Assembly: GCF_003254465.1 (NCBI RefSeq)
Contig: NZ_QDFI01000023.1
Span: 1 to 54,139, forward strand
Direction: 5' to 3'
Length of the DNA: 54,139 nucleotides
Source: Meridianimarinicoccus zhengii
GTDB lineage: Bacteria > Pseudomonadota > Alphaproteobacteria > Rhodobacterales > Rhodobacteraceae
Position numbers and translations under genes: made by a program. The notes below the pieces were generated by a model that saw nothing but the letters and a program-made list of their open reading frames with translations, was not told where the DNA came from and did not search any database. Shown one piece after another: positions 1 to 54,139 of this stretch (position 1 is the first letter of the stretch; each line of letters starts with the position of its first letter).

Positions 1-98
1 TGGCGCGGCCGCCGGTCTTCGCGCTCTACATCGCCCTGTCGCTGACCGGCGCCTTCGCCGCCGGGCTGCTGTTCCAGGCCTGGAGCGCGCTGGCATGA
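1..98 (+). CDS. C-terminus of an unknown membrane protein (partial)
   Basis: The window opens inside an open frame that reads about 31 residues to a TGA at 96-98. The visible tail is hydrophobic (FALYIALSLTGAFAAGLLF), which looks like a last transmembrane helix followed by a short hydrophilic end. The stop overlaps the next start as ATGA, so it is probably translationally coupled to the transglutaminase-like gene. Too little remains to name a family. Confidence 0.5.
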   Translation, partial: ARPPVFALYIALSLTGAFAAGLLFQAWSALA

Positions 99-937
99 GA
101 CGGCTGACCGTGGCCGTGGCCTCGCCGCTTGCGGGGCCGCTTCTGGTGCCGGTCGGGATCGCGTCGCCCCATGGCATGATCCGCGGGCTCACGGTCGAGG
201 GCGGGCGGATCGCGACGCTCGTCAACGAACCGGAACTGGGTCTTTGCGCCGCACTGGTCGCCCATGACGGCGGGCCGGTCACGTTGGAATACCGGGTGGA
301 GCCTGCCCCCGACGACACGCCCTATCCCGAGGCGGTCTTCCGTCCGCGCGCCAATCGCTACACCACCGCCGCCAGCGCGCTTGCCGAGGCGAGCCGCACC
401 ATCGCGCGCGCCGCGGGCGGTGGCGACGCGGGGATCGAGGCACTGGTGGCCGAAGCGGAGAGCCGCTTCGCTTATGACCATCCGGAAACGCGGTTCAACG
501 ACGGAACCGACAGCGTCCCGCACCTGTCCTGCGGGCTGACGCCGGGGTCCTGCGTGGACATCAACACCTATCTCGTGGCGAGCCTGCGCGCGGCGGGCTT
601 CGAGGCGGGCTATGTTTATGGGTACTTCTTTCCTGCCGAGCGCGGGGGGCGCACCGACGACGGCCATTGCTGGGTCGTCACGCGCCACGGCGGCACGGTG
701 CGCGAATGGGACATCGCCCATCATCTGAAGGCCGGGCTAGGGCCGACACGGGCCGCGCCGAACCCCCTTCCGGGCGAACGGGTGGCCCTGACCCATTCCA
801 TGGGGCACAGCTATGCCCTGCCGGACCGGGCGCTGTTCCTGAAGATCTTGGGCGAACCGCTGCACCTGCCGCCAGACGGTCCGCCCTGCTGGACAACGCT
901 GGATGCGCGTCTGTCGCCGGTGGATGCGACACCCTGA
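95..937 (+). CDS. Transglutaminase-like cysteine protease-fold protein
   Basis: This 280-residue protein has the transglutaminase/protease fold. An N-terminal beta-rich half is followed by a catalytic core in which the three expected residues are visible in order: Cys in GSCVDINTYL, His in DGHCWVV and Asp in EWDIAHH. Family members of this size act as cysteine peptidases or amide-bond enzymes, often in operons of unknown role, and the substrate cannot be read from sequence. No signal peptide is obvious, so it is probably cytoplasmic. The ATG overlaps the stop of the preceding membrane gene by ATGA. Nothing convincing is encoded between its stop and moeA. Confidence 0.8.
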   Translation: MRRLTVAVASPLAGPLLVPVGIASPHGMIRGLTVEGGRIATLVNEPELGLCAALVAHDGGPVTLEYRVEPAPDDTPYPEAVFRPRANRYTTAASALAEASRTIARAAGGGDAGIEALVAEAESRFAYDHPETRFNDGTDSVPHLSCGLTPGSCVDINTYLVASLRAAGFEAGYVYGYFFPAERGGRTDDGHCWVVTRHGGTVREWDIAHHLKAGLGPTRAAPNPLPGERVALTHSMGHSYALPDRALFLKILGEPLHLPPDGPPCWTTLDARLSPVDATP

Positions 938-1201
938 CCGGCGAGGCGCACGACGGCACCCATGGTCGCGACCGGCCTGCCTCGGTGTCGCCCCCCGACA
1001 CAAGGGCGCGTGGCCGTGGCGGCACCGGTCGGCCGTGGTGGGCACGCTGCCAAGAACTTTGTGGCGCTGCCTGTGCACGGGGGGTGGTCTTCGGCCACGC
1101 TGACGGTGTCCAAGCTGTCCGCGGTCTGGTTGACGGCGGGGATCGCGATGGCAGCCACGTGCGCGCGTTTTCTGCTGCGCAAGACCTGAGCCGATCTATG
1201 C

Positions 1202-2458
1202 TCAGTCCATCAGCGGCGCGACAGCCAAAGGCTGGCCCGGTCTGACCACGGCCATGTTCGGCGGGATGACGGCGATGCCCATGGCCTGCGCGAGGGGCCA
1301 CAGCGCGGCGGAGGCGCCTTGCCCCAGCCGGTCCAGCACCGGCCGCCCCACCGGATCGCGCCGATGCCACGTCACAGGCACATACTCGCGCCGCCCCGTT
1401 GCCCGCGCATAGGTGAACCCGGCGACGGCGGGCAGCCAATGATCGGGGTCCTCGGTCAGCCCGGCCACCCGGCGCAGGGCGGGACGCGCGATCTGGGAAA
1501 AGGTGATCGCCGCCGCATAGGGATTGCCGGGTAGCCCGAAAAACAGGGTCTGACCAAGCCGCCCCACGGTCAGCGGCTTGCCGGGGCGGATCGCGACCTT
1601 CAGCACGTCAAGTTCCGCCGCTTCTGCGCGCAAGGCGTCGAGGATGTGATCCTCCTCCCCTGCCGATACGCCGCCGGACGAGATAACGACATCATGGGAC
1701 CCGGCGGCGGCGCGAAGCGCGGCGCGGATGTGGATCGGGTCGTCGGGCAAGATGCCGAGATCGGTCAGCGCAACCCATGGCAGTCGGTCCAGCGTCGCCC
1801 GGAGCAGCACGCGGTTGGAATTGAAGATCTGCCCGGGGCCGCGCGCGCTGCCCGGTTCCACAAGCTCGTTGCCCGTGGACAGGATCGCCACCCGCACCCG
1901 GGGGCGCACCGACACGCTGGCCACGCCGCACCCCGCCAGCAGGGCAAGCCGTGGCGCGGTCAGCGCGAGGCCGGCGGTCAGCGCGGGGGCGCCCTCGGCC
2001 ACGTCCTCGCCCCTGCGCCGGATGTTCTGCCCGGGTCGCGGGCGGGCCGTCAGGATGATCGTATCGCCCCTGCGCGTGACCTGTTCCTGCATGACGACCG
2101 CATCGGCACCGCACGGCACCGGCGCGCCGGTGAAGATGCGGGCGACCGTCCCCGCCGCAAGGGTCAGGGCACGCCCGTCCCCGGCCGCGATGCGGGCCGA
2201 CACGGGCAGGTGCCACGGGCCATCTCCGGTCAGGTCGGCGAGGCGTACCGCGTAGCCGTCCATCGCGGAATTGTCGAAGGGCGGCAGCGCCGACGCCGCG
2301 GTGACGTCAGCCGCCGTCACCCGCCCGACCGCAGCGTCGAGCGCAAGTACGTCGTGGCCCGCCACCGGGCAGGCTGCCGCCTCGGCACGCAGGCGTGCGG
2401 CATCGACCGACAGGATCGGTCCGGGTTTTCCCGCAGAACACCCCGCCAGACCGGCCAT
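1202..2458 (-). CDS. moeA: Molybdopterin molybdenumtransferase MoeA
   Basis: MoeA inserts molybdate into adenylylated molybdopterin to give the active Mo cofactor. The 418-residue length is normal. Family signatures appear in order: PPFDNSAMDGYAV near the N-terminus, GAPVPCGADAVVMQE, STGNELV, FNSN, SSGGVSAGEEDH, RPGKP and FGLPGNP. The ATG at 2458 follows an AGGGG ribosome site, and a TTG two codons upstream is the alternative. It lies 57 nt downstream of aioA on the same strand. A moeA copy next to aioBA is a recurrent arrangement and suggests this copy serves the molybdopterin enzyme AioA. Whether it is the cell's only moeA cannot be judged here. Confidence 0.95.
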   Translation of the reverse strand: MAGLAGCSAGKPGPILSVDAARLRAEAAACPVAGHDVLALDAAVGRVTAADVTAASALPPFDNSAMDGYAVRLADLTGDGPWHLPVSARIAAGDGRALTLAAGTVARIFTGAPVPCGADAVVMQEQVTRRGDTIILTARPRPGQNIRRRGEDVAEGAPALTAGLALTAPRLALLAGCGVASVSVRPRVRVAILSTGNELVEPGSARGPGQIFNSNRVLLRATLDRLPWVALTDLGILPDDPIHIRAALRAAAGSHDVVISSGGVSAGEEDHILDALRAEAAELDVLKVAIRPGKPLTVGRLGQTLFFGLPGNPYAAAITFSQIARPALRRVAGLTEDPDHWLPAVAGFTYARATGRREYVPVTWHRRDPVGRPVLDRLGQGASAALWPLAQAMGIAVIPPNMAVVRPGQPLAVAPLMD

Positions 2459-2515
2459 CGTCAATCCCCTTGCTAGACCCGCCCCAACAGTGAGGGGCGG
2501 GTCGGTCCTGTCATG

Positions 2516-4981
2516 TCAGAGCACGATCTCGTGCGCCTTGAACGAGATGCCGCGCGTCTGGGCCGTCGCGTCCGAGATCTTGCGGATGTCTCCCCAGCAG
2601 TGCTTGTAGTCCGGCAGCACCAGTTCGTTCACGCCCGGGTTCACTACATTGCCCTGGCTGCCCGCGGGGGCACCGAAGACCATCGCCACCGTGTTCCGCT
2701 TCAGCGTCGACATCGGGTAGGCCATGCCTTGCGTCACCCCGTTGTCGTTGATGATCTCGAGCAGGTCACCGGGGTTCAGCCCCAGCTCGACCATGTCATC
2801 GGGATGCATCTCGACGAAGGGATGCGGATAGCGATCCTGCACGAAGTCGTTCTTCTGGTCGAGGAACTGGTTCTGCCAGAAGATGTTGGCGCGCACGTTG
2901 TTGATCCAGAACCGGTGCGCGGCCTGTTCGCGCGCCTTGCCCGGTGCCTGCCAGCCGCGCCAGCCTGCCGCACAAAAGAGCGCGCGGCCGTCCTCGCGCC
3001 CGTGCCGGGTGAACACGCCGTCGGTATAGAGCCGCTTCGTGCCGACAAGCTGCCCGTTCTCATAGCCCGTGACCGGTTCCTGCACCCCGTTGTTGCCAGC
3101 GGCGCGCAGGCGGTCGTAGGTCACGTCCGGATGCGCGCGCCCGTAGCCGTCCATGAAGGCGTCTTCCTCGGTGTCCCAGTCGTAGCCCTGGAACTGATCG
3201 GCATAGGCATCCTCGCCCATCTCGCGCAGCACGCGTTCCATGTGCTGGGCCAGTCTTGCGGCGATCAGTGCGTCGGGCAGCGAATTGCCGAACGGATCCA
3301 TGTATTTCTCGGACAACCGCAGCCGCCGCTCGCCGTTCATCGAGGTGAGGTTCATCTCATTCGACTCGCAAGCGGGCAGGATGACATGGGCGTTCTGGCC
3401 GATCTGGCTGTGGATGATGTCCACGTCCACCACGAACAGGCCGCCCGCGTTGACGGCCGACACGATGGCATCGACCACCTGTTCGCGGCTACCGCCGGCG
3501 GCGCTGTCGATCGCATCCTTGACCATGTCCGACCGGCGCTTGTGGACGCGCTTGAACTCGGATGCGTTCAGCGTCGTCTTGTAGTGGTCGCAGGCCCAGA
3601 TGTGATGGACACCGCCAAGGCCGCGGATGAGGAACTGGTCCACATATTCCGCCGGCCGGCCCACATGTGCTTCCGAGGGGCGGAAATAGCCTTCTTGGTG
3701 GCCACCCAGACGACACGCGCCGCCGCCCTCCCGCCCGATATTGCCGGTGGCCAGCGCGATGTTCACCAGCGCGCCGATCGTGCGGTAGTTGTCGTTGCCC
3801 CAGATGATGCCCTTCTCATAGCAGGTCACGCATTTGCGGCGGCTGCCGTCGTCATGGGGCTGGGCGATCCACTCAGCGGCCTTGCGAATATCGTCAGCCG
3901 GGACGCCACAGATATCCGCCGCCGCGTCGAGCGAGGTCCGGCAGGTCTGCATGGCATAGTCGAGGCTGCCGAGCCCCGCCGGATGAGCGGCATCCTGCGC
4001 CACGGCTTCCCCGTCGGGATAGGTCGATGCGGCGATGAAATCCGCGTCCACCCAGCCCTGATCGACGATATGGGTCAGGATCGCATTGAAGAGCGCCATG
4101 TCCGTGCCCTCGGCGATGGGCAGGTGCAGCACGTTCTCGGGCCCGGCGAATTGCTCGGACGACGCGATGGTCAGGGTCCGGCGCGGATCGACCACGATCA
4201 TCTTCGCACCGCCCTGAAGACCGGGCACCATGTGGTTCAGGTACAGGTTGGTCTGTGTCTCCATCGAGTTCGCGCCGACCATGAAGATCGTGTCGGTAAG
4301 GGTGTAATCCTCGTAGGCGTAGTTCAACTCGTCCACACCCATGTCGCGCGAGGAATGCACCTCGGAATTGTAGGCGGGGCGATTGTGGATGCGGCAGTTC
4401 TTGATCTTCATGCTCTCGAAATAGAGCTTGCCGGTGCCCCATGTGTTCTCGTAGCCACCCGCCGAGCCGCCATGGTCGAACATCGAGACCACGATGTCAT
4501 CCTCGGACCCCTGCAGGACGACCTTCGCCGTGACCCGCGCCACGAGGTCAAGCGCGTCGTCCCAGCTTGTCGGTTGCCAGACGCCGTTGCGCCATACCAG
4601 CGGATCGGTCAGGCGCTGCGCCTGCGTGCCCGTCACGCGGGAGGGACGGTTTTCCGCCATGCGCCCGCCGCGGATCGACCCGAGCCCGGAATTGACCACG
4701 CAGTCCACATCGGGTTTCACCACCAGATGAACGTCGCGGCCGTTCTGGCGAACGATGTTGTACATCGACGGCGCATACCACGCCTCGGTCTCCAGCATCT
4801 GCTGTTCGCTCAGGTCCACGCCGAACTTGTTCTCGCCCGGCGCCGTGCCGCCCTGCCTGTTCATCGGCCATGTGTAGGCCTTGTAGCCGCAGCCGACGAT
4901 GCAGTAGTGGCAGGTGACGTTGAATTCGTCCGCATCCGCGGGGATGATCGGCAGACGGTCGATCTGTCTCTTGTAAGCCAT
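2516..4981 (-). CDS. aioA: Arsenite oxidase large (molybdopterin) subunit AioA
   Basis: AioA is the periplasmic catalytic subunit that oxidises arsenite to arsenate at a bis-MGD molybdenum centre. It has 821 residues, as expected. The 3Fe-4S ligands are Cys24, Cys27 and Cys31 (CHYCIVGC), with Ser102 where other molybdopterin oxidoreductases have a fourth Cys. Residues matching the arsenite-binding His195/Glu203/Arg419/His423 of the Alcaligenes enzyme are His199 and Glu207 (HNRPAYNSE) and Arg424 and His428 (RLGGH). It has no signal peptide; in this family AioA rides through Tat with AioB. The start follows a GGGAGAGAG ribosome site 13 nt after aioB. No cytochrome c gene follows, so its electron acceptor is encoded elsewhere. 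Confidence 0.97.
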   Translation of the reverse strand: MAYKRQIDRLPIIPADADEFNVTCHYCIVGCGYKAYTWPMNRQGGTAPGENKFGVDLSEQQMLETEAWYAPSMYNIVRQNGRDVHLVVKPDVDCVVNSGLGSIRGGRMAENRPSRVTGTQAQRLTDPLVWRNGVWQPTSWDDALDLVARVTAKVVLQGSEDDIVVSMFDHGGSAGGYENTWGTGKLYFESMKIKNCRIHNRPAYNSEVHSSRDMGVDELNYAYEDYTLTDTIFMVGANSMETQTNLYLNHMVPGLQGGAKMIVVDPRRTLTIASSEQFAGPENVLHLPIAEGTDMALFNAILTHIVDQGWVDADFIAASTYPDGEAVAQDAAHPAGLGSLDYAMQTCRTSLDAAADICGVPADDIRKAAEWIAQPHDDGSRRKCVTCYEKGIIWGNDNYRTIGALVNIALATGNIGREGGGACRLGGHQEGYFRPSEAHVGRPAEYVDQFLIRGLGGVHHIWACDHYKTTLNASEFKRVHKRRSDMVKDAIDSAAGGSREQVVDAIVSAVNAGGLFVVDVDIIHSQIGQNAHVILPACESNEMNLTSMNGERRLRLSEKYMDPFGNSLPDALIAARLAQHMERVLREMGEDAYADQFQGYDWDTEEDAFMDGYGRAHPDVTYDRLRAAGNNGVQEPVTGYENGQLVGTKRLYTDGVFTRHGREDGRALFCAAGWRGWQAPGKAREQAAHRFWINNVRANIFWQNQFLDQKNDFVQDRYPHPFVEMHPDDMVELGLNPGDLLEIINDNGVTQGMAYPMSTLKRNTVAMVFGAPAGSQGNVVNPGVNELVLPDYKHCWGDIRKISDATAQTRGISFKAHEIVL

Positions 4982-4994
4982 TGATCTCTCTCCC

Positions 4995-5519
4995 TCAGAG
5001 CACGTTGGACAGGCGGCCGTAGATCAGTTCGTCCACGCCGTCGGCGTAGATGTCGCCCTGATCGTCCACCCGGAGCAGGAACTGCGCGAGATTGCTGGTG
5101 GCATGGCCCCAGATCTGCTGGCCGCCCGCCTCGCAATCGAACCGCGAATGGTGGCCGGGGCAGTTGAGCGACTTGTCCGCCGCCGAATAGCTCATGGTCC
5201 AGCCCTTGTGCGGGCACAGCACCGAGAAGGCGACGATATCGCCGTCCGGCCCGACCCCGCCGTCGACCGCCTGGCCGAGCTTGAGCAGCACGCCGGGGCT
5301 CGCTTCGTCGGGGTAGGTCACATCAAGGGGCGTGTTCACCGCCAGATCGGCGATGTTGGCAAGGCGGTTCGCCGGATACTCGACCCGGGCCAGCGACCGG
5401 GCCTGCGCCTGCGCCTGGTCCGGCGACATCACGGTGGCGGCGGCGGCCCCGGCGGTGGCCATGACACCGCCCCGCAGGAACTGCCGACGCCCCGCGTCGA
5501 CCAATCTGTTGCACTTCAT
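4995..5519 (-). CDS. aioB: Arsenite oxidase small subunit AioB (Rieske, Tat-exported)
   Basis: AioB passes electrons from AioA to a periplasmic carrier. The 174-residue product starts with a twin-arginine signal (RRQFLRGG at 11-18, then a hydrophobic Ala-rich stretch), consistent with co-export of AioA. The Rieske 2Fe-2S ligands are Cys102/His104 (CPHKGW) and Cys120/His123 (CPGHH). The extra cysteines that form a disulfide in some Rieske proteins are replaced by Trp and His, so that disulfide is absent. The ATG at 5519 was chosen because a strong GGGGAGGAA site precedes it. The longer frame to 5585 adds 22 residues ahead of the Tat signal without need. Confidence 0.96.
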   Translation of the reverse strand: MKCNRLVDAGRRQFLRGGVMATAGAAAATVMSPDQAQAQARSLARVEYPANRLANIADLAVNTPLDVTYPDEASPGVLLKLGQAVDGGVGPDGDIVAFSVLCPHKGWTMSYSAADKSLNCPGHHSRFDCEAGGQQIWGHATSNLAQFLLRVDDQGDIYADGVDELIYGRLSNVL

Positions 5520-5608
5520 TGGCTGGTTCCTCCCCTGGCGCAGCAAGTGATGAGCCAGAGAATATCCAGCGCGAAGGGCGCACACGACCGGACCTAGGGG
5601 CGTGCTGC

Positions 5609-5624
5609 AGCGCGGCTTGTGCCT
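5609..5624 (-). promoter_or_regulatory. Candidate sigma-54 (-24/-12) promoter of aioBA
   Basis: On the minus strand AGGCACAAGCCGCGCT places GG and GC exactly 10 nt apart, with GGCAC intact in the -24 element and GCGC for TTGC in the -12 element. It lies about 90 nt upstream of the aioB start and downstream of the aioR stop, where an aioBA promoter is expected. aioBA promoters in other bacteria depend on RpoN, but the match here is imperfect and AioR is atypical. Confidence 0.4.
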
Positions 5625-5678
5625 GTTCCAGCACTTGAAAATCTCATGTTCGGAAATCCGGACATGGCGCCGGCCTGG

Positions 5679-6926
5679 TCACGAGCCGGACAGATCGAAT
5701 TTCTGCATCTTTTCCCACAGCGTCGTGCGGGCGATGCGCAGACGCTTCGCCGCCGCGCCGATCTGGCCACCTGTCCGGTCGAGTGCGGCGATGATCTGTG
5801 CCTTCTCGGCGGCGTCTCGCGCCTCGGCCAGCGACATCAGGTCTCCCGGTGCCGCAACCCGTTCGGGGAACAGGTCCGACGGGTGCAACAGCGGGCCGGT
5901 AGCCGTGGCAAGACCGCTGCGCAAGCGGGCGCGGAGTTCCCGACCGCCGCCGGGCCAGTCATGGGTACGCACCGCGTCGTCGCACAGGGCACTGATCGCC
6001 GTGACATCCGGTGCCAGTCGTGGGGCCAGTTTCCCGAACAGCTGCCCCATGAGCCAGACCGCATCGTCCGGCCGCCCGGCCAGCGGCGGGATCGGGATCT
6101 CGGTTCCCGCCAGCCGATACAGCAGCTCTGCGTCGAACAGCCCGGCCGCGACCAGCGTGTCCAGATCGTGGCCGCAGGCCGCGATCACCCGCCCGTCGAC
6201 ACCGCCATCCAGCCGCGCCAGCAGCCGCGCCTGCATTTGCGCGCCCATGCGGCTGACGGCGTTGATGAACAGCGTGCCATCGCCCACCGCGTCGAACCCA
6301 CGTCCCGGCGCGAACAGGACCAAACCAGGATCGGCTTCGCGGGCAAGGTTGACGATGACGAACGGGGCCGCTGACCGGTCCGACAGGTCGTGGATGCGCC
6401 GTGCGACAAGGTCCTTGCCCGTGCCCGGCCCGCCCCGGATCAGCGCGGGACGGCTATCGGCCGCGGCCCGCGCGATCAGCGTTTCGACCCGGCGCGCAGC
6501 GGGCGAGATGCCGAGCAGCGGGGGGAAATCGTCGTCGGGCCGCGGGTCTTTCCGGGCGCCCATGAGCAGGCCGAGCCGCCCGAGGAAATCGGGCAGATCG
6601 AACGGCTTGGCGATGTAATCCGCCGCCCCGGACTTGATCAGCCGCACGGCCTGCCCGATGCCGCCTTGGCCCGTAATGAACAGGAAGGGCGGCGGCGTGC
6701 CCGTGCGGGCGAGCGTGGCAAACAGCTCTTCCCCCGTTCCGTCCGGCAGACCGATATCGCAGATGACCGCGTCCACGGGCTGCCGGGGGGTGCGGATCGC
6801 GCCAAGCGCCCGGACCATCTGTTTCAGCCACACGACCCGCGCGCCTTCGAGTTCGAGCCGCTGCACCAACGATCCGCCCATGATCTCGTCATCCTCGACG
6901 AGGACGATGTATCTGTCCTTCAGCAT
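5679..6926 (-). CDS. aioR: AioR, NtrC-like response regulator with degenerate AAA+ core
   Basis: This 415-residue regulator has a receiver domain (Asp57 in VICDIGLPDG, Lys107 in YIAKPF), a central AAA+ domain (about 135-330) and a C-terminal Fis-type helix-turn-helix (about 370-412, QIGAAAKRLRIARTTLW). Its position between aioS and aioB marks it as the arsenite-responsive activator. Walker A is present (GGPGTGK, ending at Lys171). The GAFTGA loop that contacts sigma-54 is missing, because the segment between PFVIVNLA and GDGTLFIN is shortened. The Walker B acidic pair is replaced by NA (GTLFINAVSRM). It may therefore act without ATP hydrolysis or with another sigma factor. Its start overlaps the aioS stop by 7 nt. 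Confidence 0.88.
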   Translation of the reverse strand: MLKDRYIVLVEDDEIMGGSLVQRLELEGARVVWLKQMVRALGAIRTPRQPVDAVICDIGLPDGTGEELFATLARTGTPPPFLFITGQGGIGQAVRLIKSGAADYIAKPFDLPDFLGRLGLLMGARKDPRPDDDFPPLLGISPAARRVETLIARAAADSRPALIRGGPGTGKDLVARRIHDLSDRSAAPFVIVNLAREADPGLVLFAPGRGFDAVGDGTLFINAVSRMGAQMQARLLARLDGGVDGRVIAACGHDLDTLVAAGLFDAELLYRLAGTEIPIPPLAGRPDDAVWLMGQLFGKLAPRLAPDVTAISALCDDAVRTHDWPGGGRELRARLRSGLATATGPLLHPSDLFPERVAAPGDLMSLAEARDAAEKAQIIAALDRTGGQIGAAAKRLRIARTTLWEKMQKFDLSGS

Positions 6927-8368
6927 GCAGGCCCCCCGGTGCCATGGGCAGCCTGCACGCTCCCCTGCGTGGGCAATGCAACCGTCACGCGGGTTACGCC
7001 ATCCGTCCGCACATGATCTACAATGCCACCCATACGCGTGGCGAGGTCCCGGACGATGCGAAGCCCAACGCCGCCGCCGGGCGACAACGGCCCATCGCCC
7101 AGCAGGCGCTCAAGCTCGGCCTGCGACATGCCGGAGCCGGTATCGGCAATGTCCAGCCGAAGTGCGTCGGCTTCCCGCCAGACGTGCAGACCGATGCGGC
7201 CGGACGGCGAGGCAGCGGCACAGGAATTCAGCAGAAGGTTGAGCGCGATCTGCCGCACGGGCCCGGCGGGTATTCCGGGCGGGTCGTCTGCGTCAAACTC
7301 GACAGACCAGTCGAGCACGAGCGCCCGGCGCGTCACCTCGGGCTGGATCAGCAGCTTCAGATCCTCGAAATCCTCGGGGCCGAGCGGCTGTTCCACGCGG
7401 TCCAGCCGGTTCTGGTCAAGTGTCGCGCGCGTCACGTCGCGCAAATGGCGCAGGCCCCTGTCCAGAAGGTCGGCCGAGTGGCGCACCACATCGGGCCGAT
7501 CCGCGAAAGACCGGATCGTGTCGGTGGCATTCAGAAGCCCGCCCAGCGGGTTGTTGATCTCGTGCGCCAGCGACGACGACAGGCGGCCAAGGGCCACGAA
7601 CCGCTCGCGCGCGGCCAACCGCCGTTCCGCTTCGGCCTTGTCGGCGACCGCGCCGACCATGGTGTTGTAGGTCCGCGCGAGCCGGGCAAGCTCCCCATGC
7701 CCGCGCGGGATGTCCGTGTCGGCAATCGGGTGCGGCTCGCCCTGCGTCTCGGTCATCTGGCGCGCGAGTGTCGTGACCGGGCGCAGCATTCGGCGCAGCG
7801 CCGCAAACCCCGCCAGCGACAGGATGCCGACCGCCATGGCGTTGCCGACAAGCAGATACACCAGCGCCTGCCGCCGTTCCGCCAGAAGGTCTGACACGTC
7901 CAGTTCGGTTGCGATCTGCCCGACCGTCCGCCCCTGATAGCTCAAGGGTGCGAGCAGGCTGAGAACGCCGGCAGACCCGTCCACCGACAGGTTTTCCAGC
8001 GCCACCGCATCGCGAGCGAGGTCGGCGATGTCGCTGTCGATGGGCACGCGCCGCGGATCGGTCGCGGCCAGCACGCGGCCCCGTTCATCCGCAACGGCGG
8101 TTAGGACCATCCGGCGCCCCTCGCCAGCCTGTGCCGCGCGGTCGAGCGTGTCGTAGACCTCCCAGATGTCATGGCGCAGCACGAGCGGCCCAAGGGCCAC
8201 CGACAAACCTTCCACATGCATCTGCGCCAGTTCCTGGATGCGCGCGTCCTGAACCCGCGCCAGCGCGCGCAGGACCTGCTGGGAGGCCACTGCCCCCACA
8301 AGCACCATCATCGCCGCCGCAAGAATCGGCAGCTTGATCGACAGGGGAAACGGGCCGAGCCACTTCAA
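6920..8368 (-). CDS. aioS: AioS, membrane sensor histidine kinase for arsenite
   Basis: AioS receives the arsenite signal from AioX and phosphorylates AioR. An N-terminal transmembrane helix (LSIKLPILAAAMMVLVGAVA) and a second helix near residue 190 flank a periplasmic sensor region, followed by a HAMP linker, an H-box (SSSLAHEINNPLGG, phospho-accepting His) and a catalytic domain with an N-box (NLLLNSC), DTGSGM and a GVGL G-box. I place the start at a TTG (8368) with GGAGA nine bases upstream. A longer frame reaching 8467 would overlap aioX by 95 nt. The TTG starts 4 nt after the aioX stop, so the two are probably coupled. Length from this start is 482 residues. Confidence 0.9.
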   Translation of the reverse strand: MKWLGPFPLSIKLPILAAAMMVLVGAVASQQVLRALARVQDARIQELAQMHVEGLSVALGPLVLRHDIWEVYDTLDRAAQAGEGRRMVLTAVADERGRVLAATDPRRVPIDSDIADLARDAVALENLSVDGSAGVLSLLAPLSYQGRTVGQIATELDVSDLLAERRQALVYLLVGNAMAVGILSLAGFAALRRMLRPVTTLARQMTETQGEPHPIADTDIPRGHGELARLARTYNTMVGAVADKAEAERRLAARERFVALGRLSSSLAHEINNPLGGLLNATDTIRSFADRPDVVRHSADLLDRGLRHLRDVTRATLDQNRLDRVEQPLGPEDFEDLKLLIQPEVTRRALVLDWSVEFDADDPPGIPAGPVRQIALNLLLNSCAAASPSGRIGLHVWREADALRLDIADTGSGMSQAELERLLGDGPLSPGGGVGLRIVRDLATRMGGIVDHVRTDGVTRVTVALPTQGSVQAAHGTGGPAC

Positions 8369-8372
8369 ACTC

Positions 8373-9221
8373 TCATGTCTCCAGATCGCGCATCCGGTCC
8401 GCAATCCCGTCGAACAGGTCTGGCGTCGCCTGCTGAAACCCGTCCAGATGCAACGCAGCCAGCGCACGTCGGCCTTCGTCGGTCGTCGGCAGGTCCATGA
8501 GGGCGCGTTGCAGGGCCTGAACGGGATCGGAGCCCAGCATGTCGCGCCGCGCGCAAACCGGCGGGAAGCCCAGCCATTCCGACCGCCCGACGATCCGCGT
8601 CCGCGCGGTCAGGTCCGGCTCGATCGCCGCCAGTGCCTCCCAGACATAGCCATCGACGCTGCCGGACCGGACAAGGCCATCCGCCACCGCGCGCACCACG
8701 TTGCGATGCCCGAAGGTGAAGATCGACCGGCTGAAGAAGGTGTCGGCGCGTTCACCCATGCGCCGCAGGTCCGTGGCGGTGACCAGATAGCCGGAGTTCG
8801 AATCCGGGTCGGAAAATGCGTGTGTGCCCCCGCGCAGGTCTGTGAGGGTGCCCGCAGGATCCGCTGCCGCAGCAATAAGATAGGATTGATAGCTGGGCGC
8901 GCCGCGCCACACGGGCACAGCGACAAGCCCGAGAAGATCGGCGTGCTGCAAATATGGATAGCCACACAGCCAAGCCGCATCCACGCCACGCTCCAGCAGC
9001 AGCCCGGTGATGTCCTGGTATGTGCGGCGCTGCACGAGTTCGATCTCGCGCCCCATCCCGCGCGACAGCGCGCGGCGCAGACCGTCGATCACCGCGGCAT
9101 CGTTGTCGAGAAAGACAGGCGTCAGCCCCAGGCGAAAGACGGGTTGCGCCCAAGCACGCCCTGCGACCAGCGCTGCAAGCCCCGCGCCGACAAGGTCACG
9201 TCGCCCGATGAGACATGCCAT
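8373..9221 (-). CDS. aioX: AioX, periplasmic arsenite-binding protein (PhnD-like fold)
   Basis: AioX belongs to the phosphate/phosphonate-binding protein superfamily and is known to bind arsenite and trigger AioS. The 282-residue product begins with an export signal (MACLIGRRDLVGAGLAALVA, cleavage likely after AWA). The Cys in DAAWLCGYPYLQ (residue 86 here) matches the cysteine required for arsenite sensing in Agrobacterium AioX. The ATG at 9221 has GGGAGGG nine bases upstream; a GTG at 9254 is less likely. It heads the operon aioX-S-R-B-A-moeA. A short perfect inverted repeat lies just upstream at 9257-9276. Confidence 0.9.
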   Translation of the reverse strand: MACLIGRRDLVGAGLAALVAGRAWAQPVFRLGLTPVFLDNDAAVIDGLRRALSRGMGREIELVQRRTYQDITGLLLERGVDAAWLCGYPYLQHADLLGLVAVPVWRGAPSYQSYLIAAAADPAGTLTDLRGGTHAFSDPDSNSGYLVTATDLRRMGERADTFFSRSIFTFGHRNVVRAVADGLVRSGSVDGYVWEALAAIEPDLTARTRIVGRSEWLGFPPVCARRDMLGSDPVQALQRALMDLPTTDEGRRALAALHLDGFQQATPDLFDGIADRMRDLET

Positions 9222-9934
9222 GGCTCTGGTCCCTCCCAAGACCTTGATCGCCACCGCCGGGAATGATGGTTCCCGGTTGCGCGAACCGCGTCGTGCGACC
9301 GGCGCCGCGTCCCGCTCTCCTTCTCTCCTTCAAGCCTAGCCCGCGCGTGCGCTCGACAGAAGGGGCTTGCGTTCCGCCTCCATCAACGGTGCCGACACGC
9401 CGGTTCGTTCTGGGCGGCGGTTGCCCACTGATTGACCGATGACGACCCGAAGGGCAGCACCGCGACGCGCGCGACACCTGCATCGGGGCACGGCTGACAG
9501 GGAACCTGCGTCTGCGCCAGTGTCAGACCAAGGTCGCGCCAAGCGCGTAGGCCGGCGCCTGGAGGCGCACCGCGATCATGTGATGAACCGCAGATGGAGA
9601 GGGCCAATCTGGCTCCTGTCATGAAAACTCCACATTGGCGGGATACCCATACCTGACCCCCATATCTGCCTCCAGAACAGGGAATCACGGGATGATCGAA
9701 ATGGGAATCCAGAATCCGATCAGGGGCGACACGCTCTAGAACGAGGCAGCCCCAGGACGAAACCACGGTCATGCGGTAGCCAACCCGCGTATGAGAGCTT
9801 GCCAACCGTCGTCTCAGTTCCGTCTCCTACCTTGCGCATCTACACTCTGTCGCGCTCGGCCCCGCCGGGATAATTGCTTTGGAACAAGTCCTTGACAGCG
9901 ATCATGAGAGGTCAGTCGGGACGGGCTCTCGCGC
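9222..9934. other. 713-nt non-coding or decayed stretch upstream of aioX
   Basis: No frame here has a good start, ribosome site or recognisable family; the only long frame (minus strand, 9383-9805) is Cys/Ser/Arg-rich and looks like noise. It must hold the aioX promoter at its left end. Base composition is somewhat less GC-rich in the 9570-9890 part than in the flanking genes, which fits an insertion scar or decayed accessory DNA. No terminal repeats or integrase were found. Confidence 0.5.
9257..9276. promoter_or_regulatory. Perfect inverted repeat upstream of aioX
   Basis: CCGGGAA and TTCCCGG are separated by 6 nt and centred about 45 nt upstream of the aioX start. The size suits a dimeric regulator site or a leader hairpin of the aio operon. 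No known operator consensus (for example ArsR) matches it. Confidence 0.35.
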
Positions 9935-10678
9935 TTGCAATCGGCCGCGGAGGCATTCGCCCGCGCCGAGGTCGACCGGATCGCCGGGGCAGTCGTCGAC
10001 GATCTGCGCGCTCGACCGGCCAACGACACCTTCGGCGATGTCGCGACCCGTCACCTGTGGGACGAATACTGCTGGTCGCTGCAGGAGGGACCGTTCGATG
10101 ACGACATGGGCTGGGACGACGTTCGCCTCGGCTCGCTGTCGGGCGCATTCGAAGACGTGGTGCGCGCATCTATCCAGACCGAGGTGGAGAAGCTTCCCAG
10201 GCACGCGCTCGTCTTTCTGAGCGCGCGAGCCTTCGAGGAGGACGACGACAACGACGAGGACGAAAGCCTCGGCGGCATCTGGATAGACGGGATCGTGTCT
10301 CTGGTCCTCGACGAGGTGAACAGCCGCGCATCACGCCGGACCCTCGACCTCATCGGTCCGCACCGCAGCGACGTGATCGGCTACGAAGTTGAAGGCTCGG
10401 GGATGGTCTGGTCCGTCGTGTCGGACAGGGGCGAGGCGCTCGACCTCATCGCCAGCCACTGCGACGCGCTGATCGACCCGGAGGGCGACCTGTCCGATCT
10501 GGCTGACGAGATGGTCGAAGCCTTCATGGCAGCGGCGGCGGAAGACGACGAGGGAGCGGTGGTCTCTGTATTTCTCGAGCACTTCGAAGACGAGGTGCGC
10601 ACGCTGGTCCGAGAGAAGGACGTGGTGCCGTCGCTCGAGGACATGCGGGCCGGACTGCTCGATCGGCTGGACGCTTGA
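9935..10678 (+). CDS. Acidic protein of unknown function, partner of an HNH endonuclease
   Basis: I do not recognise this 247-residue protein. It is strongly acidic, with an Asp/Glu run (EEDDDNDEDE, about residues 102-111) and many Asp/Glu-rich helices, and it has no signal peptide or membrane helix. The only start in frame is a TTG without a clear ribosome site, and a stop lies 30 nt upstream, so the gene may be truncated at its 5' end. It ends 2 nt before the HNH endonuclease start, which implies a two-gene operon. A cytoplasmic immunity, antitoxin or DNA-mimic role is conceivable for an acidic protein beside a nuclease, but that is inference from context only. Confidence 0.6.
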   Translation: MQSAAEAFARAEVDRIAGAVVDDLRARPANDTFGDVATRHLWDEYCWSLQEGPFDDDMGWDDVRLGSLSGAFEDVVRASIQTEVEKLPRHALVFLSARAFEEDDDNDEDESLGGIWIDGIVSLVLDEVNSRASRRTLDLIGPHRSDVIGYEVEGSGMVWSVVSDRGEALDLIASHCDALIDPEGDLSDLADEMVEAFMAAAAEDDEGAVVSVFLEHFEDEVRTLVREKDVVPSLEDMRAGLLDRLDA

Positions 10679-10680
10679 CC

Positions 10681-11443
10681 ATGACTGTTGTCGAGGCGCC
10701 CCAATCTTTCGTGACCCGCCAGGAATGCGACAAGGTCGCCTTCCAGAACGGATTCCGCCGGACTCATGGCGAGACGGATGGCTGGCGGCGGTACAGTTCG
10801 ACAACAGCGCAGGGCTCGATCTGGCGCGCGCGTGACGCTGCCGCTGGCTGGCTGCTCGCCCTCGACCATGGAGGCGTGATCGAAGAGCTCGACGACGACG
10901 CCGATGCGATCGAGGGACCCGGGCTGGCCCGCTACGCCTTCGCGACTCTCGGCGACCTCTACGACCTGATGCCGAGGGTCTATCAGCTGGCGGCCAGTCT
11001 ACCGGATGCTCCGCTCGCGCAATTCCAGGCCAAGGTGAAGGACCTGCCGACGAGCACCGAGGCCGAACGGCTGGTCGTTCAGCGGATCGGCCAGGATGTC
11101 TTTCGGTCCGGACTGCTCGAATACTGGCAGGGCCGCTGCCCCCTGACGCGCATCACGGACGCCCCCCCTTCTTCGCGCGTCGCACATCATTCCCTGGCAG
11201 GACTGCACGAGCGACGTCGAACGCCTTGATGTTCACAATGGATTGCTTCTCTCGGCGCTCTGGGACGCCGCATTCGACCGTGGGCTCGTAAGCTTCGACG
11301 ACATCGGGCAGCCGCTTTTTTCTCCCGCCCTTGGCGAGCACGCCCGCTCGGAGCTTCGCTGGCAGCAGCCGATTTCGTTGACCGACAAGCACCGTGCCCG
11401 CCTCTCCTGGCACCACTCTAACCTATTCCAGCCCGAAACGTAG
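10681..11443 (+). pseudogene. HNH endonuclease gene interrupted by a one-base frameshift in a C7 tract
   Basis: The first frame (ATG 10681 to TGA 11229) encodes about 160 relevant residues, ending in a CPLT segment typical of the region ahead of an HNH core. After GACGCC a run of seven C (11162-11168) throws the frame off. Dropping one C restores an uninterrupted reading to the TAG at 11443 with the HNH motif: RASHIIPW, DVHNGLLLSALWDAAFD and GLVSFDD. This family (ASHI-PW / NGLLL / FD-GLISFDD) contains restriction-like HNH nucleases. The Gly usually found in C-x2-TG is Arg here. It may be a true pseudogene, a sequencing error or slippage-controlled expression. It is followed by a strong terminator. 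Confidence 0.75.
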
Positions 11444-11510
11444 GCGTGCATCATCGCATGGTCTCGTTGAGAGGCGTCCCGCGTGAGCAAGAGTCCCGAC
11501 CGTGCGATTT

Positions 11511-11534
11511 GGGGCGGCCCAGCCGCCCCTTTTT
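11511..11534 (+). terminator. Rho-independent terminator after the HNH gene
   Basis: GGGGCGGC and GCCGCCCC form an 8-bp stem with a 3-nt loop, followed by TTTTT. It sits about 70 nt after the TAG of the HNH frame and closes the two-gene unit. Confidence 0.85.
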
Positions 11535-11557
11535 CGTTTTTCGGCGCATTGGGAAAG

Positions 11558-11609
11558 ACTTTGCCCGTTTTGGCGCGACTATGCCCGTTCTTGGGAACAA
11601 CTATGCCCG
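11558..11609. repeat. Three iteron-like direct repeats ACTWTGCCCG
   Basis: ACTTTGCCCG at 11558, ACTATGCCCG at 11578 and ACTATGCCCG at 11600 recur with 20- and 22-nt spacing, about two helical turns. They occupy the space between the terminator above and the nrdJ stop. Such phasing fits a protein binding one DNA face, or remnants of an insertion boundary. Confidence 0.45.
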
Positions 11610-11630
11610 CCACACCAACATATGCCGTCC

Positions 11631-14600
11631 TCAACTGCACCCGCTCGTGCCGCCGCAGGTGTTGCACTTCATGCAGGTGCCGTTGCGCACCAGCGTGTAG
11701 TTGCCGCACTCGCCGCAGGGGTCGCCCTCAAAGCCTTGGATGCGGGCCTTGGCGCGGGCGTCCATCGCCGGGGTCTCCAGCACCTCGACCGCCGCCGACA
11801 CGCTCAAGTCCCTGTCGAACGCGATCGCACCCCCGGCCCCGCCCTGCAACAGCACCAGGTCTTGCGGCATCCGCTTGCGCAGGTAACCCGAGGAGGAAAT
11901 CTGCTTGAGCACCGCCAGCGATTTGCTGGCCGCGCTTTCGCTGACAGGCACCACATTGGACGACCCCGCCTTTCCTTCCGCCTCGCCGCCGCCGAGATCG
12001 TCGAAGGACGCGCCCTCCGGCTTCACATGCGCCAGATCCGTGCGGTCGAGATAGCTAACCGCGAGTTCCCGGAAGATGTAGTCGAGGATCGAGGTCGCGT
12101 TCTTGATGCTGTCGTTGCCCTGCACCATGCCGGCCGGCTCGAACCGGGTGAAGGTGAAGGCGTCCACGAACTCCTCCAGCGGCACACCATATTGCAGGCC
12201 CACGGACACCGCGATGGCGAAGTTGTTCATCATCGCCCGGAAGCCCGCGCCTTCCTTGTGCATGTCGATGAAGATCTCGCCCAACTGGCCGTCCTTGTAT
12301 TCGCCCGTGCGCAGATAGACCTTGTGCCCGCCCACGATGGCCTTTTGCGTGTAGCCCTTGCGCCGTTCGGGCAGCTTTTCGCGGTGGGAGCGGACGACTT
12401 CCTTGACGATGACCTTCTCGACGATCTTCTCGGCCAGCACCCGCGCCTTTTCGTGCTGCGACCCGGTGGCGAGCACCTCTTCCGCCTCCTCGTCGTCCTC
12501 CACCAGGGCAGAGGCCAGCGGCTGGGACAGCTTGGACCCGTCGCGGTAAAGCGCGTTGGCCTTCACCCCGAGCGACCAGGACAACTCATACGCCTTCTGG
12601 CAGTCCTCGATCGTGGCGTCGTTGGCCATGTTGATCGTCTTGGAGATCGCCCCCGAGATGAAGGACTGCGCCGCCGCCATCATGGTGATGTGGCTTTCCA
12701 CGCCAAGATACCGCTTGCCCTTCTTGCCGCAGGGATTGGCGCAGTCGAAGACATGGTAATGGGCGGGGTCGAGATGCGGCGCCCCTTCCAGTGTCATGGT
12801 CCCGCAGACATGGTCGTTCGCGGCCTCGATCTGCGCCTTGGTGAAGCCGAGCGAGGTGAGCATGTCGAATGTCGGATCGGCCAGTTTCGCCGCGGGAATG
12901 CCCAGCACATCCGTGCAGAATTCCTCCCCCAGCGTCCACTGGTTGAACACGAAGCGGATGTCGAAGGCCGAGGGCAGCGCCGCCTCGATCCGGTCGATCT
13001 CCGCCGCGCCGAAGCCGTGACCCAGCAGTGCGGTGTGATTGATCCCCGGCGCGTTGCCCAGCGTGCCGTGACCCACGGCGTAGCTCACGATCTCCTCGAT
13101 CTGCGCCGAACCATAGCCCAGCTTTTCCAGCGCCGCGGGGACAGACCGGTTGATGATCTTGAAGTATCCGCCGCCCGCGAGCTTCTTGAACTTCACCAGC
13201 GCGAAGTCCGGCTCGATCCCCGTGGTGTCGCAATCCATCACCAGCCCGATGGTGCCGGTGGGTGCGATCACCGTGGCCTGCGCGTTGCGATAGCCGTGCT
13301 TCTGGCCCAGTGCCAGCGCCTCGTCCCAGGCCTGCCGCGCAAGCTCGGACAGGCGCGCGTCGGGGCAGTTGTCGTGATCCAGCGGCACGGGCTTCACCGC
13401 CAGACCTTCATAGCCCGACACCTTGCCGTGCGCCGCGTTGCGGTGGTTGCGGATGACGCGCAGCATGTGTTCCGAATTCGCCGGGTAGCCGGGGAAGGCG
13501 CCCAGTTCGCCCGCCATCTCGGCCGAGGTCGCATAGGACACGCCGGTCATGATCGCGGTCAGCGCACCGCAGAGCGCGCGGCCTTCGTCGCTGTCATAGC
13601 CGTGGCCCATCTGCATCAGCAGGCCACCGATATTGGCATAACCCAGCCCCAGCGTGCGGAAGTCATAGGACCGCTGGGCGATTTCCTTGCTCGGGAACTG
13701 CGCCATCAGCACGCTGATTTCCAGCGTGACGGTCCACAGGCGCGTGGCGTGGATGTAGTCTTCCGCCTGGAACGTGCCGTCCTTCCAGAAGGTCAGCAGG
13801 TTCATGGACGCGAGGTTGCAGGCCGTGTCGTCAAGGAACATGTATTCCGAGCACGGGTTCGAGCCGCGGATCGCCCCGTCCGCCGGGCAGGTGTGCCACG
13901 CGTTCACGGTGTCGTGGAACTGGATGCCCGGATCGGCGCAGGCCCAGGCTGCGTGTCCGATCTGTTCCCACAGGTCGCGCGCCTTGATCGTCTTGGCGAC
14001 CTTGCCGTCGGTGCGGCGGATCAACTCCCAATCCGAGTCGTCGCGCACGGCCTTCAGGAAAGCATCGGTGACGCGGACCGAGTTGTTGGAATTCTGCCCC
14101 GACACGCTGGAATATGCTTCCGAATCCCAGTCGGTGTCATAGGTCGGGAACTCGATGCTGCCGTAGCCCTGCCGCGCATAATCGAGCACGCGCTTGACGT
14201 AGGTTTCGGGGATGGCAGCCTTCTTCGCGGCCTTCACGGCCGTCTTCAGCGCCGCGTTGACCTTCGGGTCCACCGCATCGTCAAGACTGCCATCCCACCC
14301 ACGAATCGCGGCGAAGATATCGTTCAACCGCGCTTCGTGGCTCTTGCTGCCGGCGACCAGCGACGCAACCTTCTGCTCCTCGATCACCTTCCAGTTGATG
14401 AACTGTTCGATGTCGGGATGGTCCGCGTCGCAGATCACCATCTTGGCCGCGCGCCGGGTTGTGCCCCCGGATTTGATCGCGCCGGCCGCTCTGTCCCCGA
14501 TCTTCAGGAAACCCATCAGACCCGAGGACCGCCCACCGCCCGAGAGGGCCTCGCCTTCTCCCCGCAGGGAGGAGAAGTTCGTGCCGGTGCCGGACCCGTA

Positions 14601-15278
14601 CTTGAACAGCCGCGCCTCGCGCACCCACAGGTCCATGATCCCGCCATCGTTCACCAGATCGTCCGCGACGGACTGGATGAAGCAGGCATGGGGCTGGGGG
14701 TGTTCATAGGCGCTGGCCGACTTGGTCAGCTTGCCGGTCTTGTGGTCGACGTAGAAATGGCCCTGGCTCGGCCCGTCGATCCCGTATGCCCAATGCAGCC
14801 CGGTGTTGAACCATTGCGGGCTGTTGGGGGCTGCACGCTGGGTCGCCAGCATGTAGCGCATTTCGTCGAAATAGGCGCGGGCGTCGGCTTCCTTGGTGAA
14901 ATAGCCGCCCTTCCAGCCCCAATAGGCCCAGGCGCCCGCCAGCCGGTCGAAGACCTGCCGCGCTGTCGTCTCGCCGCCGAAACGCTGATCCTCGGGCAAC
15001 TCGGCCAACGCGTCCTCGTCGGGCACGGAGCGCCACAGGAACTCGGGCACGCCCTTTTCGCGCACCTTCTTCAGCCGCGCCGCCACGCCCGCCTTGCGGA
15101 AATACTTCTGCGCCAGCACGTCGGACGCCACCTGCGACCAGCCCGCAGGCACCTCCAGCCCTTCCAGCCGGAACACGACAGTACCGTCGGGATTGCGGAT
15201 CTCCGACGTGGTCGTGGTGAAGGCCAGATCGGCATAGGCGTCCTGCGCGTCACGGGTGAATTTGCGTTCGATTCTCAT
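11631..15278 (-). CDS. nrdJ: Class II (adenosylcobalamin-dependent) ribonucleoside-diphosphate reductase NrdJ
   Basis: NrdJ reduces ribonucleotides to deoxyribonucleotides with a radical generated from vitamin B12, independent of oxygen. The 1215-residue product shows the RNR barrel: [25 protein letters not shown], the active-site finger loop Cys-Glu in [11 protein letters not shown], and [17 protein letters not shown] cysteine-rich tail ([16 protein letters not shown]) carries the reducing cysteines. The ATG at 15278 was chosen because family members begin MRIERKFT and a GAGGGA site precedes it. The frame continues 62 codons upstream through the promoter region and is not used. Two palindromes resembling NrdR boxes lie upstream. 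No NrdA/NrdB genes are in the window. Confidence 0.96.
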
Positions 15279-15398
15279 GGTCCGATCCCTCGTGCTGTCG
15301 TCCGGCGCGGCGGCAGCCCGGTCCAAGGCAAACCTTTCCCGGCGCCTGCACCGCGATGCAGGCGTGGGTCGGGCGGGCGCCTCTGGATGATGGGGTGT

Positions 15399-15414
15399 CC
15401 ACCAGATGTGGTGG
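15399..15414. promoter_or_regulatory. Candidate NrdR box 1 upstream of nrdJ
   Basis: CCACCAGATGTGGTGG is a 16-bp palindrome matching the NrdR box core (CAC-x-A-x-AT-x-T-x-GTG). It lies about 120 nt upstream of the nrdJ start. NrdR is the universal repressor of ribonucleotide reductase genes and normally binds paired 16-bp boxes. Confidence 0.6.
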
Positions 15415-15473
15415 GCCGTCGCAGTGATGTACGCAAATAAGCCGGATTCGCGGGCCGGGGTCAAACCGACTTT

Positions 15474-15489
15474 TCGCTAAATCTGGTGT
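15474..15489. promoter_or_regulatory. Candidate NrdR box 2 upstream of nrdJ
   Basis: Read on the minus strand, ACACCAGATTTAGCGA keeps the ACAC-x-A-x-AT-x-TAG core of the NrdR box but with a weaker right arm. Its centre is 75 bp from box 1, close to seven helical turns, wider than the usual pair spacing. It is the upstream member of the pair relative to nrdJ. Confidence 0.45.
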
Positions 15490-15580
15490 TTGTTTGCTTG
15501 ACTACCACAAGAGCCGCGTTCCGACTCAAAAGGTTCACAAAGCGTAAATGCGCAGCCGCGACGTTAACGCGCGCCGTGCG

Positions 15581-16924
15581 TCACAGCGCCAACCACAGCA
15601 CCAGTCCGGGAAAAGCCAACAGCAGCCCCACCCGCACAAGGTCCGCGACGATGAACGGCGCGACCCCGCGATAGGTCACACCCAGCGGCACATCGCCCGC
15701 CAAGCGGTTGATGAGAAACAGGTTCAGCCCCACCGGCGGCGTGATCAGCCCGATCTCCACCACGATCAGGGCGAGGATGCCGAACCAGATCGCCGTGGCT
15801 TCCGCCCCCAGCCCGAAATCGAGGCCGGACACGATGGGAAAGAACACCGGGATCGTCAGCAGGATCATGCTCAGGCTGTCCATCACGCACCCCAAGGCGA
15901 GATAGATCAGCAGCATCGCCAGCAGCACCAGCATGGGCGACGCCCCCTGCCCCGCGACCCACGCCGCCAGCGCCTGCGGCGCCTGCGTGAACGCGAGGAA
16001 CGTGTTGAACATCTGCGCGCCCAGCAGGATGGCGAAGATCAGCCCCGTCGCCATCGCGGTCTCCATCACCGCCGCGCGCATGTCGCGCCACGACAGCCCG
16101 CCGGTCAGCGCCGCCGCGAGGGCCGTCGCCACGACGCCCACGGCGGCCCCTTCGGTCGGGGTGAACAACGCCTGCACGCCGGGGCGGACCCAGTTCCAGT
16201 CGCCCACGATCCCGCCCATCACCAGCGCGAAGATCGCCACGACCGGCCAGACATCGCGCAGCGCCGCCAGCCGTTCGGCGCGCGGCAGCCGCGGGCTGCG
16301 CGGGGCCGCCGTCGGGTCGCGCCACACGACGACACGGACCGCCAGCATGTAACCGATCACCGCCAACAGGCCGGGCACCAGAGCGCCCGCGAACATGGCC
16401 ACGATGTTCTGTTCGGTCAGGATGGCATACAGGACCAGCACGATCGATGGCGGGATCAGGATGCCCAGCGTCCCGCCGGCCGCCAGAACCCCCGTCGCAA
16501 GACCGTCGGCATAGCCGCGCGCGCGCAATTCCGGCAGGGCCACCTGCCCCATGGTCGATGCGGTGGCGAGCGACGAGCCGCACACCGCGCCGAAGCCCGC
16601 GCAAGCCCCGACCGACGCCAGCGCCATGCCGCCCGACCGGTGACCGACCAGTGCCGCCGCCCCCCGGAACAGCGCCGCACTCATCCCCGACCGGGCCGCG
16701 ATCTGCCCCATCAGCAGGAACATCGGCACGATGGACAGCGAATAGCTGGCGAATGTGTCGTAGCTGAGCGTCTTGAGCTGGCTCAGCCCCGCGTTGGGCG
16801 ACCCAAGCACCGCCCATGTCCCGAAGAACCCGGTCAGCCCCATGGCCGCGGCGATGGGCAGGCGCAGGAATATGGCCAGCAGCATCACGCCGAAGCCCGC
16901 CAGTGCGAGGGTCAGACCTGTCAT
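15581..16924 (-). CDS. TRAP transporter large permease subunit (DctM family)
   Basis: This 447-residue protein is the large, ion-coupled channel subunit of a tripartite ATP-independent transporter. It is almost entirely hydrophobic, with about 12 helices, and carries DctM features such as GFFGTWA, GSSLATASTMGQVALPEL, GILIPPSIVLVLYAILT and PPVGLNLF near the C-terminus. The start at 16924 (MTGLTLALAG) overlaps the dctQ stop as ATGA; a longer frame starting at 16987 runs inside dctQ. No periplasmic receptor (dctP) gene is next to this pair, so the substrate is unknown and the receptor must lie elsewhere. The gene stops 302 nt before the nrdJ start. Confidence 0.92.
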   Translation of the reverse strand: MTGLTLALAGFGVMLLAIFLRLPIAAAMGLTGFFGTWAVLGSPNAGLSQLKTLSYDTFASYSLSIVPMFLLMGQIAARSGMSAALFRGAAALVGHRSGGMALASVGACAGFGAVCGSSLATASTMGQVALPELRARGYADGLATGVLAAGGTLGILIPPSIVLVLYAILTEQNIVAMFAGALVPGLLAVIGYMLAVRVVVWRDPTAAPRSPRLPRAERLAALRDVWPVVAIFALVMGGIVGDWNWVRPGVQALFTPTEGAAVGVVATALAAALTGGLSWRDMRAAVMETAMATGLIFAILLGAQMFNTFLAFTQAPQALAAWVAGQGASPMLVLLAMLLIYLALGCVMDSLSMILLTIPVFFPIVSGLDFGLGAEATAIWFGILALIVVEIGLITPPVGLNLFLINRLAGDVPLGVTYRGVAPFIVADLVRVGLLLAFPGLVLWLAL

Positions 16925-17508
16925 GTCGGCGCGGGCTCCCGGCCTGCCGCGACCCAGACAGCGCTGCGCCAGACCGTGTAGCCGCACACCACGGCCAGCC
17001 AGACCGCACCGATCAGCGAGAGGCCGAAGGGTATCCAGACCTCGATCTGCAATTCATACGTCGTCTCGGCAAAAAAGGGTGGCGGCCCCAGTCCCAGCGC
17101 TTCCCGCAGGGCCGGGCCGCCATGAGGAAACCGCTCGCCGAACGCGCGGGCCAGTTGCATCGCCACGACCGCCGCGCAGACCGTCAGCGCGACATTGCCC
17201 ACAAGTCCCAGCACCGCATGGACGCGCGGCCCCAGCCGTTCCGACAGGATATCGACCGTCACATGGGCGCGCCGTATCTGCGCCAGCGGCAGCGACCAGA
17301 ACACCGCGAGCGCGCAGCCGATCGTGACCAGTTCGAAATCGCCGCGCACGGGTGCCAGCCCGAACCCGGCCAGCGCCCGGCCCACGACCGACACGACCGT
17401 GACCAGCGCCATCCCGGCCAGCACGATGCCACCCGCGACCGCGAAAGCCTGCGAGACCGCGTCGAAGATCCGCCCCAGTCGGGGCTCCGTGGGTGCCGCC
17501 ATGGCCAT
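16921..17508 (-). CDS. TRAP transporter small permease subunit (DctQ family)
   Basis: The 195-residue product has four predicted membrane helices in DctQ order (about 20-42, 62-80, 95-115 and 160-182), with the family's hydrophilic RRAHVTVDIL segment after helix 2. It associates with the DctM subunit encoded 4 nt into its own stop. Start ATG 17508 has AGGAGG nine bases upstream. The gene is divergent from the YqaA-like gene, with 138 nt between the starts. Confidence 0.9.
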   Translation of the reverse strand: MAMAAPTEPRLGRIFDAVSQAFAVAGGIVLAGMALVTVVSVVGRALAGFGLAPVRGDFELVTIGCALAVFWSLPLAQIRRAHVTVDILSERLGPRVHAVLGLVGNVALTVCAAVVAMQLARAFGERFPHGGPALREALGLGPPPFFAETTYELQIEVWIPFGLSLIGAVWLAVVCGYTVWRSAVWVAAGREPAPT

Positions 17509-17646
17509 CGCCTGCTGCCTCCTGCATCGTTGCGCGACCCCTAGCCCGCGGCGCCCGCCACCTGCAACGTGGAATGTAATGTCGCGCGCTTGACCGTCCC
17601 GCGCCGTGCGGCCATAGCCATGGCGCAGGGATTACGGGGTGTCGCC

Positions 17647-18225
17647 ATGCTGCGCGGGTTGTACGACTGGACGATGGGACTGGCCGAAAGCCGCTACGCG
17701 CTCTGGGCCCTCGCCGCCGTCGCCTTCGTCGAAAGCTCGGTCTTCCCGATTCCGCCCGACATCCTGATGATACCCATGATCCTCGCGGCACCCCGCCGCG
17801 CCTGGCTGATCGCCGGTGTTTGCACCGTGTCGTCGGTGCTGGGCGGCCTCGCGGGCTACTACATCGGGTGGGGCCTGTTCGAAACAGTCGGCCGCCCCGT
17901 GCTGGAATTCTACGGCAAGGACGCCTATTTCGACGCATTCTCGCTGCGCTACAACGAATGGGGGGCCTGGGCCGTGCTGATCGCGGGCGTGACGCCGTTT
18001 CCCTACAAGGTCATCACCATCATGTCCGGCGCGACCGGCCTGTCGCTGAGCGTATTCATGGTGGCCTCGGTCATCGCGCGCGGGCTGCGGTTCTTCCTCG
18101 TCGCGGCCCTTCTGTGGAAATTCGGCGCGCCGATCCGCGATTTCATCGAACGCCGCCTCGGGCTGATGTTCACGCTGTTCTGCGTGCTGCTGGTGGGCGG
18201 CTTCTACGTGGTGAAATACCTGTGA
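17647..18225 (+). CDS. YqaA-family inner-membrane protein (DedA/VTT-like)
   Basis: This 192-residue protein belongs to the YqaA branch of the DedA/SNARE-associated (VTT) superfamily. Its signature is the N-terminal ESSVFPIPPDILMIPMILA, then GYYIGWGLFETVGRP and a reentrant FxR-like region (AGVTPFPYKVITIMSG). DedA relatives are linked to phospholipid flipping and proton-dependent envelope functions; the role of YqaA is not established. Start 17647 (MLRGLYDW) gives the usual family length and follows a GGGGTG site; an upstream ATG at 17569 adds 26 residues. It is coupled by GTGA to dsbB. Confidence 0.85.
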   Translation: MLRGLYDWTMGLAESRYALWALAAVAFVESSVFPIPPDILMIPMILAAPRRAWLIAGVCTVSSVLGGLAGYYIGWGLFETVGRPVLEFYGKDAYFDAFSLRYNEWGAWAVLIAGVTPFPYKVITIMSGATGLSLSVFMVASVIARGLRFFLVAALLWKFGAPIRDFIERRLGLMFTLFCVLLVGGFYVVKYL

Positions 18226-18704
18226 CGGGGCGTGCGCTGGGATATCTTGCCGGGGCCGGGTCGGCGGCGCTGCTGGCCGCCGCCTTCGCGTTCCAGCATA
18301 TCGGCGGGTTGCCGCCCTGCGCGCTGTGCATCTGGCAACGCTGGCCCCATGTCGCGGCAGCGTTCCTGGCCGCCGCGCTGCTGCTGGCCCCCGCGCCGCT
18401 GCGCCGCCCGCTGCTGGCGCTCGGCGCGCTCGCCGCGCTGACCACTGGCGGGATCGGCATCTATCACACGGGCATCGAACAAGGATGGTGGCCGGGCCCC
18501 ACGTCCTGTTCCGGCAGCGGGCCGGGGTTGTCGGGCATGTCCGGGGCGGACCTTCTGGACATGACCGCGCCCGCGCAGGTCGTGATGTGCGACGAGATCC
18601 CCTGGGCCTTCGCGGGCCTGTCCATGGCGGGATGGAACGCGGTGTTGTCGCTGGGTCTGGCCGCGCTCTGGCTCGCGGCCCTGCGGCGGCCTAGTGCAAG
18701 GTGA
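18222..18704 (+). CDS. dsbB: Disulfide bond formation protein B (DsbB)
   Basis: DsbB reoxidises periplasmic DsbA and passes electrons to quinone. The GTG at 18222 overlaps the preceding stop by 4 nt and gives 160 residues with four membrane helices. The first redox pair is Cys33/Cys36 in PPCALCIWQRW, the canonical P-C-x-L-C-x2-Q-R motif, and the second pair is Cys97 (PTSCSG) and Cys124 (VMCDEIPW). The spacing and the long periplasmic loop fit the family. Its 3' end overlaps the convergent usg gene by 14 nt. A DsbA-like gene is present at 26291, but nothing shows that the two are partners. Confidence 0.9.
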   Translation: MTGRALGYLAGAGSAALLAAAFAFQHIGGLPPCALCIWQRWPHVAAAFLAAALLLAPAPLRRPLLALGALAALTTGGIGIYHTGIEQGWWPGPTSCSGSGPGLSGMSGADLLDMTAPAQVVMCDEIPWAFAGLSMAGWNAVLSLGLAALWLAALRRPSAR

Positions 18705-18960
18705 ACTCGCCCGTCACGTTGCGCCATTCGCCGGGCGCGATCATCTTGCGATGGGTGAACCGCACCGAGTGGAGCGGCCCCTCGATCTCCTTCTGCCAGA
18801 ACTCGATGAACTCGAACAGGCGCGGATGATCCGGGGCAAGGTCGTAATCCTGCCAGACGAAGCTGTTCAGAACGTTGCGATAATCGGGCATCCGATAGAA
18901 CATCTCGGCGGTGGTCAGCCCGTATCCCTTCAGCATCAGCTCGGTTTCGCGGTGGTCCAT
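18691..18960 (-). CDS. usg: Usg family protein
   Basis: The 89-residue product matches the small alphaproteobacterial Usg family (MDHRETELMLKGYGLTTAEM, then MPDYRNVLNSFVWQDYDLAP and a C-terminal HRKMIAPGEWRNV). Older annotations link Usg to tryptophan operons, but its function is unknown. The start at 18960 has AGGAAAGG upstream; an extension to 19023 adds 21 residues without need. It ends inside dsbB, so the two transcripts converge, and it starts about 190 nt from the divergent gyrA start. Confidence 0.85.
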   Translation of the reverse strand: MDHRETELMLKGYGLTTAEMFYRMPDYRNVLNSFVWQDYDLAPDHPRLFEFIEFWQKEIEGPLHSVRFTHRKMIAPGEWRNVTGEFTLH

Positions 18961-19150
18961 GGCGATCCTTTCCTGTATCCACCCCCTCACGATGCCCGAG
19001 TCGTCTGAATAATCAATGACCACAGTATGTTAGCACTCCCGCGCCCCGGCTGATGCCAGCACCGGGCCGCGCGGGTTGCCCCCGCCCGAACCCCGGTGAT
19101 ATACCCGTGAAACCAACGGGCAGAGCAGCATAACCGCAAGGGCGAAATAC

Positions 19151-21916
19151 TTGAACGATACGCCGGAACCCCCCGAAAACGATCGCGAAATCCCGGAAGG
19201 CCCGGCCCCCGTGCCGCATGGCCCCACGATTTCCATCGCCGACGAGATGAAGGCGTCGTATCTTGACTACGCCATGAGCGTGATCGTGTCGCGCGCCATT
19301 CCGGACCTTCGTGACGGCCTGAAACCTGTGCATCGGCGCATTCTTTACGCAATGCACGAGACGGGAAACACCCACGACAAGCCCTATCGCAAGTCCGCGC
19401 GGCCCGTCGGCGACGTAATGGGCAAGTATCACCCGCATGGCGACGGCGCGATCTACGACGCGCTTGTGCGCATGGCGCAGGATTTCTCCATGTCCCTGCC
19501 GCTCTTGGACGGGCAGGGCAATTTCGGGTCCATGGATGGCGACAACCCCGCCGCCATGCGCTACACCGAGGTCCGCATGGACAAGCCCGCGGGCGCCTTG
19601 CTGGCCGATATCGACAAGGACACGGTCGATTTCCAGGACAATTACGACGGCAAGGACCGCGAACCCTCGGTCCTGCCCGCGCGCTTCCCGAACATGCTGG
19701 TCAACGGCGCGGGCGGTATCGCCGTCGGCATGGCCACCAACATTCCGCCGCACAATCTGGGGGAGGTGATCGACGCCACGCTCGCGCTGATCGAGAACCC
19801 CGATCTCGAGTCCATCGACCTCATGCAATACGTCCCCGCCCCCGATTTTCCCACGGGCGGGCTGATCCTTGGCCGCTCCGGCGCGCGCAAGGCGTATCTC
19901 GAAGGGCGCGGCAGCGTCATCATCCGCGCGAAGACCCATATCGAGGAGTTGCGCAAGGACCGCTTCGCCATCGTGCTGGATGAAATCCCCTACCAGGTGA
20001 ACAAGGCCTCGCTGGTGGAAAAGATCGCCGATCTGGTGCGCGAAAAGAAGCTCGAAGGCATTTCCCACGTGCAGGACGAATCCGACCGGGTCGGCGTCCG
20101 CGTGGTGATCGAGCTGAAGCGCGACGCGACCCCGGACGTGGTGCTCAACCAGCTTTTTCGCTTCACGCCCATGCAGACCTCCTTCGGGTGCAACATGCTC
20201 GCGCTCAACGGCGGGCGGCCCGAACAACTGACCCTGCGCCGGTTCCTCACGTCCTTCATCGAGTTCCGCGAACAGGTCGTCGCCCGGCGCACCGCGTTCG
20301 ACCTGCGCAAGGCGCGCGAACGCAGCCACGTGCTGTGCGGCCTCGCCGTCGCGGTCAGCAACGTGGACGAAGTGGTCGCCACCATCCGCGCGTCGACCGA
20401 CGCCGCCGAGGCACGCGCCAAGCTGATGGAACGCCGCTGGCCCGCCATGGACATCGCCGATTACATCCGCCTGATCGACGACCCGTCGCACACGATGAAC
20501 GACGACGGCACCTATTACCTGTCGGAAACGCAGGCCCGTGCGATCCTCGACCTGCGGCTCCAGCGCCTCACGCAGATCGGCGTGAAGGAAGTCACGGACG
20601 AACTCGAAGACCTTGCCGCGAAGATCAAGGATTACCTCGACATCCTGCGGTCGCGCGCCCGCGTCATGGACATCATTTCCACCGAACTGCGCGAGGTGCG
20701 CGAGGCCTTCGCCGTCCCCCGCCGCACGGAGATCGTGGACTGGTCCGGCGACATGGAGGACGAGGACCTCATCGAGCGGGAAGACATGGTCGTCACCGTC
20801 ACCCAGTCCGGCTACATCAAGCGCACGCCGCTCGCCGAATTCCGCGCCCAGAAGCGCGGCGGCAAGGGCCTTGCGGGGATGAACATGAAGGACGACGACG
20901 TCGTCACCACCCTGTTCGTCGCCAACACCCATACCCAGCTTCTGTTCTTCACGACCGACGGGATGGTCTACAAGATCAAGACGTGGCGCCTGCCCCAGGG
21001 CGGGCGCGCGTCGCGCGGCAAGGCGCTGGTGAACGTTCTGCCCATCGCGGGCGGTGTGGGCGTGGCGGCGATCATGCCGGTGGACGTGCCCGAAGCGCAA
21101 TGGGCCGACATGCAGATCGTCTTCGCCACCTCGGACGGCTCGGTGCGCCGCAACGCGCTGTCGGATTTCACCAACGTCATGCGCAACGGGAAGATCGCCA
21201 TGAAGCTGCCCGAGGATGTTTCCCTCGTGCGCGCGCAGATCTGTTCCGAAGACGATGACGTGATCCTGTTCACCGCATCGGGCCGCGCGATGCGCTTCCG
21301 CACCACCGACGTGCGAGTGTTCAAGGGCCGCGACAGCACCGGCGTGCGCGGCATCCGGCTGGCCAAGGGCGACCGGGTCGTCGCCATGTCCACCATCCGC
21401 CATTTCGAGGCGACGCCGGGCGAACGCGCCGCATACCTGAAAATGCGCCGCGCGGTCGAAGGCATGGTGGACGAACCCGAACGGGACGAGGACGACGAAC
21501 AGGTCGCGGACGAGGCGCTGAGCCAGGAACGCTACGCCGCCATGTCCGCCGCCGAACACCTGATCGTCACGATCACCGCGCGCGGCGCGGGCAAGCTGTC
21601 GTCGTCCCACGACTACCCCGTGCGCGGGCGCGGCGGCATGGGCGTGGCGGCGATGGACCGCGCCATGCGCGGCGGGCCTATCGTGTCAGCGTTCCCGGTG
21701 GAGCTTGACGACCAGATCATGCTGGCGACCTCCACCGGCCAGTCGATCCGCTGCCCCGTCAACGGCATCTCCTTCCGCTCCCGCGCCGCAGGCGGCGTGC
21801 GCGTGTTCAACACCGCCGCCGGCGAACAGGTCGTGTCGGTCGCGTGGATCGCCGACCAGCCGGAGGATGACGCGGGCGAAGGAGGCGGCGATGCCGACTC
21901 GCCGCCAGCCACCTGA
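19151..21916 (+). CDS. gyrA: DNA gyrase subunit A
   Basis: GyrA is the cleavage-rejoining subunit of DNA gyrase. The 921-residue protein has the winged-helix/tower core with catalytic Tyr138 ([10 protein letters not shown]) and a C-terminal beta-pinwheel with a GyrA-box (QKRGGKG). The quinolone-determining segment reads [10 protein letters not shown]: the residue equivalent to E. coli Ser83 is Gly99, while Asp87 is kept as Asp103. The start is a TTG at 19151 preceded by an AAGGGC ribosome site; no ATG fits the N-terminus. An acidic insert ([13 protein letters not shown]) lies near residue 780. Confidence 0.97.
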
Positions 21917-22043
21917 GCCATTCGACGCGGTCGCACCGACGGCTTGAAGCCCCAGCTCCGCCTTGGACCTGCACCGGGGCAGATGGCGCTGGACGTTTCA
22001 CGTGGTCTTCGGCTCGATGGCTGCACATCGCGGGGAGGTGGGT

Positions 22044-22451
22044 ATGGACGAAGTGGCGACCGGACAATGCCTGTGTGGCGCAGTGACGTTCCGCATAGCG
22101 GGAAAGTTCGAAAGCTTCTTCCTGTGTCACTGCGCGCGATGCCGCAAGGATAGCGGCTCGGCCCATGCGGCGAACCTGTTCTCCTCCACGGCGAAGATTG
22201 TCTGGTTATCGGGAGAGGAAAACATCCGGGAATTCAGGCTGACCGGGTCGCAACATGTGAAATGCTTCTGCACGACTTGCGGTTCTGCGCTGCCGGTTTC
22301 TCAGGCGAACGGTGGTGTGCTTGTCGTGCCGGCAGGTTCCCTGGACAGCCCGATTGCCATTCGACCGCATGCGCATATCTGCTTTTCCAGTCGCGCGAAT
22401 TGGGACAACGACCTCGGTTCGCTGGACAGGATCGACGGACTTCCCGGTTGA
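22044..22451 (+). CDS. GFA/CENP-V fold zinc protein
   Basis: This 135-residue protein has the GFA fold named after the glutathione-dependent formaldehyde-activating enzyme. Zinc-ligand cysteines sit in GQCLCGAV, LCHCARCRK and CFCTTCGSALP, in the family order. Most GFA-fold proteins have no proven activity, so a role in thiol or aldehyde chemistry is only possible. Start 22044 follows GGGGAGGTG; the longer frame from 21963 has no ribosome site. It is alone between gyrA and the ilv leader, and no gene was found in the ~300 nt after it. Confidence 0.85.
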   Translation: MDEVATGQCLCGAVTFRIAGKFESFFLCHCARCRKDSGSAHAANLFSSTAKIVWLSGEENIREFRLTGSQHVKCFCTTCGSALPVSQANGGVLVVPAGSLDSPIAIRPHAHICFSSRANWDNDLGSLDRIDGLPG

Positions 22452-22694
22452 ATGACGCATCCCGGGCCGGGTCATGGCGGGCGATCGAACGACACCGAAC
22501 GGGGCGTCAGTTCTGTCCGCACGGCGGGCCGTGGCCAACGGAATGGAAACCGGCAGAGTGCAGTTCGCGGACACCAGGACGGACCTTGCCCGCATTCCGG
22601 CTGAAACCTTGCCGACACGCAGCCGCACCCTGCTCCGGGTTCTTTTCTTTCGCGCAAAACCCGCCCCACGACATATCCGCATCGTTTTTGGCGG

Positions 22695-22723
22695 TTGACG
22701 CCCCGGTTCTCGCGGCCTATCAG
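22695..22723 (+). promoter_or_regulatory. Likely sigma-70 promoter of the ilvB leader
   Basis: TTGACG and TATCAG are separated by 17 nt, ending 26 nt before the leader-peptide ATG. The position suits a transcript that begins just ahead of the leader peptide. Confidence 0.55.
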
Positions 22724-22749
22724 GCGGAACGTGGTGGGAGAGCGAGACG

Positions 22750-22797
22750 ATGACACCCCTTGTCGTACTTCGAGACAGATGGCGCATGGGCCGGTAA
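22750..22797 (+). CDS. ilv leader peptide (attenuation control)
   Basis: A 15-residue frame, MTPLVVLRDRWRMGR, follows a GGGAGAG ribosome site. Residues 4-7 are Leu-Val-Val-Leu, the regulatory amino acids expected for a branched-chain biosynthesis leader. The frame ends 96 nt before ilvB and runs through the 5' arm of the antiterminator, so ribosome position can decide whether the downstream terminator forms. It is too short for automatic gene callers. Confidence 0.8.
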   Translation: MTPLVVLRDRWRMGR

Positions 22798-22848
22798 CGG
22801 CACCCATATCAGACCCATGCGCCCCCGAGTAACACCGGGGGTTTTTTT
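22781..22848 (+). promoter_or_regulatory. ilvB attenuator: antiterminator and terminator
   Basis: GGCGCATGGG (22781-22790) is exactly complementary to CCCATGCGCC (22814-22823), forming the antiterminator. CCCCCG (22822-22827) pairs with CGGGGG (22836-22841) and is followed by seven T (22842-22848), forming an intrinsic terminator. The two stems share 22822-22823 and compete for that side of the hairpin. A ribosome stalled at the Leu/Val codons leaves 22781-22790 largely free and favours read-through; a ribosome that reaches the stop codon covers it and favours termination. Confidence 0.85.
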
Positions 22849-22892
22849 ATGGCCCTCCCCCAGACCGCACAGAACGCGAACGGAGCAAGCAG

Positions 22893-24644
22893 ATGACCCA
22901 GATGAGCGGCGCCCAGATGGTGGTTCAGGCCCTGAAGGATCAGGGGGTCGAGGTAATCTTCGGCTATCCCGGCGGCGCCGTGCTCCCGATCTATGACGAG
23001 ATCTTCCAGCAGACCGACATCCGCCACATCCTCGTCCGCCACGAACAGGGGGCCGTGCACGCCGCCGAAGGCTACGCCCGCGCCACCGGCAAGCCGGGCG
23101 TCGCTCTCGTGACCTCCGGTCCCGGCGCCACCAACGCGGTCACCGGCCTGACGGACGCGCTGATGGACTCCATCCCGATCATCGTGCTGTCGGGACAGGT
23201 GCCGACCTTCATGATCGGCAACGACGCCTTCCAGGAAGCCGACACCGTCGGCATCACCCGCCCTTGCACCAAGCACAACTGGCTGGTCAAGGACACCGCG
23301 GACCTGTCGAACATCATTCATCAGGCGTTCCACGTGGCGACCCATGGCCGCCCCGGCCCCGTGCTCGTGGACATCCCCAAGGACGTGCAGTTCGCCACCG
23401 ACACCTACACGCCGAAAGCCCGCGCCAGCACCAAGCACTACCAGCCGCGCGTCAAGGGCGACATCGACCAGATCACCCGGCTCGTGGAGATGATGGAAAC
23501 CGCTGAGCGGCCGATCTTCTACACCGGCGGCGGCGTCATCAACTCCGGCCCCGCCGCGAGCCAGCTTCTGCGTGAACTCGTCGCCGCCACCGGTTTTCCC
23601 ATCACCTCCACGCTGATGGGGCTGGGCGCCTATCCCGCGTCGGGCGACAACTGGCTCGGGATGCTCGGGATGCACGGGCTTGTCGAAGCGAACCTCGCCA
23701 TGCATGGCTGCGACCTGATGATCAACATCGGCGCGCGCTTCGACGACCGCATCACTGGCCGCGTGCAGGATTTCTCGCCCCACTCGCGCAAGGCGCATAT
23801 CGACATCGACCCCTCGTCCATCAACAAGGTGATCCACGCCGACGTGCCGATCATCGGCGATGTGGGCCATGTTCTCGAAGACGTGCTCAAGGTCTGGAAG
23901 GCCCGCGGGCGCAAGACCAACGCGGGCGCGCTGCCGAAATGGTGGGCGCAGATCGACGAATGGCGCAAGGTCCGCTGCCTGTCCTACAAGAACTCCGACA
24001 CGGTCATCAAACCGCAATACGCGCTCGAACGCCTCGAGGCGCTGACCAAGGACCGCGACCGCTACATCTGCACCGAGGTCGGCCAGCACCAGATGTGGGC
24101 CGCGCAGTACCTGGGGTTCGAGGCACCGAACCGCTGGATGACCTCCGGCGGCTTGGGCACCATGGGCTACGGCACCCCGGCGTCGATCGGCGTGCAGGTC
24201 GCCCACCCCGACGCGCTGGTGATCAACGTCGCGGGCGAAGCATCGTGGCTGATGAACATGCAGGAAATGGGCACCGCCGTTCAGTTCCGCCTGCCCGTGA
24301 AACAGTTCATCCTGAACAACGAACGGCTCGGCATGGTGCGCCAGTGGCAGGAATTGCTGCACGGCGAACGCTACAGCCATTCGTGGTCGGAATCCCTGCC
24401 CGATTTCGTGAAACTGGCCGAGGCGTTCGGGGCCAAGGGCATCATCTGCAAGGACCCGGCGGATCTCGATGACGCGATCATGGAGATGCTCGACTATGAC
24501 GGGCCGGTGATCTTCGATTGCTGCGTGGAAAAGCATGAAAACTGCTTCCCCATGATCCCGTCGGGCAAGGCCCATAACGAAATGCTGCTGGGCGACGCCT
24601 CCACCAAGGACGCCATCGGCGCCGGCGGCGGGGTGCTGGTCTGA
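22893..24644 (+). CDS. ilvB: Acetolactate synthase large subunit
   Basis: The catalytic subunit makes acetolactate or acetohydroxybutyrate from pyruvate, the first shared step of valine, leucine and isoleucine synthesis. The 583-residue protein shows the ThDP enzyme order: catalytic Glu51 in VRHEQGAVHAAEGYA, a middle FAD domain, and the ThDP/Mg motif starting GEASWLMNMQEM and closing with the Asn pair in FILNNERLG. The usual GD of that motif is GE here. The start follows GGAGCAAGCAG, 45 nt past the attenuator. The small subunit gene is not adjacent: it lies 1.07 kb downstream after two unrelated genes. Confidence 0.96.
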   Translation: MTQMSGAQMVVQALKDQGVEVIFGYPGGAVLPIYDEIFQQTDIRHILVRHEQGAVHAAEGYARATGKPGVALVTSGPGATNAVTGLTDALMDSIPIIVLSGQVPTFMIGNDAFQEADTVGITRPCTKHNWLVKDTADLSNIIHQAFHVATHGRPGPVLVDIPKDVQFATDTYTPKARASTKHYQPRVKGDIDQITRLVEMMETAERPIFYTGGGVINSGPAASQLLRELVAATGFPITSTLMGLGAYPASGDNWLGMLGMHGLVEANLAMHGCDLMINIGARFDDRITGRVQDFSPHSRKAHIDIDPSSINKVIHADVPIIGDVGHVLEDVLKVWKARGRKTNAGALPKWWAQIDEWRKVRCLSYKNSDTVIKPQYALERLEALTKDRDRYICTEVGQHQMWAAQYLGFEAPNRWMTSGGLGTMGYGTPASIGVQVAHPDALVINVAGEASWLMNMQEMGTAVQFRLPVKQFILNNERLGMVRQWQELLHGERYSHSWSESLPDFVKLAEAFGAKGIICKDPADLDDAIMEMLDYDGPVIFDCCVEKHENCFPMIPSGKAHNEMLLGDASTKDAIGAGGGVLV

Positions 24645-24646
24645 CA

Positions 24647-24949
24647 ATGCTTGTGCGCACCAGAATTGCGGCTGTCGTTGCGCTCTTCGTCTTCGCTGGA
24701 AGCGCTATGCCGACGATAGCCAGCGAACGCGAAGATGCCTTGGCGCTTCTTGAAGCCGCCGCCGCCGATCTTCCAAGGGGTATTGCGGGCATACCTGCAC
24801 AATGGTTCGAGATGAATTCGGCCATCGGCTGGGAAAAAATGATGCTGGTGTTCGGCTACGCTGATAACCGAACAGCCTGCAATAATATGATGGAACTGGC
24901 ATACGCGGAAACCACTGAACGTGACTTCCGCTGTACACCGGCGAACTGA
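24647..24949 (+). CDS. Small secreted protein of unknown function
   Basis: The 100-residue product has a clear signal peptide (MLVRTRIAAVVALFVFAGSA, cleavage likely after the IAS near residue 26) and a mature part of about 75 residues with two cysteines (ACNN and FRCTP) that could form a disulfide. It starts 2 nt after the ilvB stop, so it may be co-transcribed. It matches no family I recognise. Base composition is less GC-rich than ilvB, which hints at an insertion between ilvB and ilvN. Confidence 0.6.
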   Translation: MLVRTRIAAVVALFVFAGSAMPTIASEREDALALLEAAAADLPRGIAGIPAQWFEMNSAIGWEKMMLVFGYADNRTACNNMMELAYAETTERDFRCTPAN

Positions 24950-25000
24950 AGGAAGCTCTAGTTTGCGTTTCCGGGTCGTGAAAGCGTCACGAAGCTGCCC

Positions 25001-25501
25001 TCACCCCAGCCGCGTGCCGCGCACCTGGTACACGGCCGCCGCGACCACAGCGAACAGCACATGACCGACAAGCGCCACCCATGTAATCCCGGTGAACCCG
25101 AGAAACGCCGGATTGCCCGCGATCAGATGCGCCATGATGTAAAGCGCGAAGACCCACAGCCCGATGCCATAGGCCACGGCAGCGGCGGACCACGGCAATT
25201 GCGGCACGAACCGGCGGGCCAGCGGTTCGGCCACCAGCAGCCAGCCCAGCGGATAGGCGACCATCCCGGCGAAATAATGCAGGAAATGCGCCCCCGGCGA
25301 CCAGGTGGACCCGAAAATGGTCTGGATCACCTGGTTGGCCAGCGGCACCGGGGCGAGATTGGCGAAACCCAGCCCCGGGCTGACCGACTGGCCGAAGAAA
25401 TCGAAGGCGATGGTCGCCACCGCCCCGGCATAGAGGGTGCTGGCGGCGATCCCCACCGTGCCGGTGGCATGTGCATCGGTGATGTCGGCATGGGCAGTCA
25501 T
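25001..25501 (-). CDS. Four-helix membrane protein of unknown function
   Basis: The 166-residue protein has about four membrane helices, including an N-terminal AASTLYAGAVATIAFDFFGQ and LIAGNPAFLGFTGITWVALVGH near the C-terminus. It resembles small uncharacterised Rhodobacteraceae membrane proteins, but I cannot name the family with confidence. Start 25501 has GAGGAGGAC upstream; the frame to 25567 is probably not used. It is on the strand opposite ilvB and ilvN and separates them. Confidence 0.75.
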   Translation of the reverse strand: MTAHADITDAHATGTVGIAASTLYAGAVATIAFDFFGQSVSPGLGFANLAPVPLANQVIQTIFGSTWSPGAHFLHYFAGMVAYPLGWLLVAEPLARRFVPQLPWSAAAVAYGIGLWVFALYIMAHLIAGNPAFLGFTGITWVALVGHVLFAVVAAAVYQVRGTRLG

Positions 25502-25718
25502 GGCAGTCCTCCTCGTGGGTGTGTGTCCGTCTGCCTGCAGTATCGCCGCCATGGCCCCGCCGGCCAATCTGCGCTACGCGGACGTGACCGCGCGCGATCA
25601 CGGCCCCCGATATCGCCCGCCCGGCGTGATCGTCATTGTAACAATCGGCCCCGCAAGGCCCCGAAACCGCCCCTGTTCGCGCCCCGCCGCGCCCATGGCT
25701 GAAACAAAGGACCCGCCC

Positions 25719-26288
25719 ATGTCGCCGCTTCAGATCGAAAAAGGCTCGTCGCAGCACTCCGCCTATGACCTGCGCAGCCACCTGTCGCAGGATACCGAAC
25801 GCCACACGCTCGCCGTGATCGTGGACAACGAATCCGGCGTGCTCGCCCGCGTGATCGGGCTGTTCTCGGGGCGCGGCTACAATATCGACAGCCTGACCGT
25901 GGCCGAGGTGGACCATACCGGCCATCGTTCGCGCATCACCATCGTGACCACCGGCACGCCGCAGGTGATCCTTCAGATCAAGACGCAGCTCGAACGGATG
26001 GTTCCCGTGCACGAGGTCCACGACCTCACCGTCGAAGGCGCGTCCGTGGAACGGGAACTGGCGCTCATCAAGGTGCGCGGCACCGGCGACAAGCGGGTCG
26101 AAGCCCTGCGGCTGGCCGACATCTTCCGCGCCAAGGTGGTCGATACGTCGCTCGACAGCTTCGTGTTCGAAATCACCGGCACCCCGGAAAAGGTCGACGC
26201 CTTCGCGGAACTGATGCGCCCCCTGGGGCTGTTCGAGGTCGCGCGCACCGGCGTCGCGGCCCTGTCGCGCGGCGCGGTCGCCCGCTGA
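25719..26288 (+). CDS. ilvN: Acetolactate synthase small (regulatory) subunit
   Basis: This subunit activates the catalytic subunit and carries valine feedback control. The 189-residue product has an N-terminal ACT domain (HTLAVIVDNESGVLARVIGL, GRGYNIDSLTV) and the ALS small-subunit C-terminal domain (VERELALIKV, RPLGLFEVARTGVAAL). The ATG at 25719 has AAAGGA upstream; an in-frame ATG at 25695 is the alternative. The promoter region is separate from that of ilvB, which is unusual because the two subunits are needed in proportion. A short palindrome, ATTGTAACAAT, lies at 25635-25645. Confidence 0.94.
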   Translation: MSPLQIEKGSSQHSAYDLRSHLSQDTERHTLAVIVDNESGVLARVIGLFSGRGYNIDSLTVAEVDHTGHRSRITIVTTGTPQVILQIKTQLERMVPVHEVHDLTVEGASVERELALIKVRGTGDKRVEALRLADIFRAKVVDTSLDSFVFEITGTPEKVDAFAELMRPLGLFEVARTGVAALSRGAVAR

Positions 26289-26290
26289 CC

Positions 26291-27088
26291 GTGCCGGGGG
26301 ACGATCCCGGCACCGGGTCTGGCCCGAACGCGTCCCGGCGCGGCAACCGCCGCGGGCTTCTGGTCTTCGCCGCCGCAGGGGCCGCCGCCATCGCCGCCCC
26401 GCGACTCTGGTCGGTTTTCGCACCGCCCCCGCCCGGCACGGCGATCCCCGGCCTGCCCGGCTTCGTACGGCTTGACGACAGCCCGGTCAGCGGCGCGGCG
26501 GACCCTTTCGCCGGGCTGGACGTCCCCGCCCCGGACGCCATCGCGCCCGCGCCGATGCCCGAAGCCGGACCTGCGCTCTGTGCCGCGCTGTTCCGCGACG
26601 GGATCGCCCCCGGCACCGTGCCCATGGCCTTCTTCACCGACATCAACTGCCCGTTCTGCCGCGCGATGGAACGCTGGCTGCCGGATATCGGGGGCGACCG
26701 GGCATCGCTGACATGGCACGACCTGCCGCTGCTCGGCCCCGCCTCCCGCGCCGCGGCGCGGGCCGTGGCCGCGGCGCATCTGCAAGGCGCGGGCAACGCC
26801 ATGCGCGCGCGGCTGCACCGGGCGCGGCTGCAACCGACGCCCGACTACATCCGCAGCCTCGCCGACGGTATCGGGCTCGACGCCGACCGGCTGGCCGCGG
26901 ACATGACCGGCGCGGCGGTCACCGCGCGGCTGGCGCAAAGCCTTGGCCTGTTCCACGGGTTCCGCGCGGCAGGCACGCCGACGCTCGTGGTCGGCGGTAC
27001 GCTGGCGGTCGGGCAGCGGTCCGAGGCGTTCGTGGCGGGCCTGATCGACACCGCCGCCGCCCGTCCCGACCGCCTGCCCTGCGCCTGA
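26291..27088 (+). CDS. Membrane-anchored DsbA-family thiol oxidoreductase
   Basis: The 265-residue protein starts at a GTG 2 nt after the ilvN stop. It has an N-terminal anchor (about residues 22-38, LLVFAAAGAAAIAAP), a Pro/Ala-rich linker, and a thioredoxin/DsbA domain with a CPFC active site (Cys120/Cys123, FTDINCPFCRAMERW) and the cis-Pro loop AAGTPTLVVGG. It probably faces the periplasm and makes or rearranges disulfides. Its partner could be the DsbB encoded at 18222, but the two genes are 8 kb apart. Immediately downstream are 11-bp tandem repeats. Confidence 0.82.
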   Translation: MPGDDPGTGSGPNASRRGNRRGLLVFAAAGAAAIAAPRLWSVFAPPPPGTAIPGLPGFVRLDDSPVSGAADPFAGLDVPAPDAIAPAPMPEAGPALCAALFRDGIAPGTVPMAFFTDINCPFCRAMERWLPDIGGDRASLTWHDLPLLGPASRAAARAVAAAHLQGAGNAMRARLHRARLQPTPDYIRSLADGIGLDADRLAADMTGAAVTARLAQSLGLFHGFRAAGTPTLVVGGTLAVGQRSEAFVAGLIDTAAARPDRLPCA

Positions 27089-27110
27089 CCGCGCGGGCGC
27101 GGCGGATTCG

Positions 27111-27154
27111 GAGTCATACGAGAGTCATACAAGAGTCATACGCGAATCCTACAC
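27111..27154. repeat. Four 11-bp tandem repeats between convergent genes
   Basis: GAGTCATACGA, GAGTCATACAA and GAGTCATACGC are followed by a diverged GAATCCTACAC with no spacing. They fill the gap between the dsbA-like stop and the Gfo/Idh stop, and the last copy overlaps that stop codon. An 11-bp period is one helical turn, as in phased binding sites or short replication-slippage repeats. Confidence 0.75.
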
Positions 27155-28273
27155 CGCGCCGACCGCCGCTTTCTCCGGTTGCGCCGCCGCAAGCGTCGGC
27201 AGATCCAACCGCACCACGCGCCCCTCGGCCGCCGATTGCTGCGCCGCCAGACCCATCAGGACCGCACGCATCCCGTCTTCCAGCCCGACCTCCGGTTCGG
27301 CCACGCCGCGCACCACGTCGAGAAATCGCTGGTGCTGGAAATAGGTCGACCCGTTGTGATCGCCCGCCTCCAGAAGCGTCTCGGGTACCGGAATATCCCG
27401 TGTTTCCGGGCCTTTGGGGTGGCGCGGGCTCAGGATCAGCTTGGGCGTCGGCGCCGGTCCAAGCGCTTCGGGCCAGAACCGCCCCGGCCCCGGCACCAGC
27501 GCCTGGATCTTGCCAAGCCCGCCCACGGCGGTGATCTCTTCCTGGTATTCCGCGCCTTCCGCGAACATGCACAGATCGAGCATCGCCCGCGCCCCGCGCG
27601 CGAATTCCACGATCACATAGCCATGGTCCCACACATCCGCCTCACCGATGTGATTGACCGCCTGCCCCCCGCTCGCCATCACCGCAACCGGTTCATCTTG
27701 CAGGATGAATCGCATCAGGTCGAAGAAATGGCAGCACTTCTCGACCATCGTCCCGCCGCTCCGCGCTTCCCGCCGGTTCCAGCCCCCGACCTTGTCGAGA
27801 AACGGAAACCGATGCTCCCGCAACGTCAGCATCCGCACCCCCCCGGTCACCGTCGCGGCCTCCTGCACCAGCGCCGCGACCGGCGGCATGTAGCGGTATT
27901 CCATCGCCACCCACACGGGCACCGTGTAGGTCGCGCGGAAAGCCTCCAGCCGCGCCACGTCGGACGGGCTTGTAAACAGGGGCTTTTCCACGAGGATCGG
28001 CAGGTGCCGACCCGCCGCGATCCGCTCCAGCTGGTCCATGTGGCAATCGTTCGGCGACGCGATCAGCAGCGCGTCCAGCGTCTCGTCGGCCAGAAGTGCG
28101 TCGATATCCGGGTACACGACCGCATCGGGCACCAGCGCCGCCGCCTGCGCGCGCATGCCCGCGTCGGGTTCGAAGATCGCCGCGACGCGCGCACCGTCCA
28201 ACAGCGCGATATTGCGGATGTGTTCCTGCCCCATCATGCCCGCGCCGATGATGCCGTAGTTCTGTATCGTCAT
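27149..28273 (-). CDS. Gfo/Idh/MocA-family NAD(P)-dependent oxidoreductase
   Basis: The 374-residue enzyme has an N-terminal Rossmann fold (GIIGAGMMGQEH) and the family's EKP motif (VEKPLFTSP), whose Lys takes part in hydride transfer on sugars, inositols or related polyols. The C-terminal half is the usual Gfo/Idh beta-sheet domain with WNRREARSGGTMVEKCCHFF. The start at 28273 (MTIQNYGIIG) was chosen because the frame upstream runs through the GntR gene. It is encoded 22 nt behind the GntR regulator, so they form a unit divergent from the monooxygenase operon and probably share its substrate pathway. Confidence 0.92.
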   Translation of the reverse strand: MTIQNYGIIGAGMMGQEHIRNIALLDGARVAAIFEPDAGMRAQAAALVPDAVVYPDIDALLADETLDALLIASPNDCHMDQLERIAAGRHLPILVEKPLFTSPSDVARLEAFRATYTVPVWVAMEYRYMPPVAALVQEAATVTGGVRMLTLREHRFPFLDKVGGWNRREARSGGTMVEKCCHFFDLMRFILQDEPVAVMASGGQAVNHIGEADVWDHGYVIVEFARGARAMLDLCMFAEGAEYQEEITAVGGLGKIQALVPGPGRFWPEALGPAPTPKLILSPRHPKGPETRDIPVPETLLEAGDHNGSTYFQHQRFLDVVRGVAEPEVGLEDGMRAVLMGLAAQQSAAEGRVVRLDLPTLAAAQPEKAAVGAV

Positions 28274-28295
28274 GTTCCGACTGTCTTTCCTGTGG

Positions 28296-29012
28296 TCAGC
28301 GCCGCGCCACATACCGCGCGCGCGCCGGGTTGAACCATGTGAACGAGATTTCGGGGCAGTCGCCCTCGGGCGTCGTGCTGCGCCGTTCCACGTAGCCGCA
28401 GGGCGCACCCGCGGCACAGCCCATGGCATCGCCCCATACCGGGACGGCATCGAGGCCGATTCGATCTTCCACCGCCGCGATCCACAGACCGAGCCGCTCG
28501 CGGTAGAAAAGGTACAGCGATTCCGACAGGTCGTCCGGCGACAGCCGCGCTGCGCGCGCCCCGTCCAGCCAGATTTCCTCCACCGCGACGACGACGTCGT
28601 CGAGCAGACGCAAGCGCCGGATGCGATGACCCTGCCGATCCAGGCCGAAGGGCGGGAGGTCGGCAGGCTTGTCCAGCCGGTCCACCGACAGCACACGCGC
28701 GCGCGGAAGCCCCCCGCCATCCATGCGTTCGAGCCGGAAGAACGAATAGACACCGATGTCTTTCCCGGCGTCCTTGATGTAGTTCCCCGACCCTTGCAGC
28801 CGCGCGATCACGCCGTCCTGCTGCAATTGCGCCAGCGTCTTGCGCAAGGTGCCCACGGCCACGCCAAGGTCCTGTGCCAGCGTCCGTTCGGGCGGCAGGC
28901 GGTCACCGACGCGCAGCCGCCCCGCCGCGATCTCACGCAGCAGCACCTCGCGCAGCTGCAGGTATTTCGGCAGCGCGGTGCGGTCTGCAACGGCGGTGGG
29001 CGGGGCGGCCAT
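28296..29012 (-). CDS. GntR-family (HutC/UTRA) transcriptional regulator
   Basis: This 238-residue regulator has an N-terminal winged helix (YLQLREVLLREIAAGRLRVG, LPPERTLAQDLGV, TLRKTLAQLQQDG) and a C-terminal UTRA ligand-binding domain (about 95-238). UTRA regulators sense a pathway sugar or metabolite. Start 29012 with a GGAG ribosome site is preferred; the frame upstream continues into the divergent promoter. It is transcribed away from the monooxygenase/TRAP operon with 82 nt between the starts, so it is the likely local regulator of both units. Confidence 0.9.
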   Translation of the reverse strand: MAAPPTAVADRTALPKYLQLREVLLREIAAGRLRVGDRLPPERTLAQDLGVAVGTLRKTLAQLQQDGVIARLQGSGNYIKDAGKDIGVYSFFRLERMDGGGLPRARVLSVDRLDKPADLPPFGLDRQGHRIRRLRLLDDVVVAVEEIWLDGARAARLSPDDLSESLYLFYRERLGLWIAAVEDRIGLDAVPVWGDAMGCAAGAPCGYVERRSTTPEGDCPEISFTWFNPARARYVARR

Positions 29013-29094
29013 AATTGTCTCCGGCGCGAATTGATTTATGATTGATGCACCATTCGAGAGGTGATAGGCAAGCAAAAAACAAGGAGACCCAACC
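29013..29094. promoter_or_regulatory. Divergent gntR / monooxygenase promoter region
   Basis: This 82-nt AT-richer gap must hold both promoters and the GntR operator. A direct repeat ATTGAT occurs at 29030 and 29041 (one turn apart). CACC/GGTG arms flank a possible operator at 29048-29063. A TTGATG element at 29042-29047 with a weak -10 after 17 nt is a possible forward promoter. Confidence 0.5.
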
Positions 29095-30249
29095 ATGACC
29101 ATCGTGCCCATCACCTCGCCCGATCTCGACGCGGTCGAGGTGTCGTGGTTCTCGGCGCTTTGCTCCGACGACTATCGGTTTCTGGGCGTGCCCGATGGCG
29201 ACCTGCGGTCTAGCTTCGCGCATTGCTCGGCCATCGTGCGCGAGGCCGAATCGCAGGGGTTCCGCAACATCCTGTGCCCGTCGTCGTTCCAGGTCGGACA
29301 GGACGTGCTGACCTTCGTGGCCGGCTGCGCGCCGCTGACAGAGCGGATCAATTTCCTCGCCGCCGTGCGCTGCGGCGAACTGCACCCACTGATGCTGGGC
29401 CGCACCATCGCCACGCTCGACCACATGCTGGAGGGACGGCTGACGGTGAACATCATCTCCAGCGACTTCCCCGGCGAGACGGCCGACAGCGCCTTTCGCT
29501 ACCAACGCTCGCGCGAGGTCGTGGAGATTCTCAAGCAGGGCTGGATACGGGACCGGATCGATTATCACGGCGAGGTCTACGACTTCACCGACATGCCGAC
29601 GGACCCGGTACGCCCCTACCAGACCGGCGGGCCGCTGCTGTATTTCGGCGGCTACTCGCCCGCGGCGCTCGACCTGTGCGGACAGCATTGCGACGTGTAC
29701 CTGATGTGGCCCGAACCCAAGGAACAGATCGCCGAACGCATGAAGGCCGCTGCGCAAGCCGCGGAAAACTATGACCGCACGCTCGATTTCGGCCTGCGCG
29801 TGCATGTCATTGTGCGCGACACAGAGACCGAGGCACGCGAATATGCCGAGCATCTCGTGAGCCAGCTTGACGACGAATACGGCAAGCTTATCCGCGACCG
29901 GGCGCACGATTCCATCTCGCTCGGCGTGTCGCACCAGTCCCGTGCACGGGAGTTGGCGGATCAGTTCGGCTATATCGAACCCCACTTGTGGACCGGGATC
30001 GGGCGTGCCCGGTCGGGCTGCGGTGCCGCCCTTGTCGGGTCCACCGATCAGGTCATGTCCGAACTGGAGGCCTATCGCAAGATGGGCATCCGCGCCTTCA
30101 TCCTGTCCGGATACCCCCACCAGGACGAATGCCGCGCCTTCGGGTCGCGCGTCCTGCCCCAGATGAAGACCTGTTCGCTGCCCGAAGCCTATGGGCGCGT
30201 GCCCGCAACCACACCGCCCACGCCGCTGGGCACCGGAGACCGTCACTGA
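29095..30249 (+). CDS. SsuD-like FMNH2-dependent (alkane)sulfonate monooxygenase, LLM class
   Basis: The 384-residue enzyme is a bacterial-luciferase-fold, flavin-dependent monooxygenase, close to SsuD along its whole length. SsuD active-site residues are visible: Arg and His in FGLRVHVIVRD, Arg in GIGRARSGCGAALVG, and Tyr in ILSGYPHQDE. The position of SsuD Cys54 is not Cys here. Such enzymes cleave a C-S bond of a sulfonate to give an aldehyde and sulfite, using reduced flavin from a partner reductase. It starts a coupled operon (TGATG into the aldo/keto reductase) that also encodes a flavin reductase and a TRAP importer. The exact sulfonate is unknown. Confidence 0.88.
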   Translation: MTIVPITSPDLDAVEVSWFSALCSDDYRFLGVPDGDLRSSFAHCSAIVREAESQGFRNILCPSSFQVGQDVLTFVAGCAPLTERINFLAAVRCGELHPLMLGRTIATLDHMLEGRLTVNIISSDFPGETADSAFRYQRSREVVEILKQGWIRDRIDYHGEVYDFTDMPTDPVRPYQTGGPLLYFGGYSPAALDLCGQHCDVYLMWPEPKEQIAERMKAAAQAAENYDRTLDFGLRVHVIVRDTETEAREYAEHLVSQLDDEYGKLIRDRAHDSISLGVSHQSRARELADQFGYIEPHLWTGIGRARSGCGAALVGSTDQVMSELEAYRKMGIRAFILSGYPHQDECRAFGSRVLPQMKTCSLPEAYGRVPATTPPTPLGTGDRH

Positions 30250-31142
30250 TGCAACGTGCCATTCTTGCCCCTGATTTCTCGCTCTCGCGCATCGTCTACG
30301 GAATGTGGCGGCTGGGCGATGACGACGACACCGGCCCCGCCCACGTGCAGGCCAAGATCGAGGCGTGTCTAGACCAGGGCATAACGACCTTCGACCAGGC
30401 CGACATCTACGGCGGCTACACGGCCGAGGCGATCTTCGGCGGCGCCCTCCGCGCGGCCCCCCATCTGCGGGAGCGGATGGAGATCGTCACGAAATGCGGG
30501 ATTGTCGCACCTGCGGGCCGCCACGAAGACGCGCGGGTGAAACACTACGACACGTCCGCCGCGCATATCACGGCATCGGTGGATCAGTCGCTGGCAGATA
30601 TGGCCATCGAACGGATCGACCTGCTGCTGATCCACCGCCCCGATCCGCTGATGAACCATGCGGAAACCGGCGGGGCGCTGGATGCGCTGGTGGCGTCGGG
30701 CAAGGTGCGTCATGTGGGCGTGTCCAACTTCAAGCCCCATGACTGGACGCTGCTGCAATCGGCCATGCGCACGCCGCTGGTGACCAACCAGATCGAGATC
30801 AGCCTGCTGCACACCGACCCCTTCACGAACGGCGACATCGCGTTCCTTCAGGAACGCGGCGTGGTACCGATGGCGTGGTCCCCGCTGGGCGGCGGCGCGC
30901 TTTTCAAGAAAAAAAACAAGCGGCTGGCGAAGATACTGGACGATATCGGCGAGCGTTTCGACGTCGACGCCGCCGCGGTCGCGGTGGCGTGGCTGATGCA
31001 TCACCCGGCATGGATCGCGCCGGTCATGGGCACCAACAGCCTGTCGCGGATTGCGACGCTGGGGGATGCGTGCAAGGTGCAACTGGACCGGGAGGACTGG
31101 TTCGCGCTCTATACCGAGGCCAACGGGGAGGAAGTTCCCTGA
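30249..31142 (+). CDS. Aldo/keto reductase
   Basis: The 297-residue NADPH-dependent oxidoreductase has the AKR catalytic set in order: Asp and Tyr in FDQADIYGGYTAE, Lys in IVTKCGI and His in LLLIHRPDP. The C-terminal cofactor motif is near PVMGTNSLSRI. It resembles the YdhF-like branch. The start codon overlaps the monooxygenase stop (TGATG) and the stop overlaps the flavin-reductase start, so the three enzymes are made together. A likely job is reduction of the aldehyde released by the monooxygenase, as SmoB does in the sulfo-SMO pathway. Confidence 0.9.
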   Translation: MQRAILAPDFSLSRIVYGMWRLGDDDDTGPAHVQAKIEACLDQGITTFDQADIYGGYTAEAIFGGALRAAPHLRERMEIVTKCGIVAPAGRHEDARVKHYDTSAAHITASVDQSLADMAIERIDLLLIHRPDPLMNHAETGGALDALVASGKVRHVGVSNFKPHDWTLLQSAMRTPLVTNQIEISLLHTDPFTNGDIAFLQERGVVPMAWSPLGGGALFKKKNKRLAKILDDIGERFDVDAAAVAVAWLMHHPAWIAPVMGTNSLSRIATLGDACKVQLDREDWFALYTEANGEEVP

Positions 31143-31660
31143 TGGACGGGACAAAGGATGTCGACATGACCCAATTCCTGCCGGGCCCGGGCATGGAGCG
31201 CCCGTATCGCGACGCGCTCGGCACCTTCGCGACCGGCGTCACCATCGTCACGGCAGCGGCCCCAGACGGCCCTGTCGCGATCACAGTGAACAGTTTCGCA
31301 TCCGTGTCGCTGTCGCCTGCGCTGGTGCTGTGGTCCATCGATCTCGGGTCGGACCGTTGCCCGCTTTTCCGTAACGCCACCCACAGCGCGATCCACGTGC
31401 TTGGTCGCGAACAGGCGCTCCTGGCACGGCATTTCGCCAAGAACGGTCGGGATTTCAACGGGCAGGACTGGTCGCTGTCGGACATGGGCGTGCCGCTTCT
31501 GGCGGGGTGCCCGGCGCGGCTGGAATGTGAACTGGTGGCGGATCATCCCGGGGGGGACCACCGTATTCTGGTGAATCAGGTGCTGCGGGTGACGCGGGCG
31601 CCAGGTGAGCCGCTTCTGTTCGCCGGCGGGGCTTTCGGGCAGGTCGCGCCGCTGGTCTGA
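31142..31660 (+). CDS. Flavin reductase (FMN-binding split barrel)
   Basis: The 172-residue protein is a flavin-reductase-like split-barrel enzyme (YRDALGTFATGVTIVTA, ITVNSFASVSLSPALVLWSI, and HRILVNQVLRV). It would supply FMNH2 to the SsuD-like monooxygenase encoded two genes upstream. The ATG at 31142 overlaps the reductase stop and has GGAGGAAG upstream, so it is preferred over the ATG at 31166. Length and motif order fit the family. Confidence 0.9.
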   Translation: MDGTKDVDMTQFLPGPGMERPYRDALGTFATGVTIVTAAAPDGPVAITVNSFASVSLSPALVLWSIDLGSDRCPLFRNATHSAIHVLGREQALLARHFAKNGRDFNGQDWSLSDMGVPLLAGCPARLECELVADHPGGDHRILVNQVLRVTRAPGEPLLFAGGAFGQVAPLV

Positions 31661-31745
31661 CCCGGCGCGGAAGGTGCGACACCCGCGGCAAACGCGGGGA
31701 CGAGGCGGCCGACATCAGGCCGATACAAAGGGAGGGGACTGCGCC

Positions 31746-32402
31746 ATGGCGATCTTGCTGGGGCTGATTGCGCCGTTGCAAGCGTTGAACACAACGCTTG
31801 GGCGGCTGGGACATTGGGCGACGGTGATCGCCATGGCGCTCATGGTCACGGTGATCGTGTTGCAGGTGGTGTTCCGGTACGTTCTAAACAACGCGTTGCC
31901 ATGGCCGGACGAGGCCGCGCGCTTCTTCATGCTATGGATGACCGGCCTGATCGCACCGGTCGCCTATCGCAGGGGCGGGTTCGTGGCGATCGACATGCTG
32001 GTGCGCGCCCTTCCCGCCCGGATCGGCGCGGCACTGGCCTTTGTGCTGCTGCTCGTGGCCATGCTCGTGCTGATCAAGGGTATCCAGCTCGGCCACGCAC
32101 ACACCATGTCGGGCTGCCTGTTCCGGTCTGGATCTCTGTGGCTACCGTTCTCCGTGCAGTTCGCGCTGCCCGTGCCCGGGTCCGGCATGTCGCTGACGCT
32201 CTGCACAGCTGCGGATTTCGCGCTTGGCGTGACATGGGGCTGGGCCAAACTGCCGCTTGCGACGATGTATGCCTCGCTATTCCTGGGGTTCGTGCTTCTG
32301 ACGCTCGTGAATCTCGAACTCATCCTCCGCGCGCTTGTGTCCATGCTGGGCGGCGCGCAGGATCTCAAGCCCATTCCGGGCGGTGTCGTGGGAGCCGAAT
32401 GA
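31746..32402 (+). CDS. TRAP transporter small permease subunit (DctQ family)
   Basis: The 218-residue protein has four membrane helices and the DctQ pattern (TVIVLQVVFRYVLNN, PWPDEAARFFMLWM, RRGGFVAIDML). It lies 85 nt after the flavin reductase and 1 nt before dctM, so it is part of the same transcription unit. The upstream frame from 31605 is not used because the ribosome site GGAGGGG sits just ahead of 31746. It is a little longer than usual because of an insert around helices 3 and 4. Confidence 0.9.
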   Translation: MAILLGLIAPLQALNTTLGRLGHWATVIAMALMVTVIVLQVVFRYVLNNALPWPDEAARFFMLWMTGLIAPVAYRRGGFVAIDMLVRALPARIGAALAFVLLLVAMLVLIKGIQLGHAHTMSGCLFRSGSLWLPFSVQFALPVPGSGMSLTLCTAADFALGVTWGWAKLPLATMYASLFLGFVLLTLVNLELILRALVSMLGGAQDLKPIPGGVVGAE

Positions 32403-32403
32403 C

Positions 32404-33693
32404 ATGCTGATCTGGTTTCTTCCCGCCTTTCTCGTGCTGCTGATGATCGGATTGCCGGTCTTCTTCGCCATGCTCGCCGCACCCGGCATCATGCTCTGGC
32501 TCAACGGACAGGAACGCGATCTGTCCCTGCTTTACCGCAATGTGTATAACGGGATGGACAGTTTCCCGCTCATGGCGATCCCGTTCTTCATGCTGGCGGG
32601 CGAATTGATGAACCGCGGCGGCATCACCATGCGGCTGGTGGAGTTCAGTCAGGCCATGATCGGGCATCTGCGCGGCGGGCTTGCCCATGTGAACGTGATG
32701 TCGTCGATGCTGTTCGCGGGGCTGTCCGGTTCGGCCGTCGCCGATACCTCGGCGCTCGGGTCCATGCTGATCCCGGCGATGGAGAAGCAGGGCTACACCC
32801 GCCGCTTCGCTGCCGCGATCACCGCCGCCAGTTCCGTCATCGGCCCGATCATCCCGCCCTCGGGCATCATGATCATCTATGCCTATGTCATGGGGGAATC
32901 CGTTGCGGCCCTGTTCCTTGCCGGGATCGTGCCGGGCATTCTCGTCGGTCTCGGCCTGATGTTGATGATCAAGGTCATGGCCGACCGCTACGACTTTCCC
33001 ATCGCATCGCAGCGCACAACGTGGGGCGAGGCCGGACAGGCCAGCCTGAAGGCGTTCTTTCCGCTGATGACGCCGGTCATCATCCTCGGCGGCATCCTCG
33101 CGGGCGTGTTCACCCCGACCGAGGCGGCGGCGGTCGCGGTGGCCTATGCGCTCGTGATCGGGCTGTTCGTTCTGCGCACCCTGAAGCCCGGCGACATTCC
33201 CGAGGTGCTGGCCAATGCAGGCATGACCTCGGCAGTGGTGCTGCTGCTCGTGGGGGCCGCGATGGCGTTCAAGACCGTCGTGTCGCTGGCACATGCGCCT
33301 GAAACGCTGGCGGCGATCATCCTCGGGCTGTCCGAGAACCCGCTGATCCTGCTGTTCCTCATCAACCTGCTGCTGTTCGTGGTCGGCATGTTCCTCGACG
33401 CGGGGCCGGCGATCATCATCCTCGGGCCGATCCTCGGGCCGATCTTCACCGATCTCGGGGTGGACGGCGTGCATTTCGCCATCATCATGTCGGTGAACCT
33501 GACCGTGGGGCTGGCGACACCGCCGATGGGGCTGGTGCTGTTCGTGGCGTCCAGCGTATCGGGCGAACGGGTGGAATCCATCGCCCGCGCCATCCTGCCC
33601 TTTCTCGCCGTGGAAATCGCCGTGATCTTCCTGATCACCTTCGTGCCCGCGATTTCCCTGACCGTGCCCCGCCTTGCGGGTTTCCTGAACTGA
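32404..33693 (+). CDS. TRAP transporter large permease subunit (DctM family)
   Basis: This 429-residue, 12-helix protein is the ion-coupled channel of the TRAP importer. DctM signatures are visible: MAIPFFMLAGELMNRGG, SGSAVADTSALGSMLIPAM, GPIIPPSGIMIIYAYVMGE and ATPPMGLVLFV. It starts 1 nt after the dctQ stop. It works with the DctQ and DctP neighbours to import an organic anion, which fits sulfonate uptake for the upstream monooxygenase. Confidence 0.94.
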   Translation: MLIWFLPAFLVLLMIGLPVFFAMLAAPGIMLWLNGQERDLSLLYRNVYNGMDSFPLMAIPFFMLAGELMNRGGITMRLVEFSQAMIGHLRGGLAHVNVMSSMLFAGLSGSAVADTSALGSMLIPAMEKQGYTRRFAAAITAASSVIGPIIPPSGIMIIYAYVMGESVAALFLAGIVPGILVGLGLMLMIKVMADRYDFPIASQRTTWGEAGQASLKAFFPLMTPVIILGGILAGVFTPTEAAAVAVAYALVIGLFVLRTLKPGDIPEVLANAGMTSAVVLLLVGAAMAFKTVVSLAHAPETLAAIILGLSENPLILLFLINLLLFVVGMFLDAGPAIIILGPILGPIFTDLGVDGVHFAIIMSVNLTVGLATPPMGLVLFVASSVSGERVESIARAILPFLAVEIAVIFLITFVPAISLTVPRLAGFLN

Positions 33694-33715
33694 AGAGCAA
33701 CCGGGAGGACCAAAC

Positions 33716-34771
33716 ATGCTCAGACAACTCACCACACCGCTTCTGGCCGCGGCACTGGCCGCTGCCCCGCTGACGGCGCTGGCGCAGGAATACACCCTGC
33801 GCGCCACCGCGAATTCGAACACCGATGACGAGGATTACGACGGACTCGTCGTCTTCAAGAACTATGTCGAGGCGGCATCGAACGGCGCCATCGAGGTGGA
33901 ACTCTATATCGGCACGCAGCTGTGCGGAAACGGCGCCGAATGCCTTCAGGGCGTGGCCGACGGGTCCATCGACATCTTCATCTCCACCTCCGGCGGGGCA
34001 GCGGGGATCTTTCCCTATGTCCAGGTGCTCGACCTGCCGTACCTGATGACTGGCGACCGGATCGCGGAAACCGTCCTGCAGGGCGATTTCGTGCGAACCA
34101 TGCGCGACATGGCGCTGGAGGATTCCGGTGGGCTGATCCGGCTGATGACCATCGGCAATACCGGCGGCTGGCGCAACTTCGCCAACACCGAGCGCCGGGT
34201 GCAGACCCCCGCTGACCTCGAGGGGTTGAAGATCCGGACCGTGGTCGCCGACCTGCCGCAGGAACTGACCCGCGCGCTGGGGGCGTCGCCCACACCGATC
34301 CCATGGCCCGAACTGTTCACCTCGCTTCAGACGGGCGTCGTGGAAGGCACCAAGAACGGCATCACCGACATCATGGGCATGAAATTCCCCGAGGCCGGAC
34401 TGCAGTACATAACGCTCGACGGGCACGCGTACATGGGCGCGCTGTGGTGGATGAACAACGACCGGTTCCTGTCGATGCCCGAGGATTTGCGCCGCGTGGT
34501 GATGGACGGGTTCTACCAGTTGCAGCAGGCGACCTTCGCCAGCCCCAAGCGCAAGTCGATCCCGGCCTATGAAGCCTTCGTGGAAGGCGGTGGCGACATC
34601 TACGTGCCCACGCCCGAAGAAAAGGACGCGTTCCGCGAGGCGGCGGCACCGGTCTATGACTGGTTCCAGACCAACGTTCCGCGCGGCCCCGAGATCTACA
34701 CGGCGCTCCGCGATGCGGTGGCAGATGCTGAAGCGGAGCTGAATGCGGCCAACGCGCGTGACCTGAACTGA
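33716..34771 (+). CDS. TRAP transporter periplasmic substrate-binding protein (DctP family)
   Basis: The 351-residue receptor has a signal peptide (MLRQLTTPLLAAALAAAPL, cleavage near ALA-QE) and the DctP fold: a CGNGAECLQGVADGSIDI segment, the binding-helix region LEGLKIRTV with the Arg that usually clamps a carboxylate, and PWPELFTSLQTGVVEG. It starts 22 nt after dctM with a GGGAGG ribosome site. It sets the specificity of the importer; the ligand is unknown but is probably the substrate of the linked SsuD-like pathway. Confidence 0.93.
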   Translation: MLRQLTTPLLAAALAAAPLTALAQEYTLRATANSNTDDEDYDGLVVFKNYVEAASNGAIEVELYIGTQLCGNGAECLQGVADGSIDIFISTSGGAAGIFPYVQVLDLPYLMTGDRIAETVLQGDFVRTMRDMALEDSGGLIRLMTIGNTGGWRNFANTERRVQTPADLEGLKIRTVVADLPQELTRALGASPTPIPWPELFTSLQTGVVEGTKNGITDIMGMKFPEAGLQYITLDGHAYMGALWWMNNDRFLSMPEDLRRVVMDGFYQLQQATFASPKRKSIPAYEAFVEGGGDIYVPTPEEKDAFREAAAPVYDWFQTNVPRGPEIYTALRDAVADAEAELNAANARDLN

Positions 34772-34821
34772 TCCGGACGGTGCCGCACCTGCCCTTTCGC
34801 GGCGCCAACCCTGTACGAAAG

Positions 34822-34854
34822 GATACCGCCATGCAGCCTTTGCATGGCGGTATC
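34822..34854. repeat. 14-bp perfect hairpin after dctP
   Basis: GATACCGCCATGCA and TGCATGGCGGTATC form a perfect 14-bp stem around a 5-nt loop, with no T run after it. It lies 50 nt past the dctP stop and 68 nt ahead of the VPLPA-CTERM start. It may terminate or stabilise the TRAP transcript, or be a palindromic operator. Confidence 0.6.
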
Positions 34855-34921
34855 GCCTTAAGGCAACCTTCACGGCAGCCCTCCGGACTGCCATATGACT
34901 GCCAACACGGAGGGTTGTCCC

Positions 34922-35536
34922 ATGAAACGTCTTGCCATCACGATCGCATTTGTCGCCACCATGACGCTGGCCGGTGCCGCGGGCGCCGCGACGATCGTTT
35001 CGAACGAAATCGATGCGCCGGGCGGCGACTATTCCAACAGCCACGCGAACCCCACGGCATTCGCGCAGGACGTGGCGCTTGTCACAGGCGCGCAGAACCG
35101 CAAGCCGGATGTCGACTGGCTTCTGTTCGACGGCTTCGCGCCGGGCACGGAGCGGCTGGAATTCACCTTCACGAATCCCGGCGGCGGCTGGGGAGGGCTG
35201 AACCTGCGGCTCAAGGAAGAAGCGTTCAAGAACGTCAATGACTGGTGGCCGCTGCTCGACAGTTGGTCGATCAGCAACGTGACCGACGCGCGGTCCGTGA
35301 CGGTGTCGTATGTCCTGAACGGATATACCGGCCCGATCTACGCGGCACTGGATTTCTACAAGGACAACGATTTCGGAAACGGCAACGGGCTCCAGTACAG
35401 CGTCGCACGCATCGGCGGGGTCTATCAGCCCGAAACGGGCGCCGCGCCGGCCGCTGTGCCGCTGCCTGCGGCGGGTGTGCTTGGGCTTGCCGGGCTGGCC
35501 GCATTGGCGGCGCTGCGGGCCCGCCGCCGGGCCTGA
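34922..35536 (+). CDS. VPLPA-CTERM sorting-domain protein
   Basis: The 204-residue exported protein has a signal peptide (MKRLAITIAFVATMTLAGAA) and a C-terminal sorting tail: VPLPAAG, a hydrophobic helix (VLGLAGLAALAAL) and a basic end (RARRRA). That is the VPLPA version of PEP-CTERM seen in Rhodobacterales, where a membrane enzyme trims and sorts the protein to the cell surface or matrix. The mature part (about 24-180) is a Gly/Asn/Asp-rich beta-like domain of unknown function. Start 34922 has GGAGGG seven bases upstream. It is followed by a terminator and probably forms its own unit. Confidence 0.88.
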   Translation: MKRLAITIAFVATMTLAGAAGAATIVSNEIDAPGGDYSNSHANPTAFAQDVALVTGAQNRKPDVDWLLFDGFAPGTERLEFTFTNPGGGWGGLNLRLKEEAFKNVNDWWPLLDSWSISNVTDARSVTVSYVLNGYTGPIYAALDFYKDNDFGNGNGLQYSVARIGGVYQPETGAAPAAVPLPAAGVLGLAGLAALAALRARRRA

Positions 35537-35560
35537 CCCATCTTTCCGCGGGGGTCGTTC

Positions 35561-35591
35561 AAGGCCGCGCCTGTCAAAGGGCGCGGCTTTT
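35561..35591 (+). terminator. Rho-independent terminator after the VPLPA-CTERM gene
   Basis: GCCGCGCC (35564-35571) pairs with GGCGCGGC (35580-35587) around an 8-nt loop and is followed by TTTT. The flanking AAG of the 5' arm can extend the stem. It lies 25 nt after the stop. Confidence 0.8.
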
Positions 35592-35998
35592 CGCGTGCTG
35601 GGGCAAGTACATGGCCCCGCGACTCATGTTAGCGCCCAGCATCAAGCTTCTTCTTGCCATCCTGCCAAGCGACCCCACGGGGGGCGGCGATTTTGTCACA
35701 CCGCACCGAGCGCACCTGCCGCGCATTTTCGCGGTATGGATCCGGTGCGCTTGGGCCAGGCGCGCAGGGACAAGGGACGGAAATTCTTGCACATTTCATC
35801 GGCAGTCACGGAAGTTTACGGATTTTCCATGGCGTGGGAAAAGATGTTTACAGAAAAGCCGCGCCATTCCCTAGGGTTATTCCGTGATTTTCCAAAGATG
35901 GTATTGTTGCCGCGGGAGCACTGGCCCCCGCTGCGCAGCCATCTTCGCCTGCCCGGGTGCCGAACAACGCAAGTTGACACAAGGACGGGAGGACTCAG
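35592..35998. other. Long leader region of acs with nested inverted repeats
   Basis: This gene-free stretch holds the acs promoter. AGCGCACC and GGTGCGCT are separated by 27 nt that contain an inner CCGCG/CGCGG pair (about 35709-35751), so a two-tier stem can form. Two copies of ATTTTCCA (35822 and 35887), each after a CG-rich half-site, are possible regulator sites. I see no match to a known riboswitch and no convincing -35/-10 pair. Confidence 0.45.
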
Positions 35999-37966
35999 AT
36001 GACGAGTCAGACAGAGGGCGCTGCACGCACCTATCCGCCGAGCGCGGACTTCGCAGCGAACGCGCATATCGATGCCGCCACATACGACGACATGTACGCC
36101 GCATCGCTCGCCGACCCTGAGGCGTTCTGGGGCGAGCATGGCAAGATGCTCGACTGGATCAAACCCTATGGCAAGGTCAAGGACGTCAACTTTGCGCTCG
36201 ACGACCTGCACATCCGCTGGTTCGAGGACGGAACGCTGAACGTCTGCGCGAACTGCGTCGACCGGCACCTTGCGACCCGGGGCGACCAGACCGCGATCAT
36301 CTTCGAACCCGACAATCCGGACGAACCCGCCAAGCACATCACCTACAAGCAGCTTCACGTCGAAGTCTGCAAGATGGCCAACATTCTCGAAGGTCTCGGC
36401 GTGCGCAAGGGCGACCGCGTGGTGCTGTACCTGCCGATGATCCCGGAAGCCGCCTATGCGATGCTGGCCTGCGCGCGGATCGGCGCCGTGCATTCCATCG
36501 TCTTCGCGGGCTTTTCGCCCGACGCACTGTCGGCCCGGATCAACGGCTGCGACGCCAAGCTTGTCATCACCGCCGATTACGCCCCCCGCGGCGGCCGCAA
36601 CACGCCACTGAAATCCAATGCCGATGCGGCGCTGCTGCACTGCAAGGACACGGTCAAGTGTCTGGTGGTCAAACGTACCGGCGGCCAGACGACCTGGATC
36701 GACGGGCGCGATTTCGACTATGCCGAGCTGCATGCGGAGGCCGACGACACGGCCCGCGCGGTTGAGGTGAACGCTGAGGACCCGCTGTTCATCCTCTATA
36801 CGTCCGGCTCGACCGGCCAGCCCAAGGGTGTGGTGCACAGCTCTGGCGGCTATCTGCTCTATGCCGCGATGACCCACAAGTTCACATTCGATTACAAGGA
36901 CGGCGACATCTTCTGGTGCACCGCCGACGTCGGCTGGGTCACGGGGCACAGCTACATCGTCTACGGGCCGCTTGCGAACGGTGCCACGACGGTCATGTTC
37001 GAAGGCGTGCCGACATACCCGGACGCCAGCCGCTTCTGGCAGGTCTGCGAGAAGCACAAGGTCAACCAGTTCTACACCGCCCCGACCGCGATCCGGGCGC
37101 TGATGGGCAAGGGCACGGAGTTCGTCGAGAAGGCCGACCTGTCGTCCCTGCGCATCCTCGGCACCGTCGGCGAACCGATCAACCCGGAAGCGTGGAACTG
37201 GTATAACGACAATGTCGGCAAGGGCCGCTGCCCGATCGTTGACACGTGGTGGCAGACCGAAACCGGTGGCCACCTGATGACCCCCCTGCCCGGCGCACAT
37301 GCGACCAAGCCGGGGGCCGCGATGAAGCCCTTCTTCGGCATCGAGCCCGTCGTTCTCGACCCGCAATCGGGCGAGGAGATCCACGACAATCCGACCGAGG
37401 GCGTTCTGTGCATCAAGGACAGCTGGCCGGGGCAGATGCGCACCGTCTGGGGCGACCATGAGCGGTTCGGCAAGACCTACTTCTCGGACTACAAGGGCTA
37501 CTACTTCACCGGCGACGGCTGCCGCCGCGATGCGGATGGCGATTACTGGATCACGGGGCGGGTCGATGACGTCATCAACGTGTCCGGCCACCGCATGGGC
37601 ACCGCGGAAGTCGAAAGCGCGCTCGTGGCCCATGCCAAGGTGGCCGAGGCCGCGGTGGTGGGCTATCCGCACGCGGTCAAGGGCCAGGGCATCTATTGCT
37701 ACGTCACGCTGATGAACGGCGAGGAGCCGTCGGACGAATTGCGCACCGAGCTGCGCAACTGGGTCCGCAACGAGATCGGCCCGATCGCCAGCCCGGACCT
37801 GATCCAGTGGGCGCCGGGCCTGCCCAAGACCCGTTCGGGCAAGATCATGCGCCGTATCCTGCGCAAGATCGCGGAAAACGACTTTGGCAGCCTTGGCGAC
37901 ACGTCTACGCTGGCCGAGCCCGCGGTGGTTGACGACCTGATCGAAAACCGCATGAACCGGGCCTGA
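35999..37966 (+). CDS. acs: Acetate--CoA ligase (acetyl-CoA synthetase)
   Basis: Acs activates acetate to acetyl-CoA through acetyl-AMP. The 655-residue length is typical. Visible motifs are the AMP-binding loop [37 protein letters not shown], the hinge region [16 protein letters not shown] and Lys615 in [13 protein letters not shown], the lysine whose acetylation by Pat-type enzymes switches the enzyme off. The start follows GGGAGGA. It heads a run of acetate-related genes: adk, which recycles the AMP made by Acs, then a VC_2705-type symporter pair and its regulators. Confidence 0.97.
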
Positions 37967-37988
37967 GACCATGGACGGAGTGAACCAC

Positions 37989-38660
37989 GTGACGACAACA
38001 CCCGCAGTGCTGATCCTGCTGGGGCCTCCGGGCGCCGGCAAGGGCACCCAGGCACGGATGCTCGAAGAGAAATACGGCCTTGTGCAACTGTCCACCGGCG
38101 ACCTGCTGCGCGCGGCCGTGGCCGCAGGCACCGATGCCGGACAGGCCGCAAAGGCGGTGATGGACTCCGGGGGGCTCGTATCCGACGACATCGTGCTCGC
38201 CATTCTCCGCGACCGCATGGCCGATCCGGACACACAGGCCGGCGTGATCCTCGACGGGTTTCCGCGCACAACCGGTCAGGCCGAGGCATTGGATGCACTT
38301 CTGGCCGAGAGCGGCCAGAAGATCGACGCCGCCGTGTCGCTCGAAGTCGAGGACGAGGCGATGGTGGAACGGGTCTCCGGCCGCTACACCTGCGCGAAGT
38401 GCGGCGAGGGCTATCACGACACGTTCAAGCGGCCCAAGGTCGAGGGCGTGTGTGACAAGTGCGGCGGCACCGAGATGAAGCGCCGTGCCGACGACAATGC
38501 CGAGACGGTCCGGTCGCGGCTTGATGCATATCATGCACAAACCGCACCACTGATCGGATACTACGACAGCCGCGGCGTTCTCCGGCATGTCGATGCCATG
38601 GCCGATATCGGCGATGTCGCCGACGCGCTGGGTCGGATCGTGGAAAGCGTCCGGCACTGA
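37989..38660 (+). CDS. adk: Adenylate kinase with zinc-binding LID
   Basis: Adenylate kinase interconverts 2 ADP with ATP and AMP. The P-loop is LLGPPGAGKGTQ, the NMP site has LSTGDLLRAA and LDGFPRT, and the long-form LID carries a four-cysteine zinc knuckle (CAKCGEGYHD and CDKCGG). I prefer the GTG at 37989 because GGAG lies eight bases upstream; the ATG at 37971 adds six residues and has a weak ribosome site. Placement between acs and the symporter genes is sensible, since Acs releases AMP. This may be a second adk, as the usual copy sits in the ribosomal protein operon. Confidence 0.94.
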   Translation: MTTTPAVLILLGPPGAGKGTQARMLEEKYGLVQLSTGDLLRAAVAAGTDAGQAAKAVMDSGGLVSDDIVLAILRDRMADPDTQAGVILDGFPRTTGQAEALDALLAESGQKIDAAVSLEVEDEAMVERVSGRYTCAKCGEGYHDTFKRPKVEGVCDKCGGTEMKRRADDNAETVRSRLDAYHAQTAPLIGYYDSRGVLRHVDAMADIGDVADALGRIVESVRH

Positions 38661-38778
38661 AACCTTCGGTGCCCGGAGGGAGGGCGCCGATGATACGACC
38701 ACCCGCAGAAGGCAAGGGCACGGAACCACGCGGTTCCGTGAACGGAGATCTGCACCATCAAAAAAGGGAGCGACCGCA

Positions 38779-39036
38779 ATGGCGGACAATTCTTCGAACA
38801 ACGAATATTGGGCGGCCAATATTCGGATCATCAAGATATGCCTCGTGATCTGGGCACTGGTGTCCTTCGGGTTCGGCATCCTGCTGCGCCCGCTGCTGAT
38901 GGGCATCCCCGTCGGCGGGACCGATCTGGGCTTCTGGTTCGCCCAGCAGGGTTCGATCCTCGTCTTCCTCGCGCTGATCTTCTTCTACGCGTGGTACGTG
39001 AACCGGCTCGACAAGAAATTCGGCGTCGAAGAATAA
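38779..39036 (+). CDS. DUF4212 small subunit of a sodium/solute symporter
   Basis: The 85-residue protein has two membrane helices (IIKICLVIWALVSFGFGILL and GSILVFLALIFFYAWYV) separated by a GIPVGGTDLGFWFAQQGS loop, the pattern of DUF4212. This family always precedes VC_2705-type symporters, much as YjcH accompanies the acetate permease YjcG/ActP. It starts after an AGGGAG site and ends 15 nt before the symporter gene. Confidence 0.9.
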   Translation: MADNSSNNEYWAANIRIIKICLVIWALVSFGFGILLRPLLMGIPVGGTDLGFWFAQQGSILVFLALIFFYAWYVNRLDKKFGVEE

Positions 39037-39051
39037 GGGACCCAGGGACCA

Positions 39052-40833
39052 ATGGATCAGTTTACACTCAACCTGCTGTTCGTGGGCGCGTCATTCGCGC
39101 TCTACATCGGCATCGCGATCTGGGCCCGCGCAGGGTCCACGTCTGAATTCTACGCCGCCGGGCGCGGCGTGCACCCCATCACCAACGGGATGGCCACGGC
39201 TGCGGACTGGATGTCCGCGGCGTCCTTCATCTCGATGGCGGGTCTTCTCGCCTTTGGCGGCTATGCGACATCGTCCTACCTGATGGGCTGGACAGGCGGC
39301 TACGTGCTGCTGGCGCTTCTGCTCGCGCCATATCTGCGCAAGTTCGGCAAGTTCACCGTGCCAGAATTCATCGGTGACCGGTTCTACAGCCCGACCGCGC
39401 GCATGGTTGCCGTGGCAGCGCTCATCATCGCATCGATCACCTATGTGATCGGGCAGATGACCGGCGTGGGCGTGGCGTTCTCGCGCTTTCTCGAGGTCGA
39501 CAACACCACTGGCCTGCTGATCGGCGCGGCCATCGTGTTCTTCTACGCCGTGCTTGGCGGCATGAAGGGCGTGACCTACACGCAGGTGGCACAATACTGC
39601 GTGCTCATCACCGCCTACACGATCCCGGCGATCTTCATCTCGCTGCAACTGACCGGCAACCCGCTGCCGTGGCTCGGACTGTTCGGTGAGCATTCCGCGT
39701 CCGGTGCGCCTCTGCTGGCCCGTCTTGACGACGTGGTGACGGATCTCGGCTTCAACGAATACACGCTTCAGGACGGCACGCCGTCGGCGGTCATCAACAT
39801 GGTGCTGTTCACCCTGTCGCTGATGATCGGCACGGCGGGCCTGCCCCACGTGATCATCCGGTTCTTCACCGTGCCCCGCGTTGCGGATGCACGCTGGTCG
39901 GCCGGCTGGGCACTTGTGTTCATCGCGCTGCTGTACCTGACGGCGCCGGCCGTGGGCGCCATGGCGCGGCTCAATCTGATCGACACGGTCTATCCCAACG
40001 GCGTCGCGGAAGAACCGATCGAGTACGAAGCGCGCCCCGACTGGATGCGCAACTGGGAAGTCACCGGTCTGCTCGGCTTCGAGGACAAGAACGGCGACGG
40101 CCGCATCCAGTGGTACAACGACCGAAATGCCGAGTTCCAGGCTTCGGTCGCCGACCGCGGCTGGGAAGGGTCGGAACTGACCGTGAACAACGACATCCTC
40201 GTGCTGGCCAACCCGGAAATCGCGCAGCTTCCCGGCTGGGTAATCGGCCTCGTGGCCGCGGGCGGTCTTGCCGCGGCGTTGTCCACGGCGGCAGGTCTTC
40301 TGCTGGCGATCTCGTCCTCGGTCAGTCATGACCTGTTCAAGGGCCAGCTCACCCCGAACATGAGCGAAAAGGCCGAACTTCGGGTCGCCCGCGGATCCAT
40401 GGCCGTGGCGATCGCCGTGGCCACATATCTGGGCCTGAATCCTCCGGGCTTTGCGGCGCAGACGGTCGCGTTGGCCTTCGGCCTTGCGGCATCGTCGATC
40501 TTCCCGGCGCTGATGATGGGCATCTTCTTCAAGCGCATCAACAACTACGGTGCGGTTGCGGGCATGCTGACCGGCCTGATCTTCACGCTGGTCTACATCT
40601 TCATGCACAAGGGCTGGTTCTTCATCCCGGGCACCAACCAGTTCCCGGACACGATTCAGGGCTCGCTTTTGGGTATCCAGTCCACCGCCATCGGGTCGGT
40701 GGGTGCCGTCCTGAACTTCATCGTGGCCTACTTCGTGTCCAACGCGACCGAAGAACCGCCGCAGGACATCCAGGACCTCGTGGAAAGCATCCGCATTCCC
40801 AAGGGGGCCGGTGCCGCTGCTGCGGATCACTGA
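39052..40833 (+). CDS. VC_2705-family sodium:solute symporter (probable acetate/short-chain acid permease)
   Basis: The 593-residue membrane protein belongs to the sodium:solute symporter superfamily, in the branch related to acetate permease ActP. Motifs include MATAADWMSAASFISMAGLLAF, YAVLGGMKGVTYTQVAQY and GLAAALSTAAGLLLAISSSVSHD. A hydrophilic insert (about 320-400, with a DKNGDGRIQWYND EF-hand-like loop) may bind Ca2+. With the adjacent acs it implies uptake and activation of acetate or a similar acid. It is followed by two strong hairpins. Confidence 0.92.
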   Translation: MDQFTLNLLFVGASFALYIGIAIWARAGSTSEFYAAGRGVHPITNGMATAADWMSAASFISMAGLLAFGGYATSSYLMGWTGGYVLLALLLAPYLRKFGKFTVPEFIGDRFYSPTARMVAVAALIIASITYVIGQMTGVGVAFSRFLEVDNTTGLLIGAAIVFFYAVLGGMKGVTYTQVAQYCVLITAYTIPAIFISLQLTGNPLPWLGLFGEHSASGAPLLARLDDVVTDLGFNEYTLQDGTPSAVINMVLFTLSLMIGTAGLPHVIIRFFTVPRVADARWSAGWALVFIALLYLTAPAVGAMARLNLIDTVYPNGVAEEPIEYEARPDWMRNWEVTGLLGFEDKNGDGRIQWYNDRNAEFQASVADRGWEGSELTVNNDILVLANPEIAQLPGWVIGLVAAGGLAAALSTAAGLLLAISSSVSHDLFKGQLTPNMSEKAELRVARGSMAVAIAVATYLGLNPPGFAAQTVALAFGLAASSIFPALMMGIFFKRINNYGAVAGMLTGLIFTLVYIFMHKGWFFIPGTNQFPDTIQGSLLGIQSTAIGSVGAVLNFIVAYFVSNATEEPPQDIQDLVESIRIPKGAGAAAADH

Positions 40834-40842
40834 CCCCCGGTT

Positions 40843-40912
40843 CCGGCAGGCCGCCCCCCGGCCTGCCGGTTCCCAGAAGATCCGGATGCGCGGCACGATT
40901 GCCGCGCATCCG
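40843..40912 (+). repeat. Two tandem strong hairpins between symporter and DUF294 genes
   Basis: The first stem is CCGGCAGGCC/GGCCTGCCGG (40843-40852 and 40860-40869). The second is CGGATGCGCGGCA/TGCCGCGCATCCG (40883-40895 and 40900-40912), a perfect 13-bp stem with a 4-nt loop. Neither has a T run. They probably protect the 3' end of the symporter mRNA or partially terminate, so that the downstream regulators are made at a lower level. Confidence 0.7.
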
Positions 40913-40941
40913 CCATTTTCCCGAAGCGTGCGGAGCACAGC

Positions 40942-42765
40942 ATGGATCACGACCCCGACCCGATCCGTGATTTCCTGACCTCGGTCCATCCCTACGACAC
41001 ACTTCCCCTTGACGAGCTTCACGCCGTCATCGACCGGATGCGCGATGCGAACTTCGAGCCGGGTGAGGCGATATACCAAGTCGGTGACACGCTCGAAGGT
41101 CTGTGCCTCGTGATGTCCGGTTCGGTCGAGGTCCGGGACCCTTCCGGTTCGCAACTGTCACTGTTGGGGCCGCGCAATTCCTTCGGCGAACGTGGATTGC
41201 TGCGCAGCGGCACCGCTGTCACGTCGGCCTTCGCGGCGGCGCGCTCGCGCATCCTGATCCTGCCAAGGGCCGAATTCGACCGGTTGCGCGACACCCATGG
41301 CAGTTTCGCGAAGTTCTTCGACCGCAGCGGTCCCGAGCGGCACCGCGCGCTGTCCCTGGCCACGACGCAGGTGTCCAACCTGCTCACCGGCCCGCCCATT
41401 TCCTGTCCGCCCGACACGACCATCCGGGATGCAGCCCGCCAGATGCGCGCGCGCAACATATCGAGCCTCGCCGTGGTGGAAGACGGCGCACTGCGCGGCA
41501 TCGTCACGACAACCGATCTGTCGCACCGGGTCGTGGCCGAGGCGATCGACGGCGCCCTGCCCGTCACGACCATCATGACGCCCGATCCGATCACCCTGCC
41601 GCCCGATGCGCTCGCCTCGGACGTGCTGCACATAATGCACGAACGCCATATCGGCCACCTGCCGATCAGCGAGCATGGCAAGCTGATCGGCATGGTCACG
41701 CAGACCGACCTGACACGCCTCCAGGCGGTCACGTCCGCGCAGTTCGTCAGCGACATCGCCCATGCCCGGACGCCCGAAGGCATGTCGCGCACCACGGCGC
41801 AGATCCCGCAACTCCTCGTCCAGCTCGTGGCCAGCGGCAACCGGCACGAGGTCGTCACGCGGCTGATCACCGATATCGCCGATGCCGCAACCCGTCGGCT
41901 GCTGAAGCTGGCGGAGGACAAGCTGGGCCCGCCGCCGGTTCCCTATGCGTGGCTGGCCTGCGGCAGCCAGGGCCGGCGCGAACAGACCGGCGTCAGCGAC
42001 CAAGACAACTGCATCATCATCGACGACCGCGCGGCCGACGGCGACATGGCCTATTTCGAGCGGCTCGCCGATTTCGTCTGCGACGGGCTGAACACCTGCG
42101 GCTATGTCTATTGCCCCGGCGACATGATGGCCTCCAACCCGCGCTGGCGACAGCCCCTGCGCGTCTGGCGGCAGTATTTCGACGGCTGGATCGCAAAGCC
42201 CAGCCCGGAATCCCAGATGCTGGCATCTGTCATGTTCGACTTGCGCGTGATCGGCGGCACGGCGGACCTGTTCACGGGGCTCCAGCAGGACACGCTCAGG
42301 CGCGCGGCGGCCAACAGCATCTTCGTCGCGCACATGGTGTCGAACGCCATGAAGCACACGCCGCCGCTGGGCCTTTTGCGCGGGTTCGCCACGATCCGGT
42401 CCGGCGAGCACAAGAACGCCATCGACCTGAAGCATAACGGCGTCGTGCCGGTCACGGATCTCGCGCGGGTCTATGCGCTGCAAGGGCAGCTGGCGCCGGT
42501 GAACACCCGCGCGCGGCTCGACGCGGCGGCCAGGGCGAACGTCCTCAGCAAGACAGGGGCCAGCGACCTGACCGACGCCTATGACCTGATCGCGCAGACC
42601 CGGCTTGAACATCAGGCGAACCGGGTGCGCCGCGGCCTTGCGCCGGACAATTTCCTGACACCCGGCGATCTGTCGGACTTTGAGCGAAGTCATCTCCGGG
42701 ATGCCTTCGTCGTGATAAAGACACTGCAATCGGCCATCGGCCACGGGCGCGGCATGCTGGGCTAG
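40942..42765 (+). CDS. cNMP-binding / CBS / DUF294 nucleotidyltransferase-like protein
   Basis: The 607-residue cytoplasmic protein has four parts: a cyclic-nucleotide-binding fold (about 20-130, EAIYQVGDTLEGLCLVMSGSV, FGERGLL), a pair of CBS domains (about 145-265), a DUF294 nucleotidyltransferase-like core (AWLACGSQGRREQTGVSDQD, around residue 335) and a DUF294 C-terminal helical domain. The core resembles GlnD-type transferases. Homologues sit beside the acetate-permease/exonuclease genes in Pseudomonas and Vibrio. It probably senses adenine nucleotides and controls the symporter or its neighbours; the modified target is unknown. Confidence 0.9.
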   Translation: MDHDPDPIRDFLTSVHPYDTLPLDELHAVIDRMRDANFEPGEAIYQVGDTLEGLCLVMSGSVEVRDPSGSQLSLLGPRNSFGERGLLRSGTAVTSAFAAARSRILILPRAEFDRLRDTHGSFAKFFDRSGPERHRALSLATTQVSNLLTGPPISCPPDTTIRDAARQMRARNISSLAVVEDGALRGIVTTTDLSHRVVAEAIDGALPVTTIMTPDPITLPPDALASDVLHIMHERHIGHLPISEHGKLIGMVTQTDLTRLQAVTSAQFVSDIAHARTPEGMSRTTAQIPQLLVQLVASGNRHEVVTRLITDIADAATRRLLKLAEDKLGPPPVPYAWLACGSQGRREQTGVSDQDNCIIIDDRAADGDMAYFERLADFVCDGLNTCGYVYCPGDMMASNPRWRQPLRVWRQYFDGWIAKPSPESQMLASVMFDLRVIGGTADLFTGLQQDTLRRAAANSIFVAHMVSNAMKHTPPLGLLRGFATIRSGEHKNAIDLKHNGVVPVTDLARVYALQGQLAPVNTRARLDAAARANVLSKTGASDLTDAYDLIAQTRLEHQANRVRRGLAPDNFLTPGDLSDFERSHLRDAFVVIKTLQSAIGHGRGMLG

Positions 42766-42800
42766 AGCAGCCGCGACCGCCGGACAACAAGGGGGGAGCC

Positions 42801-43328
42801 ATGTTTCTGGAACTCATCGCGACATTCGTCACCGGCTTTGGCGTGGCGGGGATCGTGCTGTTGCTGAACAAGATGCTGCGCGGCCGGCTGCCGCGATGGC
42901 TCGTGCCGGCCTCGGGCGGGCTGGCGATGATCGCCTTCGCGATCTGGTCGGAATATTCATGGTACCCGCGCACCGCCGGGCAGTTGCCCGCGCCGGTCGT
43001 GGTCGCGTGGCACAACAGCGAAAGCGCGCCGTGGAAACCCTGGACCTATGCCGTGCCCCAGACCACGCGGTTCGTCGCCGTGGACACGGGCACGATCCGC
43101 ACCAATGACGCGCTGCCGGGTCAGCGGATGGTAGATCTCTACCTGATGGGCCGCTGGGCGCCCGGGCGGCAAGTCCGTGTCGTGCTGGACTGCGACGGCG
43201 CGCGCCGGGCCGACCTGATGGAAGACGTGGCGATGGACGAAAACGGCGCGGTAGACCCCGCCGCCTGGGTACAGATGGACCCGTCCGATCCGGTGCTGAC
43301 AACCGCCTGCGACGCGGAGGTGGGGTGA
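42801..43328 (+). CDS. Small membrane-anchored protein of unknown function
   Basis: The 175-residue product has two N-terminal membrane helices (LIATFVTGFGVAGIVLLLN and GGLAMIAFAIWSEYS), then a soluble domain of about 110 residues containing WKPWTYAVPQTTRFVAVDTG and a C-terminal TTACDA. I do not recognise the family. It starts after a GGGGGGAG site and overlaps the next gene by one base (TGATG), so it is co-translated with the pseudo-receiver and sensor-exonuclease genes and probably works with them at the membrane. Confidence 0.8.
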   Translation: MFLELIATFVTGFGVAGIVLLLNKMLRGRLPRWLVPASGGLAMIAFAIWSEYSWYPRTAGQLPAPVVVAWHNSESAPWKPWTYAVPQTTRFVAVDTGTIRTNDALPGQRMVDLYLMGRWAPGRQVRVVLDCDGARRADLMEDVAMDENGAVDPAAWVQMDPSDPVLTTACDAEVG

Positions 43329-43735
43329 TGCCCGGCACGTTCCGCCCCACGCAGCCCGTGGCAAGGCATACGGTGGCGATCCTCTGCGGTCCGCCGCCTC
43401 TTGCGCGTCTTTGCGAAACCACGCTTGAGCGGATGGGTCTGGCCCCGCGCCGCCTGTCCGATGGCGCCGATGCGATGCGAACACTTGAAACCGCGCCGCC
43501 GGACCTGCTGCTGGTTCTGCTGATGGGCCGTGATCCTGCCGCGCTGGCGCTGTGTCAGGCTGTCGGACAGGAACCCGCGTTTGCCGGCACCCGGCTTGTC
43601 GTCGTGCAGGACAGTGCCCGCGACATCGACCGGCGCCGCGCCCGCGCGCTGGGGGCGGATGCCGTGCTGCCGCTGCCACTCGATCCCGGCATGCTCGACC
43701 GGGCGATCCGTCCGCTTCTGGCGGTACCGGCCTGA
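43328..43735 (+). CDS. Receiver-like protein lacking the phospho-acceptor (pseudo-receiver)
   Basis: The 135-residue protein follows the response-regulator receiver pattern (HTVAILCGPPPLARLCETTLERMGL, DLLLVLLMGRDP, TRLVVVQDSARD, GADAVLPLPLDPGMLDRAI), but residues needed for phosphorylation are replaced. The acceptor Asp position is Leu (about residue 64) and the conserved Lys before Pro is Leu (about 117). It cannot be a classical phosphorylated receiver and may act as a constitutive docking partner. No output domain is attached. It sits between a membrane protein and the sensor-exonuclease and is coupled to both. Confidence 0.75.
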   Translation: MPGTFRPTQPVARHTVAILCGPPPLARLCETTLERMGLAPRRLSDGADAMRTLETAPPDLLLVLLMGRDPAALALCQAVGQEPAFAGTRLVVVQDSARDIDRRRARALGADAVLPLPLDPGMLDRAIRPLLAVPA

Positions 43736-43736
43736 C

Positions 43737-45836
43737 ATGCTGACGCGCCTGTCCCTGCGCCTGCGCATTTTCCTTTTCTTCGCAGCAATGGCGGCGGGGG
43801 CGGTCGTCACCATCGGCGGCAGCCTCTGGTTCGGCCTGTCACGCGCCGGGGGCGATGCGATATCGGCGGTCATGACGGGCGGCATCCTGTCCGTCTTCGT
43901 CGTGGTGGGGATGATCCTCGCCGTCTGGCGGCTTTTCGACGAAAACGTGGGCCGCGCGGTCGAAAGACTGTCATCCGAGCTGCGCGCCCGCACCCATGGC
44001 GGGGTCGCCCGCGATATCGACACCGCGCCGGCACGTTATCTCGGCGATCTGGCCCCCGCGGCAGGCGCCGCGATCGAGACCCTGGCGGCGACGCGCAGCA
44101 AACTGGAATTGAGCGTGGCCGAACAGACCCGGCGGCTGGAGGAACAGACCGCCCAGCTCAGCGCGCTGCTGTCCGACATCCAGGCGGGGCTGATCCTGTG
44201 TTCGCCGGCGCATCGCGTGGTCTTCTACAACGGCCCGGCGGTCGCGTTGCTGCGCGACACGGGGCGGCCGCGGCTCAACCGGTCGATTTTCGACCTGCTG
44301 CGCGAGGGGCCCGTGCAGCGCACCTATCACCGGCTTCTCGACAATGACGAACTGGACGATGCCGAATTGCTGGTCTCCACGACCGGCTGCGGGCGGGTCA
44401 TCGCGGCGCATATGCGGCTTGTCCGCGGCGCGCTGGGACTTGGCGATGTGCCGGGCTACGTGCTGACGCTGCGGGACGTGTCGGCGGATCTGCGGCTCCA
44501 TGCCGAACGCGAACGCTTGCTGACCGAGACGCTGGAGGCCCTGCGCGGCCCGGCGGCCAACCTGCGCGCCCTTCTGGACATGGCCGACGACGAAGTCGCG
44601 GCCGACCGGTCCGTGGCGCGCGACATGCGCCGCGCAGCGCTGGAACTGACCGATATCGTTCACGAGACGGCCGCACGCCACGACGCGCGCGAGGATACGT
44701 GGTGGCCGATGCAGGACGTGCGCGCCTCGCACCTGATCGACGCGCTGCGTGGCCAGCTTGGGCCCGACGGCCCGACCATCGCGGCGCCGACTGTCTTCCT
44801 GCGCCTGCGCTGCGACGCTTTCGCGCTGGTCAACCTGCTGGCCGAGATCATCGACCGCATCGTGGCCGAAGGGCTGGCGCAGGCGTTCACCATCGATGTG
44901 ACCGATGACGATCCCGGCGCGCTCATTGTCATCGGATGGGATGGAGAGCCGGTCGGGTTGGATACGCTTCGGGCGCTGCTCGACGACCCCGTGCCTGACA
45001 GCCCGCTGGCCGTGACGGGGCGCGAGATCCTCGATTTCCACAATACCGATATCTGGCCAGAACGGCGCGCGGACGGGCGCGCGGCGCTCGTTCTGCCCCT
45101 GCGGGAGGCGGAGCGAACCCAGCCCGTCAACCTGGTCGCCGACCGTATCGCCGAGCGCCCGACCGTCTTCGACTTCGACCTGCTCAACCGGGTGCCCGAC
45201 GACACCAAGATCGGGCGCGGCCTGCGCGAGCTGACCTATGTCGTGTTCGACACCGAAACCACCGGGCTCGACCCGCGCGGCGGGGACGAGATCGTGCAAC
45301 TGGCCGCGGTACGGGTCATGAACGGCCGCCGGGTGCAGGGCGAGGAACTGGACCTTTTCGTCAATCCGGGCCGGCCGATCCCCGCCGCATCGACCGCCGT
45401 GCATGGCGTGACCGACGCGATGGTCGCCGACGCACCGGCCATCGATGCCGTGGGCGCGAAGTTCTTCCGCTATTGCGAGCATGCTGTGCTGGTAGCGCAT
45501 AACGCACCCTTCGACATGGCGTTCTTCCACAAGCACGCCGGGCGGATCGGCGCGCGGTTCGAACACCCGGTCTTCGACACGGTTCTGCTGTCTGCGATCC
45601 TGTTCGGGCAGGGCGAGACGCATACGCTCGATGCGCTGGCGGACCGGTTCGGCGTGGTGATCCCCGAGGCCGAGCGCCACACCGCCATGGGCGACACCAA
45701 GGCCACGGCGGACGTGTTCCAGCGCATGGTCCCGATGCTCGAGGCGCGCGGGATCGACACGTTCGACAAGGTGCTGGACGCGATGCGGAAGAATTCGCGC
45801 CTGATGCGTGAAATGCAGGCGCGTGTCGGCGACTAG
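43737..45836 (+). CDS. Membrane PAS/pseudo-histidine-kinase fused to a DEDDh 3'-5' exonuclease
   Basis: The 699-residue protein starts with two membrane helices (about 8-30 and 47-66), a coiled linker, a PAS-like domain (about 145-250) and a kinase-like stretch (about 255-460). The phospho-His position in the H-box-like LEALRGPAANL is not His, and the N-box Asn is missing, so kinase activity is unlikely. The C-terminal 200 residues are a DnaQ-type exonuclease with Asp505/Glu507 (FDTETTGLD), Asp593 (HNAPFDMAF), His648 and Asp653 (HTAMGDTKAT). The ATG at 43737 follows the pseudo-receiver stop. Homologous exonucleases next to acetate permeases are known, but this sensor fusion is unusual. The 3' end overlaps livM by 4 nt. 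Confidence 0.85.
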   Translation: MLTRLSLRLRIFLFFAAMAAGAVVTIGGSLWFGLSRAGGDAISAVMTGGILSVFVVVGMILAVWRLFDENVGRAVERLSSELRARTHGGVARDIDTAPARYLGDLAPAAGAAIETLAATRSKLELSVAEQTRRLEEQTAQLSALLSDIQAGLILCSPAHRVVFYNGPAVALLRDTGRPRLNRSIFDLLREGPVQRTYHRLLDNDELDDAELLVSTTGCGRVIAAHMRLVRGALGLGDVPGYVLTLRDVSADLRLHAERERLLTETLEALRGPAANLRALLDMADDEVAADRSVARDMRRAALELTDIVHETAARHDAREDTWWPMQDVRASHLIDALRGQLGPDGPTIAAPTVFLRLRCDAFALVNLLAEIIDRIVAEGLAQAFTIDVTDDDPGALIVIGWDGEPVGLDTLRALLDDPVPDSPLAVTGREILDFHNTDIWPERRADGRAALVLPLREAERTQPVNLVADRIAERPTVFDFDLLNRVPDDTKIGRGLRELTYVVFDTETTGLDPRGGDEIVQLAAVRVMNGRRVQGEELDLFVNPGRPIPAASTAVHGVTDAMVADAPAIDAVGAKFFRYCEHAVLVAHNAPFDMAFFHKHAGRIGARFEHPVFDTVLLSAILFGQGETHTLDALADRFGVVIPEAERHTAMGDTKATADVFQRMVPMLEARGIDTFDKVLDAMRKNSRLMREMQARVGD

Positions 45837-46912
45837 GCCCGCCGACCGCGCAACCGGCCCACTACACCCGCCGGAAAGAAATACACGCTGAGAACGAACA
45901 GCACGCCCAGCCACAGAAGCCAGCGGTCCGGGTTCAGCAACTCGGGCAGCACGGGCAGGTCGGCAATGGCGGGCGGCAGGGACTCCAGGAGGTTGGGGCC
46001 CATCAACTCGCGCAGATAGGTCTGTGCCAGCACCAGCAGCACCGCGCCGATCACCGCGCCGTAAAGCGTGCCCATGCCGCCGATCACCACCATCAGCAGG
46101 ATGTCGATCATCAGATCGAAGCTCAGCGTCACGTCCGGGCCCACATAGCGCAGCCAGATCGCGTAAAGCGCCCCGGCGAACGACGCGATCACCGCCGAGA
46201 TCACGGTGATCCCGATGCGATAGCGCAGCACGGAATAGCCCACGGCCTCTGCCCTGTGGTCGTTTTCGCGGATCGCCTGCAATACGCGCCCGAACGGCGA
46301 CGCGACCAGCCGCAGCATCACGAGAAACAGGGCCAGCGCGCAGCCGAAGACGAGGTAGTAATTGGCGATCTTACCGCTGATGCGCAGACCGTCGAACGCG
46401 ATGGGCCCAACCGCGAAGGCCGGGATCGTGCCATAGGTCTCGGCGGCGGTCAGGGCACGTGGAATGCGATAGGTCAGCCCGTCCTCGCCCCCCGTCAGAG
46501 TCGATAGCTGCGACACCAGCACCGCCACGGCCGAGGCCACGGCGAGCGTGATCATGGCAAAGAAGATCGCCCGCACCCGCAACGAGAAAAGTCCGATCAC
46601 CAGCGCCAGCACGGCGGCGGCGGCGGCCCCGGCGGCGGTGCCCGCCAGCAGCGCCTCCGGCCCGCGGCCCATGTGCAGGCTGGCCAGCGCGACGCCGTAG
46701 GCCCCCATACCGAAGAACATCGTGTGCGCGAAGCTGACGATGCCCGCGTAGCCCAGCAGCAGATCGAAACTGGCCGCGAGCACGATCATCACGCAAAGCC
46801 GTGCCGCGGTGTCGAGCGCGCGGCTGCCTTCGAACAGCACCGGCGCGAAAGCCAGCGCCACGAGCACGGCAAGCAGGATCAGCCGCAACAGGACCGGCCC
46901 CGCCCGCGTCAT
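45833..46912 (-). CDS. Branched-chain amino acid-type ABC transporter permease (LivM family)
   Basis: The 359-residue permease has about ten membrane helices and the LivM signature (LLGYAGIVSFAHTMFFGMGAYG, AIRENDHRAEAVGYSV, IGGMGTLYGAVIGA). It starts at 46912, 4 nt before the livH stop (ATGA). Its 3' end overlaps the convergent exonuclease gene by 4 nt. It is part of a five-gene importer, livJ-type receptor to livM, read on the minus strand. Specificity comes from the receptor and could be amino acids, urea or another small polar solute. Confidence 0.92.
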   Translation of the reverse strand: MTRAGPVLLRLILLAVLVALAFAPVLFEGSRALDTAARLCVMIVLAASFDLLLGYAGIVSFAHTMFFGMGAYGVALASLHMGRGPEALLAGTAAGAAAAAVLALVIGLFSLRVRAIFFAMITLAVASAVAVLVSQLSTLTGGEDGLTYRIPRALTAAETYGTIPAFAVGPIAFDGLRISGKIANYYLVFGCALALFLVMLRLVASPFGRVLQAIRENDHRAEAVGYSVLRYRIGITVISAVIASFAGALYAIWLRYVGPDVTLSFDLMIDILLMVVIGGMGTLYGAVIGAVLLVLAQTYLRELMGPNLLESLPPAIADLPVLPELLNPDRWLLWLGVLFVLSVYFFPAGVVGRLRGRRA

Positions 46913-48042
46913 GACATCCGGCCCGACTGCCGCGCCAGCATCCCCGCGGGCCGCCACAGTAGCACCAGCACCAGCACCGCGATGGTGGACACGAGCGCCA
47001 ACTTGGGTTCCACGAAGGCGGTGTAGTTCTGCGTAAGCCCGATCATCAGCGCCGCGAGAAAGCAGCCCGTGACCGACCCCAGCCCGCCGATGATGACGGT
47101 GATGAACACGAGCACCATAAGGTCCGCGCCCATCTGCGCCGTCACGACCTCCTGGTACAGGGCCCAAAGCACGCCTCCGAGACCGGCAAGCGCCGACCCG
47201 GCGATGAACACGGCAACGCAGACACCGCGCAGGCGGTATCCCAGTGCCTGCACCATCTCGCCGTCCTGCACGCCCGCGCGCACGATCAGCCCGATTCGCG
47301 TATAGCGCAGCACGAGGGCCAGCAACGCGAAGACGGTCAGCCCCGCCGCCACTGCCAGCAATCGGTAGGTTTCAAGCGCCGCGCCGTGAAACACGATGGC
47401 GCCCTTCAACGCGGCGGGCCGGTCGATATAGATCTCTGCCGGCCCCCAGATGACGTGGATCAATTGCTCCGCGATGATAAGCCCGCCGACGGTCACGAGG
47501 ATTTGCTTCAGGTGCGATCCGCCCGCCGGGCGAACGATCACCCGCTCGAAGAGCGCCCCCGCCGTGCCGGCCACCGCCATCGCAACCAGTGCCGCAAGAC
47601 CGATGGCCGCGAGGTTAAGCGCCAGATCGGTCGATGCCGTCCAGCCCCCAAACCGGGCCAGCACGCTGACGGCGACGAAGGCGCCGAGCGACACGAACGC
47701 GCCATGCCCGAAATTGATCACGTCCATCAGCCCGAACACCAGTGTCAGCCCGGATGCCATCAGGAAGATCATCATACCCATGGCCAGCCCCGCCAGCGTC
47801 AGCGTGATCCACGAGGGCGCAATGGCGGGCAACGCGGCGGCGGCACGGTCCGCCCACAGGTCCGGCGTTCGTAAGAGCGCGGCAAGCGTCTCCTCCGGAC
47901 CCGGCATCGCCTGCACGACCATCGCCAGCCCGCCAAGGGCCGCGATCAACGGCACCAGCAGCCATGGCATGGCGGCACCGATGCGCGCGCCAATGCCGGG
48001 CCGGTGCGGGTCGGCCACTCCGTCGGTCGTCATATTCGTCAC
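46909..48042 (-). CDS. Branched-chain amino acid-type ABC transporter permease (LivH family)
   Basis: The 377-residue permease has the LivH features GLTLVFGLMDVINFGHGAFVSLGA, the R-P-x3-S-H linker (VRPAGGSHLKQILVTVG) and IGGLGSVTGCF. An N-terminal extension of about 75 residues carries an extra helix (WLLVPLIAALGGLAMVV) and a periplasmic loop, longer than usual for LivH. The GTG at 48042 overlaps the livF stop by GTGA; an ATG three codons later is the alternative. Confidence 0.92.
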   Translation of the reverse strand: MTNMTTDGVADPHRPGIGARIGAAMPWLLVPLIAALGGLAMVVQAMPGPEETLAALLRTPDLWADRAAAALPAIAPSWITLTLAGLAMGMMIFLMASGLTLVFGLMDVINFGHGAFVSLGAFVAVSVLARFGGWTASTDLALNLAAIGLAALVAMAVAGTAGALFERVIVRPAGGSHLKQILVTVGGLIIAEQLIHVIWGPAEIYIDRPAALKGAIVFHGAALETYRLLAVAAGLTVFALLALVLRYTRIGLIVRAGVQDGEMVQALGYRLRGVCVAVFIAGSALAGLGGVLWALYQEVVTAQMGADLMVLVFITVIIGGLGSVTGCFLAALMIGLTQNYTAFVEPKLALVSTIAVLVLVLLWRPAGMLARQSGRMS

Positions 48043-49328
48043 GCCGCGTCCCCGAGATCGAGCCCCATGAGCCGCGCCTGAAGCGCCGGATCGTCGGCGA
48101 GCGCCGCCATCGTGCCGGACCAGGCCACCCGACCGCCGTCGATCACGGCGCAGGCATCGCCAAGCGCGCGCGCCACGGCGAAATTCTGCTCGACCATCAG
48201 GATCGTGGCCCCCTGGAGTTTCAGGTCGCGCAGGGCGGATACCACGGTCTCGACGATGACGGGGGCCAGCCCCTTGGTCGGCTCGTCAATAAGGTAGAGC
48301 CTGCGCCGTTCCACCAGCGCACGCGCCAGCGCGAGCATCTGCTTCTGGCCACCCGACAGGTTGCCCGCCGGGGACCGCCAGAAGGTCGCGAGCGGCGGGA
48401 AAAGCCCCGTGAGCCAGTCCAGCCGGTCGCCCGACACGGGCCCCGTTCGGGCACCGAGCGCGATGTTCTCGGCCACGGTCAGGTCGCCGAAGATGGACAT
48501 CGATTCCGGCACATATCCGATGCCGGCCCGCGCGATACGGTGCGTGGCCCAGCGGTCGATCCTTTCGCCCGCAAGGACGATCTCGCCGGCACGGGCGCGC
48601 CACAGCCCCATGACCGTGCGCAGGGTCGTGGTCTTGCCCGCGCCGTTCCGCCCGAGAAGCATGGTCACGGCACCGCGGGGCACATCCAGCGTCACGTCCT
48701 CCAGAATGCGGTAGCGCCCGATATCCGTCGCCACCCCTTTCAGCGCAAGCAGCGCCGCGGCAGTCGCCGGGGACACGGGCGGAGCCGGCGCAACGGGCGC
48801 AGCGGGCACGAGGATACCGGGGGCGTCACCCAGTTCCACGGCGGTGCCGCGCGTGTCGGCCCGATCCCCCGAAGGCTCCGGCGCCGGTTCTGGCAGGTGG
48901 AAATCCGGCGTCAGCAGCAGGGGCGACCTGTCCGGCGGAGCCATGCCCCGCGCCTCCGCCCGCGTGTGGCCGGGTTCGGGCGCCGCCGGGGGGTGATGCC
49001 GGACCTGTCTTTCGGTCGCGGGCGGGTCCGACCTGTCCGACTCTTCGGCCGACGGGGCGACACGAGGCACGGCGTCCGGGGGCGTCGCGTCCATGTCACC
49101 GGGACCCTCCGCGGCATCCCCGTGCGGGCCGGTCGGCGCGGACGTTGGGACAGGGTCACCCGCGATTTCAGGGGGCACGGCGCGCCGTTCCTGGGCGGCG
49201 TCGGCTGGCGGCGCAGTGTCGGCTTCGGCACGGGCACGGGCGCGCGCGGCCTCCATGGCCGCCGCAAGCCGATCGACCCGCAGCCGCAACCCCCCAGTGC
49301 CGCCTCCGTTGCCGTCCTCGTCAGCCAT
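48039..49328 (-). CDS. LivF-type ABC ATPase with a ~190-residue disordered N-terminal extension
   Basis: Residues 193-429 are a normal LivF ATPase: Walker A GRNGAGKTT (227-235), GYVPESMSIFGDLTV, signature LSGGQKQ and Walker B LYLIDEPTKGL. LivF is normally about 235 residues. Here the frame opens 2 nt after the livG stop and encodes about 190 additional residues rich in Ala, Pro, Asp, Glu and Arg, with no predicted fold. The first 35 residues look helical and charged (LRLRVDRLAAAMEAARARAR). I chose the ATG at 49328 because it is adjacent to livG and the frame is unbroken. Translation from an internal start (for example ATG at residue 129) cannot be excluded. Confidence 0.85.
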   Translation of the reverse strand: MADEDGNGGGTGGLRLRVDRLAAAMEAARARARAEADTAPPADAAQERRAVPPEIAGDPVPTSAPTGPHGDAAEGPGDMDATPPDAVPRVAPSAEESDRSDPPATERQVRHHPPAAPEPGHTRAEARGMAPPDRSPLLLTPDFHLPEPAPEPSGDRADTRGTAVELGDAPGILVPAAPVAPAPPVSPATAAALLALKGVATDIGRYRILEDVTLDVPRGAVTMLLGRNGAGKTTTLRTVMGLWRARAGEIVLAGERIDRWATHRIARAGIGYVPESMSIFGDLTVAENIALGARTGPVSGDRLDWLTGLFPPLATFWRSPAGNLSGGQKQMLALARALVERRRLYLIDEPTKGLAPVIVETVVSALRDLKLQGATILMVEQNFAVARALGDACAVIDGGRVAWSGTMAALADDPALQARLMGLDLGDAA

Positions 49329-49330
49329 GC

Positions 49331-50083
49331 TCAGCCATCGGCCAGTTCCTGCCCCATATACGCCGCCTGCACGGCGGCAGACTCCATGACCATGGCGGGT
49401 GTCCCGTCCGCCACGCAGCGCCCGTCCTGAAGCACGACGACCCGATCCGCAAGCGCGCGGATCACATCGAGCTTGTGCTCCACCAGCAACACGCAACGGT
49501 TGCGGTCCCGGCGCAACCCGTCGATCAGATCCAGGACGCCCGGTGCCTCGTCCGCGGACATACCCGCCGTCGGTTCATCGAACATGAACACGCGCGGCTC
49601 CAGCGCCATCAGCACCGCGATGTCCAGCTTGCGCTGGTTGCAATGGGACAGTTCCGACGCCAGCCTGTGCTGCTGCGGCGCCAGGCGCACCTGGCCGAGC
49701 ACGCTGTCCGCCGCCGCAAGCACCTTGCGGTCGGCATCGGCCCGGCGCAGCATCCGGCCGCCCTTGCGCTGGCGCGCCTGCACCGCAAGCCGGACATTTT
49801 CCCGCACCGTGAGATTGGGAAAGAGACTGGTCTGCTGAAAGCCGCGCCCGATGCCCCGCCGCGCCCGTGCGGCGACCGAAAGCCGCGTGATGTCCTCGCC
49901 CAGAAGCTCGATCCGGCCCGCGCTCGCCCGGACCTGCCCGGAGATCAGGTTGAACAGCGTCGTCTTGCCCGCCCCGTTCGGTCCGACGATGGCCGTCACC
50001 TCGCCCTGCCGGAAATGGCAGCTCACGCCATCGACGGCCCGGTGGCCGCCGAAGCGCACGGCCAGATCAAGTGTTCTCAGCAT
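49331..50083 (-). CDS. Branched-chain amino acid-type ABC transporter ATPase (LivG family)
   Basis: The 250-residue ATPase has Walker A GPNGAGKTT, the LivG hallmark RRGIGRGFQQTSLFPNLTVRENV, ABC signature region LSHCNQRKLDIAVLMAL (LSHCNQR in place of LSGGQ-R, a variant of the LivG signature) and Walker B VFMFDEPTAGM, then LLVEHKLDVI. It pairs with the LivF-type ATPase. It lies 21 nt after the receptor gene. The signature Gly-Gly pair is His-Cys here, close to the LSYGEQR/LPHGRQR variants seen in LivG proteins. Confidence 0.93.
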   Translation of the reverse strand: MLRTLDLAVRFGGHRAVDGVSCHFRQGEVTAIVGPNGAGKTTLFNLISGQVRASAGRIELLGEDITRLSVAARARRGIGRGFQQTSLFPNLTVRENVRLAVQARQRKGGRMLRRADADRKVLAAADSVLGQVRLAPQQHRLASELSHCNQRKLDIAVLMALEPRVFMFDEPTAGMSADEAPGVLDLIDGLRRDRNRCVLLVEHKLDVIRALADRVVVLQDGRCVADGTPAMVMESAAVQAAYMGQELADG

Positions 50084-50104
50084 CCCCGCGCCTCCACCGC
50101 GCGG

Positions 50105-51283
50105 TCAGTCCCGCACCGGAACGGACAGGTCGTCGATGCCCAGTTCCCGGACCAGTTCGGGGATGGCCCAGTCGACGCCGTCCTCCACACGGATGCGGAA
50201 ATGATACATGGATTGCAGCGCCTGGTGGTCCTCCGGACGGAACCGCATGGTGCCCTTCGGGGTCTCCCATTCCATGCCTTCCATCGCGCCGATCAGGTCT
50301 TCGGTTTCGGTCGAACCCGCGCGCTCCAGCGCCGCCACCACGGCCAGACCCGCCGCCATGCCGCCCGCGGTGAAGAAATCCGGCGGCGTGCCGAAGCGGT
50401 CCATGTGCTGTTCGACCAGCCAGTCGTTCACCGGGTTGTCGGGGATGTCGTGGTAGTAATAGGTGGCCCCCTCCATCCCCGGAAAATCCTTGTAGGCGGC
50501 AAGCGCCGCGAGGATGTTGCCGCCTGTGGCGATCTCGATTCCGAAACGGGACGGGTCCATCGCACCGATCTTGCCCATCGGGTTCCCCGCCCCTGCCCAG
50601 ATCAGGAACAGCCGCTTTTCGCCATCGAGATCCTTCATCGCGTTGAAGATCCGCTCGGCCGCGGCGGTGAAATCGGTGGTGTCCGTGGGCACGTATTCCT
50701 CGTGCACCAGTTCGGCGCCCGTGTCCGCAAGCGCTTCCCGGAACGCCGCGACACCGTCCCGCCCGAAGGCGTAATCCTGCGCGAGCGTGGCGACCTTCAC
50801 CCCCGGCGCGCCGATGGCAACGGCGTTGGCGATGGCGTCCTGGCTCGAATTGCGGCCCGTGCGGAAGATATAGCGGTTGCGGTTCGCACCCGTGATGGAG
50901 TCCGCCACGGCCGGCTCCACGATCAGGATGCGTTCGTATTCTTCCGCCACCGGCAGCATCGCCAGCGCGACCCCGGAACTGACAGGCCCGACCGCCAGAA
51001 CCGCGCCGTCATCGGCATAGGCTTCCTCCAGAAGCGCGCGGCCTTGCGCAGGGTCAAGCTGCGTGTCCTTCTCGATCACGACGATGGGTTCGCCCAGAAC
51101 CTCCATCGTGCCGCCGGTGGCGTATTCCAGCCCCATCATCAGCCCTGTATGGGACTGCGCGGCATACGCCTCCAGCGGGCCGGTCTTGCCATAGACATGG
51201 GCGATGCGGATCTCGGCGGCGAGCGGACCGGCCGCGACAAGCGCGGCAAGGGTCACGGTGGCAATGCGTCGGGTGAGTGTCAT
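50105..51283 (-). CDS. ABC transporter periplasmic substrate-binding protein (LivJ/LivK family)
   Basis: The 392-residue receptor has a signal peptide (MTLTRRIATVTLAALVAAG, cleavage near LAA-EI) and the type I periplasmic fold of LivJ: IRIAHVYGKTGPLEAYAAQ, AVGPVSSGVALAMLPVAEEY, IFRTGRNSSQDAIANAV and YAFGRDGVAAFREAL. It is encoded first in the operon, so it is expected to be the most abundant product. The ligand is unknown. The upstream region shared with metY (51284-51445) holds the divergent promoters. Confidence 0.92.
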   Translation of the reverse strand: MTLTRRIATVTLAALVAAGPLAAEIRIAHVYGKTGPLEAYAAQSHTGLMMGLEYATGGTMEVLGEPIVVIEKDTQLDPAQGRALLEEAYADDGAVLAVGPVSSGVALAMLPVAEEYERILIVEPAVADSITGANRNRYIFRTGRNSSQDAIANAVAIGAPGVKVATLAQDYAFGRDGVAAFREALADTGAELVHEEYVPTDTTDFTAAAERIFNAMKDLDGEKRLFLIWAGAGNPMGKIGAMDPSRFGIEIATGGNILAALAAYKDFPGMEGATYYYHDIPDNPVNDWLVEQHMDRFGTPPDFFTAGGMAAGLAVVAALERAGSTETEDLIGAMEGMEWETPKGTMRFRPEDHQALQSMYHFRIRVEDGVDWAIPELVRELGIDDLSVPVRD

Positions 51284-51400
51284 CGGGGCCTCCGGTTCGG
51301 CGGTTGCGTGGCCGAACGGCCCGCGGTCCCGGCAGGTTAGGCAGGGACCGGACCACGTTCAACCGCGCATTGCGGCTTGCGCTCGGCGGTCCGTTCGGCA

Positions 51401-51418
51401 AGTCCTAGGCACCGGACT
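51401..51418 (+). promoter_or_regulatory. Small leader hairpin of metY
   Basis: AGTCC and GGACT pair around an 8-nt loop, 27 nt ahead of the metY start. In many alphaproteobacteria sulfhydrylase and met genes carry SAM-responsive leaders. This short stem does not match a SAM-II or SAM/SAH pattern that I can recognise, so it is listed as a structure only. Confidence 0.25.
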
Positions 51419-51445
51419 GAGATATCCATAAGGGGGGAAAGACCC

Positions 51446-52738
51446 ATGACAGACGCAGCCAGCTACGGCTTCGACACGCTTCAGGTGCATGCGGGCGCGC
51501 GGCCCGATCCGGCCACCGGCGCACGCCAGACACCGATCTACCAGACCACGGCCTATGTATTCCGCGACGCCGAACACGCCGCGGCGCTGTTCAACCTGCA
51601 AGAGGTCGGGTTCATCTATTCGCGCCTGACCAACCCCACCGTGGCCGTCCTGCAGGAACGGCTCGCGACGCTCGAAGGCGGCGTCGGCGCGGTCTGCTGC
51701 TCGTCCGGGCATGCAGCACAGATCCTCGCGCTGTTCCCGCTGATGGCGCCGGGGCGGAACATCGTCGTGTCCACCCGGCTCTACGGCGGAACCGTGACCC
51801 AGTTCAGCCAGAGCATCCGGCGCTTCGGCTGGTCCGCGCGCTTCGTGGATTTCGACGATCTCGACGCGGTCAAGGGGGCCATCGACGATGACACTCGCGC
51901 CGTGTTCTGCGAGGCGATCGCCAATCCGGGCGGCTACATCACCGATCTCGACGCCATCGCGAAGATCGCAGATGACGCCGATCTGCCCATGATCGTGGAC
52001 AACACCTCGGGCACGCCGTACCTGTGCAAACCCATCGATCACGGCGCCACGCTGGTCGTGCACTCGACCACCAAGTACCTGACCGGCAACGGCACGGTGA
52101 CCGGCGGCGCCATCATCGATTCGGGCAAGTTCGACTGGTCCGCGTCGGGCAAGTTCCCGTCGCTGTCGGACCCGGAACCCGCCTATCACGGGCTGAAGTT
52201 CCACGAAACCTTCGGGCCGCTCGCCTTCACGTTCCATGGCATCGCCATCGGGTTGCGCGATCTCGGCATGACGATGAACCCGCAGGCGGCGCATTACACG
52301 CTGATGGGAATCGAAACGCTGTCGCTGCGGATGCAGCGCCACGTGGAGAACGCGGTGAAGATCGCGGCGTGGCTCGAACAGGATTCGCGGGTGGAGTATG
52401 TCACCTATGCGGGCCTGCCTTCGTCGCCCTATCACGACCGGGTGGCGCGGATCTGCCCCAAGGGTGCGGGAGGTCTGTTCACCTTCGCCGTGAAAGGCGG
52501 CTATGATGCCTGCGTCAAGCTGGTCGACGCGGTGGAGATTTTCAGCCACGTGGCGAACCTTGGCGATACGCGGTCGCTGATCATCCACTCGGCATCGACC
52601 ACGCACCGGCAGCTGACGGCCGAACAGCAGCGCGCCGCGGGTGCGGCGCCCGAGGTCGTGCGCCTGTCCATCGGGATCGAGGACGCGGACGACCTGATCG
52701 CCGATCTCGACCAGGCGCTGGACAAGGCCACGGCCTGA
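51446..52738 (+). CDS. metY: O-acetylhomoserine sulfhydrylase (aminocarboxypropyltransferase)
   Basis: MetY joins O-acetylhomoserine and sulfide to homocysteine, a PLP-dependent step of methionine synthesis. The 430-residue protein has the Cys/Met-metabolism motifs: RLTNPTVAVLQERLATLEGG, SSGHAAQ, VDNTSGTPYLCKPI and PLP-binding Lys210 in HSTTKYLTGNG. The length and the segment EPAYHGLKF fit the OAH branch. The start follows AGGGGGGAAAG. It is divergent from the ABC importer operon and ends with its own terminator. Confidence 0.95.
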   Translation: MTDAASYGFDTLQVHAGARPDPATGARQTPIYQTTAYVFRDAEHAAALFNLQEVGFIYSRLTNPTVAVLQERLATLEGGVGAVCCSSGHAAQILALFPLMAPGRNIVVSTRLYGGTVTQFSQSIRRFGWSARFVDFDDLDAVKGAIDDDTRAVFCEAIANPGGYITDLDAIAKIADDADLPMIVDNTSGTPYLCKPIDHGATLVVHSTTKYLTGNGTVTGGAIIDSGKFDWSASGKFPSLSDPEPAYHGLKFHETFGPLAFTFHGIAIGLRDLGMTMNPQAAHYTLMGIETLSLRMQRHVENAVKIAAWLEQDSRVEYVTYAGLPSSPYHDRVARICPKGAGGLFTFAVKGGYDACVKLVDAVEIFSHVANLGDTRSLIIHSASTTHRQLTAEQQRAAGAAPEVVRLSIGIEDADDLIADLDQALDKATA

Positions 52739-52760
52739 TATCCGGCGATCCAGGGACAGA

Positions 52761-52784
52761 GGGGCGGCGAACGCTGCCCCTTTT
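52761..52784 (+). terminator. Rho-independent terminator after metY
   Basis: GGGGCGGC and GCTGCCCC (with one G-U pair) form an 8-bp stem with a 4-nt loop, followed by TTTT. It lies 22 nt after the metY stop. Confidence 0.8.
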
Positions 52785-52797
52785 GTTTGCGCGACGG

Positions 52798-53502
52798 TCA
52801 GTCCCCGATGGCGAAGCGCATGATCACCTCGGCGCTCAGCCGCAGGCTGCCCGGCGCGATGGGCACACCCGCCTCGGCGGCCATCATCCGCCCCATGGGC
52901 GCCGGCCCGCCACCGGGCGCGTCGCGGATCTCCAGCACCGGGCCAAGCGTCACCCCCGCCGCGGTCGCATAGACGCGGGCGCGATCCATCGCGTCTTGCA
53001 CGGCTTCCGCCCGCAGACCGGCCAGAACGCTCTCGGGGTCGGACAGCCCGAACCCTATGCCGTCGATCCGGTTGGCGCCCGCCCGCACCGCCGCATCGAG
53101 AAGTGCGCCCAGCGTATCGAGATCGCCCAGCGTCACCGACACGAGCGTCTCGGCCTCGAACCCGGTGATGCGCGGCGCGCGGCCGGGCTCGGGGGGTGCG
53201 TTCGGGTCACGCACAGCCCGCAGGTCCAGCGAGCCGGTGCCGACGTCGCCGTCGGGAATACCCGCCGACTCCAGTGTCTCGAACAGCGCGGCCGCACTGC
53301 GGCGCATCCGGTCGACGGCATCCGCCGCCGTGCGCCCCTCCGCCAGCACGCCAAGATGCAGCTTCGCCCGGTCGGGCGGCAGCATAGCCTCCGCCTGTCC
53401 GGTGACGGTGATCCCGGGCAGCGCCGCGTCCGCGGACTGGCCATGGGCAACGGGCGCGCAGAGCATGAGCGCGGCAAGGAGAACGGACAGAAGACGGCGC
53501 AT
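52798..53502 (-). CDS. SIMPL-domain (DUF541) periplasmic protein
   Basis: The 234-residue product has a signal peptide (MRRLLSVLLAALMLCAPVAHG, cleavage near HGQ) and the SIMPL/DUF541 domain: ITVTGQAEAMLPPDRAKLHLGV, then IDGIGFGLSDPESVLAGLRAEAVQDAMDRA and a C-terminal beta strand. The family is related to E. coli YggE, which is linked to oxidative stress tolerance, and to the BP26 surface antigen of Brucella. Its biochemical role is not known. Start 53502 follows GAGGGTCC; an upstream start at 53529 adds nine residues. It converges on metY. Confidence 0.9.
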   Translation of the reverse strand: MRRLLSVLLAALMLCAPVAHGQSADAALPGITVTGQAEAMLPPDRAKLHLGVLAEGRTAADAVDRMRRSAAALFETLESAGIPDGDVGTGSLDLRAVRDPNAPPEPGRAPRITGFEAETLVSVTLGDLDTLGALLDAAVRAGANRIDGIGFGLSDPESVLAGLRAEAVQDAMDRARVYATAAGVTLGPVLEIRDAPGGGPAPMGRMMAAEAGVPIAPGSLRLSAEVIMRFAIGD

Positions 53503-53622
53503 GGCGGACCCTCGAACATGGCGCGGCATGACCGCGTTTGCGGCTGTGCTGCGGGAAAAACTCTGATAGACTGAACGCTAAAGAGCAGAGAACACGATCG
53601 CGGCCAAGAGCCGGGCAGGCAC

Positions 53623-54139
53623 ATGACTGAATTTCACGCGCTCGACCTTTCGGGGGACCGCGCCGCGCTGCACCGCTGGGACGGGCGTGGCTGGCATCCG
53701 GTGGCATCCGCGCCGGGCGCCGAAGGGCACAGCGCCCGCGCAATCGCGGATCTGCTCGCCCCGGTGGCGGGCAAGTCTGTTGCCGTGGCCCTGCCGCCCG
53801 ATCGTGTCGCGGTACGGGATGTCGATACGGCCTCGGACGCCGTCATCCCGCCCGATACCTGCGTCGACTGGGTGGCGCGCGACGGCGGCGGATGGCGCAG
53901 GCTCACCCTCCCGCGCGCGGCGCTGCACGAGATCGAGACGTTTCTGCGCGCGCTCGGCGTCACGCCCGCCGGCTGCATGGCCGAAACCGGGGACGGGCTC
54001 CCCCCCGCATGGTTCGGCACCACCGACAGCCCGGCCCCGGAAGGCCGCTCGCTGGACCGGCCCGCCTGCCTCGGCCCCGCCAGCCCCGCACCCGAGACCC
54101 GTATCGCGGCGGCGCGGCGGCGGGCCGAGGTCGCGGCGC
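53623..54139 (+). CDS. N-terminal part of an unknown protein (runs off the window)
   Basis: An ATG at 53623 opens a frame that stays open to the window end (172 residues). It begins MTEFHALDLSGDRAALHRWDG and contains alternating hydrophobic strands (VAVALPPDRVAVRD) followed by a Pro/Ala-rich region. The opening resembles an actin-like or GspL/PilM-type fold in outline, but this is weak and I do not assign a family. It is divergent from the SIMPL gene. Confidence 0.6.
   Translation, partial: MTEFHALDLSGDRAALHRWDGRGWHPVASAPGAEGHSARAIADLLAPVAGKSVAVALPPDRVAVRDVDTASDAVIPPDTCVDWVARDGGGWRRLTLPRAALHEIETFLRALGVTPAGCMAETGDGLPPAWFGTTDSPAPEGRSLDRPACLGPASPAPETRIAAARRRAEVAA

Follow-up and report, generated by a model that had tools for sequence, protein, structure and literature searches.

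What do the eight genes at positions 27149 to 34771 of the window (the whole 54,139-nucleotide stretch of Meridianimarinicoccus zhengii DNA analysed here) import and degrade? A preliminary description had read them as a sulfo-SMO cluster supplied with a sulfonated sugar by a TRAP transporter. Gene calls and Pfam profiles gave the same eight coordinates and families, and the identity of SmoC and the gene content upheld that reading. Plant and algal membranes contain sulfoquinovose (SQ) as their sulfur sugar. Roseobacter bacteria are reported to use it in the sea, and the main text of PMC10755693 puts yearly SQ output at about ten billion tons. Judging from homology and gene content, we consider it probable (roughly 0.86) that the locus is a Roseobacter-type sulfo-SMO cluster that imports, cuts and desulfonates SQ glycosides.

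The enzyme genes on the (+) strand begin with smoC (29095..30249, 384 aa), predicted from PF00296 and its identity to 7olf and 7oh2 to encode an FMNH2-dependent sulfoquinovose monooxygenase. Then come smoB (30249..31142, 297 aa, (+)), for an aldo/keto reductase predicted from PF00248 and its identity to 7bby to convert 6-dehydroglucose to glucose, and smoA (31142..31660, 172 aa, (+)), for a PF01613 flavin reductase that would supply FMNH2 as the flavin reductase partner of the sulfo-SMO pathway. All three families of the proposed SmoC/SmoB/SmoA trio were therefore present. The start of smoB overlaps the stop of smoC, and that of smoA overlaps the stop of smoB. In pairwise alignments, SmoC was identical at 293 of 384 residues (76.3%, full length) to each of 7oh2 and 7olf, which we take to be Agrobacterium and Rhizobium SmoC, and SmoB was identical at 199 of 292 residues (68.2%) to 7bby, which we take to be SmoB; the PDB titles of the SmoC and SmoB matches read methanesulfonate sulfonatase, alkanesulfonate monooxygenase and aryl-alcohol dehydrogenase. 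The Arg, His, Arg and Tyr recognized earlier are R235, H237, R306 and Y340 of the window SmoC, presumably the positions that matter in SsuD, and they were identical in 80 of 80 relatives. The sulfo-SMO definition in the accessible part of PMC13372026 is a co-localised SmoB and SmoC and names enzymes alone; here the two genes are adjacent and overlapping.

A PDB search gave SmoC 698 bits with 7olf and 693 bits with 7oh2. The best non-sulfonate matches, a dimethylsulfone monooxygenase (90 bits) and a putative luciferase-like protein (87 bits), lay far below 698 bits, and the monooxygenase did not group with non-sulfonate LLM enzymes, the affiliation that the preliminary description had set against its own reading. 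SsuD-type scavenging of alkanesulfonates for sulfur under starvation is largely refuted by score and looks extremely improbable: SmoC is an SsuD homologue, but its 229.5 bits with the NCBIfam SsuD model TIGR03565 are far under the cut-off of 518.2, the SsuD entries 1m41 and 1nqk reached only 180 bits, ssuD-annotated plasmid records were about 35% identical to it, and an aldo/keto reductase and a sulfoquinovosidase would be senseless for alkanesulfonates.

The Gfo/Idh and GntR/UTRA genes both lie on the (-) strand, opposite smoC, in the divergent arrangement noted before. A phmmer search with the Gfo/Idh protein (27149..28273, (-), 374 aa) returned 8zn9 (1.3e-144), 8qc2 (3.9e-108) and 8qc3 (1.1e-105), placing it nearer to 8zn9, titled "oxidoreductase, putative", than to FlSqgA and ArSqgA (8QC2 and 8QC3, from Flavobacterium and Arthrobacter), the founding structures of GH188. 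The main text of PMC10755693 lists K107, Y136, E189, H193 and H321 as the SQ-contacting and catalytic residues of GH188 and R166, L170 and K172 as its sulfonate-binding residues. The window protein has equivalents of all eight, as do FlSqgA and ArSqgA; among 76 aligned relatives, the first five never vary (74 to 76 relatives with coverage, depending on the site), nor do the last three (75 of 75 with coverage). Homology and residues together indicate that the gene is sqgA-like and that its product is, by sequence, a GH188 NAD+-dependent sulfoquinovosidase. Its N terminus carries a Rossmann motif and, by eye, no signal peptide; since the family also uses NAD+, the enzyme should act inside the cell.

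With the Gfo/Idh protein assigned by sequence to the GH188 sulfoquinovosidases, the earlier statement that no sulfoquinovosidase is present does not stand. The suggestion of a new substrate fell with it, as SmoC is also 76% identical to solved enzymes that we take to be SmoC, and we dropped it. The same SmoC identity and the divergent GH188 gene make SQ and its glycosides the most likely substrate. A sulfoquinovosidase of the GH31 (YihQ) type was not found in the genome: the sole GH31 match was dropped as a candidate, since it is alpha-glucosidase-like (229 bits with alpha-glucosidase vs 100 bits with YihQ). This GH31 gene adjoins other TRAP genes and a gene that, by eye, resembles one for a uronate isomerase.

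The window cluster has the same monooxygenase, 6-dehydroglucose reductase and flavin reductase families as the sulfo-SMO (sulfo-ASMO) systems SmoABC of Agrobacterium tumefaciens and SquDF of Novosphingobium aromaticivorans. It differs from the Agrobacterium system, which reportedly uses a GH31 sulfoquinovosidase, in its GH188 sulfoquinovosidase and GntR/UTRA regulator. Liu et al., in 2023, are also said to have described Roseobacter-clade sulfo-SMO clusters with GH188. Such clusters, in which GH188 is near-universal according to the main text of Kaur et al. (2023, PMC10755693), contain the same enzymes, and the window cluster is a member of that group. Its enzymes are thus of known kinds, and the pathway is ordinary for the clade. 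The importer also differs: an ABC transporter is described for Agrobacterium in the part of the literature accessible to us, and the window has a TRAP transporter. Because the definition in the accessible part of PMC13372026 names only enzymes, we did not take importer type as defining for sulfo-SMO.

The regulator gene (28296..29012, (-), 238 aa) matched the Pfam GntR and UTRA profiles above cut-off, and its start was set by eye at the ATG at 29012, which has GGAGA upstream. At 29030..29050 (+) lies a tandem direct repeat, ATTGATNYANNATTGATNYAC. Its core, allowing at most one mismatch, was present in 81 of 82 upstream regions; the element matched once in the window (0 in 100 shuffles) and once genome-wide (0 for the reversed control). 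A candidate smoC promoter, with its -35 box at 29042-29047 and its -10 box at 29065-29070 (spacer 17), shares part of the -35 box with the second repeat. The repeat is a probable operator over this promoter, and the GntR/UTRA protein is a probable SQ-responsive repressor.

The genes for the small permease DctQ (31746..32402, (+), PF04290), the large permease DctM (32404..33693, (+), PF06808, and TIGR00786 above cut-off) and the solute receptor DctP (33716..34771, (+), PF03480) complete the cluster. All three products scored above the Pfam cut-offs, bearing out the complete TRAP transporter of the preliminary description, and Pfam profiles found no other transporter in the cluster. By eye, DctP has a Sec-type signal peptide. 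Its R174, which we take to be the ligand-arginine position of TRAP receptors, is invariant across the 64 relatives compared. No solved receptor is more than a distant relative of DctP (best 2e-31), and that holds for the isethionate receptor 8t9t (4.7e-29) and the sialic acid receptor SiaP (3.5e-27) too; these two share its family and presumably the conserved arginine position, but unlike theirs its substrate is presumably a sulfosugar or its glycoside. The AlphaFold model of DctP (mean pLDDT 72.8; below 50 at 151-158, 174-179 and 194-236) was too weak for pocket analysis.

Of 80 named relatives, 42 have all eight genes with order and strands unchanged, and the order also occurs in annotated records of Ruegeria sp. 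TM1040, Roseivivax sp. THAF197b, Paracoccus seriniphilus and Rhizobium sp. SL42. Across 390 genomes of the order, 155 had the window-type DctP family, and SmoC was also present in 132 of the 155; where the places of both were listed, DctP lay 3.3-4.0 kb downstream of SmoC in every genome (97/97). Given the full order in 42 of 80 relatives and this constant linkage, the arrangement is far beyond chance. The TRAP transporter is not needed for the sulfo-SMO pathway, since 62 of the 194 SmoC genomes of the order lacked the window-type DctP and 35 of 80 SMO loci had no window-type TRAP nearby (four of the 35 with less than 5 kb of contig left); mapping the TRAP label onto the SmoC tree takes 13 changes. 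Ten proteins from these 35 loci did not support the idea that the TRAP-less relatives generally use an ABC importer: the ABC genes of one locus (L030) sit with an alpha-amylase gene, another (L022) has a mannonate dehydratase gene beside a convergent ABC gene, and a sodium:solute symporter is encoded in two more (L047 and L072).

Twenty-three genomes had the window-type DctP without SmoC, and we examined 20 of these 23 loci. Eighteen contained an SQ-isomerase-like protein (260 bits, below the NCBIfam cut-off of 700), a PfkB kinase, an aldolase and GH188, a core similar to sulfo-EMP2 alongside a TRAP of the same family; the other two (L102 and L108) had neither an SQ core nor GH188. The isomerase, kinase and aldolase were absent from the window and from all 80 SMO loci. 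EMP-linked DctPs did not form one clade on the DctP tree, which requires several switches between SMO and EMP, at least three of them forced by supported branches. This linkage to an SMO core and to an EMP2-like core, with several switches, argues that the TRAP transporter imports SQ or sulfoquinovosyl glycerol, the latter because GH188 shows no signal peptide.

These data bear on three further readings. That SmoC and GH188 relatives have been re-tuned to some other sulfonated sugar or sugar acid, such as sulfofucose or a 6-sulfo sugar acid, is improbable. DctP has no close solved relative, and sulfofucose catabolism is described in a Paracoccus, but the accessible account of that pathway is ED-like with ABC transporters, unlike the window cluster; full-length identities of 76% and 68% to solved SmoC- and SmoB-type enzymes, the retained SQ- and sulfonate-contacting residues of GH188 and the same-family TRAP beside an SQ-isomerase type pathway all oppose it. 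It is also unlikely, if a little less so, that the enzymes handle SQ while the TRAP carries another compound and adjoins them for other reasons, as the 35 TRAP-less SMO loci and the two SmoC-less loci without SQ genes might suggest; the 97 of 97 linkages with SmoC, the independent linkage with a second SQ-type core and GH188 in 18 of 20 loci and the supported switches on the DctP tree speak against it. A variant of the main reading, in which the TRAP carries free SQ only and the glycosides cut by GH188 enter otherwise, is a possibility that we regard as doubtful: the ligand size and specificity of DctP leave room for it, but GH188 should act inside the cell and the cluster has no second transporter.

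In the preferred reading, a sulfo-SMO cluster fed with SQ and its glycosides, DctP would take sulfoquinovosyl glycerol, and probably also free SQ, in the periplasm, and DctQM would move sulfoquinovosyl glycerol inward, driven by an ion gradient. Cytoplasmic GH188 would release SQ from glycerol via transient C3 oxidation with NAD+. With FMNH2 provided by SmoA, SmoC would cut the C-S bond, yielding sulfite and 6-dehydroglucose, and SmoB would reduce the latter to glucose. The GntR/UTRA protein would repress the divergent promoters from its site at the tandem ATTGAT repeats, which overlie the -35 box of smoC, until an SQ-derived ligand freed it.

No TRAP transporter assigned to SQ was found in the literature searched, although Liu et al. 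2023 (ISME J) or the Agrobacterium paper (PNAS) may name one; the word TRAP is absent from the main text of PMC10755693, and the accessible parts of the literature name ABC transporters for other SQ and sulfofucose pathways. We think it fairly likely that DctPQM founds a TRAP family for SQ and its glycerol glycoside. With GH188 it would form a constant module to which either of two unrelated cores, sulfo-SMO or sulfo-EMP2-like, has been attached several times in Rhodobacterales, the SMO version being under a GntR/UTRA sensor that acts at a fixed tandem operator. If that reading is true, DctPQM would be, to our knowledge, the first known TRAP transporter to import a sulfosugar or intact glycoside. 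The interest of the cluster lies in a TRAP importer that two different SQ breakdown pathways appear to share. A family that 155 of 390 genomes of the order carry and that is linked to two SQ-type pathways offers a marker gene as well as a receptor that can be tested directly.

All eight gene families named in the preliminary description were present at 27149-34771 in the window, which spans positions 1-54139 of contig C137 in a 4.6-Mb draft genome. The start and stop codons of smoC, smoB and smoA overlap; dctQ, dctM and dctP come next in the same orientation, and the gntR and Gfo/Idh genes lie on the opposite strand. The window also encodes, at 34895-35536, a 213-aa protein with an apparent signal peptide and, judged by eye, a C-terminal VPLPAAG...RARRRA, which resembles a PEP-CTERM-type sorting signal.

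A comparison of SmoC with PDB sequences gave 698 bits with 7olf and 693 bits with 7oh2, with 293 of 384 residues identical in each case. The next scores were 190 bits (7jv3) and 180 bits (the SsuD entries 1nqk and 1m41), and all others were at most 90. The depositors named 7olf a methanesulfonate sulfonatase and 7oh2 an alkanesulfonate monooxygenase; we take them to be the Rhizobium and Agrobacterium SmoC structures. The aldo/keto reductase was 68% identical to 7bby, presumably SmoB. The NCBIfam SsuD model scored 229.5 bits on SmoC, missing its cut-off of 518.2 by a wide margin. The active-site Arg, His, Arg and Tyr pointed out earlier in SmoC were identical in all 80 relatives analysed, and a SmoC search of the host genome (E ≤ 0.001) returned only SmoC itself.

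The Gfo/Idh protein had three strong PDB matches: 8zn9 (1.3e-144), 8qc2 (3.9e-108) and 8qc3 (1.1e-105). PMC10755693 describes 8qc2 and 8qc3 as FlSqgA and ArSqgA, founders of the NAD+-dependent sulfoquinovosidase family GH188, and reports that nearly every sulfo-SMO cluster in Roseobacter bacteria carries GH188. In an alignment with ArSqgA, read by eye and taking paper and chain numbers to differ by 13, the window protein keeps K107, Y136, R166, L170, K172, E189, H193 and H321. Glu163 of the paper does not fit this offset: the ArSqgA chain has Val there and Glu one place on, and the window protein shares this Glu. The cited sites agreed in all covered relatives (74 to 76 of the 76 aligned proteins from SmoC loci). 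The preliminary description had held that no sulfoquinovosidase was present; these matches indicate that there is one, and its key argument for a new substrate therefore falls. The sole GH31 match in the genome was rejected as a sulfoquinovosidase candidate, being alpha-glucosidase-like (229 bits vs 100 bits for YihQ). Beside it, on contig C1 of the same genome (L083), lie other TRAP genes and, by eye, a uronate isomerase-like gene; this is probably a distinct locus for uronides or glucosides.

To describe the spread of the arrangement, we scanned one genome per species and kept the best 80 of 166 SmoC relatives. GH188 was found at 76 of these loci, and a contig end cuts three of the other four. 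A full TRAP transporter lay downstream of SmoC in 44, a partial one at a contig end in 1 and none in 35, four of which had less than 5 kb of contig remaining; all eight genes had identical order and strands in 42. Mapping the TRAP label on a quick tree of SmoC took 13 changes against a shuffled mean of 26.7, indicating that TRAP is clustered yet often gained or lost. SmoC matched 94 plasmid records. Among five of them, those of Ruegeria sp. TM1040, Roseivivax sp. THAF197b, Paracoccus seriniphilus and Rhizobium sp. SL42 share the eight-gene order, whereas that of Novosphingobium pentaromativorans has a 49% identical monooxygenase, with an alpha-glucosidase and a LacI regulator instead. The Ruegeria and Rhizobium records carry a putative sulfate exporter family gene downstream of the cluster (L084, 16079-17104; L085, 13926-14885), which may export the sulfite or sulfate; in the host genome PF03601 matched once, on a contig other than that of the window. 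In two relatives a sodium:solute symporter, perhaps another importer type, replaces TRAP, after SmoC in L047 (11320-13023; SmoB and SmoA not found at this locus) and after SmoA in L072 (12631-13491). At L053 (8142-12070), Enemella evansiae, recorded as an actinomycete, has a SmoC 79% identical to that of the window, with relatives of GH188, GntR and SmoA; SmoB was not found there. This cluster reflects either recent transfer or assembly contamination.

Between gntR and smoC, ATTGATTTATGATTGATGCAC (29030-29050) comprises two direct repeats 11 bases apart. It was the sole match in the window at ≤ 2 mismatches (0 in 100 shuffles) and in the whole genome at ≤ 1 mismatch. Of 82 loci, 81 had the repeat core in the 200-base stretch upstream of smoC (exact in 72; L020 lacked it), three further loci of the 85 being cut too short for inclusion. 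Both strands of 81 fetched loci (1.56 Mb) held 91 matches, 80 of them the smoC-upstream sites. A -35-like box overlaps the second repeat; 17 bases past this box, 71 of the 81 loci have TACGCA, TAGGCA or TATGCA. From its position, we infer that the tandem repeat is a candidate operator bound by the GntR/UTRA protein. Because the loci are related, part of its conservation is owed to descent.

A search of 390 genomes of the order found SmoC (E ≤ 1e-80) in 194 and the window-type DctP (E ≤ 1e-90) in 155; 132 had both, 62 SmoC without this DctP and 23 DctP without SmoC. This DctP family has a sharp boundary: even the weakest best hit among the 155 genomes, 8.2e-149, was well clear of the threshold. 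DctP lay 3336-3955 bases downstream of SmoC on the same strand in all 97 of the 132 genomes with both for which the listed matches gave the distance. In the SmoC and DctP trees, the rows nearest to the host were Meridianimarinicoccus roseus and Fluviibacterium aquatile.

We then examined 20 of the 23 genomes with DctP alone. Eighteen of these loci encode a GH188 protein (46-51% identical to that of the window, with all cited sites agreeing in 18/18) alongside an isomerase-like protein, a PfkB kinase and a tagatose-bisphosphate-type aldolase. The best NCBIfam model for the isomerase-like protein was sulfoquinovose isomerase SftI (260 bits, below the cut-off of 700). An aldose 1-epimerase was present in 12/20 and an aldehyde dehydrogenase in 10/20; L102 and L108 had neither the core nor GH188. 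These families were assigned at a single locus, L091, and their members elsewhere located by tblastn (E ≤ 1e-25). By sequence, this core resembles sulfo-EMP2, for which PMC9594981 names isomerase SqvD, aldolase SqiA and probable mutarotase SqvB. Isomerase, kinase and aldolase were absent from the window and from all 80 SmoC loci. The repeat core had one match each in four of the 20 loci. A ~600-aa di-haem CCP_MauG protein adjoins DctP in 18 of the 20 (17 of the 18 EMP-type loci and L108), with relatives in 19 of 80 SmoC loci (e.g. L007, L064, L079) and none in the window; speculatively, it might deal with sulfite or peroxide in the periplasm.

In a tree of 70 DctP proteins, whose bootstrap was not fully settled (0.988 vs 0.99), the EMP-linked ones did not form one clade. 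The EMP label changed five times against all other rows and four times among EMP and SMO rows only, with at least three changes forced by well supported branches. The core thus appears to have been swapped several times while transporter and sulfoquinovosidase stayed together. A transporter of compounds other than sulfoquinovose (SQ) or its glycosides would have little reason for such linkage. Since GH188 is NAD+-dependent and the window's member, by eye, lacks a signal peptide, the glycoside should enter the cell intact, which favours SQ-glycerol as a putative TRAP substrate; SQ is a likely further one.

The pathway, GH188 and their union in Roseobacter bacteria are already known. For SQ and sulfofucose, the transporters named in a 2025 paper are of the ABC type, and the literature searched, from which Liu et al. 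(2023), the study most pertinent here, was absent, assigned no TRAP transporter to SQ. The window's TRAP system therefore probably represents a new putative transporter specificity.
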